NCBI GenBank assembly: GCA_015063285.1
Contig: SUST01000010.1
Location: forward strand, 1 to 51,001
Source: Thermoplasmata archaeon
GTDB lineage: Archaea > Thermoplasmatota > Thermoplasmata > Methanomassiliicoccales > Methanomethylophilaceae
DNA: 51,001 nucleotides
Reading direction: 5' to 3'
The position numbers and the translations under genes were made by a program. Every line of letters begins with the position of its first letter. Position 1 is the stretch's first letter. This document shows, one piece after another, positions 1 to 51,001 of the stretch. The notes under the pieces were generated by a model. The model was given only the letters and a program-made list of their open reading frames with translations. It searched no databases and was not told where the DNA came from.

Positions 1-1280
1 GCGCGGTCGATCTCGGAGAGCATCTGATCCTTGACCTTAGGGACCTCCACGAACCACTGGCGGGTATTCCTGTAGATAATAGGCGATTTGCATCTCCAGC
101 AATGTCCGTATCTGTGCTTGATCTTGCTGGAGTTGAACAGTCTCCCAGTCTCATCAAGATACTTGATTACGTCGTCATGTACGGTCTTGACCTTCTTTCC
201 TACCATCATGGGGAACTCATCGGTGTACCTTCCGTTCTCTGCAACGGGGCAGAACGGAGGGATTCCGTACCTCTTACCTGTCTCGTAATCGTCCGGTCCG
301 TGACCGGGCGCAGTGTGTACAAGACCTGTGTTGTCCTGCTCCACATATGTGGCAGTGACGACCTTGTAATTCCAATCCGCCTGAGGGACGTCGAGCTGGA
401 AGACAGGCTCATATGCGATGCCTTCCAATTCCTGTCCCTTCATCCTCTTGATGACTTCGAAGTTCTCGTATCCGCCTTTCTGCATGACGTAATCTGCCTG
501 AGATTCGAGTATGATGAGTTCCTCCTCACCCTTCGGGCCGGACATCTTCACCCTTGCATAATCGAAATCAGGGTGAACTGCAACGGCCATGTTCGCTGCG
601 AGTGTCCAAGGCGTAGTTGTCCATATGAGCAGCGACGCATTATCGCCTTTGATGGGGAATCTGACCATGATCGAAGGGTCCGTCTCGTCCCAATACTCGA
701 TCTCTGCCTCTGCTAGTGCGGTTTCGCATCTGGGGCACCAGGTGACAACCCTTGATGAATCCTTGAGGAGTCCCTTCTCATATGCTCTCTGAAGGGTCCA
801 CCATGCGGACTCGATATAATCCAATTTGATGGTCTGATAGGGGTTGTCCCAATCCATCCAGACTCCCAGCTGTTTGAACTGTTCTGTCATGTCCTCACGG
901 AGACCCTGTGCAAAGGATTTGCAGGTCTCAACGAACTTATCGATACCAAGCTCCTCGATGTCCTTCTTGGAATGGACGCCGATGTTCTTCTCGACTTTGA
1001 CCTCGATGGGAAGCCCGTGCATATCGAAACCGGGCTGGTCGCGGATATTATACCCGTTCATGCTCCAGTATCTTATCATAATGTCCTTGACGGTCTTGTT
1101 CATCGCGGTACCCAGGTGAATCGCTCCAGTGGTGTAGGGTGGTCCATCGACGAAATAGAATTTCTTCCCGTCCTTCCTAGCTTCCCTGGTTTTCTCATAA
1201 GCGTGCTCGGACTTCCAGTATTCCTGGATGTCCTTCTCAATGCCCTTGGCATCATAATTGGCGCGGATCGGCGTTATCAT
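1..1280 (-). CDS. ileS: Isoleucyl-tRNA synthetase, N-terminal part (runs off the window)
   Basis: Charges tRNA-Ile with isoleucine in the cytoplasm. The minus-strand frame is open from the ATG at 1280 to the window edge, about 426 codons, so the C-terminal part lies outside. The start MITPIRANYDAKGIEKDIQE, the segment FVDGPPYTTGAIHLGTAMNK with the class I HIGH-type signature as HLGT, and GFDMHGLPIEVKVEK are typical of IleRS. The segment LLIWTTTPWTLAANMAVAVH belongs to the CP1 editing domain, and RHRYGHCWRCKSPIIYRNTRQWF follows it in the usual order (motifs quoted only in part). An SD-like GAGGA lies six bases before the start. The gene is divergent from the methyltransferase operon. The KMSKS region is not in the window. 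Identity is certain within the Ile/Val/Leu group; the residues favour IleRS. Confidence 0.95.
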   Translation of the reverse strand, partial: MITPIRANYDAKGIEKDIQEYWKSEHAYEKTREARKDGKKFYFVDGPPYTTGAIHLGTAMNKTVKDIMIRYWSMNGYNIRDQPGFDMHGLPIEVKVEKNIGVHSKKDIEELGIDKFVETCKSFAQGLREDMTEQFKQLGVWMDWDNPYQTIKLDYIESAWWTLQRAYEKGLLKDSSRVVTWCPRCETALAEAEIEYWDETDPSIMVRFPIKGDNASLLIWTTTPWTLAANMAVAVHPDFDYARVKMSGPKGEEELIILESQADYVMQKGGYENFEVIKRMKGQELEGIAYEPVFQLDVPQADWNYKVVTATYVEQDNTGLVHTAPGHGPDDYETGKRYGIPPFCPVAENGRYTDEFPMMVGKKVKTVHDDVIKYLDETGRLFNSSKIKHRYGHCWRCKSPIIYRNTRQWFVEVPKVKDQMLSEIDR

Positions 1281-1299
1281 TGCTAGTCCTCATTTTCGG

Positions 1300-1350
1300 A
1301 AACTATCTTGTTCCGTGTAGGTTCGTGTATACCCATATAATATAAAAGGA
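1300..1350 (-). promoter_or_regulatory. ileS promoter
   Basis: On the minus strand an AT-rich TATA-like stretch (about 1334-1348) lies some 57 bases before the ileS start. This would give a leader of roughly 30 nt containing the SD-like GAGGA. Inferred from spacing only. Confidence 0.45.
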
Positions 1351-1410
1351 AGAAGAGTGGGAAAACAATCAAAAAAGTTTCCTGATTGCAAAGGATTGCT
1401 TTTCTAATCT

Positions 1411-1517
1411 AACTAATAAACATTAGTTGTCGATTTCACTAATATATAAATGTTAGTTTTTTATCAATACCTCAAATTAACAAATGTTGAGTATTTCAAT
1501 ATATTAATCTATTGAAA
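1411..1517. promoter_or_regulatory. Inverted repeats upstream of the methyltransferase operon
   Basis: This AT-rich stretch of the 319-base gap between ileS and the methyltransferase operon holds several dyads: AACTAAT/ATTAGTT (1411-1428, 4-base loop), ACTAA/TTAGT (1438-1457) and a perfect 8-base pair TTTCAATA/TATTGAAA (1494-1517, 8-base spacer). All lie 80-190 bases upstream of the first methyltransferase start. They could be operators for a regulator of methylotrophic genes. No regulator is identified. Confidence 0.4.
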
Positions 1518-1547
1518 TTGATTAAATAATATGGACATTACATCCAT

Positions 1548-1593
1548 CCAACTAATCTTTAAAAACCTCGAATTAGAAATTCTTAACAGGTGG
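1548..1593 (+). promoter_or_regulatory. Core promoter and ribosome binding site of the methyltransferase operon
   Basis: CCAACTAA (1548-1555) is followed by a TATA-like CTTTAAAAAC (1557-1566) and an SD AGGTGG (1588-1593), six bases before the ATG at 1600. The TATA-to-start distance implies a very short leader. The CCAACTAA word recurs before three other genes in this window. Confidence 0.5.
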
Positions 1594-1599
1594 TAGTAA

Positions 1600-2709
1600 A
1601 TGGTAGAAATGACACCGGCAAGGCGTGCATTAGCAGGAGTACTCGGAGGGCGCGTAGATTACGTACCTCCTGCGAACCCTCTAGCACAAACTACTAAAGA
1701 TCTTATGGATTGGTGTGGAGCATCTTGGCCGAAGGCCCACAGGGACCCCAAGATGATGGCAGACCTGGCAGCAGCACCCTATGAGGTGTGTGGAATAGAA
1801 GCGGCAAGGCCTCAGTTCGACATCTCTCTGGAAGCAGAGGTGCTTGGATGTAAACTAGATTGGGACAAGCCCGACAGACCGCCAGTTACCGGACCTGCAT
1901 ACAAAGACCCGAAGGACATCACATGGGACGATAAGTTCTACGAGAAGGACAGAGCAGCAGTCGTGTTGGAAGCGATCAACATCCTTCGTACCAGATACTG
2001 TGGAGACCTTCCGATCATCCCTGTGATCACTGCACCGTTCACCGTTGCTGGACACATAATGGGTGTCGAGAAACTTGTGATGATGACCGTGACCGATCCA
2101 GAGAAGGCACATGAAGCGATTGCCGCAGCGACCGACTTCTGTATCGAGTACGGAAGACAGCAGGTTGCAGCAGGAGCGCATATCTTGTTCCCTGCTGACC
2201 CCTCAGCATCCGGAGACCTAATATCTCCCGAGACCTACGAGGAATTCGTTCTCCCATACCACAAGAAGTTCGCGAGAGCGGTCAGTGCACCCAAGATCCT
2301 GCACATGTGCGGACACACGGAGAAGCTCTTGCCATTGATCAAGAAGAGCGGAATGGACTGCTTCTCGTTCGATGCTCCACCGGCATGGTTCGTGAGGCAG
2401 GAACTGGGCAATGAGATGCAGTGTCTCGGAAGTCTCGACGTTATCGACCTGATGCCCAACGGAACCCCCGAACAGGTCTACGCAAGAACCCAGCAGTGCA
2501 TACGTGAAGGCGTGAATGTCGTCGGAACCGCATGCGATGTGTCCAACGGAACCCCGCTGGAGAATCTGAAAGCCTATGTACAGGCATGTAAGGATACCCC
2601 AGTACCTGATCCTGCAGACGCGGACGACTGTGTACGTGCTTACGGAAGGGCCAGGGCGAAGTATCTCAAAGGCATGGCTGACTACAAGATTGAAGGAGGT
2701 GCATTCTGA
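1600..2709 (+). CDS. Methylcobamide:coenzyme M methyltransferase (MtaA/MtbA family)
   Basis: Moves the methyl group from a methylated corrinoid protein to coenzyme M, giving methyl-CoM for methyl-CoM reductase. The 369-residue protein is a UroD-fold methyltransferase of the MtaA/MtbA group. Zinc ligands of the family pattern H-x-C...C are visible as H235, C237 (LHMCGH) and C312 ([11 protein letters not shown]). Start: ATG 1600 with SD AGGTGG; ATG 1609 is an in-frame alternative. The stop overlaps the next start as TGATG, so translation is probably coupled to the corrinoid protein. Whether it serves methanol (MtaA) or methylamines (MtbA) cannot be decided from the sequence, because no substrate-specific methyltransferase (MtaB, MtmB, MtbB or MttB) lies beside it. 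Confidence 0.9.
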
Positions 2710-3524
2710 TGCAGATGGATATAGCGATGCAGATGGTAGAGAAGATGCGCATTGAGGACCCCGTCAGGTTCAACAGGCTGGTCCAAGAGGGAATGGCCAT
2801 AGAGCTCGGTATCATCAGTGCGGCTGACAAGAAGGCCAAGAGCGCAGAGAAGCTCAAAGAGGAGTTCTTCCCGCCGAATAAGGAATACCGCGAGATATCG
2901 CAAGCCGTTCTGGATGGAAAGAGGGCCATCGTAGAACCGAAGGTGAAGGAACAGATCGCAGCAGGAAAGGATCCTGTCGATATCGTCACCAACGCACTCA
3001 TGCCCGGAATCACTGTGCAGTGTGAGATGTACGACCTCGGATTGTCGTTCGTTCCTGAGATCCTGATGTCCAATGACGCCATGCAGGCAGGAATCAAGAT
3101 CTGTCAGGACAAGATCGGCCAGGTTCCGAGCAAGGGAATCATCGCCTCGTTCGTCGCAGCAGGTGACCTGCATGATATCGGAAAGAACATCTGCGCGGCC
3201 ATCCTCAGAGCGAACGGATATACCGTGATCGATATCGGAAGGGATGTGCCGAAGGAGAAGGTTCTGGAGATCGTCAAGGAGAACAACGTGAAACTGGTGT
3301 GCGGATCCACTCTGATGTCCACCACTAAACCAGGACTCGTGGACACGTCCCTCCTGTTAGAACTGGAGAAGACCGGGGTATCCGTTGCGTGCGGAGGAGC
3401 AGCAGTCTCCAAGGCATTCGTGGATACTTTCAGGAACTCCCTCTACACCAAGTCTCCACTTGAGACTGTCCACACCGCGGCCAAGATCATGGAAGGAAAG
3501 ACCTGGGAAGAGCTCAGGGCTTGA
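2709..3524 (+). CDS. Corrinoid (cobalamin-binding) methyl-carrier protein, MtaC-like
   Basis: Carries the methyl group on a B12-type cofactor between a substrate methyltransferase and the CoM methyltransferase. The 271-residue protein has the usual two parts. The N-terminal helical cap is roughly residues 50-130 (with ISQAVLDGK and AGKDPVDIVTNALMPG). The Rossmann-like B12 domain has the D-x-H-x-x-G motif as GDLHDIGKN, with H155 the expected lower cobalt ligand, followed by the conserved GSTLMSTT and VACGGAAV loops. The first 40 or so residues extend beyond the usual MtaC N-terminus. It overlaps the upstream gene by one base. Residues resemble MtaC more than MtmC/MtbC/MttC, but the substrate is unknown. 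Confidence 0.9.
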   Translation: MQMDIAMQMVEKMRIEDPVRFNRLVQEGMAIELGIISAADKKAKSAEKLKEEFFPPNKEYREISQAVLDGKRAIVEPKVKEQIAAGKDPVDIVTNALMPGITVQCEMYDLGLSFVPEILMSNDAMQAGIKICQDKIGQVPSKGIIASFVAAGDLHDIGKNICAAILRANGYTVIDIGRDVPKEKVLEIVKENNVKLVCGSTLMSTTKPGLVDTSLLLELEKTGVSVACGGAAVSKAFVDTFRNSLYTKSPLETVHTAAKIMEGKTWEELRA

Positions 3525-3536
3525 AACAAACCCAAA

Positions 3537-3572
3537 GGGCAGGAGGTTCTCCTCCTGACCCATTTTATCTTT
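3537..3572 (+). terminator. Stem-loop between corrinoid protein gene and ramA
   Basis: AGGAGG-TTCT-CCTCCT (3541-3556), extended by GGG (3537-3539) and CCC (3559-3561), is followed by the T-rich ATTTTATCTTT. It may terminate or attenuate transcription ahead of ramA. The left arm is also a perfect Shine-Dalgarno sequence held in the stem, so a translational role is possible. Confidence 0.5.
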
Positions 3573-3577
3573 ATGAC

Positions 3578-5155
3578 ATGAACGGAACGGCTATAGCTTT
3601 GGATATCGGGACCAGCGGGATAAGGGGTCAGCTTTTGGACCTGGAGATCCGCAAGGTAATCCGTACTTGCATCACTACCAGGAACCCGATTCCTGGCTGT
3701 AATGTCATGGACCACATGTCCTTTGCCATTCAGTACAGCCAAGAATTAGCGCATCAGATACTGGTGGACGCGGTAAAGCAGATAATATCCAAACTGACAT
3801 CGGAACCCCCTATCCGCATAGCCGTTTGCGGCAATCCCATACAACTTTCTTTATTCGAGGGGATTGATATCCGCGACCTAGCATATGCAGGGGACAACAA
3901 ACTCAAAATAGAGGGCGTCGAAAGAAAGGACAGAGCAGGGCATGTCGCTGACGGCAAGATAATCGGCATGCCTGGAGTCCAGATAATCATCCCTCCCGCG
4001 GTACGTCATGAGATTGGGGCTGATGCCCTCGCAATGATGCTGAAGTCAGGTTTTTTGGATGACGACTACTGTATGGTCACCGACTACGGGACCAACGCAG
4101 AGATGGCTCTGAAAGTGAAAGACAAAATCTACACTGGATCGGCCGCAGCAGGTCCTGCCATGGAAGGACAGCAGATAGGGAACGGCATGATTGCCGGTCC
4201 TGGAGCGTTGAGCGATCTGGTCCGTACACCGCAGGGATGGAGATCCAAGGTGCTAGATGAGAGGCTGTTCGCCAAGGACGGTCCTGTCCTTAACATTCGC
4301 AGCGACATCACCCATAACGAAGGCTTGGCCCCCGAGGGAATCACAGGAACTGGGGTTGTAGCTCTGGTCTATGCATGCCAACAAGACGAGCGCGTGAATG
4401 ACTCGGAGATCAGCAATGGTTCCGTTCGTATAACCCGGAAGATAAAATTCTCAACAGAAGACTACAAAGAAGCGGGAAAGGCACTGGGAGCCATCCGTGC
4501 GGGACATCTAACCCTCATGATCACTGCAGGTGTCGATCCCCAGGACATCAAAAAGATGTACATGGCTGGGGCATCGGGGACTTATGTAGATCCGGTGAAA
4601 GCCAAGGCTGTTGGTCTGGTGCCTCCTGACAGCGAACACGTGATACAGGTCGGCAATACTTCGCTCGAACTTGCCAAAGATCTGGCTTTCAACCCGGATA
4701 TGCTTGCTGAATTGGAAGATCTCCGCAAGAAGCTGGTCACGGACCACATAATGTTCGCATCTTGCGACACTTTCCGCGACCTGTACACCTATGAATTCGG
4801 CTATTGGAACGACGGCATGCCATTGAATCGTTACAGACGTGCCATGGAACGCTACGGCGTGGAAGGCTATCTGGACAGACAAACACCCACTGATGTTACG
4901 AGGGTATGCGATACCGACATACGTGAGGTCGGTGAATCTCTGGACATATTGGACATATCCCCGTTAATGTCGTCTTCATGGAATTGCTCGGGTTGTGAGA
5001 AATGTGTAAGAGGATGTCCTGAAAAAGCACTTTCCTACAGCGAAGGAACATTCACAATTCGTACCGGACATTGTCTCGGGACCAGTTGCCAAAGATGTCA
5101 GGAGAACTGTCCTGAGCATAAATTTGATTACTCGGCATTCAAGATGAATGCCTGA
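3578..5155 (+). CDS. ramA: RamA-type corrinoid protein reductive activase
   Basis: ATP-dependent iron-sulfur protein that reduces inactive Co(II) corrinoid proteins to Co(I). The N-terminus IALDIGTSGIRGQLLDLE begins an ASKHA-like, DUF4445-type activase. Middle motifs such as AVCGNPIQLSLF, IPPAVRHEIGADALAMM, VTDYGTNAEMALK and GSAAAGPAMEG are those of RamA. The C-terminus has two [4Fe-4S] motifs: C470, C473, C476, C480 and C499, C504, C507, C511. A longer frame opens at a TTG at 3521, but similarity begins at MNGTAIALD, so I use ATG 3578 (525 aa, near the usual length of about 540). It lies 53 bases after the corrinoid gene, which it presumably serves. Confidence 0.93.
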   Translation: MNGTAIALDIGTSGIRGQLLDLEIRKVIRTCITTRNPIPGCNVMDHMSFAIQYSQELAHQILVDAVKQIISKLTSEPPIRIAVCGNPIQLSLFEGIDIRDLAYAGDNKLKIEGVERKDRAGHVADGKIIGMPGVQIIIPPAVRHEIGADALAMMLKSGFLDDDYCMVTDYGTNAEMALKVKDKIYTGSAAAGPAMEGQQIGNGMIAGPGALSDLVRTPQGWRSKVLDERLFAKDGPVLNIRSDITHNEGLAPEGITGTGVVALVYACQQDERVNDSEISNGSVRITRKIKFSTEDYKEAGKALGAIRAGHLTLMITAGVDPQDIKKMYMAGASGTYVDPVKAKAVGLVPPDSEHVIQVGNTSLELAKDLAFNPDMLAELEDLRKKLVTDHIMFASCDTFRDLYTYEFGYWNDGMPLNRYRRAMERYGVEGYLDRQTPTDVTRVCDTDIREVGESLDILDISPLMSSSWNCSGCEKCVRGCPEKALSYSEGTFTIRTGHCLGTSCQRCQENCPEHKFDYSAFKMNA

Positions 5156-5179
5156 TTATCATCATCAATACCAAACTGA

Positions 5180-5890
5180 TCAGGATTCTCTGGACAGGAT
5201 GTATTTTATGGCCTCGTTCGCCAAGGTCATTCCGAACACTGCGGGAACGGTCGGAAGCGAGCCCAATATGCTCTTTCCGTGCACATCCCTTTCAGAAGGC
5301 TTGACGACCGGGGGTTCGACTGAATAGACTGCGGTGATCTTCAAAGTGTCCTTATCCCTGAGCGCTTTCCTGAGTGAAGCAGCGAGGGGACATGTATTGG
5401 TCTTCATTAAGGGAGCTATCTTCACAGATTGCGTATCAATATGGAGTGCAGCACCCATCGACGAGAACGTTACGATCCCTCTGTCTGAAGCGGCTGAAAG
5501 CAATGCGATCTTATTCCCCAGTGTATCGATGGCGTCCACGAGGATGTCAAAATCTCCATCTAATATCTCAGAGACCGTCTCCGGGTTTACTAGTATATCT
5601 AACGGCTCAATCTGAATTTCGGGATTGATGGACTTGGCCCTCTCGCAAGCCGCTTCTACCTTAGGAACTCCCACCGTATTCGTGGTGGCTAGTATCTGAC
5701 GGTTCATATTGCTCTCCGAGAATACATCATGGTCCACCACTCTGATCTTTCCGACACCGGCACGGACCAGACCCTCTAGCGCATATCCTCCTACCGCTCC
5801 GCACCCGACAAGCAGGACCGATGAGTTCCTCAAGCGTTCCACACCTGCCTCGCCTATCAGCAGAGAGGTCCTTTCCGACATCCCACTCAT
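5180..5890 (-). CDS. tcdA: TcdA-like tRNA threonylcarbamoyladenosine dehydratase (ThiF/E1 family)
   Basis: Expected to cyclise t6A37 of tRNA to ct6A using ATP. The 236-residue protein has the E1-like nucleotide-binding glycine loop VGCGAVGGYALEGLVRAG, the acidic strand VVDHD, the SNMNRQ motif that binds ATP, and VDAIDTLGNK. The C-terminal part, with TAVYSVEPP and KSILGSLPTVPAVFG, matches TcdA rather than ThiF, MoeB or UbaA, and the paired Zn-binding CxxC motifs of MoeB are absent. It is the last gene of the rpe-fen1-tatD-tcdA operon; its ATG overlaps the tatD stop (ATGA). The KEOPS subunit Cgi121, needed for t6A itself, is encoded at 35039-35497. Assignment within the E1 superfamily is by motif reading. 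Confidence 0.8.
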   Translation of the reverse strand: MSGMSERTSLLIGEAGVERLRNSSVLLVGCGAVGGYALEGLVRAGVGKIRVVDHDVFSESNMNRQILATTNTVGVPKVEAACERAKSINPEIQIEPLDILVNPETVSEILDGDFDILVDAIDTLGNKIALLSAASDRGIVTFSSMGAALHIDTQSVKIAPLMKTNTCPLAASLRKALRDKDTLKITAVYSVEPPVVKPSERDVHGKSILGSLPTVPAVFGMTLANEAIKYILSRES

Positions 5891-6588
5891 GGAAACAGCC
5901 TCCTAAGATTCACTTCTGCCAATGACAGCAGCTCATCTGATGGTCTTCCGATGATACTTCCCAGTCTTTCAGAGAAATCCCTCATGCCTTTGAATTCCTT
6001 TCCGCATGCCGGCGAATCGGTCTCCAGAAGCAGTCTGTCATCAGGTATCGCCTCCATTAGCCTCTTGACCCTGATATCCGATCTGGAAAGCAGCCTCGGA
6101 GATATCGAGAAATAGCAACCCATCTCCGAATAAGGCTTCACATAGCTATCCGAACCGTATGAATGCAGTATGATGCCCTTGAGATTCCTTCCTTTGAGTG
6201 TATCCAAGACCATCTTCTCGCAACCTACATCATGTATCGAGACAACCCTTCCGAAGTATTCTGCGATATCTAGCTGCTGTATAAGTACCATCGTCTGACC
6301 GAGAATCTGTCCTCTCTTGGAATCGAGTCCGATCTCCCCCACATGTGCATTGGGATCAGAACTCAGCAGATCGAAGAGACGCTTCTTATTCTCAAGCGTC
6401 CAATCCTCCGCATACCAGGGATGGACACCGTATGATTTGATCATCCGGGGATCCTCGATGGCCATCTGCTTATCCCATTCATCCACCTTCGCTACGCATG
6501 AGACCATGCGAGTGAGCTCAGAGAAATCAGAATAATTCTCAGGTACCGCCTCTATGCCGTGAAGATGTGAATCTATCATCAGAACCAT
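5887..6588 (-). CDS. TatD-family metal-dependent hydrolase/deoxyribonuclease
   Basis: TIM-barrel metallohydrolase; family members are 3'-5' exonucleases acting on DNA, but the substrate here is unproven. Visible motifs are the N-terminal metal site DSHLHG, the segment HVGEIGLDSKRG, SIHDVG (an expected HxH-type His), ILHSYGSD and the C-terminal ETDSPACG. At about 230 residues it is slightly shorter than bacterial TatD (about 260). Two starts are possible: ATG 6588, or ATG 6579, which overlaps the fen1 stop as TGATG and places MIDSHLHG at the N-terminus as in the family. It lies between fen1 and tcdA, and its stop overlaps the tcdA start. Confidence 0.85.
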   Translation of the reverse strand: MVLMIDSHLHGIEAVPENYSDFSELTRMVSCVAKVDEWDKQMAIEDPRMIKSYGVHPWYAEDWTLENKKRLFDLLSSDPNAHVGEIGLDSKRGQILGQTMVLIQQLDIAEYFGRVVSIHDVGCEKMVLDTLKGRNLKGIILHSYGSDSYVKPYSEMGCYFSISPRLLSRSDIRVKRLMEAIPDDRLLLETDSPACGKEFKGMRDFSERLGSIIGRPSDELLSLAEVNLRRLFP

Positions 6589-7607
6589 GCATCCAGCGAT
6601 TTCTGCTTCTTCCTGATGGACTCCGCCTTGCGTGCCGCCTCGATCTTGTTGATCACATTGGTGACCCTGTCTTCGGAGAAACCATACTCGGTCATCAGGT
6701 CCAGAACGCCGTCCCTGTCGATGTTCCCGATCTTGACATTGTACTCATCCGACTTGGGGCCGTTCAGGAATATCTCCCTGACCTCCTCGTAATCGGGAAT
6801 GTCGATATCGGTCTCTTCCATGACCTTCTCCAGGCTGCCATACTTCTGTATGAGCTTCAGACCCTTCTTCGGACCGATGCCATTGACGCCGGTGTTGAAA
6901 TCTGTACCGATCATCATGCAGACATCCACCAGCTGCTCCCTTGTGACACCCAGTGACTGGAGCATCTCCTGAGAATCGATTATCTCAGTGTTCACATCCC
7001 TGTAGATCTGTTTTCCAGGTACCTTGCGCCTTCCGGAGATGGTCATATTCCTGACCAGAAGAGGTGCTCCGAACAATATAGAATCGAAATCCTGCGATGC
7101 CGCGGCGTAAACATCTCCCTTGCGGCACATGTATGCGGCCTGAGCCTCTCCGTCGCTTGGTGCCTGGATGACGGGCAGACCCATCAGCTGTATGAGCTTC
7201 TTGGATGTCTCGAGGATCTCTGGGGTCATCCTGGATGTCTGCTGGGCTTTGGAGAACGCCTTCTTCATGTCCCCTTCCGCCAACGCCTCCTCATATTCGC
7301 GCTTGGCCTTCTCCCTTCTGGCGATCCTTTCTTCGATGGTCCCTGCCTTGAGCTCATTGGGCTTACCGTCGAAAACGAAGGATGGTTCGATACCGGCCTC
7401 TATCAGATTTGCTGTGCGGTAGAGGATACCTGAAAGATGTGATGTCACCCTACCTTCTGCATCCATCAGAGGTTTCCCGTCAGGCTGCCTTATTATCGAT
7501 AGGAATTGGAATATCGTGTTATAGGCGTCGACCGCGACTGTCTTTCCGCGGAGATCCTCTAGTTTGATCTCCTTTGCAGTCACGATGGGCGATAGGTTAA
7601 CTCCCAC
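6579..7607 (-). CDS. fen: Flap endonuclease 1
   Basis: Structure-specific 5' nuclease that removes flaps during Okazaki fragment maturation and base excision repair. The start is GTG 7607 (VGVNLSPIV), five bases after the rpe stop, with AGGAG seven bases upstream inside rpe; the longer ATG frame from 7634 would add nine unrelated residues. The 342-residue protein shows the N region (DLRGKTVAVDAYNTIFQFL), FVFDGKP, the I region with QAPSDGEAQAAYM and ASQDFDSILFG carrying metal-binding acids, and the helix-hairpin-helix GTDFNTGVNGIGPKKGLKLI. It ends in a PCNA-interacting peptide QKSLDAWF. Length is as usual for archaeal FEN1 (about 340). Confidence 0.96.
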   Translation of the reverse strand: MGVNLSPIVTAKEIKLEDLRGKTVAVDAYNTIFQFLSIIRQPDGKPLMDAEGRVTSHLSGILYRTANLIEAGIEPSFVFDGKPNELKAGTIEERIARREKAKREYEEALAEGDMKKAFSKAQQTSRMTPEILETSKKLIQLMGLPVIQAPSDGEAQAAYMCRKGDVYAAASQDFDSILFGAPLLVRNMTISGRRKVPGKQIYRDVNTEIIDSQEMLQSLGVTREQLVDVCMMIGTDFNTGVNGIGPKKGLKLIQKYGSLEKVMEETDIDIPDYEEVREIFLNGPKSDEYNVKIGNIDRDGVLDLMTEYGFSEDRVTNVINKIEAARKAESIRKKQKSLDAWF

Positions 7608-7611
7608 CCTA

Positions 7612-8259
7612 TCAGCTCCTATGCCACTCGGCAATGGTTTCCGACATGTCCTTCATCTTGAACAGATAGGATCCAGCGACCAGGATGTCAGCACCAGCAT
7701 CAAGACATATCTTGGCAGTCTTCTCGTTGATTCCGCCGTCGACAGAGACCAATATCTCCCTGCCATTCTTCTTGGCCCATTCCTTCACCCATGAGATCTT
7801 AGGAACACAATCAGCAATGAAGGATTGACCGCCAAACCCGGGATGGACCGTCATGACAAGGACCAAATCCACTTCTGGAAGGAACTCCTCCAAAGCGGTT
7901 ATATCCGTCTCAGGATTGATAGATATGCCCACCTTCAAACCCTTAGCTCTTATCTCCGAGATTGCTCCGTGTATGTCTCCTTTGGCCTCGCAGTGAACGG
8001 TTATCATATCGCATCCCGCGTCAGCGAATGCATTTATGTAGCGAATGGGGTCCTCGATCATCAGGTGAGCGTCGAAGGTGATTTTTGAGTGCCTCCTCAT
8101 TGCTTTGATGATAGGGGGGCCGAATGTGATGTTTGGGACGAACATACCATCCATTACATCCAAATGGGCCCAGTCTGCCCCTGACTTCTCCACACGGACC
8201 AGCTCTTCTCCGAGCTTCGAGAAATCCGCCGACAGCATCGACGGGGATACGATGGTCAT
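7612..8259 (-). CDS. rpe: Ribulose-phosphate 3-epimerase
   Basis: Interconverts ribulose 5-phosphate and xylulose 5-phosphate. The 215-residue (beta/alpha)8 protein carries VSPSMLSADFSKL, the metal/catalytic HLDVMDGMFVPNITFG, FDAHLMIEDP, VHCEA, MTVHPGFGGQSF and VSVDGGI, so all characteristic RPE motifs are present. ATG 8259 has GAGGG four bases upstream and places the first motif as in the family; a TTG at 8268 would add three residues. It is the first gene of a four-gene operon (rpe-fen1-tatD-tcdA) with 4-base spacing or overlaps throughout, which is an unusual mix of sugar metabolism, DNA repair and tRNA modification. Confidence 0.95.
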   Translation of the reverse strand: MTIVSPSMLSADFSKLGEELVRVEKSGADWAHLDVMDGMFVPNITFGPPIIKAMRRHSKITFDAHLMIEDPIRYINAFADAGCDMITVHCEAKGDIHGAISEIRAKGLKVGISINPETDITALEEFLPEVDLVLVMTVHPGFGGQSFIADCVPKISWVKEWAKKNGREILVSVDGGINEKTAKICLDAGADILVAGSYLFKMKDMSETIAEWHRS

Positions 8260-8353
8260 AACCCTCAATACGACTATGGATATAAAGGAAAATCCGTCGG
8301 ACCGTGAGCTAAATGCCGATGGTTATTAAGTCCAGTATTGAGATAGGGGAATC
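8260..8353. promoter_or_regulatory. Divergent promoters for rpe operon (minus) and the small Zn protein (plus)
   Basis: On the minus strand CTTTATATCC (about 8277-8287) is placed to give a short leader for rpe. On the plus strand a weaker TTATTAAG (8323-8330) lies about 27 bases before the ATG at 8354. Confidence 0.45.
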
Positions 8354-8569
8354 ATGGCACTAGCTAAGCACAACACCGTAGCCGCAAAATGCGACGTAGC
8401 AGGATGCGACAACGATGCTGAAAGGTCTTTCAACATCAAGCAGGTCGCAAAATCCCAGCTGATTCTGAAAAGCAATGACCTCCGCAGCGTTCACCTTTGC
8501 AAAGAACACTACAAGGAGTTCAAGAAGCAGACCAAAACCGACAGGGAATTGGACTCGATCTACGAGTGA
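8354..8569 (+). CDS. Small Cys/His-containing protein of unknown function
   Basis: I do not recognise this 71-residue protein. It has a CDVAGCDNDAERSF segment near residues 14-27 and HLCKEHYKEFKK near residues 48-59; the pattern C-x4-C plus C-x2-H looks like a small zinc-binding fold. The C-terminal half is basic. It starts ten codons before any recognisable motif, with GGGGA upstream of the ATG. It lies nine bases before the RNase Z gene and probably shares its transcript, which hints at an RNA-related role but does not prove it. Confidence 0.7.
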   Translation: MALAKHNTVAAKCDVAGCDNDAERSFNIKQVAKSQLILKSNDLRSVHLCKEHYKEFKKQTKTDRELDSIYE

Positions 8570-8578
8570 AACGATACC

Positions 8579-9493
8579 ATGCTGGAGCTGCTCTTCCTCG
8601 GCACAGGCGCCGGCGTACCCTCGAGGTCGCGGGCGACATCCTGTATCGCTGTGAGGAACGGCTCCGACATATTCCTTTTAGACTGTGGCGAAGGTTCTCA
8701 AAGACAGCTTATGGTCTCGCCGTTTTCCTTCATGAAGATTAGAGCGATACTCATCACCCATCTCCACGGGGATCATGTATTCGGTCTGCCTGGATTGTTA
8801 CAGACTATGAGTCTGTCCGGCAGGAAGGAACCCCTGACCGTGTATGGTCCGAAAGGCATCGTCAACTGTGTCGAAACATTCATGTCCGTGACGGAAGGAG
8901 ATACGGTATACCCCTTACAGGTTGAAGAAATCTCAGGTGGTGAGTCCTTCGCGGTCGGCAATTCTCTGATATCGACGTATCCGACCGAACATGGCATACC
9001 CTCTGTGGGTTACGTCATCAAAGAGAAGGACCACCCCGGAAAACTCGATAGGGAGAAAGCAGTTTCACTCGGCATCGACGACGGTCCAGATATGGCTAGA
9101 TTGAAGAAGGGAGAAACAGTCAAAGGCGTTTCTCCTAAACAGGTAATCGGTCATCCCGTTAAGGGCGTCTCGGTATCCTATACAGGGGATACTATGCCAT
9201 GTCAATCCGTGATCAAAGGTTCTGAAGGCGTCACAGTCCTGATTCATGAGAGCACCTACATGTCGGATGCCGAGGATTTGGCCAAAGAACACCTTCACTC
9301 AACAGCCGCACAGGCTGCCGAGACTGCGAAAGAATGCGGTGCAGAGCATCTGATCCTAACACATCTGAGCCATCGCTACCGCGATACCACACCTTTGGAA
9401 GCAGAGGCTAGAAATATCTTTCCCAGCAGCTATGCGGCGCAAGATATGCAACTCTATGAAATCAGACCTGACGGGCTTATCCTGAAGGGATGA
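8579..9493 (+). CDS. rnz: Ribonuclease Z (tRNA 3' processing endonuclease)
   Basis: Cleaves the 3' trailer of precursor tRNAs. The 304-residue metallo-beta-lactamase-fold protein has FLGTGAGVPSRSRATS at the N-terminus, DCGEGSQRQL, the zinc motif THLHGDHVFGLPGLLQT, PTEHGIPSVGY, SYTGDT, LIHESTY and HLHSTAAQAAETAKE (the HEAT-like region), and LTHLSHRY, all as in RNase Z. Length is near the usual 305-310. Start ATG 8579 follows the preceding stop by nine bases. Confidence 0.95.
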   Translation: MLELLFLGTGAGVPSRSRATSCIAVRNGSDIFLLDCGEGSQRQLMVSPFSFMKIRAILITHLHGDHVFGLPGLLQTMSLSGRKEPLTVYGPKGIVNCVETFMSVTEGDTVYPLQVEEISGGESFAVGNSLISTYPTEHGIPSVGYVIKEKDHPGKLDREKAVSLGIDDGPDMARLKKGETVKGVSPKQVIGHPVKGVSVSYTGDTMPCQSVIKGSEGVTVLIHESTYMSDAEDLAKEHLHSTAAQAAETAKECGAEHLILTHLSHRYRDTTPLEAEARNIFPSSYAAQDMQLYEIRPDGLILKG

Positions 9494-9526
9494 CCTCTTA
9501 TTATTGTATATAACTATCTATATTGG

Positions 9527-10090
9527 TCAGATTAGTTTGAGCATATCTGCACTAGTTATCATGCCTATGATGACTCCTCTTTTAGACACCAGAATTGCGT
9601 TGTAACTATTCATCAAACCGGCCACTGTACCCACTGGGGTATTGTCGGAAACAACAGGGAAGGATTCCCCCATGATCTCGCTAACAAGCGTCTTGTTGAC
9701 TTTTTCTAAAGATTTCTCGCGACTCATCATCTCGAAAATACCCCTTTCTGATATGCTACCCACTGGGGTATCTCCCAAGAAAACTGGCAATTGAGAGTAT
9801 CCTCTCTCCCTCATTAGATTCGATGCTGCTTGTATCGTATCGTTGCTCTGAACCGATACGACCGTCTTAGAACAGACATCCACAGCTGTCAAACCTTGAC
9901 CTATCTCCTGCTTCATGGAGTCGAGTGTCTCAAAAAGTTTTACCACCGTTTCATAACTGGCGGAGATCTTCCCACGTTCGATCTTTGCAATGGTGCCTTG
10001 ACTGATTCCCGACCTCTCTGCTAACTCAGACTGAGTGACATCCATGCCTACTCTTATCTTCCTAATATCGGTCGCCGGGGGAAATCTCAT
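9527..10090 (-). CDS. HTH-CBS transcriptional regulator
   Basis: The N-terminal 60 residues form an XRE/Cro-type helix-turn-helix (RVGMDVTQSELAERSGISQG, then TIAKIERGKISASYETVVKL). Two CBS motifs follow (about 70-125 and 130-187): SVQSNDTIQAASNLMRERGY, SQLPVFLGDTPVGSISERG, then FPVVSDNTPVGTVAGLMNS and AILVSKRGVIIGMITSADML. CBS pairs often bind adenosyl compounds such as AMP, ATP or SAM. It is divergent from the SAM synthetase gene across 77 bases containing a perfect palindrome, so autoregulation and control of SAM synthesis are plausible inferences. The family is widespread in archaea; the ligand is not known from sequence. Confidence 0.88.
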   Translation of the reverse strand: MRFPPATDIRKIRVGMDVTQSELAERSGISQGTIAKIERGKISASYETVVKLFETLDSMKQEIGQGLTAVDVCSKTVVSVQSNDTIQAASNLMRERGYSQLPVFLGDTPVGSISERGIFEMMSREKSLEKVNKTLVSEIMGESFPVVSDNTPVGTVAGLMNSYNAILVSKRGVIIGMITSADMLKLI

Positions 10091-10167
10091 GCGGTTAGCG
10101 ATATAATATTCATATAAGAATATTTTTACACATAAGATATATAAATAGTGAAATAATGCGAGTTTAC
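10091..10167. promoter_or_regulatory. Divergent promoter with palindrome between HTH-CBS gene and SAM synthetase
   Basis: The palindrome AATATTC-ATATAA-GAATATT (10105-10124) sits between the two genes. A TATA-like GATATATAAATA (10137-10147) lies about 25 bases before the ATG at 10168 on the plus strand. On the minus strand TTCTTATATGAA overlaps the palindrome and could be the TATA region of the regulator. A regulator bound here would cover its own promoter. Confidence 0.55.
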
Positions 10168-11400
10168 ATGCCTAAAAAAGCTAAGAACATTTATGTCGAG
10201 GGTCTCAACGAGATCCCCACCCCTATGAAAAAAGTCGAGATCGTCGAGAGGAAGGGAATAGGACACCCCGACTCTGTCGCAGACGCTCTCGGAGAGGAAG
10301 TTTCCAAGGCTCTTTGTAAGATGTACATCAAGGAGGTCGGACACGTCCTCCATCACAACACCGACGAGACACAGCTCGCCGCAGGTACCGCAGCACCCAA
10401 ATTCGGCGGCGGACACATCATCGATCCCGTTTACATGCTTTTGGTCGGAAGGGCCACCACGTTCATCGACGACGGAAAGCTCGTCAAGGACCTTCCCTGC
10501 AAGCCCACAGCACTCGCTGCAGCCCGCAAGTACCTTGAGAAGACATTCCCCAACCTCGATGTTGACTCCGAGGTAATCCTCGATGCGAAGATCGGAATGG
10601 GATCCGATGACCTCACAGGAGTCTACAAGACCTCTGGAGTTCTCGCCAATGATACCTCTTTCGGTGTCGGATACGCACCCTACTCCATAACTGACAAGCT
10701 CACACTCGAGACAGAGAAGTACGTCAATGGTGCAATGAAGAAGAAACTCAAGGAGACCGGACAGGATGTTAAAGTCATGTGCTCCAGGATTGACAATAAG
10801 ATCACCATGACCATCGCTTGTGCAATGGTCGACAAGTACATCCCCGATGCTACCCACTACAAGTCCGCCATCGAGGAGATGTACGACCTCGTCACCGACA
10901 ACGCTTTGAAGATCATCGGAAAGGAGAAGGTCGACTTCAAACTGGACATCAACACCGGTGACAACTACAAGAAAGGAATCTACTACCTCACCTGTACCGG
11001 ACTCTCTCAGGAGATGGGAGACGACGGATCCGTCGGAAGGGGTAACAGGTGCAACGGACTCATCACCCCTTACAGGCCCATGTCCATGGAGGCAACATCC
11101 GGAAAGAACCCCATCACGCACATCGGAAAGATCTACAACGTCATGTCCAAGCTCATCGCAGAAGATGTCGCCAAGAAGGTCACTGATGAGGCAGAGATCA
11201 GGGTCAGGATCCTCTCCCAGATCGGAAAGCCCGTTTCCCAGCCTCTGAACTGCTCTGTTCAGATCGTTCTCCCCGAGGCTGAGAAGAACCCCAACTTCAA
11301 AAACTGGGCAAAAGAGGCCGATGCCATCGCATTTGATTGGCTCGATAACGTCGACAAGGTCTCCAACATGATCATCAACGGAAAGGTAAAGACCTTCTGA
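10168..11400 (+). CDS. mat: S-adenosylmethionine synthetase, archaeal type
   Basis: Makes SAM from methionine and ATP. The protein contains KVEIVERKGIGHPDSVADAL (the archaeal GHPD motif), HHNTDETQLAAG, AAPKFGGGHI, DAKIGMGSDDL, NTGDNYKKGIYYLTCTGLSQ and DDGSVGRGNRCNGLITPYRP, all diagnostic of the archaeal MAT family, which is only distantly related to bacterial MetK. ATG 10168 (MPKKAKNIYVEGLN) gives 410 residues and suits a leaderless transcript from the TATA box at 10137-10147. ATG 10156 adds four residues but is only about 16 bases from that box. A GC-rich terminator hairpin follows. Confidence 0.96.
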   Translation: MPKKAKNIYVEGLNEIPTPMKKVEIVERKGIGHPDSVADALGEEVSKALCKMYIKEVGHVLHHNTDETQLAAGTAAPKFGGGHIIDPVYMLLVGRATTFIDDGKLVKDLPCKPTALAAARKYLEKTFPNLDVDSEVILDAKIGMGSDDLTGVYKTSGVLANDTSFGVGYAPYSITDKLTLETEKYVNGAMKKKLKETGQDVKVMCSRIDNKITMTIACAMVDKYIPDATHYKSAIEEMYDLVTDNALKIIGKEKVDFKLDINTGDNYKKGIYYLTCTGLSQEMGDDGSVGRGNRCNGLITPYRPMSMEATSGKNPITHIGKIYNVMSKLIAEDVAKKVTDEAEIRVRILSQIGKPVSQPLNCSVQIVLPEAEKNPNFKNWAKEADAIAFDWLDNVDKVSNMIINGKVKTF

Positions 11401-11415
11401 ACCCATTTATATAAT

Positions 11416-11440
11416 AAGGGGCCTACGGCCCCTTCTTTAA
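11416..11440 (+). terminator. Terminator after SAM synthetase
   Basis: AAGGGGCC-TAC-GGCCCCTT (11416-11434) is followed by CTTTAAT. The stem is perfect and placed 15 bases after the stop. Confidence 0.7.
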
Positions 11441-11446
11441 TATTGT

Positions 11447-11484
11447 TTATATAGCGCTACACCCATCCAACTAACACGGTGGTA
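11447..11484 (+). promoter_or_regulatory. Promoter and SD for the HTH/DUF4443-like gene
   Basis: TTTATATA (11447-11454), CCAACTAA (11467-11474) and GGTGGT (11479-11484) precede the TTG start at 11489. The SD position supports TTG over the next ATG at 11522. Confidence 0.5.
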
Positions 11485-11488
11485 CTAC

Positions 11489-12073
11489 TTGAAAATAATC
11501 GATGCACCTCAATTCGGTCCTATGTTCAGATTCAACGACGCTAACGTATACTGGACTATGTACCTGCTTTCGAACGGGAAACGCATCGGACGTAAAAGAC
11601 TCGCCGACGAAGTAGGTATAGGCGAAGGCAGCATGCGTAGGATTTTGGATACACTTTCCGAGTGGGAATACATTTCCATCAAGCAGACAGGTATCGTCAT
11701 TACCAAAGCTGGCCAGTCGTTCCTGGATCAGATTCCTATCCAGCCGGTTGACATTTTCCTCGAGGGTTCAGTGATAGGTTCTGAACAGCAGGGAGTCATA
11801 GTCAAAGGCGTTGCCAGCAAGGTCAACAACGGAATGGAGCAGAGAGATGCCGGAATCAAGGTCGGAGCAGAAGGCTGTACCACAATCGTCTACAGGGACG
11901 GAAACCTCTGCATCCCTCCTGACTGGAATCTTGATGCTGAGAGACCTGAAGTTGCAAAGAAGATCCGCGAAGAATACGGCATGAAGCCCAACGATGCACT
12001 GATCATAGGTGGCGGAAACAACAAACAGACCGCTATCGTGGCAGCGGTATCCGCAGCTCTAGAACTGTTCTGA
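11489..12073 (+). CDS. HTH protein resembling archaeal DUF4443 proteins
   Basis: A 194-residue protein. Residues 15-75 form a winged-helix-like domain (VYWTMYLLSNGKRIGRKRLA, DEVGIGEGSMRRILDTLSEW, EYISIKQTGIVITKAGQSFL). The rest (QGVIVKGVASKVNNGMEQRD, AGIKVGAEGCTTIVYRDGNL, PNDALIIGGGNNKQTAIVAA) looks like the DUF4443 domain of archaeal transcription-like proteins; I make that call by recollection of the family. The start is TTG with a good SD. The stop overlaps the next start as TGATG, so it is cotranslated with the TIM-barrel protein. It may sense a small molecule and bind DNA, but no ligand is evident. Confidence 0.75.
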   Translation: MKIIDAPQFGPMFRFNDANVYWTMYLLSNGKRIGRKRLADEVGIGEGSMRRILDTLSEWEYISIKQTGIVITKAGQSFLDQIPIQPVDIFLEGSVIGSEQQGVIVKGVASKVNNGMEQRDAGIKVGAEGCTTIVYRDGNLCIPPDWNLDAERPEVAKKIREEYGMKPNDALIIGGGNNKQTAIVAAVSAALELF

Positions 12074-13014
12074 TGAGACACCTCTTCAGCTATTCCGTTT
12101 ACCAGAATCTGGATGACCTCTCACCGGACCTAAATGGTCTGCTCAGTGACGTCTCTTGCGATGGGTTGGAAATTCTCACATCACATCAGCCTGCAGACTT
12201 GGCTCTGAAGCCCTATACCGTATCGGTTCATCTCCCATATTCCACCGATTGGCTCGCAGCCTGGGAAGGCAGGGCCTATGAGATGAGCGATTACTACTCC
12301 AAGTACTACATGTACGGAAAGGACAGAGAAAGCGTTATCCAAACAGTAAGGGACATGATCGGTTACGCTGCCCCTTTGGAGCCGGCCCACGGGGTTATCC
12401 ACGCCTCCAATGTCTCCATACCGGACATCCACAAACGTAAGTATTCTGACGACCCCAAAACCGTGCTGAGGACATTCTGCGAGATGATCAATGCGGCGGT
12501 ATCGGCATTTCCGAAGGGAGAACCTCCGTTCAAACTGGTCTTTGAGAACCTATGGTGGCCGGGACTAAGACTACAGGACGACTCCGACTATAGGCTGCTG
12601 GAGAAGCATATCGAATTCGAGAATTGGGGCATATGTCTCGATACCGGACATCTGATGAACACACTTCCCGACATCAACACCCAACAGGAGGGCATCGATG
12701 CCGTCCTCAGGATAATCGACAGCTACAGCCAGGATCTTCTGGACGCCATATCCGCAATGCACTTCCATTACAGCGCATCAGCCAAATACAGAGCGACATT
12801 CGAAGAAAGGTTCTACGAAGGCGGGCCGGTGACTGATTTCATCAGCGGGGCCTATCATCATATCACAACCCTGGACCAGCATCTTCCCTTCTCAGACCCG
12901 CGCTGCAAGGAGATCGTCGATGCCATTAAACCGGATCTTCTGATCCATGAACTACCTGGTCATGGCCATGACCCCATGGATGATTTCAGACAGCAGAGAG
13001 CTCTGCTGGATTGA
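12073..13014 (+). CDS. Xylose isomerase-like TIM-barrel protein
   Basis: A 313-residue protein of the sugar phosphate isomerase/AP endonuclease 2 superfamily. Likely metal-binding positions are VIHASN (about residue 117), FENLWWPG (E near 157), CLDTGHLMN (D/H near 193), MHFHYSAS (H near 234) and [10 protein letters not shown] near the C-terminus. No closer subfamily could be fixed: epimerase, isomerase and endonuclease IV-like nucleases share this layout, and the three-zinc pattern of endonuclease IV is not fully recognisable. It is translationally coupled to the upstream HTH protein, so the two probably act in one process. Confidence 0.75.
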
Positions 13015-13039
13015 TACAGATCACCATAGGAACAAATCA

Positions 13040-13082
13040 GTGGGATTTTTATATTACATGCATAATCGGGAATTCAGAGGAA
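13040..13082 (+). promoter_or_regulatory. L40e promoter and SD
   Basis: TTTTTATATTAC (about 13045-13056) acts as TATA box about 35-40 bases before the ATG at 13089, and GAGG lies about eight bases before that ATG. Confidence 0.45.
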
Positions 13083-13088
13083 TATCGA

Positions 13089-13238
13089 ATGGCACGTTTC
13101 AAAGAGGCTGAGGCCAGGCTCCTTGACAAGACTGTATGCATGAACTGCTATGCCACTAACCCCGCTAAGGCATCCAAGTGCAGGAAATGCGGATACAGCA
13201 ACCTCAGGCCCAAAGCCAAAGAGAGCAGGAAGCAGTGA
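13089..13238 (+). CDS. rpl40e: Large ribosomal subunit protein eL40
   Basis: A 49-residue zinc-finger protein of the archaeal/eukaryal 60S-type subunit. The sequence starts [20 protein letters not shown] and has the four zinc ligands C-x2-C and C-x2-C ([20 protein letters not shown]), ending in a basic tail. The frame is open upstream to 13011, but the family start, SD and TATA position select the ATG at 13089. It lies alone between a TIM-barrel gene and a receiver-domain gene. Confidence 0.95.
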
Positions 13239-13254
13239 ATTCTGCTTCACATTG

Positions 13255-13274
13255 TTTTTACGGCCATATGGCCG
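13255..13274. terminator. Palindrome after L40e
   Basis: CGGCCATATGGCCG (13261-13274), preceded by TTTTTA, lies 22 bases after the L40e stop. It is a perfect 14-base palindrome that may end the L40e transcript or act as an operator for the next gene. Confidence 0.4.
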
Positions 13275-13373
13275 GATACCATCCGTTCAGCGATAGCTCT
13301 AGACTCGGATACTCCGACCCGTCATCGTGATAGTCAAATACTCCGAATCCGTACACCGCACGGAGTTGAATGG

Positions 13374-14330
13374 ATGAAAGTCCTGGTAGTCGACGACAAC
13401 ATTGCAATACAGGAGATTCTGAAGGATATCCTCATAGAGGAGGGTCACGTAGTAAGGATAGCTGGTTCCATAAGCGAGGCTGTCGACCAGATACTTGAAT
13501 TCGAACCGAATGCGATCCTTCTTGATTCGATTGTCAACGATGAGGAAGGACTCCAGATCCTGAGCCATGCGCACGAGAAGAACCCCGAGTTGTCCTTGGA
13601 TACCGTTCTTATCAAAAGCTTGAACGAAGAAGCACCTCAGGACAGCACATTCATCAAGGCTGTCGTGAACAAACCTTTCAAATCAACAGATATCGCGGCC
13701 GCCCTCAATGTCCTCGTTTCCAAGAAGGAAGAGGAGAAGGCCCAAGAGGCCAGGAACAAAAGGAAGAAGTCCAATAATTTCCTCAACCGCATCAAAAGGA
13801 ACGGTCCTGTCAAGAAGGAGCCCAAGATTGAGGTGGACGAGAGCGCAGTGGTAGCTGAATACATAGCTGCTGAAGGGCCTTTGTACGGAAGATCCTACGT
13901 CTTCTTCGAGAAGGAACCGGTGAACATAGTAGGATTCGTCAACATCTTCAGCCCCAAGGATTACTCCACACTCGTGATATCCTCGGACAATGCAAAAGCG
14001 GTCATGCAGAACTACGACCATGAGGATATAGACGTGGTAACTCTGTCATCCGTAGCAAGGGGTAAGACGATGGACATCAGCGCCCTTGGAACCCTGACGG
14101 TATTCATCAAGAAATTCATAGAGGAACATGAGAAACCAATCATCATGATCGAGGATTTCACCGAGATCATCGACAGCAACGGTCTGAACCACAGCCTGGT
14201 GTTCCTGCACCAGCTGATCAAGGAAAGGCCAGGAAAACCGGCGACATTCGTCATCTCGGTGGACCCGACCATCCTTACTACGAAGGACCGCAACATCCTG
14301 CTCGGAGATATGTCCGAGTATTCTAACTGA
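13374..14330 (+). CDS. Receiver-domain protein with C-terminal DUF835-like domain
   Basis: A 318-residue signalling protein. Residues 1-115 are a CheY-like receiver: acidic pair D7/D8, phosphoacceptor D51 (ILLDSIVN), and K100 in NKPF. A basic, charged linker (about 118-150, with EEEKAQEARNKRKKSNN) leads to residues 160-318, which read like DUF835 (EGPLYGRSYVFFEKEP, STLVISSDNAKAVMQNYD, KPIIMIEDFTEIIDSNGLNH, LVFLHQLIKERPGKPATFVI). No DNA-binding or histidine kinase domain is present and no kinase lies nearby, so its partner is elsewhere. GGAG precedes the ATG. Enolase follows nine bases later, probably in the same operon. Confidence 0.85.
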   Translation: MKVLVVDDNIAIQEILKDILIEEGHVVRIAGSISEAVDQILEFEPNAILLDSIVNDEEGLQILSHAHEKNPELSLDTVLIKSLNEEAPQDSTFIKAVVNKPFKSTDIAAALNVLVSKKEEEKAQEARNKRKKSNNFLNRIKRNGPVKKEPKIEVDESAVVAEYIAAEGPLYGRSYVFFEKEPVNIVGFVNIFSPKDYSTLVISSDNAKAVMQNYDHEDIDVVTLSSVARGKTMDISALGTLTVFIKKFIEEHEKPIIMIEDFTEIIDSNGLNHSLVFLHQLIKERPGKPATFVISVDPTILTTKDRNILLGDMSEYSN

Positions 14331-14339
14331 GGGAACAAA

Positions 14340-15605
14340 ATGCAAATCGAGAAGGTATGGGCAAGAGAAGTCCTGGATTCCAGGGGAAACCCCACAGTCG
14401 AGGCAGAGCTGACAGTCGGCGGTCACAAGATCACCGCAATCGCACCATCCGGTGCATCCACCGGTTCATGGGAGGCCCACGAACTCCGTGACGGAGGCGA
14501 GAGGTACGGCGGAAAAGGCGTTCTGAAGGCTGTTGAGAATGTCCGCGGACCCATCGCTAAAAAGATTACTGGAATGGACCCCACCGACCAGGAAGGCATC
14601 GACAGAGCGATGATCGAACTGGACGGTACCGAGAACAAAACTTCCCTCGGAGGGAATGCCACAGTGGCCGTCTCACTTGCAGTCGCAAGGGCAGGTGCCA
14701 TGTGCAACAACATACCTGTCTACCAGCACATTGGAAAGGATCACGTCACACTTCCCGTTCCTATGCTGAACATCATCAACGGAGGAAAGCACGCGGGAGG
14801 CAACCTGAAGATACAGGAATGCATGATCATCCCAGCTGGTGCCAAATCTTTCTCAGACTGTCTGAGGATGTCCTCCGAGGTCTACATGCATCTCAAATCG
14901 ATTCTGAAGAACAAATACGGGGTCGGTGCAATCAACATCGGAGACGAGGGAGGCTTTGCCCCGCCGCTGGATACAGTTGACGAAGCACTCTCCACCATCG
15001 TTTCTGCGGTCTCTGATGCCGGATACACACCCGGAAAGGATATCTACCTCGCGATTGATGCTGCATCCTCCGAATTCTTCAGCAACGGCGTCTATGAAGT
15101 CGACGGAATGAAACTGTCCGCAGGAGAGCTGGCCGACCACTACGTGCAGCTCACGAAGGACCATCCGTTGATCAGCATCGAGGATCCGTTCTTCGAAGAC
15201 GACTTCGAGACCACCGCCGAGCTTACCAAGAAGGTAGGAAAGCATGTGCAGATCGTGGGCGACGACCTCTTCGTCACCAACTCCAAGCGTCTCTCCAAAG
15301 GAATAGCACAGGGTGCAGCCAACGCCCTTCTGCTCAAGGTAAACCAGATCGGTACCATCACTGAATCCGGAGAAGCCGCACAGATGAGCTTCGACAACGG
15401 ATACAACGTCGTGGTCTCCCACAGATCGGGAGAATCCGAAGACACTACCATAGCGGACCTCTCCGTGGGATGGGGTTCTGGAGAGATCAAGACCGGTGCT
15501 CCCGCAAGAGGGGAAAGGACGGCCAAATACAACCGTCTGCTGAGGATCGAGGAGGAACTCGGTTCCAAGGCCAAATTCCCCGGCCTATCTAAATTCCACA
15601 TCTGA
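14340..15605 (+). CDS. eno: Enolase
   Basis: Interconverts 2-phosphoglycerate and phosphoenolpyruvate in glycolysis/gluconeogenesis. The 421-residue protein shows AREVLDSRGNPTVEAEL, APSGASTGSWEAHELRDG, GGNATVAVSLAVARA, MLNIINGGKHAGGNLKIQEC, GDEGGFAPPL, the metal ligand in AIDAASSEF, SIEDPFFEDDF, VGDDLFVTN, LLLKVNQIGT and the active-site loop VVSHRSGESEDTTIADL. All expected metal and catalytic positions appear intact. GAGG lies seven or so bases before the ATG. It sits between the receiver-DUF835 gene and pncB with gaps of 9 and 8 bases. Confidence 0.97.
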   Translation: MQIEKVWAREVLDSRGNPTVEAELTVGGHKITAIAPSGASTGSWEAHELRDGGERYGGKGVLKAVENVRGPIAKKITGMDPTDQEGIDRAMIELDGTENKTSLGGNATVAVSLAVARAGAMCNNIPVYQHIGKDHVTLPVPMLNIINGGKHAGGNLKIQECMIIPAGAKSFSDCLRMSSEVYMHLKSILKNKYGVGAINIGDEGGFAPPLDTVDEALSTIVSAVSDAGYTPGKDIYLAIDAASSEFFSNGVYEVDGMKLSAGELADHYVQLTKDHPLISIEDPFFEDDFETTAELTKKVGKHVQIVGDDLFVTNSKRLSKGIAQGAANALLLKVNQIGTITESGEAAQMSFDNGYNVVVSHRSGESEDTTIADLSVGWGSGEIKTGAPARGERTAKYNRLLRIEEELGSKAKFPGLSKFHI

Positions 15606-15613
15606 GGTATCAT

Positions 15614-17038
15614 ATGGAGAATGACAGGAACATCCCTCTGCTGTGCGACTACTACGAGTACACGATGGCGAACGGCTACATCAAGAACGGTCTGCACGAC
15701 CGTATGGTGTACTTCGACATATTCTTCAGGACTGTCCCCGACAGAGGAGGTTTCTGCATATTCGCAGGCCTTGAGCAGCTGGTGGACTACATCATCAACC
15801 TCCGTTTCACAGACAACGATGTGGAGTTCCTACGTTCCAAGAACACTTTCTCAGAAGAATTCCTTCAATACCTGAAGGATTTCAGATTCACAGGTGACGT
15901 GTGGGCTATCCCCGAGGGAACTCCTGTGTTCCCCGGAGAGCCTCTTGTCACCATCAGGGCACCCATAGCCCAGGCCCAGATACTTGAGACCTTTGCCCTG
16001 CTCACAATCAACCACCAGACCCTTATCGCTACCAAAGCGAGCCGTATCGTCAGGGCCGCTGCAGGAAGGACCGTCCTAGAATTCGGATCCAGAAGGGCCC
16101 AAGGTACAGACGCAGCCGTTCTGGGCGCCAGAGCTGCTTACATAGCAGGCTGCGGCGGTACCGCCTGCACGGTCAGCGACAAATGGTATGGAATCCCTGC
16201 AAGCGGAACCATGGCCCATTCTTGGGTGATGATGTTCGATTCCGAGTATGAGGCTTTCGTGAAATTCTGCGAGCTGTATCCAGATAACGCCACTCTGTTG
16301 GTGGATACCTATGATACGCTAAACAGCGGCATTCCCAACGCAATTAAAGCATTCAAGGCCACAGGCATCAATAAATGCGCCATCCGCCTCGATTCGGGAG
16401 ACTTCTCCTTCCTTACCAAGAAAGCAAGGAAGATGCTTGACGACGCCGGGCTGCCGAATTGCAAGATAATCGTTTCTAATGCTCTCGATGAGAATCTGAT
16501 CAAAGACCTGCTTGACCAAGGGGCCGTCATTGACGGCTTCGGTGTCGGCGATAATCTCATCACATCCCATAGCGACCCTGTTCTGAACGGGGTGTACAAA
16601 CTTGTTGCATCTGAAGAAGATGGCAAAATAGTACCGAGGATCAAGATCTCTGAGAATGTTGAGAAAATCACGACGCCTCATTTCAAAAAGATCTACAGAA
16701 TCTACGGAAAGGATGGTATGGCCGTTGCAGATCTCATCTGCGTACATGATGAAACTATTGATACAACAAAACCATTGGAGCTCTTCGATCCTGCCGCAAC
16801 TTGGAAGAGGAAGACAATGAAGGAATACACCGCCAAAGAACTCATGGTAAAGATCATAGAGGACGGCAAACTTGTGTATGACCTACCTTCATTGCAAGAG
16901 ATCCGCAAACACTGCTCTGATGAATTAAACACCCTTTGGGAAGAGGTAAAACGTTTTGCAAACCCCCATCAATACTATGTAGATCTATCTCAGAAATTAT
17001 GGGACATAAAGAACGACCTAATCAACGAATCTAGATGA
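15614..17038 (+). CDS. pncB: Nicotinate phosphoribosyltransferase
   Basis: Salvages nicotinate to nicotinate mononucleotide for NAD. The 474-residue type II PRTase-fold protein begins LCDYYEYTMANGYIKNGLHD and has VYFDIFFRTVPDRGGFCIFAG, FALLTINHQTLIATKASRIV, LEFGSRRAQGTDAAVLGARA, ASGTMAHSWVMMF, LLVDTYDTLNSGI, AIRLDSGDFSF, IIVSNALDENLI and DGFGVGDNLITS, all as in NAPRTase. The His in TMAHSW is the expected phosphorylated residue. It is the third gene of an apparent operon with the receiver protein and enolase. Confidence 0.95.
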   Translation: MENDRNIPLLCDYYEYTMANGYIKNGLHDRMVYFDIFFRTVPDRGGFCIFAGLEQLVDYIINLRFTDNDVEFLRSKNTFSEEFLQYLKDFRFTGDVWAIPEGTPVFPGEPLVTIRAPIAQAQILETFALLTINHQTLIATKASRIVRAAAGRTVLEFGSRRAQGTDAAVLGARAAYIAGCGGTACTVSDKWYGIPASGTMAHSWVMMFDSEYEAFVKFCELYPDNATLLVDTYDTLNSGIPNAIKAFKATGINKCAIRLDSGDFSFLTKKARKMLDDAGLPNCKIIVSNALDENLIKDLLDQGAVIDGFGVGDNLITSHSDPVLNGVYKLVASEEDGKIVPRIKISENVEKITTPHFKKIYRIYGKDGMAVADLICVHDETIDTTKPLELFDPAATWKRKTMKEYTAKELMVKIIEDGKLVYDLPSLQEIRKHCSDELNTLWEEVKRFANPHQYYVDLSQKLWDIKNDLINESR

Positions 17039-17183
17039 TTTCGAAAGGCGTGGCGGAAATACGATTTTCGTAGACTAATAGGGTTTTTATATGCATAAGT
17101 GCCGTTAATTTCTTCAATTTTACATATATAAAGATAACTATACAAAAATGTACAAATAAAGAAAGAAAAAAATGACTAACTCC

Positions 17184-17219
17184 GTTAATCTAAGAATGTT
17201 AATCTAAGGGTTTATATTG
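17184..17219 (+). promoter_or_regulatory. Direct repeat and TATA box upstream of the small Cys-rich gene
   Basis: GTTAATCTAAG occurs twice (17184-17194 and 17198-17208), 14 bases apart, immediately before TTTATATT (17211-17218). A regulator could bind both copies beside the promoter. The rest of the 271-base gap (17039-17183) is AT-rich with no gene that I can see. Confidence 0.5.
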
Positions 17220-17237
17220 GAAATCGACAGTCGCTGT

Positions 17238-17292
17238 ATTGCAGGTATTTCCGGCCTTATAGGACTGCAATCATAGCCGGAGTTAACTGCAA
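17238..17292 (+). promoter_or_regulatory. Possible pseudoknot in the 5' leader of the small Cys-rich gene
   Basis: Two interleaved complementary pairs lie between promoter and start codon: ATTGCAG (17238-17244) with CTGCAAT (17265-17271), and TCCGGC (17250-17255) with GCCGGA (17276-17281). That order is an H-type pseudoknot. A second CTGCAA (17287-17292), next to the SD-like GGGGG (17297-17301), could compete for the first strand. It may be a cis-acting RNA switch; no known riboswitch class was recognised. Confidence 0.4.
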
Positions 17293-17309
17293 GTTGGGGG
17301 ACCGATTAG

Positions 17310-17573
17310 ATGGATGGAGATACGTGTAACGTTGGAAGTTACATTCCGCATGCACAGTCCAGGATTAGATTGGACAAGTTCTCGTCGAAAGATGAGATGT
17401 GCGTATACTGTGCATGCGGACGTATCGTCGCACTCGACCGCTCAGAGATGAAGCTCAAGCTAGCCCTAGGAAAAGACCTTGAGTGCACTACCTGTCGGAA
17501 CCGGAGAATCTCCGAAGAGATCGATTACCTAAACAACCTCTATGATGGTATAATCACAGAGGAAAGTTATTAA
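17310..17573 (+). CDS. Small Cys-rich protein of unknown function
   Basis: I do not recognise this 87-residue protein. It has MCVYCACGRIVALDRS (about 30-45) and ECTTCRNRRISEEIDYLNNL (about 58-77); the C-x2-C-x-C and C-x2-C groups make a zinc-ribbon-like fold likely. The N-terminal 30 residues are polar and the C-terminus acidic. It has its own promoter with a repeated upstream element and a structured leader, so its expression is probably tightly controlled. It ends with TAA. A dyad and three TATA-like words follow before the 3' end of topA. Confidence 0.7.
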   Translation: MDGDTCNVGSYIPHAQSRIRLDKFSSKDEMCVYCACGRIVALDRSEMKLKLALGKDLECTTCRNRRISEEIDYLNNLYDGIITEESY

Positions 17574-17591
17574 TTCTAAGAAAGTTAGAGC

Positions 17592-17630
17592 GTAACACTA
17601 ATTTAATTTTCGTGTTACTGTATAAAAAGG
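17592..17630 (+). promoter_or_regulatory. NikR-like dyad followed by a TATA box
   Basis: GTAACAC-N13-GTGTTAC (17592-17618) is a perfect dyad directly followed by TGTATAAAAAGG (17619-17630). CGTGTTACT is repeated in the nikR promoter (22119-22127). GTGTTAC/GTAACAC half-sites are, to my recollection, reported for some NikR regulons. The downstream plus-strand DNA has no gene before the topA 3' end. Confidence 0.4.
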
Positions 17631-17663
17631 TCAAGTTACTTACTATAAAACGTTTCACAACAC

Positions 17664-17694
17664 CTTATAAATTGGATTGGATGACACATCCAAT
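17664..17694 (+). promoter_or_regulatory. TATA-like box and ATTGGAT-N5-ATCCAAT palindrome
   Basis: CTTATAAA (about 17663-17670) is followed by ATTGGATG-ACA-CATCCAAT (17676-17694). The same palindrome core covers the start of the surface-protein gene at 21565-21583. Read on the minus strand it could also be the topA terminator stem, since it lies 12 bases after the topA stop. Confidence 0.45.
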
Positions 17695-17705
17695 AAAGCA
17701 GCATA

Positions 17706-20000
17706 TCACTCTGTTGATGATTTCTTCTTGACAGGAGCTTTTGAAGTGCGCACAGTCTTCTTCTTGCCGGGACAATCGGGATTGATACACTCCTCAAGAG
17801 TACCAACCTTGATCATTGGTGCTTTACAGATCGCACATGCCTTACCGAGAGGTGTTACAGTACCCCTGGGCCTCAGAGGATAGGTCTGTGTACACGTCGG
17901 CCATGAAGAACATCCTGCGAACCTCCTTCCCGCCTTAGAGAACATCACCCTGATGTGACCGTTGTTACATGTAGGACATAGACCGAGATCGTTCATTGCG
18001 ACATTGCTAGTACACTTGGGGTCGATACACTGAACTGAAGGAGGATTGCCCCTTCTGATGATCTTCAACTGAGGCAGGCCGCAAACTGGGCATGTCGTAT
18101 CAACTGTCTGGATGAGAGCTCCTCTGGGAAGCGGATATGCACGCTTACAATCGGGATATCCGTCACATCCGATGAAATTACCGTTCTTCGATCTCTTCAC
18201 GGACATGTTCTTACCGCATGTGGGGCAGACTCCGATATGCTGCTGTGAATGCAGCGCATCCTTGATCTCCTTTCCGATGTCTTCGGACTCATTGGAGATC
18301 TTTACTGCGACATCGTGCAGCATATCCTGAGATTCCGATACTACGGAATCCAATGTCCTCTTGCCTTCGGAAATCGAGAGCATATCCAACTCCAGCTTGG
18401 CGGTCATGTCAGGCTCGGTAATGCCTCCACCGTGCTTCTCAAGCGACTTGGTGAGCGCTATTCCGCTCGGAGTGGGGATCATGTAGTTACCTTGCACATA
18501 ATTCCTAGAGAACAGTTTGCCGATGATGTCGTGCCTTGTACTCTTGGTACCAAGCTGCAACCTGTCCATCTCCTGAATGAGAGAACCCTGATTGTACCTG
18601 TAAGGCGGTTTGGTCTCCGATTCCACAATGCTCATGGATCTGACATCGACCTCTTCTCCTTCTTTGAGAACAGGGAGCCTGCTCTCATTGGCCGGGAGGT
18701 ATTTCTTGTAATACTTCTTCCAACCGGGCTCCTTTAGGACGTATCCATTGGACTCGAATCTCTCCCCTTCGACATCGATGACACACTGCGTCACCTCCGC
18801 CTTTGCGTTGGGTGCTACGGTTGCGAGGAACCTCCTCACTATGAGCTCGTAGAGCTTCCACTTGTCCCCTTTCATCTTGTCGGAGGTTGCTCCGGCTGTA
18901 GGATATATAGGCGGATGGTCCGTTGTTGTCCTCTTTCCCTTGGAGGGGTATATCTTCTCCTGGGAGAGTATCTCTGAGACCTCTGCCTTGAAATCGGAAT
19001 CCTTGAGCTTGTCCAGCACAGACCTCAGATTAAGGCTCTTCGGATACTCGGTGTTCTCGGTACGGGGATACGATATGTATCCTCCGGTGTACAGATCCTC
19101 GGCCAGTTTCATGGCTGTGGTCGGAGGGATACCGATCTTGTTGGCCTCCACCTGCATCATGGTGGTATCGAAAGGCGCGGGCCTGTACTCGTCCTTCAAT
19201 TCGGAGACGTATTTGGCCACTGTACCTGTCTTGCATCCCTTGACCTTGTCAAGGACGGATTCGGCATCCTCTTTCTTCCAGAAGGGATTCTTCTCATGAT
19301 CGCCCTTGAAAGCAAGCATTCCGAACTTGCCTATTACATTCCAATAGGGGACAGGGACGAAGTTTTCGATCTCTTCGTGCCTGTCGACAAGCAGTTTCAG
19401 AGTAGGGCTCTGGACCCTACCGACGGACATGAAGTTATTTCCAACCTGTCCGGATGACAATGAAATTAATCTGGTGAGAACGGCACCCCAGGACAGGTCT
19501 ACGATCTGTCTTGCCTCAGCGGCATCGGCCAGTTTCTCATCGGGGTCGGCAAGATTGTTGAAGGCTGCTTCGACCTCACCCTTGGTCAGTGCACTGAACT
19601 TTGCCCTCTTGACCTTTGTCATATCGGCATCGATGGCCTTTACGGTCTCCATACCGATGAGTTCTCCTTCCCTGTCGTAGTCGGTTGCGATGATTATCTC
19701 GTCCGCTTTGGAAGCAAGGTCCCTGATAGAGCTGAGAATGGATTTCACACGGACCGTCTTGACCTGAGGGGCATACACAAGATCTGCGGGCTTGATTGCG
19801 CCCCAATCGTTGTACTCCCTAGGATAGTCCAATTCAATGATGTGACCTCTGAGGCTGACGACATCGTAGTCGTCGCCTCCAGCTGAGAAGGAAATAACAG
19901 TAGCTCCGCTGCTAGATGATGACGTGGATTTACCATCCGACAGAATGGTCGAGATCCTTCTTGCGGCATTCGCCTTCTCAGTGATGATGAGCTTTCTCAT
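17706..20000 (-). CDS. topA: DNA topoisomerase I, type IA, with C-terminal zinc ribbons
   Basis: Relaxes negatively supercoiled DNA by single-strand passage. The 764-residue protein has the Toprim domain at the N-terminus (EKANAARRI, ATDYDREGELIG), GRVQSPTLKLLVDRH, and the catalytic tyrosine Y311 in YISYPRTENT. LQLGTKSTRHDIIGKL and TPSGIALTKSLEKH complete the core by about residue 560. Four C-terminal zinc ribbons follow: CPTC...C...C, CPVC...C...C, CPTC...C...C and CAIC...C...C. The last 15 residues are Lys-rich. Start ATG 20000 is set by MRKLIITEKANAARR; a TATA-like box with CCAACTAA lies about 25-40 bases upstream. Confidence 0.95.
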   Translation of the reverse strand: MRKLIITEKANAARRISTILSDGKSTSSSSSGATVISFSAGGDDYDVVSLRGHIIELDYPREYNDWGAIKPADLVYAPQVKTVRVKSILSSIRDLASKADEIIIATDYDREGELIGMETVKAIDADMTKVKRAKFSALTKGEVEAAFNNLADPDEKLADAAEARQIVDLSWGAVLTRLISLSSGQVGNNFMSVGRVQSPTLKLLVDRHEEIENFVPVPYWNVIGKFGMLAFKGDHEKNPFWKKEDAESVLDKVKGCKTGTVAKYVSELKDEYRPAPFDTTMMQVEANKIGIPPTTAMKLAEDLYTGGYISYPRTENTEYPKSLNLRSVLDKLKDSDFKAEVSEILSQEKIYPSKGKRTTTDHPPIYPTAGATSDKMKGDKWKLYELIVRRFLATVAPNAKAEVTQCVIDVEGERFESNGYVLKEPGWKKYYKKYLPANESRLPVLKEGEEVDVRSMSIVESETKPPYRYNQGSLIQEMDRLQLGTKSTRHDIIGKLFSRNYVQGNYMIPTPSGIALTKSLEKHGGGITEPDMTAKLELDMLSISEGKRTLDSVVSESQDMLHDVAVKISNESEDIGKEIKDALHSQQHIGVCPTCGKNMSVKRSKNGNFIGCDGYPDCKRAYPLPRGALIQTVDTTCPVCGLPQLKIIRRGNPPSVQCIDPKCTSNVAMNDLGLCPTCNNGHIRVMFSKAGRRFAGCSSWPTCTQTYPLRPRGTVTPLGKACAICKAPMIKVGTLEECINPDCPGKKKTVRTSKAPVKKKSSTE

Positions 20001-20021
20001 TAGCTTACCACAACAATCCAG

Positions 20022-20086
20022 AACGTATTTATTTAGTTGGGTGGTCGGTTCAGCAGAGTTTTTCAGGCTATATACAAAGTATATAG
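20022..20086 (-). promoter_or_regulatory. topA promoter region with a palindrome
   Basis: On the minus strand CCAACTAAATAAATAC (about 20025-20040) is the likely TATA region of topA. Further upstream CTATATAC-AAA-GTATATAG (20068-20086) is a perfect 8-base dyad that may be an operator. Confidence 0.45.
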
Positions 20087-20102
20087 GAAAATACAGGAAA
20101 AC

Positions 20103-20126
20103 AGCCGGCCCTTCTCAGAGCCGGCT
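20103..20126 (-). terminator. Terminator after the surface-protein gene
   Basis: AGCCGGC...GCCGGCT (arms 20103-20109 and 20120-20126) lies ten bases after the stop of the minus-strand surface-protein gene. On the minus strand it is followed by a T-rich GTTTTCCTGTATTTT. Confidence 0.65.
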
Positions 20127-20135
20127 TTGTTTATC

Positions 20136-21566
20136 TCAACCATCTATGCTTGATTTTTTCTTTCTTACAAAGAATACTGCGGCAATAACAGCGATGACGA
20201 GCAATACTATCAGAACGATAGCCCAGATAGGCATATCGAATCCCGAACTAGGCTGTATCGTGGATGTTATGCAGTACAGCTTCCCATCATTCTTTGCGAA
20301 GATGACCTCTCCGTTTGGCCCTATCTTGATCGGATTGGTGTTATCAGTCTGGGGGGTTCCGACCTTGATATCGAAACTCCTGATATCCCCGGTCTTTTTG
20401 TTGTATTCGAAACAGATCAATCCGTCAACAGGACTCAAGGGATTGGGCGCTCCCGCCGGAGACACGTATCCTCTGACGAATCCATCATCTCCCGCTGCCA
20501 CCGCGATGTTGCTGTATGTCTTTCCGAGACGGCTGTCCACATCAGTAGTGGCCTTGATCTTGCCGTCTTTCATATCGAATACTTTGAAACTCAATCCGGT
20601 CTGCGCGAAACCCAAGCCCCCGACAACGATCATACAGGAACCATAGGAATCATTGTAACCATTGGACCAATACTTCGCAGTATCCGACTTGAACTTACCG
20701 TCAGAGCCGACATCGATCAGGAATATGGTCTTGTAATCGTCCCCTAGCCTTGGAGGGGCAAACATGGAATCCCAATGGGTCGTCACTATTACCGTGTCGT
20801 CGAAGCATTGGATGAAACCGCTGTTCCAAAACGTTGACTGGATTTCGGTCATCTCAAAGCTGTCCTTCAAATCTCCAGTAGCCTTGTCCACACTGTAGAC
20901 GATACGTTTGGCGGTATCCGATTCCCCTATACCTGGATAGAACAGACACTTGTCCCCGAATGCTAATGAAACCGTTAATGTGAATGAATCGATGTAGAAG
21001 AAGAACTTCTGCGACCATTTCTGACTCTGAACATTGTCCGCAGAGCTTTTGTCCTCATCCTTGGCAGAGAAACAGGTGCAGGTCTTATCGGCTTTTACCA
21101 CATACCAATAGCCGTCGTCATAGTAACCCTGATCGGAAGATGTCCCGAGACTGTATAATTTGTTGAGATCGAGGTCATATACGTTTCCGGAAGCCGGGTC
21201 CAAAACATAATTGTCACCGACAGAGACATAATCCACACCGCTATCCTTGCCGGTAGGTACAGTCTTGACAACCTGTCCGGTCTTGATCTCTATCTTTTGG
21301 AGATCGCCGGTCTTAAAGGAAGCATAGATGTACTCTCCCGCGACAGCATAACCGCGGACATTCTCCTTTGACCAAACTGTATCGATTGTTACATCATTGA
21401 TACCATTTGACGATGACAAGGATTCCATCAGCTCTCCGCTGAATCTATAGTCGCTGCTTGATGCATCCGAATCCTCCACAGTGCTACAAATGACAACAAA
21501 GGAAGCAACCAATAGAACAAGGATCGCTATAGTTGTCTTTGCCTTGATTACAGTAATACCGTTCAT
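20136..21566 (-). CDS. Membrane-anchored extracellular propeller-like protein
   Basis: No specific function recognised. From ATG 21566 the protein has 476 residues: an N-terminal signal segment (about 7-27, TTIAILVLLVASFVVICSTV), a long extracellular part, one C-terminal membrane helix (WAIVLIVLLVIAVIAAVFF) and a basic end RKKKSSIDG. The extracellular part has repeated strands of the PQQ-like/quinoprotein propeller kind (YIYASFKTGDLQKIEIKTGQ, YVLDPASGNVYDLDLNKL, IVYSVDKATGDLKDSFEM, LICFEYNKKTGDIRSFDI). A frame extension to 21632 would put 22 residues before the signal segment and is unlikely. A palindrome overlaps its start and probable transcription start. Confidence 0.75.
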   Translation of the reverse strand: MNGITVIKAKTTIAILVLLVASFVVICSTVEDSDASSSDYRFSGELMESLSSSNGINDVTIDTVWSKENVRGYAVAGEYIYASFKTGDLQKIEIKTGQVVKTVPTGKDSGVDYVSVGDNYVLDPASGNVYDLDLNKLYSLGTSSDQGYYDDGYWYVVKADKTCTCFSAKDEDKSSADNVQSQKWSQKFFFYIDSFTLTVSLAFGDKCLFYPGIGESDTAKRIVYSVDKATGDLKDSFEMTEIQSTFWNSGFIQCFDDTVIVTTHWDSMFAPPRLGDDYKTIFLIDVGSDGKFKSDTAKYWSNGYNDSYGSCMIVVGGLGFAQTGLSFKVFDMKDGKIKATTDVDSRLGKTYSNIAVAAGDDGFVRGYVSPAGAPNPLSPVDGLICFEYNKKTGDIRSFDIKVGTPQTDNTNPIKIGPNGEVIFAKNDGKLYCITSTIQPSSGFDMPIWAIVLIVLLVIAVIAAVFFVRKKKSSIDG

Positions 21567-21598
21567 TGGATGTATAATCCAATAAAGATATTTACAGT
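21565..21598 (-). promoter_or_regulatory. Promoter/operator of the surface-protein gene
   Basis: ATTGGAT-GTATA-ATCCAAT (21565-21583) overlaps the ATG on the minus strand. A TATA-like AAATATCTTTA (about 21586-21596) lies just upstream, so the palindrome would cover the transcription start. This is the same palindrome as at 17676-17694. Confidence 0.5.
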
Positions 21599-21647
21599 TG
21601 CTGGACCCAGATATCGCAGATACTACAGTCATTTGAAGCGAGATGCC

Positions 21648-22088
21648 TCAGTGCCTGTGGCCTACATGATGGAGGTTGCCAGTAGACGGTGCGACCATGG
21701 TGAGCCTGCCCCTTAGGACACCTTTGATGCTGGTTACCTCTGAAGCAAAATTCTTCAGGTTCTTGAGCCTGTCCTCGCAGATCAGGATCTCCATACATTT
21801 ATCCTCGTCAAGGTGGATATGGACAGACGTCTTGACAAGACCGTGGTGCTGATGCTGGATGTCCGTGAGCTTATCGCCCACAGTAGAATTGGTATGGTCA
21901 TACACCATGACAATAGTGCCTACCATCCACTCATCATCATTCTTCCATTCGTTCTCTGCAAGGGAATCACGGACAAGATCGCGCAATGCTTCCGATCTGC
22001 TGCTATAGCCTTTCTTTGCTATGTCCTCATCAAAAGCTTCCAAAAGGTTCGGTTCGAGTGAAACTCCTATGCGCGTAACGCCTGTCAT
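21648..22088 (-). CDS. nikR: Nickel-responsive regulator NikR
   Basis: Ribbon-helix-helix DNA-binding protein that represses nickel uptake when nickel binds. The 146-residue protein has the N-terminal RHH domain (TRIGVSLEPNLLEAFDEDIA, KKGYSSRSEALRDLVRDSL), VGTIVMVYDHTN, then the nickel site HQHHGLVKTSVHIHLDEDKC with the expected His and Cys ligands, and the ACT-like end (LKNFASEVTSIKGVLRGRLT). Length is as usual (about 135-150). A His-rich tail NLHHVGHRH closes the protein. Its promoter contains GTGTTAC, matching one half of the dyad at 17592-17618. HypA and HypD at 28426-29894 are further nickel-related genes in the window. Confidence 0.95.
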   Translation of the reverse strand: MTGVTRIGVSLEPNLLEAFDEDIAKKGYSSRSEALRDLVRDSLAENEWKNDDEWMVGTIVMVYDHTNSTVGDKLTDIQHQHHGLVKTSVHIHLDEDKCMEILICEDRLKNLKNFASEVTSIKGVLRGRLTMVAPSTGNLHHVGHRH

Positions 22089-22107
22089 GCATACTGAATG
22101 TGTATTC

Positions 22108-22127
22108 TACGATAAAAACGTGTTACT
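22108..22127 (-). promoter_or_regulatory. nikR promoter with half-site
   Basis: On the minus strand AGTAACACG (22119-22127) directly precedes the TATA-like TTTTTATC. Only one clear half-site is present, so autoregulation is a guess. Confidence 0.35.
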
Positions 22128-22151
22128 AATTAAGATTGTATGGAGACAAAT

Positions 22152-22178
22152 AAAAGGCCAGATGGCCGAATGGCCATC
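22152..22178 (-). terminator. Terminator after the coiled-coil protein gene
   Basis: GATGGCC-GAAT-GGCCATC (22161-22178), followed on the minus strand by TGGCCTTTTATTT, lies 13 bases after the gene's stop. Confidence 0.65.
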
Positions 22179-22191
22179 CGTGTTTTAGGAA

Positions 22192-22602
22192 TCAGAAAGT
22201 GTCGTCCTTCTCTTTCTTGATTCTCTCTTTCTCGGCCTTTGCCTCGGCATCGGACGCCTCGATCTCCTCGAGCTTCGCATCCCTGTCCGCCTTGATGTTC
22301 TCCCTCTCCTCGGACCCTTTAGCCCTGATCTCCTCGAGCTGTGCCTCCCATTCCTCGATGAGTTTCCTGGAGTCGTTGATCTTCTGGACCAGTGAGTCGA
22401 AGCAGTCCTTATGAGATTCGTCACCGTCGTATGTGAAGCGATAGTATTCCTTTCCGATAGTCTCGTAGCATTCTTTGACTTTCTCTTTCTCGGACTTTAT
22501 CTGAGATTGAATCTTGCTAGTATCCTTTGTCTCGTTGAACTTACTCGATATGGATTTTGTCGATGCTTTTGTCTTCTCGAGGGTCTTTTCAAAAAATCCC
22601 AT
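22192..22602 (-). CDS. Coiled-coil protein of unknown function
   Basis: A 136-residue, highly charged soluble protein. It starts MGFFEKTLEKTKASTKSISS, contains a conserved-looking KECYETIGKEYYRFTYDGDE near residue 43-62, and from about residue 70 to the end is a long Glu/Lys-rich helix suited to a coiled coil (LIEEWEAQLEEIRAKGSEER, DAEAKAEKERIKKEKDDTF). The YETIGKEYY segment recalls small prokaryotic proteins that carry a C-terminal zinc ribbon, but no ribbon is present here. It has its own TATA-like region (22631-22645) and a terminator. Confidence 0.7.
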   Translation of the reverse strand: MGFFEKTLEKTKASTKSISSKFNETKDTSKIQSQIKSEKEKVKECYETIGKEYYRFTYDGDESHKDCFDSLVQKINDSRKLIEEWEAQLEEIRAKGSEERENIKADRDAKLEEIEASDAEAKAEKERIKKEKDDTF

Positions 22603-22645
22603 GGTTTATCGCCGGACAGTAAATTAGTTGGCGATTATTTATTAT

Positions 22646-22907
22646 ATGCCCAGATGAGAGTCTGATTTCTCTTCCGTTTAGGTTTAAAATGTATCAACCA
22701 GTTTTTGTATTGTACGGCTTACCGTTCCAATCTGAGAGCTTCATAAGACTCGGCCCTTCCTTTCCAGGCCTGAGTATGCTTGATTATCGATATCATGTAT
22801 TCTCAATTGCCTATCGATATCTACATCTCTTGCCCCCTTTCGCGATTTACACTTTCTCTGAGCATAATACGATTTGTTTTATATATCGTCAGAGAGTAGT
22901 TCGTTTT
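22646..22907. other. Gene-poor AT-rich stretch before the structured RNA region
   Basis: No coding region could be supported here. It holds two copies of TATCGATATC (22785-22794 and 22812-22821) and a TATA-like TTTTATATAT (22877-22886) about 25-30 bases before the GC-rich hairpin region. These may be the upstream control elements and promoter of the RNA gene. Confidence 0.5.
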
Positions 22908-23196
22908 GACTAACGCAACCATTACTCCACAGTAATGAAGCCGGTCAACCGGCTGTTAGGGGCACGCGCCGGGGGTCCATCCCCGGAGAGCGCGGTATCG
23001 CGCCGAAAGGTACGTATCGCGTGATCGCGTGTCGTGCCGCCAGACGTCATGTCGCACCGTTATGGTGCAGGGGTCATTCCCGCGACGGCACAGACTGGTG
23101 GGGGCAGGGGTCATTCCCTACCTCACCAGTCACCAAGTAGTGGGTCAAGCCACTGCGAAACCTACTACTCGGCAGAGGGGCCTAGCCCCCCTGCCA
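22908..23196 (+). ncRNA. Candidate structured RNA with repeated GGUCA-loop hairpins
   Basis: A GC-rich block in AT-rich flanks made almost wholly of stem-loops. Stems: CATTAC/GTAATG (22920-22937), AGCCGG/CCGGCT (22939-22954), CCGGGG/CCCCGG (22969-22986), GCGCG/CGCGC (22990-23003), GTGCCG/CGGCAC (23034-23091, enclosing GCACC/GGTGC and GGG/CCC), GACTGGTG/CACCAGTC (23093-23131, enclosing GGG/CCC), AGTGG/CCACT (23139-23154) and GGCAG/CTGCC (23171-23195). Five hairpins share a GG-TC-(A/C) loop, and CAGGGGTCATTCCC occurs twice (23068-23081 and 23105-23118). A TATA box at 22877-22886 favours the plus strand, but the strand is not certain. Size is near that of archaeal SRP RNA or RNase P RNA, yet I could not find the GGAA/AGCAG core of SRP helix 8 or the GGAAGUC and ACAGA elements of RNase P. 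Confidence 0.6.
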
Positions 23197-23266
23197 CCAT
23201 GTTATAACCATCAGTGATGACAGATATCCGGCCAGACTTTAGTCTTCAAGAACGAAGGGTGCATCC

Positions 23267-23866
23267 ATGCAAAGTATATTCATCATCATAGGCCACCGTG
23301 CTAAGACTACTGGCGACTTTGAATTCAATGATCTCCCGGGTTCAGGAGGGGGCATCGACACATTAGCGAGATGTCTAGCCACCACCTTCTGCCTAAGCAA
23401 TGGAATCAGAAAAGAGCCCTAGGCTTTACTAATCCTCCAAGGCGGAAAGGACGCTCCTAAGACGATCAGAGTGTGCGGCACTGAACTCAAGGGATTGAAT
23501 CCGGATGAGAGGAGTATTGGAGGAATCATACGGGCTGCTCTGAACAAAAAAGCGGAAAGGGGGACATGGACGACAGTCAGCCCCGGAGTGTATGTGTCCA
23601 AAGCATCTTTCGGTGAAGTCCTTCACGAACTGTCAGAGAATGGGGCATCGTTTATTTATCTCAGGGAAGACGGCGAAGACATCATCGATTTCGAATTTCC
23701 GGAACATCCCTGCTTCATCCTGGGCGACAATACCGACCTTACCGAATCGGAAGAAAGTACTCTGCACTCATATCCATGCATAAATGTCTCCGTCGGACCT
23801 CGCAGCTACCATGCTGACCATTGCATCACCATGGTGCAGATCGAATTCGACCGCAGAAATCTATGA
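23267..23866 (+). CDS. trmY: tRNA (pseudouridine-54 N1) methyltransferase with in-frame amber codon 52
   Basis: SPOUT-class methyltransferase that makes m1-pseudouridine at tRNA position 54. The frame runs 199 codons from ATG 23267 to TGA 23864-23866 and is interrupted only by TAG at 23420-23422. Both halves belong to the family: before the amber IFIIIGHRAKTTGDFEFNDL, PGSGGGIDTLARC and LSNGIRK; after it GTELKGLNPDERSIGGIIRA, SPGVYVSKASFGEVLHEL, YLREDGED, FILGDNTDLTESEE and SVGPRSYHADHC. Reading the TAG gives the usual length of about 200. Pyrrolysine is the likely residue because Methanomassiliicoccales decode UAG with the pyl system. An internal GTG at 23471 would give only a 131-residue fragment. 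SD-like GGGTG lies five bases before the ATG. Confidence 0.88.
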
Positions 23867-24000
23867 ACACACAGATTGTAGGTTCGCATCACTCAATGAG
23901 TTCATCATCAATCCGCTGAACAATTGTTTATGTGCTGTGTCCCACGATTAAGGCAATCCAGAATGATATGTTTTTAACGGTGTTCCCCAATTCGTCACTC

Positions 24001-24795
24001 ATGTCAGTTGAATCTGAGAATCTCGAGAACGCTCTGGTGTCTGCAGTCAAGAGTCAGGTCCAGGGAGAAGATGTCGCTGTTGCATTCTCCGGAGGACTTG
24101 ATTCCGGTCTGGTCGCCGCAATCGCCAAAGAGTATGCTAGGTCCGTCACACTGTACACAGCGGGAAAGGACAACTCATACGATGTCGTAATGGCGCAGGA
24201 AATGTCCGAGAGACTCGGTCTGCCTTGGCTCCATATACCTCTTACCGAGGAAAACATAGAAGCGAGGCTCAAAGAGATGGTCTCCATCACAGGAACATCC
24301 AGCCCTCTGACCCTTTCATTCGAACTGCCTCTGTTCTTCGTATGCAGGACAGTCCGTGAAAAATACGTGCTCAGCGGACAGGGTTCCGATGAGCTCTTCG
24401 CAGGATACTCCAAATACATCGGGCTCAGCGAAGATGAACTGGACAGGATGAGGAAGGCCGATCTCGGTAAGCTTATCTCCTCAACAGTACCACATGAGAC
24501 CAAGGTCGCGGATCATTACGGTAAGAAGATCCTGTATCCTTACCTCGATTCGCTGGTTACCATGCAGGTCAACGCTATGGATCTGAAGGAGCTCATACCC
24601 ACCGACCAGGATCACAGGAAGATGCTGCTCAGGCAGGTGGCCAGGGACCTTGGATACCCGTTCATAGCGGAAAAGAAGAAGAAAGCCGCACAATATGGAT
24701 CGGGTACCATGGATCTGGTCCGCAAGGTCGCATCCGACAAGGGTCTGACCTATGCAGAACTCGTTGACAAGATTTACAAAGAGATCTTCGAGTGA
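24001..24795 (+). CDS. Asparagine synthase-like ATP pyrophosphatase without glutaminase domain
   Basis: A 264-residue protein matching only the synthetase half of AsnB. The PP-loop is S30-G-G-L-D-S35 (VAVAFSGGLDSGLVAAIAKE). YVLSGQGSDELFAGYSKY is the second AsnB-type ATP/aspartate motif, and LLRQVARDLGYPFIAEKKKK with AAQYGSG is the C-terminal signature. The N-terminal Cys-dependent glutaminase domain is missing, so ammonia or another amine donor would be used, if it amidates at all. ATG 24001 is chosen because a TATA-like GATATGTTTTTAAC lies about 25 bases upstream; the frame is open to 23932. Its 3' end overlaps the convergent ATP-grasp gene by 22 bases. Substrate unknown. Confidence 0.8.
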   Translation: MSVESENLENALVSAVKSQVQGEDVAVAFSGGLDSGLVAAIAKEYARSVTLYTAGKDNSYDVVMAQEMSERLGLPWLHIPLTEENIEARLKEMVSITGTSSPLTLSFELPLFFVCRTVREKYVLSGQGSDELFAGYSKYIGLSEDELDRMRKADLGKLISSTVPHETKVADHYGKKILYPYLDSLVTMQVNAMDLKELIPTDQDHRKMLLRQVARDLGYPFIAEKKKKAAQYGSGTMDLVRKVASDKGLTYAELVDKIYKEIFE

Positions 24796-25568
24796 GCGAT
24801 GTATCCCATATACATCCTGGCAGGATCCATGTCGGTCAGGGAGTAAAGCATCCTGGTACCGACGACATCCTCTATCTCGTTGAGATAAACCTGACCGTCC
24901 CCGAACACGAAATCGATGCCGATGAAATCGGCCATCAGTTCGGGGACTATCTTTTTCACAATTCTGATCACCTGATTCGGCGGTTCCACCAGTTCGGCCT
25001 TTCCGCCCAATTTGAAATTTGCTCTGAAATCAGCATCTGATGAGCGCAATACCGATGCGATGATCCTTCCTCCCAGAACATACACGCGCATATCTTTCCC
25101 GGGATCGGATGCAAAGCTTTGGACTATGGGCTTCCTTCCATCCATCTGTGCGACCAATTGCTGAACTTCCTTCTCTGTCTCGGCTTTGAAAACCTCTGTA
25201 CCGCCATGGCCAATGCATGATTTTACTACCCACGGCGGTCCCGGCGGAAGGGTCTGCCCGGGAAAAGAGAATGGCAGTATCGGAATCCCCAAGCTCTTCA
25301 CAAATGCGTATGTGAATGCCTTATCGTTACAAATTCTGCAAACCGATGACCTGTTGAACACTGTGCTTCCGTAATCCTCCAATTGGGACAGAACATCGCT
25401 GTCCCTGATACGGGATACCACGATATCGGGTGAATCGTCGAAATCCAACTCATCCGTCGTAACGATGCTGCACTCCATACCTAGATCGTTGCCGGATTCC
25501 ATCAAACGTTCAGCGAAGAAACGGTTGGACTCCAAATCCTGACGTTCATAGAGAATCCAGCATCTCAA
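24774..25568 (-). CDS. ATP-grasp ligase, RimK-like (second of a tandem pair)
   Basis: A 264-residue RimK-type ATP-grasp enzyme. Motifs: VSRIRDSDVL near residue 50, CNDKAFTYAFVKSLGIPILP (about 83-102, the conserved start of the ATP-grasp core), PWVVKSCIGHGGTEVFKAET (ATP-binding Lys and Gly-rich loop), VQSFASDPGKDMRVYVLGGR, and FIGIDFVFGDGQVYLNEIED with the Mg-binding acids and Asn. Family members join an amino acid such as glutamate to an acid (CofF, MptN, RimK, LysX). The substrate cannot be told. It follows the first ATP-grasp gene by four bases and is shorter, with an abbreviated N-terminal domain. Confidence 0.82.
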   Translation of the reverse strand: MRCWILYERQDLESNRFFAERLMESGNDLGMECSIVTTDELDFDDSPDIVVSRIRDSDVLSQLEDYGSTVFNRSSVCRICNDKAFTYAFVKSLGIPILPFSFPGQTLPPGPPWVVKSCIGHGGTEVFKAETEKEVQQLVAQMDGRKPIVQSFASDPGKDMRVYVLGGRIIASVLRSSDADFRANFKLGGKAELVEPPNQVIRIVKKIVPELMADFIGIDFVFGDGQVYLNEIEDVVGTRMLYSLTDMDPARMYMGYIAHSKISL

Positions 25569-25572
25569 AGTA

Positions 25573-26433
25573 TCACTGCATAAGCTCTACAATGTATTCG
25601 ATTATACAATCTGCGACATTGATCCCGGTGGCGTCGAACAGATTCTTGATGTGTGCATTGGAGTTGACCTCGCAGACCACGGGTCCGTTAGGGGAGTTGA
25701 TTATGTCCACTCCCGCGAAATCTGCCTGGACTGCGGATGCGGCTTCGATTGCCAAATGGGCCTCCTCTTCCGTAGGTTCGTACTTCTCCATTATGCCTCC
25801 TATCGTCGCATTGGATCTGAAATCCCCGTATGCGGCGGTCCTGATGACGGATGCCACTACCTTCTCTCCAACAACTTCGATCCTGATGTCCCTGCCGTCG
25901 CACTCGATATACTCCTGGAATATCTTAGGCACATCTCCCTGTGCATGGTCACGAAGTTCGTTCATGGTGCGGACCAAATGCACCTGCTGGCCGAAGGATC
26001 CGAAACAATCCTTGACGACCATAGGGAACCCTATCTGCTCGACCACATTGACAAGCCAATCCTGATATGGATAACCGAATGTCATCGGACTGGAAACGGT
26101 CTTGATGGATGGGATGCCGTACTCGGCCAGAGTGAGATGCGTCAGTGCTTTGTCGTCGCATATCCTTATCGCCTCAGAGCAATTGATGACAGGATATCCG
26201 CAGACCTCCAGATTCCTGGCCAGCTTGACATCCTTATCCCAGAAGATTATGAAATCGATATCGCCCAGTTTCTCTGCGAAGGAATCCGAATCCCCTATCG
26301 GTACCGACAGATCGCTGTTCAGAAGAGTCTCCATAGGGATACCGTGCCTCTCTCCGGCATCTGTAAGCATCTCTGCAGGCTCCCTGAACTTCTTCCCTTC
26401 CAGATAACCGCTGATGACTATTGCCCCTTTCAT
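25573..26433 (-). CDS. ATP-grasp ligase, RimK-like (first of a tandem pair)
   Basis: A 286-residue enzyme. It has an N-terminal Rossmann-like domain (GAIVISGYLEGKKFREPAEM, DIDFIIFWDKDVKLARNLE), CDDKALTHLTLAEYGIPSIK, the ATP-binding GFPMVVKDCFGSFGQQVHLV, QEYIECDGRDIRIEVVGEKV, FRSNATIGGIM and the metal-binding end ADFAGVDIINSPNGPVVCEV with NSNAHIKN. It resembles the CofF/MptN/RimK group that adds glutamate to F420, tetrahydromethanopterin or ribosomal S6. Start ATG 26433 fits the family; ATG 26457 adds eight residues. It is divergent from folC, another glutamate-adding enzyme family, which suggests cofactor or peptide polyglutamylation, by inference only. Confidence 0.85.
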   Translation of the reverse strand: MKGAIVISGYLEGKKFREPAEMLTDAGERHGIPMETLLNSDLSVPIGDSDSFAEKLGDIDFIIFWDKDVKLARNLEVCGYPVINCSEAIRICDDKALTHLTLAEYGIPSIKTVSSPMTFGYPYQDWLVNVVEQIGFPMVVKDCFGSFGQQVHLVRTMNELRDHAQGDVPKIFQEYIECDGRDIRIEVVGEKVVASVIRTAAYGDFRSNATIGGIMEKYEPTEEEAHLAIEAASAVQADFAGVDIINSPNGPVVCEVNSNAHIKNLFDATGINVADCIIEYIVELMQ

Positions 26434-26484
26434 CACTTTACAATACGCATTAATCATTAAAAATCACAGCGGATACGGTATGCT
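26434..26484. promoter_or_regulatory. Divergent promoter between ATP-grasp pair and folC
   Basis: On the plus strand CATTAAAAAT (26455-26464) lies about 25 bases before the folC ATG, implying a leaderless or short-leader transcript. The minus-strand promoter must overlap the same AT-rich 30 bases. Confidence 0.4.
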
Positions 26485-27717
26485 ATGAACGGCGGAGGGA
26501 AAGAGTGGCTCGAGAGTCTTTCTACACGCGGCATAAGGCCCGGCCTTGAAAGCATCACGTGCATACTGGATGCCCTCGGTTCCCCGCAGAAAGCCTACAG
26601 GACGATCCATGTTGCGGGAAGTGACGGCAAAGGATCGGTATGCTGCATGCTCGAATCGATACTCATCTCCGCAGGCTACAGAGTTGGGATGTTCACCTCG
26701 CCCCACATCATCTCCGTCAATGAATCCATCAGGATCAACGGGAGCGATATCTCCGACGAGGCGCTGGAGAAAAGTCTTCTGGTGATAAAAGAGACATCGG
26801 AAAGGACATGCGGATGCACAAACTTCGAAGCTCTCGCTGCCTGTGCCTTCCTTGCATTTAAGGAGGCTTGTGTGGACATTGCGATCATAGAGGTTGGCAT
26901 GGGCGGAAGACTGGACGCTACCAATGTGCTCGAACCTGACGTCACCGTGATCAACAATATCGGCATGGAGCACACTCAATACCTTGGAAACGATTTGGGA
27001 TCCATAGCCGCAGAGAAGGCAGGGATAATGAAACCCGGGATCCCGTGCGTGACGATAAACACCGGAGATGCACTGAAGGTCATAGAAACCAAAGCGGTAG
27101 AACTCGGCTGCCCTCTCACCTGCGTGGACCCCGATGATATCGATGTCCTGAACTGTGCACCCGATCACACATTGATACGTTATGATTGTAAAACTTACAG
27201 ACTGGGCCTCCCGGGATCTTACCAAGGAAGGAACGCGGTATTGGCTATCGAGGCATTGCTCTGTCTGAAGGATTCGGCGAAGATCAAACAATTCATTACA
27301 ATAGGTCTGGATGAGGCCTTCTGGCCCTGCAGGATGCAGAAACTTGATGATCTGCCAATTATTCTGGACGCTACACATACAGTCAAGGGCGCGGAGTTCC
27401 TGTCCATGGACATTGGGAGGATCTACGGTAAGGTCATCTTAGTCACGGCCATGCTGAACGACAAGGATATGGATGGAGTAGCAAGAAACCTATCAAAGAT
27501 CGCGACCAAGGTTTTGATCTCCTCCCCGGATTCGCCCAGAGCAGCAAGCGCTGAGGCTCTTGCATCCCATTACAAGAAATATCATGACGACGTAGCCTTA
27601 TACAGTACGGTACCGAAAGCCGTTGAGGCTGCATTGGATCAAAGGGGAACGGTACTCGTCACCGGCTCCTTCAGGACGGCGGAGGATTGCTTAAGATGGT
27701 TAAGAAGGAAAAGATGA
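26485..27717 (+). CDS. folC: Folylpolyglutamate synthase/dihydrofolate synthase family (Mur-ligase fold)
   Basis: ATP-dependent ligase that adds glutamate to a folate-like acid, or forms dihydrofolate from dihydropteroate. The 410-residue protein shows the P-loop HVAGSDGKGSVCCMLESILI (AGSDGKGS), FTSPHIISVNESIRING, FEALAACAFLAF, VEVGMGGRLDATN (read as IEVGMGGRLDATN), NNIGMEHTQYLGNDLGSIAA, EKAGIMKPGIP, LGLPGSYQGRNAVLAIEAL, WPCRMQ and ILDATHTVKGAEF in the usual order. The canonical DGAHN of FolC is changed to DATHT. The real acceptor in this lineage could be another pterin or cofactor. Endonuclease III overlaps its 3' end. Confidence 0.88.
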   Translation: MNGGGKEWLESLSTRGIRPGLESITCILDALGSPQKAYRTIHVAGSDGKGSVCCMLESILISAGYRVGMFTSPHIISVNESIRINGSDISDEALEKSLLVIKETSERTCGCTNFEALAACAFLAFKEACVDIAIIEVGMGGRLDATNVLEPDVTVINNIGMEHTQYLGNDLGSIAAEKAGIMKPGIPCVTINTGDALKVIETKAVELGCPLTCVDPDDIDVLNCAPDHTLIRYDCKTYRLGLPGSYQGRNAVLAIEALLCLKDSAKIKQFITIGLDEAFWPCRMQKLDDLPIILDATHTVKGAEFLSMDIGRIYGKVILVTAMLNDKDMDGVARNLSKIATKVLISSPDSPRAASAEALASHYKKYHDDVALYSTVPKAVEAALDQRGTVLVTGSFRTAEDCLRWLRRKR

Positions 27718-28382
27718 GCGAGATACTGGACATCCTTTCGCAGGATTACAACAGAGGGGCATATCCGGGCAGGAACTCGGAAGGCCTTAATCCAGAGTGG
27801 CCCTGCGACCCCTTCCATGTCCTCGTCGCGACCATCCTCTCTCAGCGTACCAAGGATGACAACACCAGGAAGGCCTCTGACAACCTCTTCCGCAAATATC
27901 CGACAATAGAGGCGATTGCGGACGCTGATGTGGATGATGTCGCCGAACTCGTCCGCCCAGCCGGTTTCCCCAGACAAAAAGGAAAGGCGATAGTGGAATG
28001 CTGTCAGATCCTCAGGGATGAATATGACGGAATCGTTCCATCCGATACCGAGGAGATGATGAAACTCCCGATGGTGGGAAGGAAGACCGCGGCATGCGTC
28101 AGATCCTATGCCATGGACATACCCTCCGTATGTGTGGACACCCATGTCCACAGGATAGCGAATCTCATGGGACTGGTAGACACCAAGAATCCTGAGGAGA
28201 CCGAGTACGCGCTGATGGACATGACCTACGAAGACCGCTGGTCGGACATCAACAGGTATCTGGTCAGGCACGGGCAGGTCGTATGTCTTCCAAACCACCC
28301 CCACTGCGAGAGATGCAAGATCATTGATTACTGCAAGCACGGCAGAAAGACGATGAAAGAATCCTCTAAGAAAAAGTCCTAA
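27696..28382 (+). CDS. nth: Endonuclease III (DNA glycosylase/AP lyase)
   Basis: Base excision repair of oxidised pyrimidines. The protein, about 228 residues, has LVATILSQRTKDDNTRKASD, the helix-hairpin-helix MMKLPMVGRKTAACVRSYAM with the catalytic Lys in GRKTA, VDTHVHRIANLMGLV with the catalytic Asp, and the [4Fe-4S] motif C-x6-C-x2-C-x5-C (CLPNHPHCERCKIIDYC). The start is uncertain: ATG 27696 has GGAGG (27681-27685) upstream, ATG 27714 is an alternative, and a TTG at 27687 is too close to the SD. It overlaps the end of folC by 22 bases. Confidence 0.93.
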   Translation: MVKKEKMSEILDILSQDYNRGAYPGRNSEGLNPEWPCDPFHVLVATILSQRTKDDNTRKASDNLFRKYPTIEAIADADVDDVAELVRPAGFPRQKGKAIVECCQILRDEYDGIVPSDTEEMMKLPMVGRKTAACVRSYAMDIPSVCVDTHVHRIANLMGLVDTKNPEETEYALMDMTYEDRWSDINRYLVRHGQVVCLPNHPHCERCKIIDYCKHGRKTMKESSKKKS

Positions 28383-28389
28383 AAGGACA

Positions 28390-28425
28390 ATCATCTTTTA
28401 TTGCGACCAGCGTATAACCTGCCTG
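28390..28425 (+). promoter_or_regulatory. Probable hypA promoter
   Basis: CTTTTATTG (about 28394-28402) lies about 27 bases before the hypA ATG, as expected for a leaderless or short-leader transcript. Confidence 0.35.
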
Positions 28426-28806
28426 ATGCATGAAGTATCTGTCGTAGCCACCCTGGTCGATGCGGTAATAAAGGAACTGCAGAAGTACAAGGTGACGAAG
28501 GTCAACAGCGTCACGGTCACCATCGGGGACCTCACCAATCTAGGAGAGGAACAGATGTCCTTCGCTTACGAGATCGTAACACGCGGTACGATCCTTGAAG
28601 GCTCCGAATTCATAATCGAGCATGAACCGATAGAGCTTGAGTGCAAAACATGCAATTTCAGAGGACCGGCCAAAATCCTCAAGGACCCGGATTTCGACAC
28701 ACACTCGATCCCGGTTTTGGCATGCCCGGCTTGCGGAGGCCCGGTCAACGTCGTGAAAGGTCAATCATGCGTTGTCAAATGCATGGACATCGAGGAGGCA
28801 GAATGA
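28426..28806 (+). CDS. hypA: Hydrogenase nickel incorporation protein HypA
   Basis: Nickel metallochaperone for [NiFe] hydrogenase maturation. The 126-residue protein starts MHEVSVVATLVDAVIKEL, with the N-terminal Met-His-Glu nickel site, and has VTVTIGDLTNLGEEQMSFAY. A zinc domain follows with C-x2-C (CKTCNF) and C-x2-C (CPACGG). The C-terminus extends about ten residues past the usual end. The stop overlaps the hypD start, so the two are cotranslated. No hydrogenase structural genes lie in the window. Confidence 0.96.
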   Translation: MHEVSVVATLVDAVIKELQKYKVTKVNSVTVTIGDLTNLGEEQMSFAYEIVTRGTILEGSEFIIEHEPIELECKTCNFRGPAKILKDPDFDTHSIPVLACPACGGPVNVVKGQSCVVKCMDIEEAE

Positions 28807-29894
28807 TGTTCAAATACAGGGACGAACAGACAGCGAAGAAGATCCTGGAAGGGATCAAGAACATGGGTGTCGAAGCAAAGTTCATGCACATATGCGGAAC
28901 ACACCAGGACACCATCGTCCGTTTCGGACTGGAGCAGATGCTCAACGATGTCGGCATCGAGATCGCCCAAGGACCTGGTTGTCCGGTGTGCGTGACCACC
29001 AGCCAGGAGATCGCAGATGCCATAACACTGGCCAGGAACGGAGTCACGGTCACAGCGTTCGGAGACCTCATGAGGGTCCCCACCACCATCGGTTCGCTAT
29101 TCCAAGCAAAGTCCGAAGGCGCCGACGTGAGGATCGTCTATTCCATCGACGACGCAGTACAGATGGCAAGGGACCAGCCCGACAAACCGCTGGTCTTCGT
29201 CGGTGTGGGATTCGAGACCACCGCCCCATCCACCTGTGTCCCTCTTCACAAAGACAAATGTCCTGAGAACTTCAGTATTTACAGCTGCCACAGGATCTGC
29301 CCCCCTGTGCTCAAGACCATATTCGACTTGGGCGAATCCCACATCCAGGGACTCATAGAGCCTGGCCACGTAGCAGTTGTCACCGGAACGGACATGTTCA
29401 AACCGTTCTCCGAAGGACCTTACAACATGCCCCAGGTCGTTTCTGGATTCGAACCCCTTGACCTGCTGATGTCCGTCTACATGCTTTGCAAGCAGATAAG
29501 GGACGGAAGACATGAGGTCGAGAACGAATACACCAGACTGGTAAGGAAGGAAGGCAATCCCATCGCGATGAAGCTCATCGAGGACACTTTCGACCCCGTT
29601 GACCGCCACTGGAGGGGATTCCCGTTGGTACCCAAGTCCGCTCTGGCCTTGAAACCCCAGTTCGCCGATCACGACGCAACGAAGGTCCACGAGGACATAT
29701 TGAAGAACACCCCCGAGGTCGATGCCGAGGCAAAGGGATGCAAATGCGGAGATGTCCTCAGAGGCTTGATCAAATCCGAACAGTGTCCGATGTTCGGCAA
29801 GGTCTGCAAGCCCACCAACCCAATGGGACCTTGTATGGTCTCTGCCGAAGGAAACTGCAGCATCTCATACAGACTCGGAAACAAGAGGCTCTGA
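28803..29894 (+). CDS. hypD: Hydrogenase maturation protein HypD
   Basis: Iron-sulfur scaffold that, with HypC, assembles the Fe(CN)2CO centre of [NiFe] hydrogenases. The 363-residue protein has FMHICGTHQDTIVRFGLEQM, QGPGCPVCVTTSQEIADAI, TFGDLMRVP-like AFGDLMRVPT, VFVGVGFETTAPSTC, and the C-terminal cysteine region CKCGDVLRGLIKSEQCPMFG, KVCKPTNPMGPCMVSAEGNC, SISYR that binds the [4Fe-4S] cluster. The frame is open far upstream, but ATG 28803 (overlapping the hypA stop, preceded by GGAGG) matches the family start. HypC and the other Hyp proteins are not in the window. Confidence 0.96.
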   Translation: MMFKYRDEQTAKKILEGIKNMGVEAKFMHICGTHQDTIVRFGLEQMLNDVGIEIAQGPGCPVCVTTSQEIADAITLARNGVTVTAFGDLMRVPTTIGSLFQAKSEGADVRIVYSIDDAVQMARDQPDKPLVFVGVGFETTAPSTCVPLHKDKCPENFSIYSCHRICPPVLKTIFDLGESHIQGLIEPGHVAVVTGTDMFKPFSEGPYNMPQVVSGFEPLDLLMSVYMLCKQIRDGRHEVENEYTRLVRKEGNPIAMKLIEDTFDPVDRHWRGFPLVPKSALALKPQFADHDATKVHEDILKNTPEVDAEAKGCKCGDVLRGLIKSEQCPMFGKVCKPTNPMGPCMVSAEGNCSISYRLGNKRL

Positions 29895-29896
29895 AC

Positions 29897-30460
29897 ATGA
29901 CACAATTAATGACCGATCTCCATCTCAACAAGCGCATACTCATCGTCACAAACGATTCCAAGGTATTCAAGGACAAGAACAAACTGCTCTCGGCATTCGA
30001 GATGTTCGAGGGACGCGCAACGGAAGTTAAGAACCTCGTTGCCCGCTTGGACCTGGCCAAGGATGAGAAGGGAGGAAAGCTCTGTGACGTATCCTACGGA
30101 GTTATCACAGCACGTTACGGATTTGTCCCCGGCAACTACATGATCACTGGATACGACGAGACCATGGACACCAGGGAGGAGTTCATGGCGGTGGATGAGA
30201 AGAAGCAGTTCGTCGATCAGGTGTCATATCTCACAAGACCATTCGACAAGGTCATCTTCTGCATCCCGAAGGAGATGTTCAGATTGTTCCTCGAGGCCGA
30301 CCACATCGACAATGGCAAGCTGATAGCCGTCACCAACCCCGAATTCGAGAAGGATTGTCTGGACAGGGATTGGATCTATCTGGAGAGGAAGGGTGCCCGT
30401 GTCGGCAACGAGAATGCCGACAGGATCGAGGAGCTCATAAGGGAACTCTGCAAACAGTGA
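29897..30460 (+). CDS. Conserved protein, possibly DUF6884-like
   Basis: A 187-residue soluble protein with no firm assignment. KRILIVTNDSKVFKDKNKLL begins an alpha/beta fold; CDVSYGVITARYGFVPGNYM with ITGYDETMDTREEF recalls the (S)AKYGL...pYD signature of DUF6884/YaaA-like proteins, where a conserved Tyr-Gly and acidic Asp follow a strand. DKVIFCIPKEMFRLFLEADH and NADRIEELIRELCKQ complete it. It starts three bases after hypD and ends five bases before the helicase, so the four genes form one cluster, but a hydrogenase role is not implied by its sequence. Confidence 0.65.
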   Translation: MTQLMTDLHLNKRILIVTNDSKVFKDKNKLLSAFEMFEGRATEVKNLVARLDLAKDEKGGKLCDVSYGVITARYGFVPGNYMITGYDETMDTREEFMAVDEKKQFVDQVSYLTRPFDKVIFCIPKEMFRLFLEADHIDNGKLIAVTNPEFEKDCLDRDWIYLERKGARVGNENADRIEELIRELCKQ

Positions 30461-30465
30461 TCCCC

Positions 30466-32748
30466 ATGAGGGTCGACGAGCTTGAGATATCCGACAGGGT
30501 CGCAGAGGCCCTGATGGATAAGGGTTTCGTTAACCTGCATCCGCCCCAAGCCGAGGCTATTCCCATAGCCCTGAGAGGAGACAACCTCGTCGTGGCCATC
30601 CCGACCGCGAGCGGTAAATCGCTGATCGGTTACATCCCTGCTCTGGAGCTCATGGTCTCCAAAGGGAAGAAGGTACTCTACATCGTACCTCTCAAGGCAT
30701 TGGCCTCCGAGAAAAAGGATGATTTTGACAGATTCAAGGAACTGGGCATAAGAACACATATGAGCACCGGCGACCTGGATTCTGACGACAGGAACCTGGC
30801 CGATGCCGATGTCCTGGTCGCGACGTCTGAGAAGGCGGATTCGATGATCCGTCACGGCAGTGAATGGATGAAGGATGTGGGACTGGTCATCGCCGACGAG
30901 ATCCATCTCATACATGACCCCGGAAGAGGGCCGACTCTCGAAGTAATCCTGACCAAACTTATGCGCAGGAACAGGGACCTTCAGATCATCGCGTTATCCG
31001 CCACGATGTCGAACGCGTTCGACCTTGCAGAATGGCTGCATGCCAAACTAGTTGAGAGCGACTGGAGACCTATCCCTCTTAAGGAAGGCGTGTACTATGA
31101 TGGGCGCATAAAGTTCGATGACGGGACCTCTAGAGAAGTTGGATCCGATGGGGAAGATGTATGGAGCATCGTCAAACAAGCGATCCAAGACGGAGGTCAA
31201 AGCCTCATCTTCGTGAACTCCAGACGTTCAACGGAAGCATTGGCTGTCAAGTATTCCAAGAAAATGAGCGAGCTCGCCGGAAGAAGCCTCACACAGGCAG
31301 AGGCCGCCCTCCTGGAAGGGGATTCCGAATCCACGGCCACAGGCAGGAAACTGTCATCCTGTGTCAAATGCGGCATAGCATTCCACAACGCAGGCCTCAC
31401 TTCCAGACAGAGGAAGTATGTCGAGGATAACTTCCGCAACGGACAGATCAAGTGCATCGTGGCCACACCCACACTAGCAGCAGGAATTAACCTGCCTGCA
31501 AGGAGGGTCGTCGTGAGGGATACGACACGTTACGAGACGAATTACGGGAACTCCCCGATCTCCGTGATGGAGATCAAACAGATGTGCGGGCGTGCGGGAA
31601 GACCCGGATACGATCCGTATGGAGAAGCGGTATTGATAGCCAAGAGCGAAACAGACTTCGACCACCTTATGGAGGATTACGTCCAGCACGATACAGAGCG
31701 TCTCACCTCGAAACTGTTCAACGAGAAGATCCTCAGAAGCCATGTGCTAGGACTCCTTGCCACAGGGGACGCGGACAGCGAGGAGAGTATAATCGATTTC
31801 CTGAAGGAGACTTTCTTCGGGACCGTATCTCAGCTGTTCGGGATAGAGAGCGTGGTGGAAGGCATTGTCCGCTCTCTGATCGATGAGGATATGGCCAAGA
31901 GCACAGGGGACGGCATCAGAATCACTTCCTTCGGTAAGAGGGTATCCGACCTGTACATAGATCCCGCCTCTGCATCCATCCTCAGGGAAGCCGTGACCAA
32001 AATCGACGATAATACCGAGATTCTCCCAATCCTGCTGGCAGCAGCGATGACCCCTGATGTCCTCGGCATGTATCCGAAGAAGGCCGACATGGACAGACTC
32101 AATACTGTCGGCGACGAGATTTGGGACCACATGCTGGTGGATCCCGACGACATAGAGGATTATGACGAGGAATACTTCAACAGCGACCTGAAGGTAGCGC
32201 TTCTTATCAACGACTGGATCGAGGAGATGGACGAGGATGCCATGACGGACACCATGGGCATAGGTCCTGGAGACATCAGGTCCAAGGTCGACATGATGGA
32301 TTGGATCATCTACGCGATGAGCGAGATAGCATACATGTTCAACCCCTCCGCTATCAAGAAGATCCGCCCTCTGATGACCCGTGTCAGATACGGTGTGAAG
32401 GATGAGCTCATTGACCTTGTCGCATTCAGAGGTGTGGGAAGGAACAGAGCAAGGATACTGTTCAACCACGGGATTCGCTCCAGATCGGATGTGGCAGCCA
32501 TAAGCGAGGCGGAACTGGCCAACATCCCCAAGATCGGTTCCGTACTGGCCTCGAAGATGAAAGAGCAGGCAGGCGGAAGTGTCGAGGTCATCGAGAATGT
32601 ATCGCCCTCTGAAGAGGAAGCGATGTTCGAGGAGATGGCAGCTGATTACGGTGAGATCCAGGTACAGGAAGAGAAACCCAAAAAGAAAGACAAGACAAAA
32701 AAGGCCGAAGAGGATGGTCGCAAACAGACCAACCTCTTCGATTTCTGA
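30466..32748 (+). CDS. hel308: Hel308 (HelQ-like) superfamily 2 DNA helicase
   Basis: 3'-5' helicase that acts at stalled forks and unwinds lagging strands. Start ATG 30466 (MRVDELEISDRVAEALMDKG) five bases after the previous stop; the frame is open to 30355 but the family begins here. Motifs: Q-like LHPPQAEAIPIALRGDNLV, Walker A AIPTASGKSLIGYIP, VPLKALASEKKDDF, DExH box IADEIHLIHD, LSATMSN, IFVNSRRSTEALA, FHNAGLTSRQRKYVEDNFRN, ATPTLAAGINLPARRVVVRD, QMCGRAGRPGYDPYGEAVLI. A winged helix, ratchet domain and HhH (VGRNRARILFNHGIRS) follow. At 760 residues it carries a Lys/Glu-rich extension ending QTNLFDF, which looks like a PCNA-binding PIP box. Confidence 0.95.
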   Translation: MRVDELEISDRVAEALMDKGFVNLHPPQAEAIPIALRGDNLVVAIPTASGKSLIGYIPALELMVSKGKKVLYIVPLKALASEKKDDFDRFKELGIRTHMSTGDLDSDDRNLADADVLVATSEKADSMIRHGSEWMKDVGLVIADEIHLIHDPGRGPTLEVILTKLMRRNRDLQIIALSATMSNAFDLAEWLHAKLVESDWRPIPLKEGVYYDGRIKFDDGTSREVGSDGEDVWSIVKQAIQDGGQSLIFVNSRRSTEALAVKYSKKMSELAGRSLTQAEAALLEGDSESTATGRKLSSCVKCGIAFHNAGLTSRQRKYVEDNFRNGQIKCIVATPTLAAGINLPARRVVVRDTTRYETNYGNSPISVMEIKQMCGRAGRPGYDPYGEAVLIAKSETDFDHLMEDYVQHDTERLTSKLFNEKILRSHVLGLLATGDADSEESIIDFLKETFFGTVSQLFGIESVVEGIVRSLIDEDMAKSTGDGIRITSFGKRVSDLYIDPASASILREAVTKIDDNTEILPILLAAAMTPDVLGMYPKKADMDRLNTVGDEIWDHMLVDPDDIEDYDEEYFNSDLKVALLINDWIEEMDEDAMTDTMGIGPGDIRSKVDMMDWIIYAMSEIAYMFNPSAIKKIRPLMTRVRYGVKDELIDLVAFRGVGRNRARILFNHGIRSRSDVAAISEAELANIPKIGSVLASKMKEQAGGSVEVIENVSPSEEEAMFEEMAADYGEIQVQEEKPKKKDKTKKAEEDGRKQTNLFDF

Positions 32749-32751
32749 TTA

Positions 32752-33969
32752 TCACTGAGAGAGGATCCTCTCAACATCCTCAACCGAGTTACCACACTTG
32801 ATCGGGGGTGCGCAGTTGTCGATGATTGCATTGGGATCCTTCAGACCGTTTCCGGTACAGATGCAGACCACACGCTCATCCTTGTCAGCCACTCCGAGGT
32901 TGATGAGCTTCCTGAGTCCTGCAACGGATGCAGCGGATGCGGGCTCGACGCAGACACCCTCTTTCCTTCCAAGGAGCTGCTGTGCCTCGATGATCTCCTG
33001 GTCAGTGACTGTGGTACAGTATCCTCCGGTGGAGTATATGGCCTTCAGTGCCTTCCTTCCGCTGACAGGGTTTCCGATCCTGATCGCAGTAGCGATGGTC
33101 TCGGGGTTGTGCTCGGGCTCAAAGTTCTCGTTCTTCGCTGCGAATGCTCTTGCGACGGGTGCGGCACCTTCAGCCTGGATACCGGTGAGCATCGGGATCT
33201 TGTCTATCCATCCGACCTCCTTCAGCTCCATGCATGCCTTGTATACGGCCCAGATGTTCGCCGCGTTTCCTACAGGCAGGATGATCCTATCTGGAATCTC
33301 GTAGTTCAACTGGTCCATGATCTCAAAGAGGACTGACTTCTGTCCCTCGGGACGGTAGGGGTTGATGGAGTTGAGAAGGTACAGTTTCCTCTCGTCCGCC
33401 ATCTTCCTTGCCAGTGCGAGTGCGTCATCGAAGTTTCCATCGATGGCCAGTACCTTTGCTCCGAAGAACAGTGCCTGAGCGAGCTTTCCCATAGCGACGT
33501 TTCCGTCAGGCAGGAACACAGCACACTTCATTCCGGCCTTGGCAGCGTATGCTGCGAGTGCCGCTGAGGTGTTTCCAGTGGATGCGCATCCGACTGTGGT
33601 AGCTCCGAGCTCCTTTGCGTGGGATACGCCGATGGTCATTCCCCTGTCCTTGAAGGATCCGGTGGGGTTGAGTCCCTCGAACTTGACGAATGTGTTCTTG
33701 CATCCGATCTCCTCGCCGAGTGCCTGAGTGGAGTACAGAGGTGTCCCTCCCTCCTGGATGGACACCTTGTGGGCGGGGTCCACGGGCATGAAGGGTGCGT
33801 ACCTCCAGACACCGATCTGTGTCTTGTGGAGGTCCTGGGGCTTCATTTCCTTGACTTTCTCGAGATCCATCTTGACGGTCAGGAGACCGCCACACTTGGG
33901 ACAGGTGTTGACGAAGGGGTCGTAGACCTCTGCTCCGCAATCCCAACAGATTACTTTGTGTTCTGCCAT
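32752..33969 (-). CDS. thrC: Threonine synthase
   Basis: PLP enzyme that converts O-phosphohomoserine to threonine. The 405-residue protein has an N-terminal zinc ribbon C-x2-C...C-x2-C (CWDCGAEVYDPFVNTCPKCG), the substrate-site IQEGGTPLYS, the PLP lysine in NPTGSFKDRGMTIGVSHAKE, STGNTSAALAAYAAKAGMKC, ILPVGNAANIWAVYKACMEL and CVEPASAASVAGLRKLINLG. ATG 33969 has GGAGG seven bases upstream, within the thrB end; a longer frame to 33996 is not needed. It lies one base after the thrB stop, so homoserine kinase and threonine synthase form the last two steps of threonine synthesis in one operon. It is convergent with hel308. Confidence 0.96.
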   Translation of the reverse strand: MAEHKVICWDCGAEVYDPFVNTCPKCGGLLTVKMDLEKVKEMKPQDLHKTQIGVWRYAPFMPVDPAHKVSIQEGGTPLYSTQALGEEIGCKNTFVKFEGLNPTGSFKDRGMTIGVSHAKELGATTVGCASTGNTSAALAAYAAKAGMKCAVFLPDGNVAMGKLAQALFFGAKVLAIDGNFDDALALARKMADERKLYLLNSINPYRPEGQKSVLFEIMDQLNYEIPDRIILPVGNAANIWAVYKACMELKEVGWIDKIPMLTGIQAEGAAPVARAFAAKNENFEPEHNPETIATAIRIGNPVSGRKALKAIYSTGGYCTTVTDQEIIEAQQLLGRKEGVCVEPASAASVAGLRKLINLGVADKDERVVCICTGNGLKDPNAIIDNCAPPIKCGNSVEDVERILSQ

Positions 33970-33970
33970 T

Positions 33971-34903
33971 TCAAATCCTCCTGCATCCGAGACCACAATT
34001 CGTGATCCAGGTTTCGCATTTCATTCCGTTGTCGGAATAGACCTTCGCGACGGCTTCAGCGATTGCCTTGCCGTCGGTCTTGTCCTTGTTGTAAAGTGAT
34101 AATATGCACGGTCCAGAGCCGCCGATGCAAGATGAGATCGCACCGTTGGCCATAGCTGCAGCCTCTGCTTTCTTGATATGAGGTACGAGTTTCTGCCTGG
34201 CGGGTTCGATTACCGCATCTGCGATGGATCTTCCGATCAGATCGATGTCGCCGGACATCATGCCGAAGACAAGCGATGATGAGTGTCCGATGTGGAATAC
34301 CATGTCCTTTATCGATACCTCTTTGGGAAGCACTGCTCTGGCCTCCTTTGTGGGGACCATCACATCAGGGAGTGCGGCAACGATTCCGAGATTCTCCGGA
34401 GGCTTGACCGACATAACATCCAAGGGTTCGTTGGACCTTATGATGGTGAATCCACCCAGGATGCAGGGAGCTACGTTGTCCGCATGGAAACCGCCTGAGG
34501 TAGAACCTTCCGCTTTTGCCGCTGCGATTATTACGTCCTTGATCGGACGCTTCTCGCCTGCAAGGACGTGAGCGAGGTATGCTCCTCCTCCGGCCGATGC
34601 CCCAGATGAACCCATTCCGCTGCATGGTCTGATGGCCTTGGTGATCTTCACCTCGATACCGAAGTCCTCCCCTGCGAGCTTTAGGTACTCTTTTGCTGCT
34701 ATAGTGACGGAATTCTTCTCAGGGTCTGTGGGGATCATCTCCGCTCCGGGACCTTTGACCTCTACGATCCTCATCCCGGACTCGATCCTTCTGCCTTCGA
34801 TGATCTCGCAGGGAGATTCCAATGCGATACCGAAGGTGTCGAAGCCAGCTCCGATGTTCGCTGAAGTGGCTGGTGCGGCAATTTTAACCCATTCGTCGCT
34901 CAT
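33971..34903 (-). CDS. thrB: Homoserine kinase
   Basis: GHMP-family kinase that phosphorylates homoserine. The 310-residue protein has WVKIAAPATSANIGAGFDTF at the N-terminus, the GHMP ATP loop PCSGMGSSGASAGGGAYLAH, STSGGFHADNVAPCILGGFT, VFHIGHSSSLVFGMMSGDID and CIGGSGPCILSLY. Size is as usual. On the minus strand a TATA-like TTTATTTATAAG lies about 35 bases before the start. It is the promoter-proximal gene of thrBC. Confidence 0.95.
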   Translation of the reverse strand: MSDEWVKIAAPATSANIGAGFDTFGIALESPCEIIEGRRIESGMRIVEVKGPGAEMIPTDPEKNSVTIAAKEYLKLAGEDFGIEVKITKAIRPCSGMGSSGASAGGGAYLAHVLAGEKRPIKDVIIAAAKAEGSTSGGFHADNVAPCILGGFTIIRSNEPLDVMSVKPPENLGIVAALPDVMVPTKEARAVLPKEVSIKDMVFHIGHSSSLVFGMMSGDIDLIGRSIADAVIEPARQKLVPHIKKAEAAAMANGAISSCIGGSGPCILSLYNKDKTDGKAIAEAVAKVYSDNGMKCETWITNCGLGCRRI

Positions 34904-35008
34904 AGCATCACGTATGTTCGCGTGATTCTTCTTCTTATAAATAAAGGGTGGCGAAGCATTCTAGACGAAATAGAAAGGGCAATAGAGCGTCGATACGGAA
35001 GGGAAGAC

Positions 35009-35038
35009 GGTTATATCCGACATGTGAATGAGGTGAAC
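35009..35038 (+). promoter_or_regulatory. Promoter and SD of cgi121
   Basis: GGTTATATCC (about 35009-35018) is TATA-like and GAGGTG (35030-35035) is a good SD three to four bases before ATG 35039. Both favour this start over the upstream open frame at 34922. Confidence 0.45.
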
Positions 35039-35497
35039 ATGGATTTCAAGGTAATCGGCATGCGCGGAGACGCCGGCTTCGACGACATAGTGAAGCACTT
35101 CACCTCCATGGGAGGGGATGTTGTCCTGCTAGATCCAGATATGGTGGCTGGGAAGGATCATCTTCTGTCAGCGGCCAGACACGCTGAGAGATCATTTTCG
35201 GAAGGAACGAATCGCTCCAAGACGCTCCTTACCGAGATCATTCTGTACGCCGCATGGGAAAGGCAGATTTCCAAAGCACTGTCAAAGATGAAACCGAAGG
35301 ATGGAAGAAACGAATACGTGGCCATCCTCCTGGACATCGACGATCCCAAACTGGATTCCATCAAAATGGTCCAGGATGATTCGCTCATCGAGGCCACGGA
35401 TACCAAGGCACAGAAGCTAGGCCTTGTCAAAGGACCTGTTTCCTATGAGGATCAGGCACTTGAGAATGTCGCCATGGTGGAACTTCTGAAAGTCTGA
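35039..35497 (+). CDS. cgi121: KEOPS complex subunit Cgi121
   Basis: Accessory subunit of the KEOPS complex that makes t6A37 in tRNAs; it binds the tRNA 3' end and the kinase Bud32. The 152-residue protein has MDFKVIGMRGDAGFDDIVKH, VVLLDPDMVAGKDHLLSAAR, HAERSFSEGTNRSKTLLTEI, ILYAAWERQISKALSKM and ends in VSYEDQALENVAMVELLKV. The E-x-LLYAaxxRQI-like segment is the family hallmark. Other KEOPS genes are not in the window. The TcdA-like gene at 5180-5890 would act on its product. Confidence 0.88.
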   Translation: MDFKVIGMRGDAGFDDIVKHFTSMGGDVVLLDPDMVAGKDHLLSAARHAERSFSEGTNRSKTLLTEIILYAAWERQISKALSKMKPKDGRNEYVAILLDIDDPKLDSIKMVQDDSLIEATDTKAQKLGLVKGPVSYEDQALENVAMVELLKV

Positions 35498-35540
35498 TCC
35501 AATGAATGGGCTGATGCCGTACTTAGGTGTAAAATAAGAT

Positions 35541-35558
35541 GGAGGGGTCTCCCCCTCC
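35541..35558. terminator. Bidirectional hairpin between cgi121 and the DUF35 gene
   Basis: GGAGGGG-TCTC-CCCTCC-type stem (35541-35558) lies between two convergent genes, ten bases before the DUF35 gene's stop. Confidence 0.55.
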
Positions 35559-35567
35559 TAAGGAATC

Positions 35568-35972
35568 TCACTCGTTCGGGACGAATTTGTATCCATAGCG
35601 GATGACACCTGACTCGCCGTCGGTGCTCAGCTTCCTGAGCACAGCGCGAACGGGCATTCCGATCTGGACCTTGTCGAATTCGACATCCACAAGCTGGGCG
35701 GTGATCATCACTCCGTCGTCGGTCTGCACCATTGCGACCGCATAGGGCTTCTGAAGGTTGTTGGACTCAGGAGCCTCGTGGACTATAGAGAATGAGAATA
35801 CCTTTCCGGTCCTGCAGATATCGTACTCTTCCATCTTGCCCATGCTGGCCCTGCGGCAGTTGGGACAGAAGCTGCGTGCGGGGAAGAAGATCTTTCCGCA
35901 GTTACCGCACTTCGTTCCCTTCAGGTTGTACCTTCCGGGGATCTCCCTCCACTCTCTTGCTACTCCGGCCAT
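35568..35972 (-). CDS. DUF35 (Zn-ribbon/OB-fold) partner of thiolase and HMG-CoA synthase
   Basis: A 134-residue scaffold protein. The N-terminal rubredoxin-like zinc ribbon is CGNCGKIFFPARSFCPNCRR; the OB fold follows (YDICRTGKVFSFSIVHEAPE, PYAVAMVQTDDGVMITAQLV, VQIGMPVRAVLRKL). In archaea such proteins bridge thiolase and HMG-CoA synthase so that acetoacetyl-CoA passes between them. The ATG overlaps the thiolase stop by one base (TGATG). It is the last gene of the four-gene operon. Confidence 0.92.
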   Translation of the reverse strand: MAGVAREWREIPGRYNLKGTKCGNCGKIFFPARSFCPNCRRASMGKMEEYDICRTGKVFSFSIVHEAPESNNLQKPYAVAMVQTDDGVMITAQLVDVEFDKVQIGMPVRAVLRKLSTDGESGVIRYGYKFVPNE

Positions 35973-37141
35973 CAGATCGCCTCCAGGATACTGACGGTAA
36001 CAGCAGAACCGGTTCCTCCGACGTTCTGTGCAAGACCGTACTTCGCGTCCTTGACCTGCCTGTTATCTGCGGTTCCCCTGAGCTGGTGGGCGATCTCTAC
36101 GATCTGCGCCACACCAGTGGCTCCGATGGGATGTCCGCGTGCCTTCAGTCCTCCGGAGGTGTTGATCGCGACCTTTCCGGAATCGAAGTGGCATTGGCCT
36201 TCGAGCATCGCCTTTCCGGCCTCTCCCTTCTTATAGAATCCAAGGTCCTGAAGGGCCATAATTCCTCCGACTGAATAGACATCGTGGACCTCTGCGACGT
36301 TGATGTCTGCAGCGGTGATGCCCGCCAGCTCGTAAGCCTTCTGAGATGCGGCCACGGTAGCACCATAGGATGTGATGTCAGGTCTCTGGAAGAGCGCCAG
36401 AGTATCGCTGGCCTGAGCGGATGCCGCGACTTTAACGTATTTATCGGTGTACTTCTTGGCATCCTCCAAGGGACAGAGAACGACGGATGCGGCTCCATCC
36501 GAGATAGGTGCGGTATCGAACATTCCCAAGGGTGTCGCTACAGGACCTGACCTCAGAACGGTCTCGATAGGGACCGCCTTCTTGAACTGTGCGTTGGGGT
36601 TGAATGCTCCGTGGAAGTGACTGTTCACAGCTACGGACGCGATTTCCTCGCGTGTCGCTGTGCCCTCATAGATCATCCTCTGGGCTATCATGGCGTGAAG
36701 GGATGCGAATGTCGCTCCCATCTCGGCCTCCCATTCGGAATCTGCGGTCGCGTCCATGACAGAATTGATGGATGCATCGTCGAGATCCGTCATCTTCTCC
36801 GCTCCTCCGACCATTACGATGTCGTGCATTCCGGATGCCACGGCCATGACTCCCTGCCTGAATGCGACTCCTCCGGAAGCTCCTCCGGCCTCCACCCTTG
36901 TTGCGGGTATATGCCTGGTTGCCATTCCGGTATAATCTGCAACCAGCGCATCTATGTGCTGCTGGTTGATGAAACGTCCTGCGGAGAGGTTTCCGATGAA
37001 CACACCATCGATCTCGCTTCCGGAGAGATTGGCGTCCTCGATTGCCTTCGCACCTGCCTCGATACCGAGCGCCCTGAAGGATTTGTTCCAAAGCTCACCG
37101 AACTTGGTGATTCCTACTCCAATGATTGCTACTTCCCTCAT
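35972..37141 (-). CDS. Acetyl-CoA acetyltransferase-like thiolase, nucleophilic Cys replaced by Gly
   Basis: Expected to condense two acetyl-CoA into acetoacetyl-CoA for the mevalonate pathway. The 389-residue protein begins MREVAIIGVGITKFGELWNK and has EIDGVFIGNLSAGRFINQQH, EVHDVYSVGGIMALQDLGFY, INTSGGLKARGHPIGATGVA and AQNVGGTGSAVTVSIL, as in archaeal SCP2-type thiolases. The motif that normally carries the nucleophile, VEAACASG, reads VEAGGASG here, so residue 87 is Gly (codon GGA, near 36883). Other catalytic positions (His in VHDV, His in GHPIG) remain. Either this clade uses another mechanism or the protein is structural. Start ATG 37141, four bases after the HMG-CoA synthase stop. Confidence 0.92.
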   Translation of the reverse strand: MREVAIIGVGITKFGELWNKSFRALGIEAGAKAIEDANLSGSEIDGVFIGNLSAGRFINQQHIDALVADYTGMATRHIPATRVEAGGASGGVAFRQGVMAVASGMHDIVMVGGAEKMTDLDDASINSVMDATADSEWEAEMGATFASLHAMIAQRMIYEGTATREEIASVAVNSHFHGAFNPNAQFKKAVPIETVLRSGPVATPLGMFDTAPISDGAASVVLCPLEDAKKYTDKYVKVAASAQASDTLALFQRPDITSYGATVAASQKAYELAGITAADINVAEVHDVYSVGGIMALQDLGFYKKGEAGKAMLEGQCHFDSGKVAINTSGGLKARGHPIGATGVAQIVEIAHQLRGTADNRQVKDAKYGLAQNVGGTGSAVTVSILEAI

Positions 37142-37145
37142 GATA

Positions 37146-38198
37146 TCACTCCGGCATGACGATCTTGCCCTTGAACTTGGCATACGTTCCGTAATCTAGG
37201 TAGATCGGGTCAGCAAGGATCTTCTCCAGAACCGGTGCCTTGTCCCTCTTGTAATTAGTTATCTCATCTGTGACTGTTATGTCGAACGAATCGCTTCCGG
37301 CTCCGGATCCGTAGGATGTTACGAAGATCCTGTCTCCGGGCTTGGCATGGTCCAACACATTGGCGAGTCCTAAGGGGACGGCTCCGCTGTATGTGTTTCC
37401 GATCTCAGGGGTGAGCAGTCCGTACTGGATCTGCTCGGGGGTGAATCCGAGCTGTGCTGCGACCCTCGTGGGGAACTTTCCGTTAGGCTGGTGGAAGACG
37501 GCGTATGTGTAATCCTCAGGTTTCGTTCCCATCGCTTCGAGCATCATCTTGGCTGCCGATGTGATGTGCCTGAAATACGCAGGCTCTCCCGTGAACCTTC
37601 CTCCGTGCTTGGGATAGGGCTGTCCCTCTCTCCTCCAGAAGTCAGGTGTATCCGTGGTGAAACTGAGTGTCTTGTTGATCTTAGCGATGATCTTCTCAGT
37701 TCCGATCAGGTATGCGGCACCTCCTGCCGAAGCAGAGTATTCGAGTGCATCTCCTGGGGCTCCCTGGGAGGTGTCGGCTCCGATTGCGACACCGTATCTG
37801 ATCATTCCCGATCCTACCAATCCCATGCAGACCTGGATGCCTGCTGTACCCGCCTTGCATGCGAATTCCATGTCAGCGGCGGTCATGTTGGGTGTCGCCT
37901 CTATTGCCTCTGCAACGATCGTGGATGTCGGTTTGACTGCGTAAGGATGCGATTCGGAACCGACATACATCGCTCCGATATCCCTTGGATCTACCTCGGG
38001 GACCCTCGCCATCATGTTCCTCGCCGCTTCCGTGGCGATGGTGACGACATCCTCATCTGGAGATGGTACGGACTTCTGATTGATCATCAGACCCTTTCCC
38101 ATCCCTTTTCCGTCCACTCCCCAGATCCTTCCGATCTCCTCGGGTTTGATTCTGTATCTGGGGACATATGCTCCATAACTCACAATTCCTACATCCAT
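37146..38198 (-). CDS. hmgs: Hydroxymethylglutaryl-CoA synthase, archaeal type
   Basis: Condenses acetyl-CoA with acetoacetyl-CoA to HMG-CoA, leading via mevalonate to archaeal lipids. The 350-residue protein has [20 protein letters not shown], the general base region [14 protein letters not shown] (E82), nucleophile C114 in [48 protein letters not shown] with the active-site His, and [19 protein letters not shown]. The active site looks intact, unlike the thiolase beside it. The stop of the HTH gene overlaps its ATG. Confidence 0.95.
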
Positions 38199-38893
38199 CA
38201 GTTCTCAACCTCTTTGAGCGCTGTAAGTCTCTCTACTAAAGCGGGTACCTCCAGGTCCGTAGTGACCAGGGGGATCTTCTCCAAACGGGCCAGTTTGACC
38301 GCTAACGGGTCAACGGCATCTGGTTTAAGGTAAACGACCACCGCAGGAGTGAGCGGGTGGGCGCGGATAGCTATCATCGGTGAACGGCCGAAATGGACAT
38401 TCGTGAATATCAGTGCCCTTTCGATGTTCCATCCGTACATCTTCATATAATCTTCAGAACCCAAACTGAGAATGGCCTTCACCGAGTCCACTATTGTGTA
38501 TCCGTAGACTACCTTGGAAGGGACCTGATCCATATTCAGATCCTTGCCTCCGATGCTGGAGATGAAGGTCTTCATATCTACTCCGACCGGGAACTCATCG
38601 GATGCGAGGATGCAGTCCAGCTTGTATTCGGGTATGTACTTCGAAACAACCGGAGACCCTCTCTCCTCATCCAATTTGATGAACGATTCCACCATCTTCT
38701 TGATGACTGCGACACCGGGGGATTTCCTCCTTCCGGATTCATAGTCGCTCACAACGGAGTGAGAGATACCCATACTGTCCGCCAGCTGGTGCTGCGACAG
38801 ACCGAATTCCTCCCTCCATTTCCTGATGGTCTTCCCGGGGTCAGGAGACAGCGTGATCTCTCCCGCTATCTTCTGTTTGAATTCTTCAACCAT
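38198..38893 (-). CDS. HTH regulator of the mevalonate operon
   Basis: A 231-residue protein with an XRE-type HTH at about residues 22-75 ([40 protein letters not shown]). A larger C-terminal domain follows, seen in archaeal HTH proteins that accompany HMG-CoA synthase ([60 protein letters not shown]). The last part may bind a metabolite. ATG 38893 or 38899 lies about 25 bases from a TATA-like ATTATATATCG on the minus strand. As the first gene of the operon it probably autoregulates it. Confidence 0.82.
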
Positions 38894-38899
38894 GAGCAT

Positions 38900-39014
38900 A
38901 GGTAGCCAGGGTCGATATATAATGATGACGTATATTCGATTCGTCAATCGACGATACACACCCCTCGTTCCCTTTATTTATAATAGAATTATAGGGAGCG
39001 CAAGAGGTAAAGGC
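38900..39014. promoter_or_regulatory. Divergent promoters of the mevalonate operon and aconitase
   Basis: ATTATATATCG (minus strand, about 38913-38923) serves the HTH gene and CTTTATTTATAATAG (plus strand, about 38971-38985) serves aconitase. GAGGT (39005-39008 region) lies before the aconitase ATG. Confidence 0.5.
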
Positions 39015-41651
39015 ATGACCGAAATCGGAGAATGCAGGAAGACGATCAAGACCGAGGAAGGCGAACTCGGGATCTACAGTCTCAGGGAATTAGAGGCCAA
39101 AGGCATCATCAAGGACCTTTCCAAGATGCCGTATTCAATCAAGGTAATCGTGGAATCGATGCTCAGGCAGAGGGATGGTGACGTCATCACCGATGAAGAT
39201 GTTCTCACCGCCGCTTCATGGAATCCGGAGAAGAATACCGACAGGGATATCCCTTGGATTCCCGCTAGGGTACTCTTGCAGGACCTCACCGGAGGAGCTG
39301 CCATTACGGATCTGGCCTCAATGAGGAATGCCGTTGAGAGCATGGGCAAAGACCCTGAACTCATCAACCCCATGATCCCTGTGGACCTTGTCATCGACCA
39401 TTCGGTCAACACAGACTACGCAGGAAGGGACGACGCTCAGGAGCTCAACGAACAGCTGGACTTCCAGAGGAACAAGGAGAGATACGCACTCTTCAAGTGG
39501 GCCCAGAAATCCCTGAAGAACTTCCGCGCGGTACCGCCCGGAAACGGAATCTGCCATCAGGTCAACCTAGAATACCTCTCACCGCTCGTCCATGTCAAAG
39601 AGAAGGACGGCGCAAAGATCGCATATCCTGATTCATGCTTCGGAACGGACTCCCACACAACACAGATCGACGGTCTCGGAGTTGTCGGATGGGGAGTCGG
39701 CGGAATCGAGGCGGAAGCAGTCATGGTCGGCCAGCCCAGCTACATGAAGCTGCCCGATGTCATCGGATTCAAGCTCACTGGCAAGCTCGGCCCCGGGATC
39801 ACCGCCACGGACCTTGTCCTCACTGTGGTCCAGATGCTCAGGAAGAAGGGCGTTGTCGGCAAGTTCGTGGAATTCTACGGGCCCGGTTACAAGAATCTAT
39901 GCCTCGCCGACAGGGCTACCATCGCAAACATGGGTCCCGAGTACGGGGCTACCATGGGATTCTTCCCCGTGGATGAGAAGACGATCGATTACCTCAGGCT
40001 CAGCGGAAGGGATGAGAAGCACATCGATACGATAGAGAAGTACATGAAAGAGCAGACGATGTGGTACGACGGAGAACCCGAGTACACCGATACCATCGAG
40101 CTCGACCTCTCCACCGTTCAGCCATGCCTTGCGGGACACAAGAGGCCCCAGGACAGGATCCTGCTCTCCGAGATGAAGGAGAAATTCGCAGAGACGCTAA
40201 AAGCGTTGGGTGTGGAGGAACAGAGGAAGCCCTTCTCCGACCAGCTCGGCGACGGTTCACTCGTCATCGCCTCCATCACATCATGTACGAACACCGCCAA
40301 CCCCTCGGTCATGATCGCAGCTGGATTGGTGGCAAAGAAGGCAGCTGAGCTCGGACTGAAACCGAAGGAGTACGTCAAGACCTCCCTCGCACCCGGATCC
40401 AGGGTGGTCACCGAGTATCTGAAGAACTCGGGACTGCTCCCCTACATGGAGAAACTGGGCTTCCAGGTCTGCGGATACGGATGCATGACCTGCATCGGGA
40501 ACAGCGGACCTCTCTCCGAGAAGGTGAGCAACTCGATCAGAGCTAACGACCTTGCAGTCGCCGCCATCGCTTCGAGCAACAGGAACTTCGAAGGACGTAT
40601 CCACCCCTTGGTCAAGGCGAACTATCTCGCATCACCTCCGTTGGTAGTCGCATTCGCCATCGCCGGAAGGGTCGACATAGACATGGACAGAGAGCCTCTG
40701 GCCGTCGTCAACGGCAAGGAGGTGTTCCTCAAGGACATCTGGCCTTCCGACGAGGAGATCCAGGAGATCACGGACAAGTACGTCACAAGGGAGACCTACA
40801 TTGCGAAATACAACGACATCTTCAAGGGATCCGCCAGATGGGATGCGGTCCAGTGCAGCGACTCCCCTCTGTTCAACTGGGACGAGGGGTCCACATACAT
40901 CAGGAACCCCCCGTTCTTCGACGAGATATTCGAGGAACCGGAGATCAAGAGCATCAAGAGGGCCAGGGTTTTGGCCAAACTAGGCGACTCCATCACGACC
41001 GACCACATCTCTCCCGCCGGAGCATTCTCCGCGGATTCGGACGCCGGAAGATACCTGCTGTCCAAAGGCGTGAAGAAGGAGGATTTCAACTCCTACGGAT
41101 CGAGAAGGGCCAACCATGAGGTCATGGTCAGGGGCACCTTTGCCAACATCAGGCTCAGGAACCAGCTGGTCCCCGGCAGCGAAGGGAGCCAATCCAAGTA
41201 CATGCCCGACGGATCGGTGGGCACTATCTTCGAGACCTCTCAGAAGTACGAAGAGGACATGACCCCCCTGATCGTCCTGGCCGGAAAAGAGTACGGAACC
41301 GGAAGCTCGAGGGATTGGGCGGCAAAGGGGCCGTTCCTCCTTGGAATCAGAGCAGTCATCGCAGAATCCTTCGAGAGGATCCACAGATCGAACCTTGTAG
41401 GAATGGGAATCGTTCCCCTCCAGTTCCTCCCGGGACAGAACTGCGAGACTCTCCAGCTCGACGGAACAGAGACATTCGATATCGACCTGTCAGATCTCGA
41501 GCCTAAGGGCGAGATATACGTCACGGCCTACAAGGACGGCAAGAAACTCGAGTTCAAGACCATCTGCAGAGTGGACGTACCCGCAGAAGTCGAATACATT
41601 GCCAACGGCGGCATCCTTCAGTATGTGCTGAGAAGGATGGCAAACGAGTGA
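39015..41651 (+). CDS. acn: Aconitate hydratase (AcnA/IRP type)
   Basis: Isomerises citrate and isocitrate, feeding 2-oxoglutarate and glutamate synthesis. The 878-residue protein has the four-domain AcnA layout: QDLTGGAAITDLASMRNAVE, VIDHSVNTDYAG, YPDSCFGTDSHTTQIDGLGV, GWGVGGIEAEAVMVGQ, the cluster ligands in SITSCTNTANPSVM and CGYGCMTCIGNSGPL, IASSNRNFEGRIHP, GDSITTDHISPAGAF, YGSRRANHEVMVRGTFANIR and GTGSSRDWAAKGPFLLG. All three cluster cysteines are present. ATG 39015 follows GAGGTAAAGGC; the frame is open to 38826 across the divergent promoter, which is not coding. Citrate synthase is not in the window. Confidence 0.96.
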   Translation: MTEIGECRKTIKTEEGELGIYSLRELEAKGIIKDLSKMPYSIKVIVESMLRQRDGDVITDEDVLTAASWNPEKNTDRDIPWIPARVLLQDLTGGAAITDLASMRNAVESMGKDPELINPMIPVDLVIDHSVNTDYAGRDDAQELNEQLDFQRNKERYALFKWAQKSLKNFRAVPPGNGICHQVNLEYLSPLVHVKEKDGAKIAYPDSCFGTDSHTTQIDGLGVVGWGVGGIEAEAVMVGQPSYMKLPDVIGFKLTGKLGPGITATDLVLTVVQMLRKKGVVGKFVEFYGPGYKNLCLADRATIANMGPEYGATMGFFPVDEKTIDYLRLSGRDEKHIDTIEKYMKEQTMWYDGEPEYTDTIELDLSTVQPCLAGHKRPQDRILLSEMKEKFAETLKALGVEEQRKPFSDQLGDGSLVIASITSCTNTANPSVMIAAGLVAKKAAELGLKPKEYVKTSLAPGSRVVTEYLKNSGLLPYMEKLGFQVCGYGCMTCIGNSGPLSEKVSNSIRANDLAVAAIASSNRNFEGRIHPLVKANYLASPPLVVAFAIAGRVDIDMDREPLAVVNGKEVFLKDIWPSDEEIQEITDKYVTRETYIAKYNDIFKGSARWDAVQCSDSPLFNWDEGSTYIRNPPFFDEIFEEPEIKSIKRARVLAKLGDSITTDHISPAGAFSADSDAGRYLLSKGVKKEDFNSYGSRRANHEVMVRGTFANIRLRNQLVPGSEGSQSKYMPDGSVGTIFETSQKYEEDMTPLIVLAGKEYGTGSSRDWAAKGPFLLGIRAVIAESFERIHRSNLVGMGIVPLQFLPGQNCETLQLDGTETFDIDLSDLEPKGEIYVTAYKDGKKLEFKTICRVDVPAEVEYIANGGILQYVLRRMANE

Positions 41652-41663
41652 TCATAATATGGT

Positions 41664-41707
41664 CGCCCATTTGGGCGGCCTCACTCCCTTTACAAACGGA
41701 TTTGTAA
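41664..41707 (+). terminator. Two hairpins after aconitase
   Basis: CGCCCA-TT-TGGGCG (41664-41677) and TTACAAA-CGGA-TTTGTAA (41690-41707) lie in the gap between the convergent acn and ABC-F genes; T-rich DNA follows. They may terminate either or both transcripts. Confidence 0.5.
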
Positions 41708-41776
41708 TTGAGGTCATTCATCCCAAGATGACAATCTTTTCAAGAAATTTTGTGAAAACTATCAGACGATTGTACC

Positions 41777-43585
41777 TCAAGAACCCTGTTTGGGCGCATC
41801 CAGTACATTGACCTTCTTGCGCTGGCGTCCGCCGGTCTTCTTCAGTTTGCCCTGATCCATGGCCCACTGGAAGCTCTTCTGGTCGGCAGGTGCGACGAGG
41901 ACGCGGTCACCTTTGACATACTTCTTGCCCGTCACCCAATTGGTGAATGGCGCCAGTACACGGTACTCATCAGCATCCATGACAATCTCCTTAGTGTTCT
42001 TCCTGCCTTTCATCTCGGAATATGTTCCTGAGAAGCATATCGCCCTGTGGTTCTTGACCTCAATCATCTTGGTGCATACTGTGTCCAGATAATATCTGTC
42101 GTGGGTAACGGTTATGACAGTCCCGTCGTATTCCACCAAAGCTTCCTCGATGGCATGCTTCGCGGGAATGTCCAGATAGTTCGTAGGCTCGTCCAGGATC
42201 AATAAGTTGGTCTCATCCAACAGGAGCAGACACATCGCCACACGGGCTCTCTGTCCTCCCGACAAGGTGGACATCGGACGTTCCACATCCTCTCCGAACA
42301 GCAGGAATCTGGCGAGCATCTGTCTAGCCTCGCCCCTGCGCTCCTTTCCTATTACGGTGAGGATCTGCTCCTCTGCTGACAGCTTCAGGTCCAACCCTTC
42401 ATGGTTCTGAGAATAGTAACCGATCTTCGCACCGGGGGCCATCCAAAGCTCTCCTTTGGAAGGGATCTCCTCGAGAATAGCCTTCAGGAGCGTGGACTTG
42501 CCCTGTCCGTTCGCACCGAATATGCCGATCTTATCACCCTTGTGGACATCCAGGTCAACATGCTCCAGAATCATCTTCCCCGAATAATCTACGGAGAGAT
42601 CCTTGGTCATCAGGACGTTCTTTCCAGATTTGTGTGCCGCCTGTATCCTGACGGTGATCTCCTCCATCTTCTCCGGCTTCTCCTTCTCCTCCATCTTGTC
42701 GATCATCTTCTGACGGGTCTTGTGGACCGTGAGGAACGGATTGTCGATGTACATCTGCTTGGCGATGCTCTCCTGATGCCTCTTCTCGGACATGTAGTGC
42801 TGATATTCCTTGCGCATCCTCTCAAGGTCGAGCATCTTCTTCATGATGAAATCGGAATAGTTGCCCTTGTACTCCCTGGACTTGCCGTGTTCGATCTCCA
42901 GCATCCTGGTGGCAATCTTGTCGAGGAAATACCTGTCATGACTGATGACCAGGACTGCGCAGTGGGAATCGAGAAGATAATCCTCTAGCCATTCGACGGT
43001 ATCGATGTCGAGATGCGATGTGGGCTCGTCCATCACGAGCAGGTCGCATTCCTCTGCCTGGACAACGATTCTGGACAGCATGACCTTCGCCCTCTCGCCT
43101 CCTGAGAGGGAGTCCATGGTCCTATCCATGAATTCATCAGAAAGTCCGACCTTCTCCAAAGCCCTCTTCTGGTTGTCCTCGTCATCCATATCGCACTTGG
43201 CCAGCTGGGATTCCAAATTCGCGTTCTCCTCAGCCAGGGCATTCCAGTCTATGTCGCCTCCGGCCATCATGATCTCGTCGATCTCCTTGAGACGGCGCTT
43301 GATGTTCTCTATGTGGCCGTATGGCCTTCCCAAAACATCGCGGACGGTGTACTCATGTGAGGATTCGGGAAACTGCTCCAGATAACCGATCCTGTGAGTG
43401 TTGCGGATGAGCTCCCCGGTATCGGGCTTCATCTCGCCGAGCATGATTTTCAGGAATGTGCTCTTTCCGGCACCGTTCACACCTATGAGTCCGATGCTGT
43501 CGCCCTCGTTGATCTGCAGACTGACGTCCTTGAGGACTTTCTGTGGTCCAAATGCCTTAGTGATCGCCTGGGCTTTTATGAGCAT
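41777..43585 (-). CDS. ABC-F family ATPase
   Basis: Soluble protein with two ABC domains and no membrane segment; ABC-F proteins act on the ribosome in translation or antibiotic protection. The 602-residue protein has Walker A GVNGAGKST and GANGQGKST, signatures LSGGERAKV and LSGGQRARV, Walker B VMDEPTSHLDID and ILDEPTNYLDIP, and switch His in ISHDRYFLD and THDRYYLD. An inter-domain linker of about 80 residues (MKKMLDLERMRKEYQHYMSE onward) is the P-site tRNA interaction motif region. An extra basic C-terminal region (about 540-602) ends GGRQRKKVNVLDAPKQGS. ABC-F proteins are uncommon in archaea, so bacterial origin is possible. Confidence 0.92.
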   Translation of the reverse strand: MLIKAQAITKAFGPQKVLKDVSLQINEGDSIGLIGVNGAGKSTFLKIMLGEMKPDTGELIRNTHRIGYLEQFPESSHEYTVRDVLGRPYGHIENIKRRLKEIDEIMMAGGDIDWNALAEENANLESQLAKCDMDDEDNQKRALEKVGLSDEFMDRTMDSLSGGERAKVMLSRIVVQAEECDLLVMDEPTSHLDIDTVEWLEDYLLDSHCAVLVISHDRYFLDKIATRMLEIEHGKSREYKGNYSDFIMKKMLDLERMRKEYQHYMSEKRHQESIAKQMYIDNPFLTVHKTRQKMIDKMEEKEKPEKMEEITVRIQAAHKSGKNVLMTKDLSVDYSGKMILEHVDLDVHKGDKIGIFGANGQGKSTLLKAILEEIPSKGELWMAPGAKIGYYSQNHEGLDLKLSAEEQILTVIGKERRGEARQMLARFLLFGEDVERPMSTLSGGQRARVAMCLLLLDETNLLILDEPTNYLDIPAKHAIEEALVEYDGTVITVTHDRYYLDTVCTKMIEVKNHRAICFSGTYSEMKGRKNTKEIVMDADEYRVLAPFTNWVTGKKYVKGDRVLVAPADQKSFQWAMDQGKLKKTGGRQRKKVNVLDAPKQGS

Positions 43586-43613
43586 AAACGGCCATAGATA
43601 TTGCTCCTACAAA

Positions 43614-43690
43614 AAGTTGGCCCGTGATTTGTAAAAAGTATGTGCCAACGGCCGAAAATTCCTTAATATACCTAGTAATAAGCGCCATAC
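43614..43690. promoter_or_regulatory. Divergent promoter region of ABC-F and the Big2 surface-protein gene
   Basis: CCTTAATATACC (43661-43672) lies about 25 bases before the ATG at 43691, suggesting a leaderless transcript. An inverted pair GTTGGC/GCCAAC with a spacer of about 22 bases lies upstream (from about 43616 to 43649). Confidence 0.45.
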
Positions 43691-45742
43691 ATGTCAGAAA
43701 AACCGACAACGACAACTAAGAGCTTTGTCGACCGCAAAGGCCCCAAAATTGCAGCTCTAGTCGTTGTTTTGATCGTAGCTTCAATTGCGCTCTTCACAGT
43801 TATTGGTGTAGAAGATGTGGATGCTAAGGCATCAATAACATTGTCAAAAAGCGTTGTGGACATGAAAGACAATTCTTTTGACAGTAGCGTAATAGCTACA
43901 TTTAGTGAGGTCGGTGACGGCTACACAGTAGAAGTTTCCAGCAGCAGTAACGCAGTTTCTGTAGATGCATCGCCCATCTCATCAGACAAAAAGTCAACAA
44001 TCACCGTCACATCAGGAACGATTTCATCCAGTACTGGCAAGATTACAGCTACAATCAAGGTCCAATTGAATGACAAGACAACTTCTCCACCATCCAAAAC
44101 GTTCACAGTAAACGTCACAGTGGGAGTCAAAAGTGTCGAAATCGTTAACGAAAGCGGACAGTCAATAACTGGCAAAAAAATAACTCTTGATACAGCAGCA
44201 GAAAAGACTGTGAAAGCAAAATTCACGCCAACTAACGCTTATAACAAAAATGTGACCTGGACCTCCAGCGAACCGTCCGTGGCAACGATCACCGATGGAA
44301 AAATCAAGGCTCTTAAAGAAGGGACGACTAAAATAAAGGTCACTTCTGCTGATGCATCGAAAACTGATGAAATCACAGTAGAAGTAAAGGACATCCACGT
44401 CACAAGCGTAACTCTTGATCCGTCAACAGCATCTGTCAAAATGCGCCATCAGGTCACTCTGACGGCTACAATCCTTCCTGCGGATGCCACAAATAAGAAC
44501 ATCACTGTTTCGATTGACAACACAGGCTTAATCAAAAAAGTATCTCAGACCCTATCTGGCAATAAAGTTACAATCGTCCTGGAAGGAATCCCGGGAGATA
44601 AAGAGGGTACAGCAACAATAACAGTAACTACTGAAGACCAAAAGAAAACGGCCAACAGTACAATAAAAGTAGAACGTGTCGCGGTTACTGGAGTAGATCT
44701 AAAAGAAGAAGCCGAAGAATTAGAAGTTGATGAAGAAAAAACACTCACTTACGAAATCTCTCCAAAAGATGCTACCAATCTAAAGGTAACATGGGCATCA
44801 AGTAACACTTCAGTCGCCACAGTGGATGAAAAAGGTCATGTAAAAGCGGTTTCACCGGGAACTTCCACCATAACAGTGAAAACGGATGAAGGTAACTTCA
44901 CAGATTCTTGTGCAATAACTGTATTGAAAACATATACCATAATGGGAACCATAGACGGTTCTGGCAACGTTCTCAATCCTGAGGCTCTGATCGTAAAGAT
45001 CCAAGAGATTTCAGCTAAAGGACTCTACCCTTCATTTTCAGTCCTTGCTCTATTCCAAGAATCAGTTTCTATGAGCTCAGACATCGTACATGCACTCCAA
45101 AAAGCCAAAGGAAGGGAGATGGCCATCGTAACACTCAATGGGTCCATCTACTTCGACGAGGACGCTATCGACAACATCGACGCTTCGGGCAAAACAGCAG
45201 GAATAACCTTTACCGAAATTCCTCCGGAGACCTATCCCAAGTTCGGAGAATGCTATGTGTTTGAGATCTCCATGACAAAAGATGGTCAGAAGAACCCGAC
45301 CAGTTTTGGTTCAGCTGGACCTAAGATCGCCATTCCACATGAACTCGCAGAGGGCGAGGATGCGGCAAAACTGAAGGTTGCATTGGTCTACGGTGACGGC
45401 GATGCATTGCTGCTTAGGAACTACAAGTTCGTAACCGATGAAGAGGAAGATGAGAGTGCAGTGGTCTTCGAACCTCCGCACATGTCCACCTTCATGTACA
45501 TGTTCCATGACAGCGAGTACATTTCGTCGGCTGGATTTGACATCGTCTTCGTAGCACTGTTCTTGGTAATCGTCCTCGGATTGGGCGGAGGAGTTGCATT
45601 CCTTGAGTTCCACCCCATGGCATCAGAGAAGTTCATGAACCTTTTCGACAACCCAAACAAGCCTCCAAAGAAGCCCAGGTTCCCGGGAAGGTCCAGAAAG
45701 AACGAGTACGACGACTATTACAACAACGACTACTACCGTTGA
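43691..45742 (+). CDS. Cell-surface protein with Big2-type Ig-like domains
   Basis: A 683-residue membrane-anchored surface protein. An N-terminal helix (about 20-40, IAALVVVLIVASIALFTVIG) is followed by beta-rich repeats. At least two and probably three Big2-like domains are seen (VTWTSSEPSVATITDGKIKA, LKEGTTKIKVTSADASKTDE; VTSVTLDPSTASVKMRHQVT; VTWASSNTSVATVDEKGHVK, AVSPGTSTITVKTDEG). A different alpha/beta domain (about 415-610) and a C-terminal membrane helix (FVALFLVIVLGLGGGVAFLE) follow. The cytoplasmic tail is basic, then Tyr/Asp/Asn-rich (DDYYNNDYYR). The first 1.2 kb is visibly richer in A than neighbouring genes. An adhesin or envelope role is likely; partner unknown. Confidence 0.88.
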   Translation: MSEKPTTTTKSFVDRKGPKIAALVVVLIVASIALFTVIGVEDVDAKASITLSKSVVDMKDNSFDSSVIATFSEVGDGYTVEVSSSSNAVSVDASPISSDKKSTITVTSGTISSSTGKITATIKVQLNDKTTSPPSKTFTVNVTVGVKSVEIVNESGQSITGKKITLDTAAEKTVKAKFTPTNAYNKNVTWTSSEPSVATITDGKIKALKEGTTKIKVTSADASKTDEITVEVKDIHVTSVTLDPSTASVKMRHQVTLTATILPADATNKNITVSIDNTGLIKKVSQTLSGNKVTIVLEGIPGDKEGTATITVTTEDQKKTANSTIKVERVAVTGVDLKEEAEELEVDEEKTLTYEISPKDATNLKVTWASSNTSVATVDEKGHVKAVSPGTSTITVKTDEGNFTDSCAITVLKTYTIMGTIDGSGNVLNPEALIVKIQEISAKGLYPSFSVLALFQESVSMSSDIVHALQKAKGREMAIVTLNGSIYFDEDAIDNIDASGKTAGITFTEIPPETYPKFGECYVFEISMTKDGQKNPTSFGSAGPKIAIPHELAEGEDAAKLKVALVYGDGDALLLRNYKFVTDEEEDESAVVFEPPHMSTFMYMFHDSEYISSAGFDIVFVALFLVIVLGLGGGVAFLEFHPMASEKFMNLFDNPNKPPKKPRFPGRSRKNEYDDYYNNDYYR

Positions 45743-45751
45743 GAAACCCTT

Positions 45752-45778
45752 GAGGCGGTCGTAACCGCCTCTTCTTTT
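45752..45778 (+). terminator. Terminator after the Big2 surface-protein gene
   Basis: GAGGCGGT-CGTA-ACCGCCTC (45752-45771) is followed by TTCTTTT: a perfect stem ten bases after the stop, also lying beside the convergent yigZ end. Confidence 0.8.
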
Positions 45779-45780
45779 CA

Positions 45781-46428
45781 TCACTTTCTAACAAAAGCAT
45801 CCTCGATGTATTCATCATCAGACTGCTTGAGCATCACATGCCTTTCTGTGAGATCGGTTATTCTTCTGATGAAATCCTCATCATCGTCAATCCTTATCCA
45901 CGCCTTCACATTGACCTTGTCCGAGTAATCACATTGAGGATTCCTGGCCATGAGATCGCGACATTTACTCTCGAACGTGCTGTAATAACCGTAATCGAGA
46001 GTGAAACGGTAGACAGCACATGCGGTGCGAGTATGTCTGGACACCTTATCGAGAACAATCCTCGATGCTTCAGAATAGGCATGCACCAATCCGCCTGTGC
46101 CCAACAGGGTGCCTCCGAAGTATCTCACCACAATGCAGATGATATCGGATAACTCCGAGCCCTTCAACATGAACTGTATCGGCTTCCCTGCGGTACCTGA
46201 GGGCTCACCGTTATCGCTTGACTTCTCTTTCCTCTCGGAACCGTTGAATACGGCCGCGTAACAGTAGTGTGTGGCGTTACGGTATCTCTCCGACACCTTC
46301 TCCAAGCAGACGGGGATCTCATCCTCCGTCTTGCAAGGCATTAGGATACCAATGAAGCGGGAGCCTTTGAGCGTGATCTCATCCTCGTACGTTTCGAGGA
46401 TCGTGTCGTAATCTGCTATGCGTTTCAT
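45781..46428 (-). CDS. YigZ/IMPACT family protein
   Basis: A 215-residue protein of the UPF0029 family (bacterial YigZ, eukaryotic IMPACT), whose role is linked to translation control but not settled. Visible motifs: LKGSRFIGILMP near residue 20, the hallmark ATHYCYAAVFNGSERKEKSS with DNGEPSGTAGKPIQ, ICIVVRYFGGTLLGTGGLVH, AYSEAS, and a C-terminal ferredoxin-like half (TLDYGYYSTFESKCRDLMAR). Size matches the family. A stem-loop lies nine bases before the ATG. The gene lies downstream of the PutP-like symporter. Confidence 0.92.
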   Translation of the reverse strand: MKRIADYDTILETYEDEITLKGSRFIGILMPCKTEDEIPVCLEKVSERYRNATHYCYAAVFNGSERKEKSSDNGEPSGTAGKPIQFMLKGSELSDIICIVVRYFGGTLLGTGGLVHAYSEASRIVLDKVSRHTRTACAVYRFTLDYGYYSTFESKCRDLMARNPQCDYSDKVNVKAWIRIDDDEDFIRRITDLTERHVMLKQSDDEYIEDAFVRK

Positions 46429-46455
46429 AAGAAAGATGCCGTCCCGAAGGACGGC
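46429..46455 (-). terminator. Terminator-like hairpin between putP and yigZ
   Basis: GCCGTCC-CGAA-GGACGGC (46438-46455) is followed on the minus strand by ATCTTTCTT, then the yigZ ATG nine bases after the stem. It fits a putP terminator but leaves no room for a separate yigZ promoter; read-through or attenuation is possible. Confidence 0.6.
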
Positions 46456-46463
46456 TGAAAGGT

Positions 46464-47975
46464 TTAGTGGGCTTCCTGCTCGAGGGTCTTAGCCTTCTCG
46501 AAGTCCTGGACAATCTCCTCAGGCGGCTCTGCAGTCACCAGAGAGACAATCACACCCGCAATCAGCGCGAATATGAATCCGGGGAGCAGTTCGTAGATTC
46601 CAGTGGAGCTGGCGAGGAAAGTATTCCAAAGAATGACGGTCGCGAAACCGACCGCCATGGATGCGACTGCACCCTGGAAATTCATCCTCTTCCAATACAG
46701 CGACAGGATTACCAACGGTCCGAAAGCCGCACCGAATCCCGCCCATGCATAGGACACGAGACCCATGATGTTGCTGCCTCCGAAGAGCGCCAGGAGCAGT
46801 GCCGCGATAGCAATGACGATGACAATTCCTCTGGAGATCCACATGAGCTTGTTCTCGATGTTCTCCTGAGCCGCCGCCCACTTGGTCTTACCGAGGATAT
46901 CGTTCACGATAGACGATGATGCAACGAGCAGCTGAGAGTCCGCTGTGGACATGATGGCCGCCATGATGGCCGCATACATGATACCTGCGATGAGTGCAGG
47001 GAACAGATCGCCGCTCAGGAACACGAAGATGTGCTCTGCGTTGAAATCATCTGGAATGCCTCCGTACTGGACTATGAGATATCCCCTTCCAACGACTCCA
47101 ACAAGAATAGCAAAACTCAATGCGAGTACGATCCAAATAAGGGATACGCGCCTTGCGACCTTAACTTCCTTTGCATCGCGTATGGCCATATACCTGACAA
47201 TGATGTGCGGCATTCCGAAGTAACCGAAGGCCCACGCCAACAGAGAGAGGATTCCAATGAATGTCATCTGCTCTCCGCCGTCGTACATGATATTCATGAA
47301 CTCGGTGCCGAGATCATCCAGACCGGCAGAGATGGCGTCCCATCCGCCAGTGGTGTTACCGACGGTGGCAAGGGGAACGACGACTATGGCGACAACCATC
47401 AGAATCGCCTGGAAGAAGTCAGTCCACGCGACCGCCTTGAATCCACCCATGAACGTGTATGCGACGATGATTATTCCGCCGATCGCCATTGCGACCTCGA
47501 GCCCTATCTCGGGGAAGATCGTGGTGAAGATCACACCGCTTCCCTTGAAACCGGATGCAACATAGATAACGAAGAAGAACAGGATGATCACAGCGGCGAC
47601 AATCCTCAGAACTCCTTTCTCATCCTTGAAACGGTTAGAGAAGAACTCAGGTACGGTAAGAGCGTTTCCGGAAACCTCGGAGTGGATCCTCAGTTTCTTC
47701 GCAACAAGCAGCCAAGAGAGATAGGAACCGATAGCGAGTCCGATACCGATCCATGCCTCTCCGATACCCAACAGCAGGACCGCTCCGGGCAGACCCATGA
47801 GCAGCCAGCTGCTCATATCAGAGGCCTGTGCGGACATAGCTGTGACGTAAGGGTTCATAGAACGTCCGCCGAGGAAGTAATCCTCCATGCTGTGGGATCT
47901 CTTATAGAAGTAATAACCGACACCCAACACTAAAGCGAAGTATAGGATGAAGGCGATTAGAACCATGAAATCCAA
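46464..47975 (-). CDS. putP: Sodium/solute symporter of the SSS family, PutP-like
   Basis: Sodium-coupled uptake of proline or a related solute. The 503-residue membrane protein has about 13 hydrophobic helices. YFLGGRSMNPYVTAMSAQAS with DMSSWLLMGLPGAVLLLGIG is the PutP N-terminal signature, WTDFFQAILMVVAIV and FGMPHIIVRYMAIRDAKEVK follow, and AAIMAAIMSTADSQLLVASS contains the Na-site residues; the order agrees with PutP. A cytoplasmic acidic tail ends the protein. The start is taken as TTG 47975 because AGGTG lies seven bases upstream; ATG 47966 is the alternative. The substrate could also be another amino acid or betaine. Confidence 0.88.
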   Translation of the reverse strand: MDFMVLIAFILYFALVLGVGYYFYKRSHSMEDYFLGGRSMNPYVTAMSAQASDMSSWLLMGLPGAVLLLGIGEAWIGIGLAIGSYLSWLLVAKKLRIHSEVSGNALTVPEFFSNRFKDEKGVLRIVAAVIILFFFVIYVASGFKGSGVIFTTIFPEIGLEVAMAIGGIIIVAYTFMGGFKAVAWTDFFQAILMVVAIVVVPLATVGNTTGGWDAISAGLDDLGTEFMNIMYDGGEQMTFIGILSLLAWAFGYFGMPHIIVRYMAIRDAKEVKVARRVSLIWIVLALSFAILVGVVGRGYLIVQYGGIPDDFNAEHIFVFLSGDLFPALIAGIMYAAIMAAIMSTADSQLLVASSSIVNDILGKTKWAAAQENIENKLMWISRGIVIVIAIAALLLALFGGSNIMGLVSYAWAGFGAAFGPLVILSLYWKRMNFQGAVASMAVGFATVILWNTFLASSTGIYELLPGFIFALIAGVIVSLVTAEPPEEIVQDFEKAKTLEQEAH

Positions 47976-48067
47976 ATCAATACACCTGTCTGCCTTATCC
48001 TTATTATCAAATAAAAAATGAGTAGGTGTCTGTCAGATGTTTGGACAGGCGTTTAAAAGGTAAAGAT

Positions 48068-48085
48068 GAGGGGTGAGAACCCCTC
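48068..48085 (-). terminator. Terminator after the MMPL transporter gene
   Basis: GAGGGG-TGAGAA-CCCCTC (48068-48085), followed on the minus strand by ATCTTTACCTTTT, five bases after the stop. The remaining gap to putP (48086 excluded) is AT-rich and probably holds the putP promoter. Confidence 0.7.
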
Positions 48086-48089
48086 GGTT

Positions 48090-50798
48090 TCACTGCTTCT
48101 TCTCGAGCTTCACGCCAGGACCTTTCCAGTTCCAATCTCCGAGGAGATGCATGATAGCAGGGACGATGTAGGTACGCACGATCAACGCGTCCACGAGGAT
48201 CGCGAAGCACAATGCGAATCCAAATTCCTGCAGCAGGGTCATTCCAGAGATCATAAGGGTACCGAAGGCACCACCCATGATCAGTCCGCAGATTGTGATG
48301 ACCGAACCCGTATGGGTGACAGCATGGCGTATGGCGTCGTCGTTGGACATACCATGGCCCCTGACGTTCTCCTTGATACGGGTAGTCAGAAGGATGTCGT
48401 AATCCATTCCCAATCCGAGGCAGATGACCAGAAGGATGATGGGGATCATCCAGAGGACCTCCTGTCCCATAAGGTCCACGAACACCAGGTGCAGGACGGC
48501 GAGGGTCCATGCGATTGACATCATGATGGTCAGCACGGACCTCAGCGGGATCAGGTAGGACCTCATGACCACCAAGAGCATCAGGATGATCAGGATTATC
48601 ACGAGGACCTCTATCATGGTGAACTGCTCCTTAACCTGCTCGGATACCTCGAACATGACCACAGCGGTTCCGGTGTCCCATTTCTGGACCACCACATCCG
48701 CATGATCGGCGACGTACTTCACCATGGTCTCTTCGATCAATTCGATGGAGTCCATGGACCTAGGCGACATGGCAGGCTCGGTGGTTGCCGTCAGGATCGT
48801 GATGAATGTGACGTTTCCGGAGGTGGGTTCACCATCTACTACATAGTCTCCCCCTACCGTGGACGGGAAGACGTTCATGATGTAATCGACCATGGGTGTG
48901 AAAGTATCGTTCACGAGTATGTCATCGTCCATGACGTTCCTGACGCCGAAATTGATTGTGACCTCTATTATCATCTTCTGATCGGGGTACTTGTCCTCCA
49001 GATCGGCCACCACGAAGTCCACCATTGCCTTTGGATCTGTGAGGCTAGCGGCCTTTGCCGCCTCCACCTCTGCTTCCCAATCAATGGTAAGACCTATAGT
49101 AGGGCTGGCGAAGATACCGTCCATAAGAGCTGCAGGTCCTTCGAAGATGTATTCGACCTTCATCATGGGCGTGCTGGTCAACTGTTCTAGCATCATATTG
49201 AACACGAGGCCAGTCTTTGCCGATACATTATCTCTGATGTATTGGATCTTGGCATCCGTATCTGTGATGCCCGCTTCCTCGATCTCCGCCAACATGTCAT
49301 CCCAGAGGAACGCTCCATCTGCCGATGCTATGTTCTCATCCGTATCCTCAAGATACTTGCACAAAGCGTCCAAATCTGGTTGTATATTATGCCAATTGTC
49401 TGTCCAGTGCAATGATCCGAACTGTTTGCCTTCGGAAACATTGACGGTAGCGATGGGGTCCTTATACTCTATGATGGAGTAATTGGGCATGACCATACCT
49501 TGGTCGGCATACTCTGCGACGTATTGCATTCCATCCCCAGACTCTCCGCTGAGCATGGCGGTGATCATATCGTAGGAATCTTCATTGTTCACCACGACGT
49601 ATGCGGCCGGTGCAGAAACAAGAATCGCCACAATAGCGATGGCTTTAGCATGCTTGATGGAGAACTCCGCGGATGCGTGGAAGTACCTGTCACCGAGACG
49701 TCCGAACCAGGCATACCATCCCTTGGTTGCTTTTCCGCCCTCCTTGTATTCCTTCATCGGAGTTGGCCAGAATATCCTGTCGCCGACGATCTGCAGGATC
49801 GACGGAATTAGAGTGAGTGCAGCCAAAAGCGCCATAAGGATACCCAATGCGAGACAGATTCCCATAGTGGATATCATCGAATAACTACAAACGGACAATG
49901 CTCCGAATCCGATCATGACCGATACTCCGGAGATCGTAATCGACTCTCCTGCCCATACGATCGCACTGTGGAGTGCATCGTGATGCGACTTGCCTGAACG
50001 CATCTCCTCCCTGTAACGGGCGATTATGAAGATACAATAGTCACATCCTGCACCCATCATGGACACCAGGATCATCATGTTGGTGATGAAGAAAATGTTC
50101 AGGAAGTGCCCTATGAAGAAGATCAGGGCCATTGTGGCGACGAAGGCCACACCGATCGTGAGAGGCGGTGTAGCAGAAGTTATGAACGATCTGAAGAACA
50201 GACCGACCAAAACAAGGATCATGAGAATGGTGAACGGATCGATCTTGGAGACGTCCTCGAGAGCATCATGCTCCATATCGTAACCTATGGCTGGAGAACC
50301 GGTCAGATAGGTGCTGCCTGTGAATCCAGTAGTTTCCTTGACCGTTGCTATGAAGGAACGGATATCAGGAGTCATATCGACGACTTCTGTATTAATCTCG
50401 CTGTCGACCATCACATAGGCCATTAGAATTCCGTCGCCGTCCGGACCGAACATCGGGTCCATCGGAACGACACCATTGATTTTTTCCTGGGTAGAGGCAG
50501 CATCGTTCAATGCTTGTATGAATTGCAACGATGCGGCCAACTCACCTTCATCCTCCAGATAAATCACGAGGATGGGTGTAAGGGTCTCGTTCACAGAAGA
50601 TGACGGAAAATATTGGGTCATCACCTGAATTCCTTTGATGGATTCAGAATCCGTAGGGGCCATATCGTTCATGTCATAGCTCATGACCTCTCCGGACTGG
50701 ATAGCGAAATATCCGGCGAAACAGAGGATGATTGCCCAGACGATGACGATGACCTTAGCATGATTCTGAATACCATCAGCTAAGCGGTCAAATATCAT
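48090..50798 (-). CDS. MMPL/RND superfamily transporter
   Basis: A 902-residue inner-membrane protein with the duplicated RND layout: one helix (HAKVIVIVWAIILCFAGYFA), a large extracytoplasmic loop, five helices (FTILMILVLVGLFFRSF to LALGILMALLAALTLIPSIL), then again one helix (AIAIVAILVSAPAAYVVV), a second loop and five helices. The polar transport motifs are MMGAGCDYCIFIIARYREEM in the first half and CLGLGMDYDILLTTRIKENV in the second, with the Asp expected for proton coupling. Archaeal members are often annotated as MMPL or HAE2-type exporters; lipid, drug or polymer export is possible. No membrane-fusion partner is adjacent. Confidence 0.9.
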   Translation of the reverse strand: MIFDRLADGIQNHAKVIVIVWAIILCFAGYFAIQSGEVMSYDMNDMAPTDSESIKGIQVMTQYFPSSSVNETLTPILVIYLEDEGELAASLQFIQALNDAASTQEKINGVVPMDPMFGPDGDGILMAYVMVDSEINTEVVDMTPDIRSFIATVKETTGFTGSTYLTGSPAIGYDMEHDALEDVSKIDPFTILMILVLVGLFFRSFITSATPPLTIGVAFVATMALIFFIGHFLNIFFITNMMILVSMMGAGCDYCIFIIARYREEMRSGKSHHDALHSAIVWAGESITISGVSVMIGFGALSVCSYSMISTMGICLALGILMALLAALTLIPSILQIVGDRIFWPTPMKEYKEGGKATKGWYAWFGRLGDRYFHASAEFSIKHAKAIAIVAILVSAPAAYVVVNNEDSYDMITAMLSGESGDGMQYVAEYADQGMVMPNYSIIEYKDPIATVNVSEGKQFGSLHWTDNWHNIQPDLDALCKYLEDTDENIASADGAFLWDDMLAEIEEAGITDTDAKIQYIRDNVSAKTGLVFNMMLEQLTSTPMMKVEYIFEGPAALMDGIFASPTIGLTIDWEAEVEAAKAASLTDPKAMVDFVVADLEDKYPDQKMIIEVTINFGVRNVMDDDILVNDTFTPMVDYIMNVFPSTVGGDYVVDGEPTSGNVTFITILTATTEPAMSPRSMDSIELIEETMVKYVADHADVVVQKWDTGTAVVMFEVSEQVKEQFTMIEVLVIILIILMLLVVMRSYLIPLRSVLTIMMSIAWTLAVLHLVFVDLMGQEVLWMIPIILLVICLGLGMDYDILLTTRIKENVRGHGMSNDDAIRHAVTHTGSVITICGLIMGGAFGTLMISGMTLLQEFGFALCFAILVDALIVRTYIVPAIMHLLGDWNWKGPGVKLEKKQ

Positions 50799-50809
50799 GC
50801 GGCATGTGA

Positions 50810-50968
50810 CTACCCTATAATATAAGAAAATTTTTTGACGTATGTCGGTTGATCTGTATGATTTTTCCTATTTCATCGTCATTTTAATCTATCGATATTC
50901 GCTGATTGACGAATAATTGTTGAGACCATCCCTTTTTATCGTGGATTACAATCACACGCACGATAACA
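50810..50968. promoter_or_regulatory. Divergent promoters of the MMPL gene and the next gene
   Basis: On the minus strand TTCTTATATTATAGG (about 50814-50828) precedes the MMPL ATG by roughly 25 bases. On the plus strand CCTTTTTATC (50931-50940) lies about 30 bases before ATG 50969. A TATCGATATT word occurs near 50890. Confidence 0.4.
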
Positions 50969-51001
50969 ATGGTTGACGAGAAAGCAATCCAAGCGGCACA
51001 G
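50969..51001 (+). CDS. Start of an unidentified gene (runs off the window)
   Basis: ATG 50969 opens MVDEKAIQAAQ before the window ends. A TATA-like box at 50931-50940 supports a real start with a near-leaderless transcript. Eleven residues are too few to name the product. Confidence 0.45.
   Translation, partial: MVDEKAIQAAQ

What the first reader, a model, noticed from the sequence alone, without database searches (positions are those of the whole stretch)
23267..23866. trmY read through an in-frame UAG: probable pyrrolysine-containing tRNA methyltransferase
Family-typical TrmY sequence lies on both sides of a TAG at 23420-23422 (codon 52), in one frame of 199 codons with no other stop. The amber falls just after the segment LSNGIRK, in the core of the SPOUT fold, so a product without read-through would be useless. 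The known Pyl proteins are mainly methylamine methyltransferases; a tRNA-modification enzyme that itself depends on an amber-decoding tRNA would be unusual and could link translation quality to Pyl supply.
Basis: partly seen in the sequence, partly recalled or inferred. Interest (0 to 1): 0.85.

Follow-up and report, generated by a model that had tools for sequence, protein, structure and literature searches.

The report
Spare trmY gene with in-frame amber
A methane-making archaeon that can read the amber stop codon as pyrrolysine carries a spare, divergent copy of a tRNA-methylating enzyme gene with one amber codon inside it; the normal gene is intact elsewhere, so the amber looks like a tolerated accident, and the more surprising feature is an undescribed folded RNA that appears to travel with the spare gene.

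Summary
Window 23267-23866 is a full-length TrmY-family frame with a single in-frame stop, TAG at codon 52. The genome has pylB, pylC and pylD and part of pylS at a contig edge. In the stretches sampled, UAG hardly serves as a stop, and other ordinary genes (NADAR, TnpB, a 2-hydroxyacid dehydrogenase) also carry in-frame TAG. Read-through as pyrrolysine is therefore likely.

The biological reading fails. An intact canonical trmY lies elsewhere in the genome. The TAG copy ("trmY2") is a divergent accessory paralogue, found in 3 of 102 family genomes and lacking several residues invariant in the other TrmYs. Its two orthologues have CGG (Arg) at codon 52. There is no evidence that housekeeping TrmY depends on pyrrolysine. 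Pyl in a tRNA-acting enzyme was already known (Thg1 of Methanosarcina acetivorans), as were 16 predicted non-methyltransferase Pyl proteins in "Ca. M. alvus".

The new element is next to it. About 300 nt upstream folds exceptionally stably, matches no Rfam family, and carries several GUCANN hexaloops. Together with trmY2 it forms a sharply bounded block of about 980 bp that lies in an unrelated place in one other genome. Its function is unknown.

The parts
23267..23866 (+). trmY2: divergent TrmY-family (PF04013) paralogue, 199 codons with one in-frame TAG; start ATG 23267, stop TGA
23420..23422 (+). in-frame TAG (codon 52), candidate pyrrolysine codon; CGG (Arg) in the two orthologues, E/Q codons in the other TrmYs
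22911..23208 (+). candidate structured RNA of about 298 nt, 90 consensus pairs, hexaloops of the form GUCANN; 85% identical in G058, no Rfam match
22876..22886 (+). TATA-like stretch about 27-30 nt before the RNA's 5' end; a TATA-like stretch lies at a similar distance in G058 although the flanks are unrelated (sequence inspection only)
23257..23261 (+). GGGTG, Shine-Dalgarno-like, five bases before the trmY2 ATG; conserved in G058 (sequence inspection)
22910..23890 (+). whole shared block RNA + trmY2: aligns at 81.5% to G058:C12:11944-10968, with unrelated DNA on both sides
22192..22602 (-). 136-aa gene, no Pfam match; left neighbour of the inserted stretch; adjacent to the right neighbour in G064
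24001..24795 (+). asparagine-synthase-like gene (PF00733); right neighbour of the inserted stretch

Best explanation
The window holds an accessory TrmY paralogue (trmY2) in a methanogen of the Methanomassiliicoccales kind that decodes UAG as pyrrolysine. A UAG arose at a variable position (residue 52, ancestrally probably Arg) and is tolerated because tRNA-Pyl inserts pyrrolysine there; the residue has no special role (neutral gain of Pyl, as described for Thg1). Canonical TrmY, which makes m1-Psi54, is encoded by a separate intact gene. trmY2 belongs to a transferable block of about 980 bp whose other half is a conserved structured RNA; the enzyme has probably diverged in specificity. Shown: the frame, the TAG, the second trmY, most pyl genes, purifying selection, the shared block in two contexts. 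Inferred: decoding as Pyl, activity, neutrality, mobility mechanism, any role of the RNA.
For: One TrmY match across the TAG. pylB, pylC, pylD and a partial pylS; six of six genus relatives have pylS, five with a called pylT just upstream. MtmB x2 and MttB with in-frame TAG. In about 481 kb of the genome, 8 of 367 coding-like ORFs end in TAG, and several of those 8 continue in frame as one gene. NADAR and TnpB domain matches span their TAGs. dN/dS about 0.12 versus G058; on the G000 branch 29 third-position versus 13 first- or second-position changes, none at invariant residues. Intact second trmY. Codon 52 is CGG in both orthologues. Literature: Thg1 with a non-essential Pyl (PMC2933860); 16 extra predicted Pyl proteins and 1.6% TAG stops in 'Ca. 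M. alvus' (PMC4153887).
Against: No pylT was found in this assembly. pylS is cut at a contig edge and pylT lies just upstream of it in relatives, so an assembly gap is the likely reason, but this is not proved. No expression or proteomic data. Selection before the TAG arose would leave the same dN/dS if the TAG is recent. 14 amino-acid changes on the G000 branch against 8 on the G058 branch could hint at mild relaxation. Single assembly; reads not available.
Confidence: 0.68

Rival explanations
1. trmY2 is a freshly broken gene: the TAG is a recent nonsense mutation in a dispensable paralogue and the 51-residue product is inert.
For: The TAG is private to this genome; both orthologues have CGG. 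The gene is accessory, with an intact trmY elsewhere. Slightly more amino-acid changes on this branch (14 vs 8).
Against: No other stop, no frameshift, and no change at any residue invariant in the family. In an organism whose UAG is rarely a stop, a TAG does not by itself break a gene.
Confidence: 0.22
2. The TAG is functional: UAG makes TrmY2 output depend on pyrrolysine (hence methylamine) supply, coupling RNA modification to diet.
For: Pyl decoding is likely present.
Against: The codon is not conserved, the position tolerates E, Q and R, and a Pyl-independent trmY exists.
Confidence: 0.03
3. Sequencing or assembly error at 23420-23422.
For: Draft assembly in 33 contigs; reads not inspected.
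Against: Going from the CGG of the orthologues to TAG needs two substitutions and no indel; other TAG-bearing genes occur in the same genome.
Confidence: 0.05
4. On the upstream RNA alone: it is a cis-acting 5' leader of trmY2 (for example bound by TrmY2 itself, closing a feedback loop) rather than an independent RNA. This is compatible with the best explanation, so its confidence stands apart from the others.
For: Same strand, ends 58 nt before the ATG, shared as one block with trmY2.
Against: No evident structure sequestering the ribosome-binding site; G064's trmY2 has no such leader.
Confidence: 0.35

Closest known systems
TrmY (COG1901/DUF358, PF04013; tRNA Psi54 N1-methyltransferase)
   Same: Full-length family match above the NCBIfam cut-off; predicted fold best matches 2QMM and 3AI9/3AIA; 54 of 80 residues invariant in the comparison TrmYs are kept.
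   Different: A separate long-branch clade (100/100 support); GGAGR motif changed to GSGGG/S with loss of an invariant Arg; present beside the canonical gene; in-frame TAG.
Thg1 (tRNA-His guanylyltransferase family) of Methanosarcina acetivorans, with pyrrolysine at an in-frame UAG
   Same: A tRNA-acting enzyme that acquired one private UAG in a Pyl-decoding archaeon; Pyl not essential for activity (PMC2933860, PMC6471195).
   Different: There Pyl was physically observed; here it is only predicted, and the gene is a second copy.
Predicted non-methyltransferase Pyl proteins of 'Ca. Methanomethylophilus alvus' (Borrel et al. 2014, PMC4153887)
   Same: Same kind of organism and pattern: sporadic in-frame TAG in ordinary genes, homologues without TAG, rare TAG stops.
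   Different: TrmY is not named in that list of 16; here the carrier gene is an accessory paralogue.

Membership tests
TrmY / PF04013 / NF002560 | full-length match above the curated cut-off | tested here: met
   180.2 vs 25.5 bits; 212.6 vs 183 bits
TrmY / PF04013 / NF002560 | family-typical fold | tested here: met
   model pLDDT 74.6, Foldseek top matches 2QMM, 3AI9, 3AIA
TrmY / PF04013 / NF002560 | residues invariant in canonical TrmYs of the same family of organisms | tested here: inconclusive
   54 of 80 kept; R29 and 25 others differ in at least one trmY2; reference set of 28
TrmY / PF04013 / NF002560 | N1-methylation of Psi54 in the tRNA T-loop | not testable with these tools
   needs an assay
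pyrrolysine-containing proteins | in-frame UAG with conserved coding sequence on both sides | tested here: met
pyrrolysine-containing proteins | Pyl biosynthesis and charging genes in the genome (pylBCD, pylS) | tested here: met
   pylB over cut-off, pylC and pylD following; pylS only partial, cut at a contig edge
pyrrolysine-containing proteins | tRNA-Pyl (pylT) | tested here: inconclusive
   not found in the assembly; called in 5 of 6 genus relatives just upstream of pylS
pyrrolysine-containing proteins | UAG position conserved among orthologues (not a strict requirement: Thg1 also lacks it) | tested here: not met
   CGG in orthologues, E/Q codons in others
pyrrolysine-containing proteins | Pyl seen in the protein | not testable with these tools
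   needs mass spectrometry
known RNA families (Rfam 15), for the upstream RNA | match at or above the gathering score | tested here: not met
   none in the window; only chance-level hits at E up to 10 over 22600-23420

The most novel reading that the evidence does not exclude
The RNA at 22911-23208 and TrmY2 form a mobile two-part system: an RNA with repeated hairpins capped by GUCANN hexaloops, and a TrmY/Nep1-like methyltransferase that has diverged from tRNA to bind or methylate those loops (substrate, scaffold or decoy), moving between archaea as one cassette. The TAG in the enzyme gene is incidental.
Probability: 0.12. Interest if true: 0.75.

Novelty: new variant of a known kind. Interest (0 to 1): 0.42.

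Why it matters
It corrects a tempting story: the in-frame amber does not make tRNA modification depend on pyrrolysine, because a normal trmY is present. It adds another example of amber codons drifting into ordinary genes once an archaeon reads UAG as pyrrolysine. If the RNA-plus-TrmY2 unit is real, it would be an undescribed structured archaeal RNA paired with an RNA-modifying enzyme, a combination that can be tested directly in vitro.

Tried and rejected
Conserved Pyl position: rejected, no other TrmY examined has TAG at codon 52; the two distant hits listed with 'TAG' (G103, G213) show no TAG in their aligned residues 5-197, so it lies at their C-terminal end. Single essential trmY: rejected. 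Known RNA family: no match. tRNA or tmRNA in the window: none. Phage or viral origin: no match in viral contigs or phage records; plasmid hits are distant Vibrio and Photobacterium TrmYs at 22-26% identity. Defence genes: no PADLOC match. RNA in other genomes: the covariance model finds only G000 and G058 in 102 family and 147 order genomes, plus one 58-nt chance-level hit. A dense-hairpin scan was only weakly discriminating. The strong stem-versus-loop bias (8/180 vs 28/111) uses a structure derived from both sequences; with single-sequence structures it falls to p = 0.13 and 0.03, so I do not lean on it. No compensatory double change was seen. A M. alvus tRNA-Pyl probe recalled from memory found nothing; a relative's pylT also found nothing.

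Full report
What is there. The frame at 23267-23866 encodes a TrmY-family protein of 199 codons with one internal stop, TAG at codon 52. A single Pfam match (residues 4-197, E 5e-53) and an NCBIfam TrmY match above its cut-off run across the TAG. A predicted structure (mean pLDDT 74.6, shallow alignment) best matches the solved TrmY-family structures 2QMM and 3AI9/3AIA; residue 52 falls at the start of the second strand.

The genome reads UAG as pyrrolysine, most likely. pylB is over its family cut-off and the C-terminal part of PylS lies at the very start of contig C13, followed by pylC and pylD. Two mtmB genes have the typical in-frame TAG, as does an mttB. pylT was not found; in five of six genus relatives ARAGORN calls tRNA-Pyl just upstream of pylS, which is where this assembly breaks off. 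In about 481 kb of sampled sequence, 8 of 367 coding-like ORFs end in TAG, and several of these are themselves genes that continue past the TAG. A NADAR protein and a TnpB have domain matches that span their TAG, and a 2-hydroxyacid dehydrogenase has one near its N-terminus. This is the pattern reported for 'Ca. M. alvus': 16 extra predicted Pyl proteins and 1.6% TAG stops (PMC4153887).

But this is not the housekeeping trmY. The same genome has an uninterrupted trmY at C3:23203-23784, 52% identical. Of 102 genomes of the family, only three carry a second full-length copy: this one, G058 and G064. The three form one clade on a long branch (100/100 support) and differ, in at least one member, from the other TrmYs at 26 of 80 otherwise invariant positions, including loss of the Arg in GGAGR. 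Codon 52 is CGG in both orthologues and GAG, GAA or CAG elsewhere, so the UAG is private and at a tolerant site.

Is it alive? Against G058, dN is 0.105 and dS 0.86. With G064 as outgroup, this branch has 29 third-position and 13 first- or second-position changes, none at an invariant residue. Selection has held the frame for most of its history; a recent nonsense mutation cannot be excluded. The closest precedent is Thg1 of Methanosarcina acetivorans, where a private UAG is translated as a non-essential pyrrolysine (PMC2933860; PMC6471195). I therefore favour neutral gain of pyrrolysine over both a dead gene and a regulatory role.

The neighbour that deserves attention. The 298 nt at 22911-23208 fold far more stably than shuffled sequence (z -7.8 here, -6.5 for G058) and overlap the most stable 300-nt stretch of the window. 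They match no Rfam family. The G058 copy is identical at 255 of 299 columns (85%), while fourfold-degenerate sites of the adjacent trmY2 are only 54% identical, so the RNA region is itself under constraint. In the consensus fold five hairpins have six-base loops GUCANN or close to it (GUCAAC, GUCCAU, GUCAUU, GUCAUU, GUCAAG here). Limits: two sequences only, no compensatory changes, and the stem-loop bias weakens when the fold is taken from one sequence.

RNA and trmY2 are one unit. The match to G058 starts at 22910 and ends at 23890, with unrelated DNA outside. In G064 the two genes that flank this stretch here lie about 100 bp apart, which looks like the site without the insertion; G064's own trmY2 sits on the other side of the 136-aa gene and lacks the RNA. 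The trmY2 copies of G000 and G058 are closer (dS 0.86) than their canonical trmYs (dS saturated), while the canonical genes put G000 nearer to G064 (dN 0.066 vs 0.127). Transfer of the block explains this best; no transposase or terminal repeats were seen on inspection.

What it might do. TrmY can modify an isolated T-arm, and the related Nep1 recognises C/UUCAAC (PMC9508554). The GUCANN loops resemble these motifs, which suggests, without testing, that the RNA is a substrate, decoy or autoregulatory leader for TrmY2. I give the functional-pair reading 12%.

Verdict. A real in-frame amber, probably read as pyrrolysine, in a spare and divergent trmY: ordinary for such an archaeon. The linked structured RNA is the part worth a specialist's time.

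Noticed in passing
window 22911-23208: Exceptionally stable, Rfam-negative structured region with GUCANN hexaloops, shared with one other genome as a block with trmY2.
   Followed up: yes
L067:6063-7217: TnpB-like protein with in-frame TAG at codon 366 inside the C-terminal DRDxN motif; the Cas12f1-like TNB match spans it.
   Followed up: partly
L053:1704-2135: NADAR-domain protein with in-frame TAG at codon 64, domain match spanning it.
   Followed up: partly
L058:7086-8135, L064:8929-9567, L052:15535-16836: A 2-hydroxyacid dehydrogenase, an HD-domain protein and a protein without a Pfam match, each with an in-frame TAG and coding-like sequence on both sides.
   Followed up: partly
L043 (G064:C196): trmY2 of G064 lies tail to tail with the 136-aa gene and next to an iron-transport-like (FeoA/FeoB-like, by eye) pair, with no upstream structured RNA found.
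   Followed up: partly
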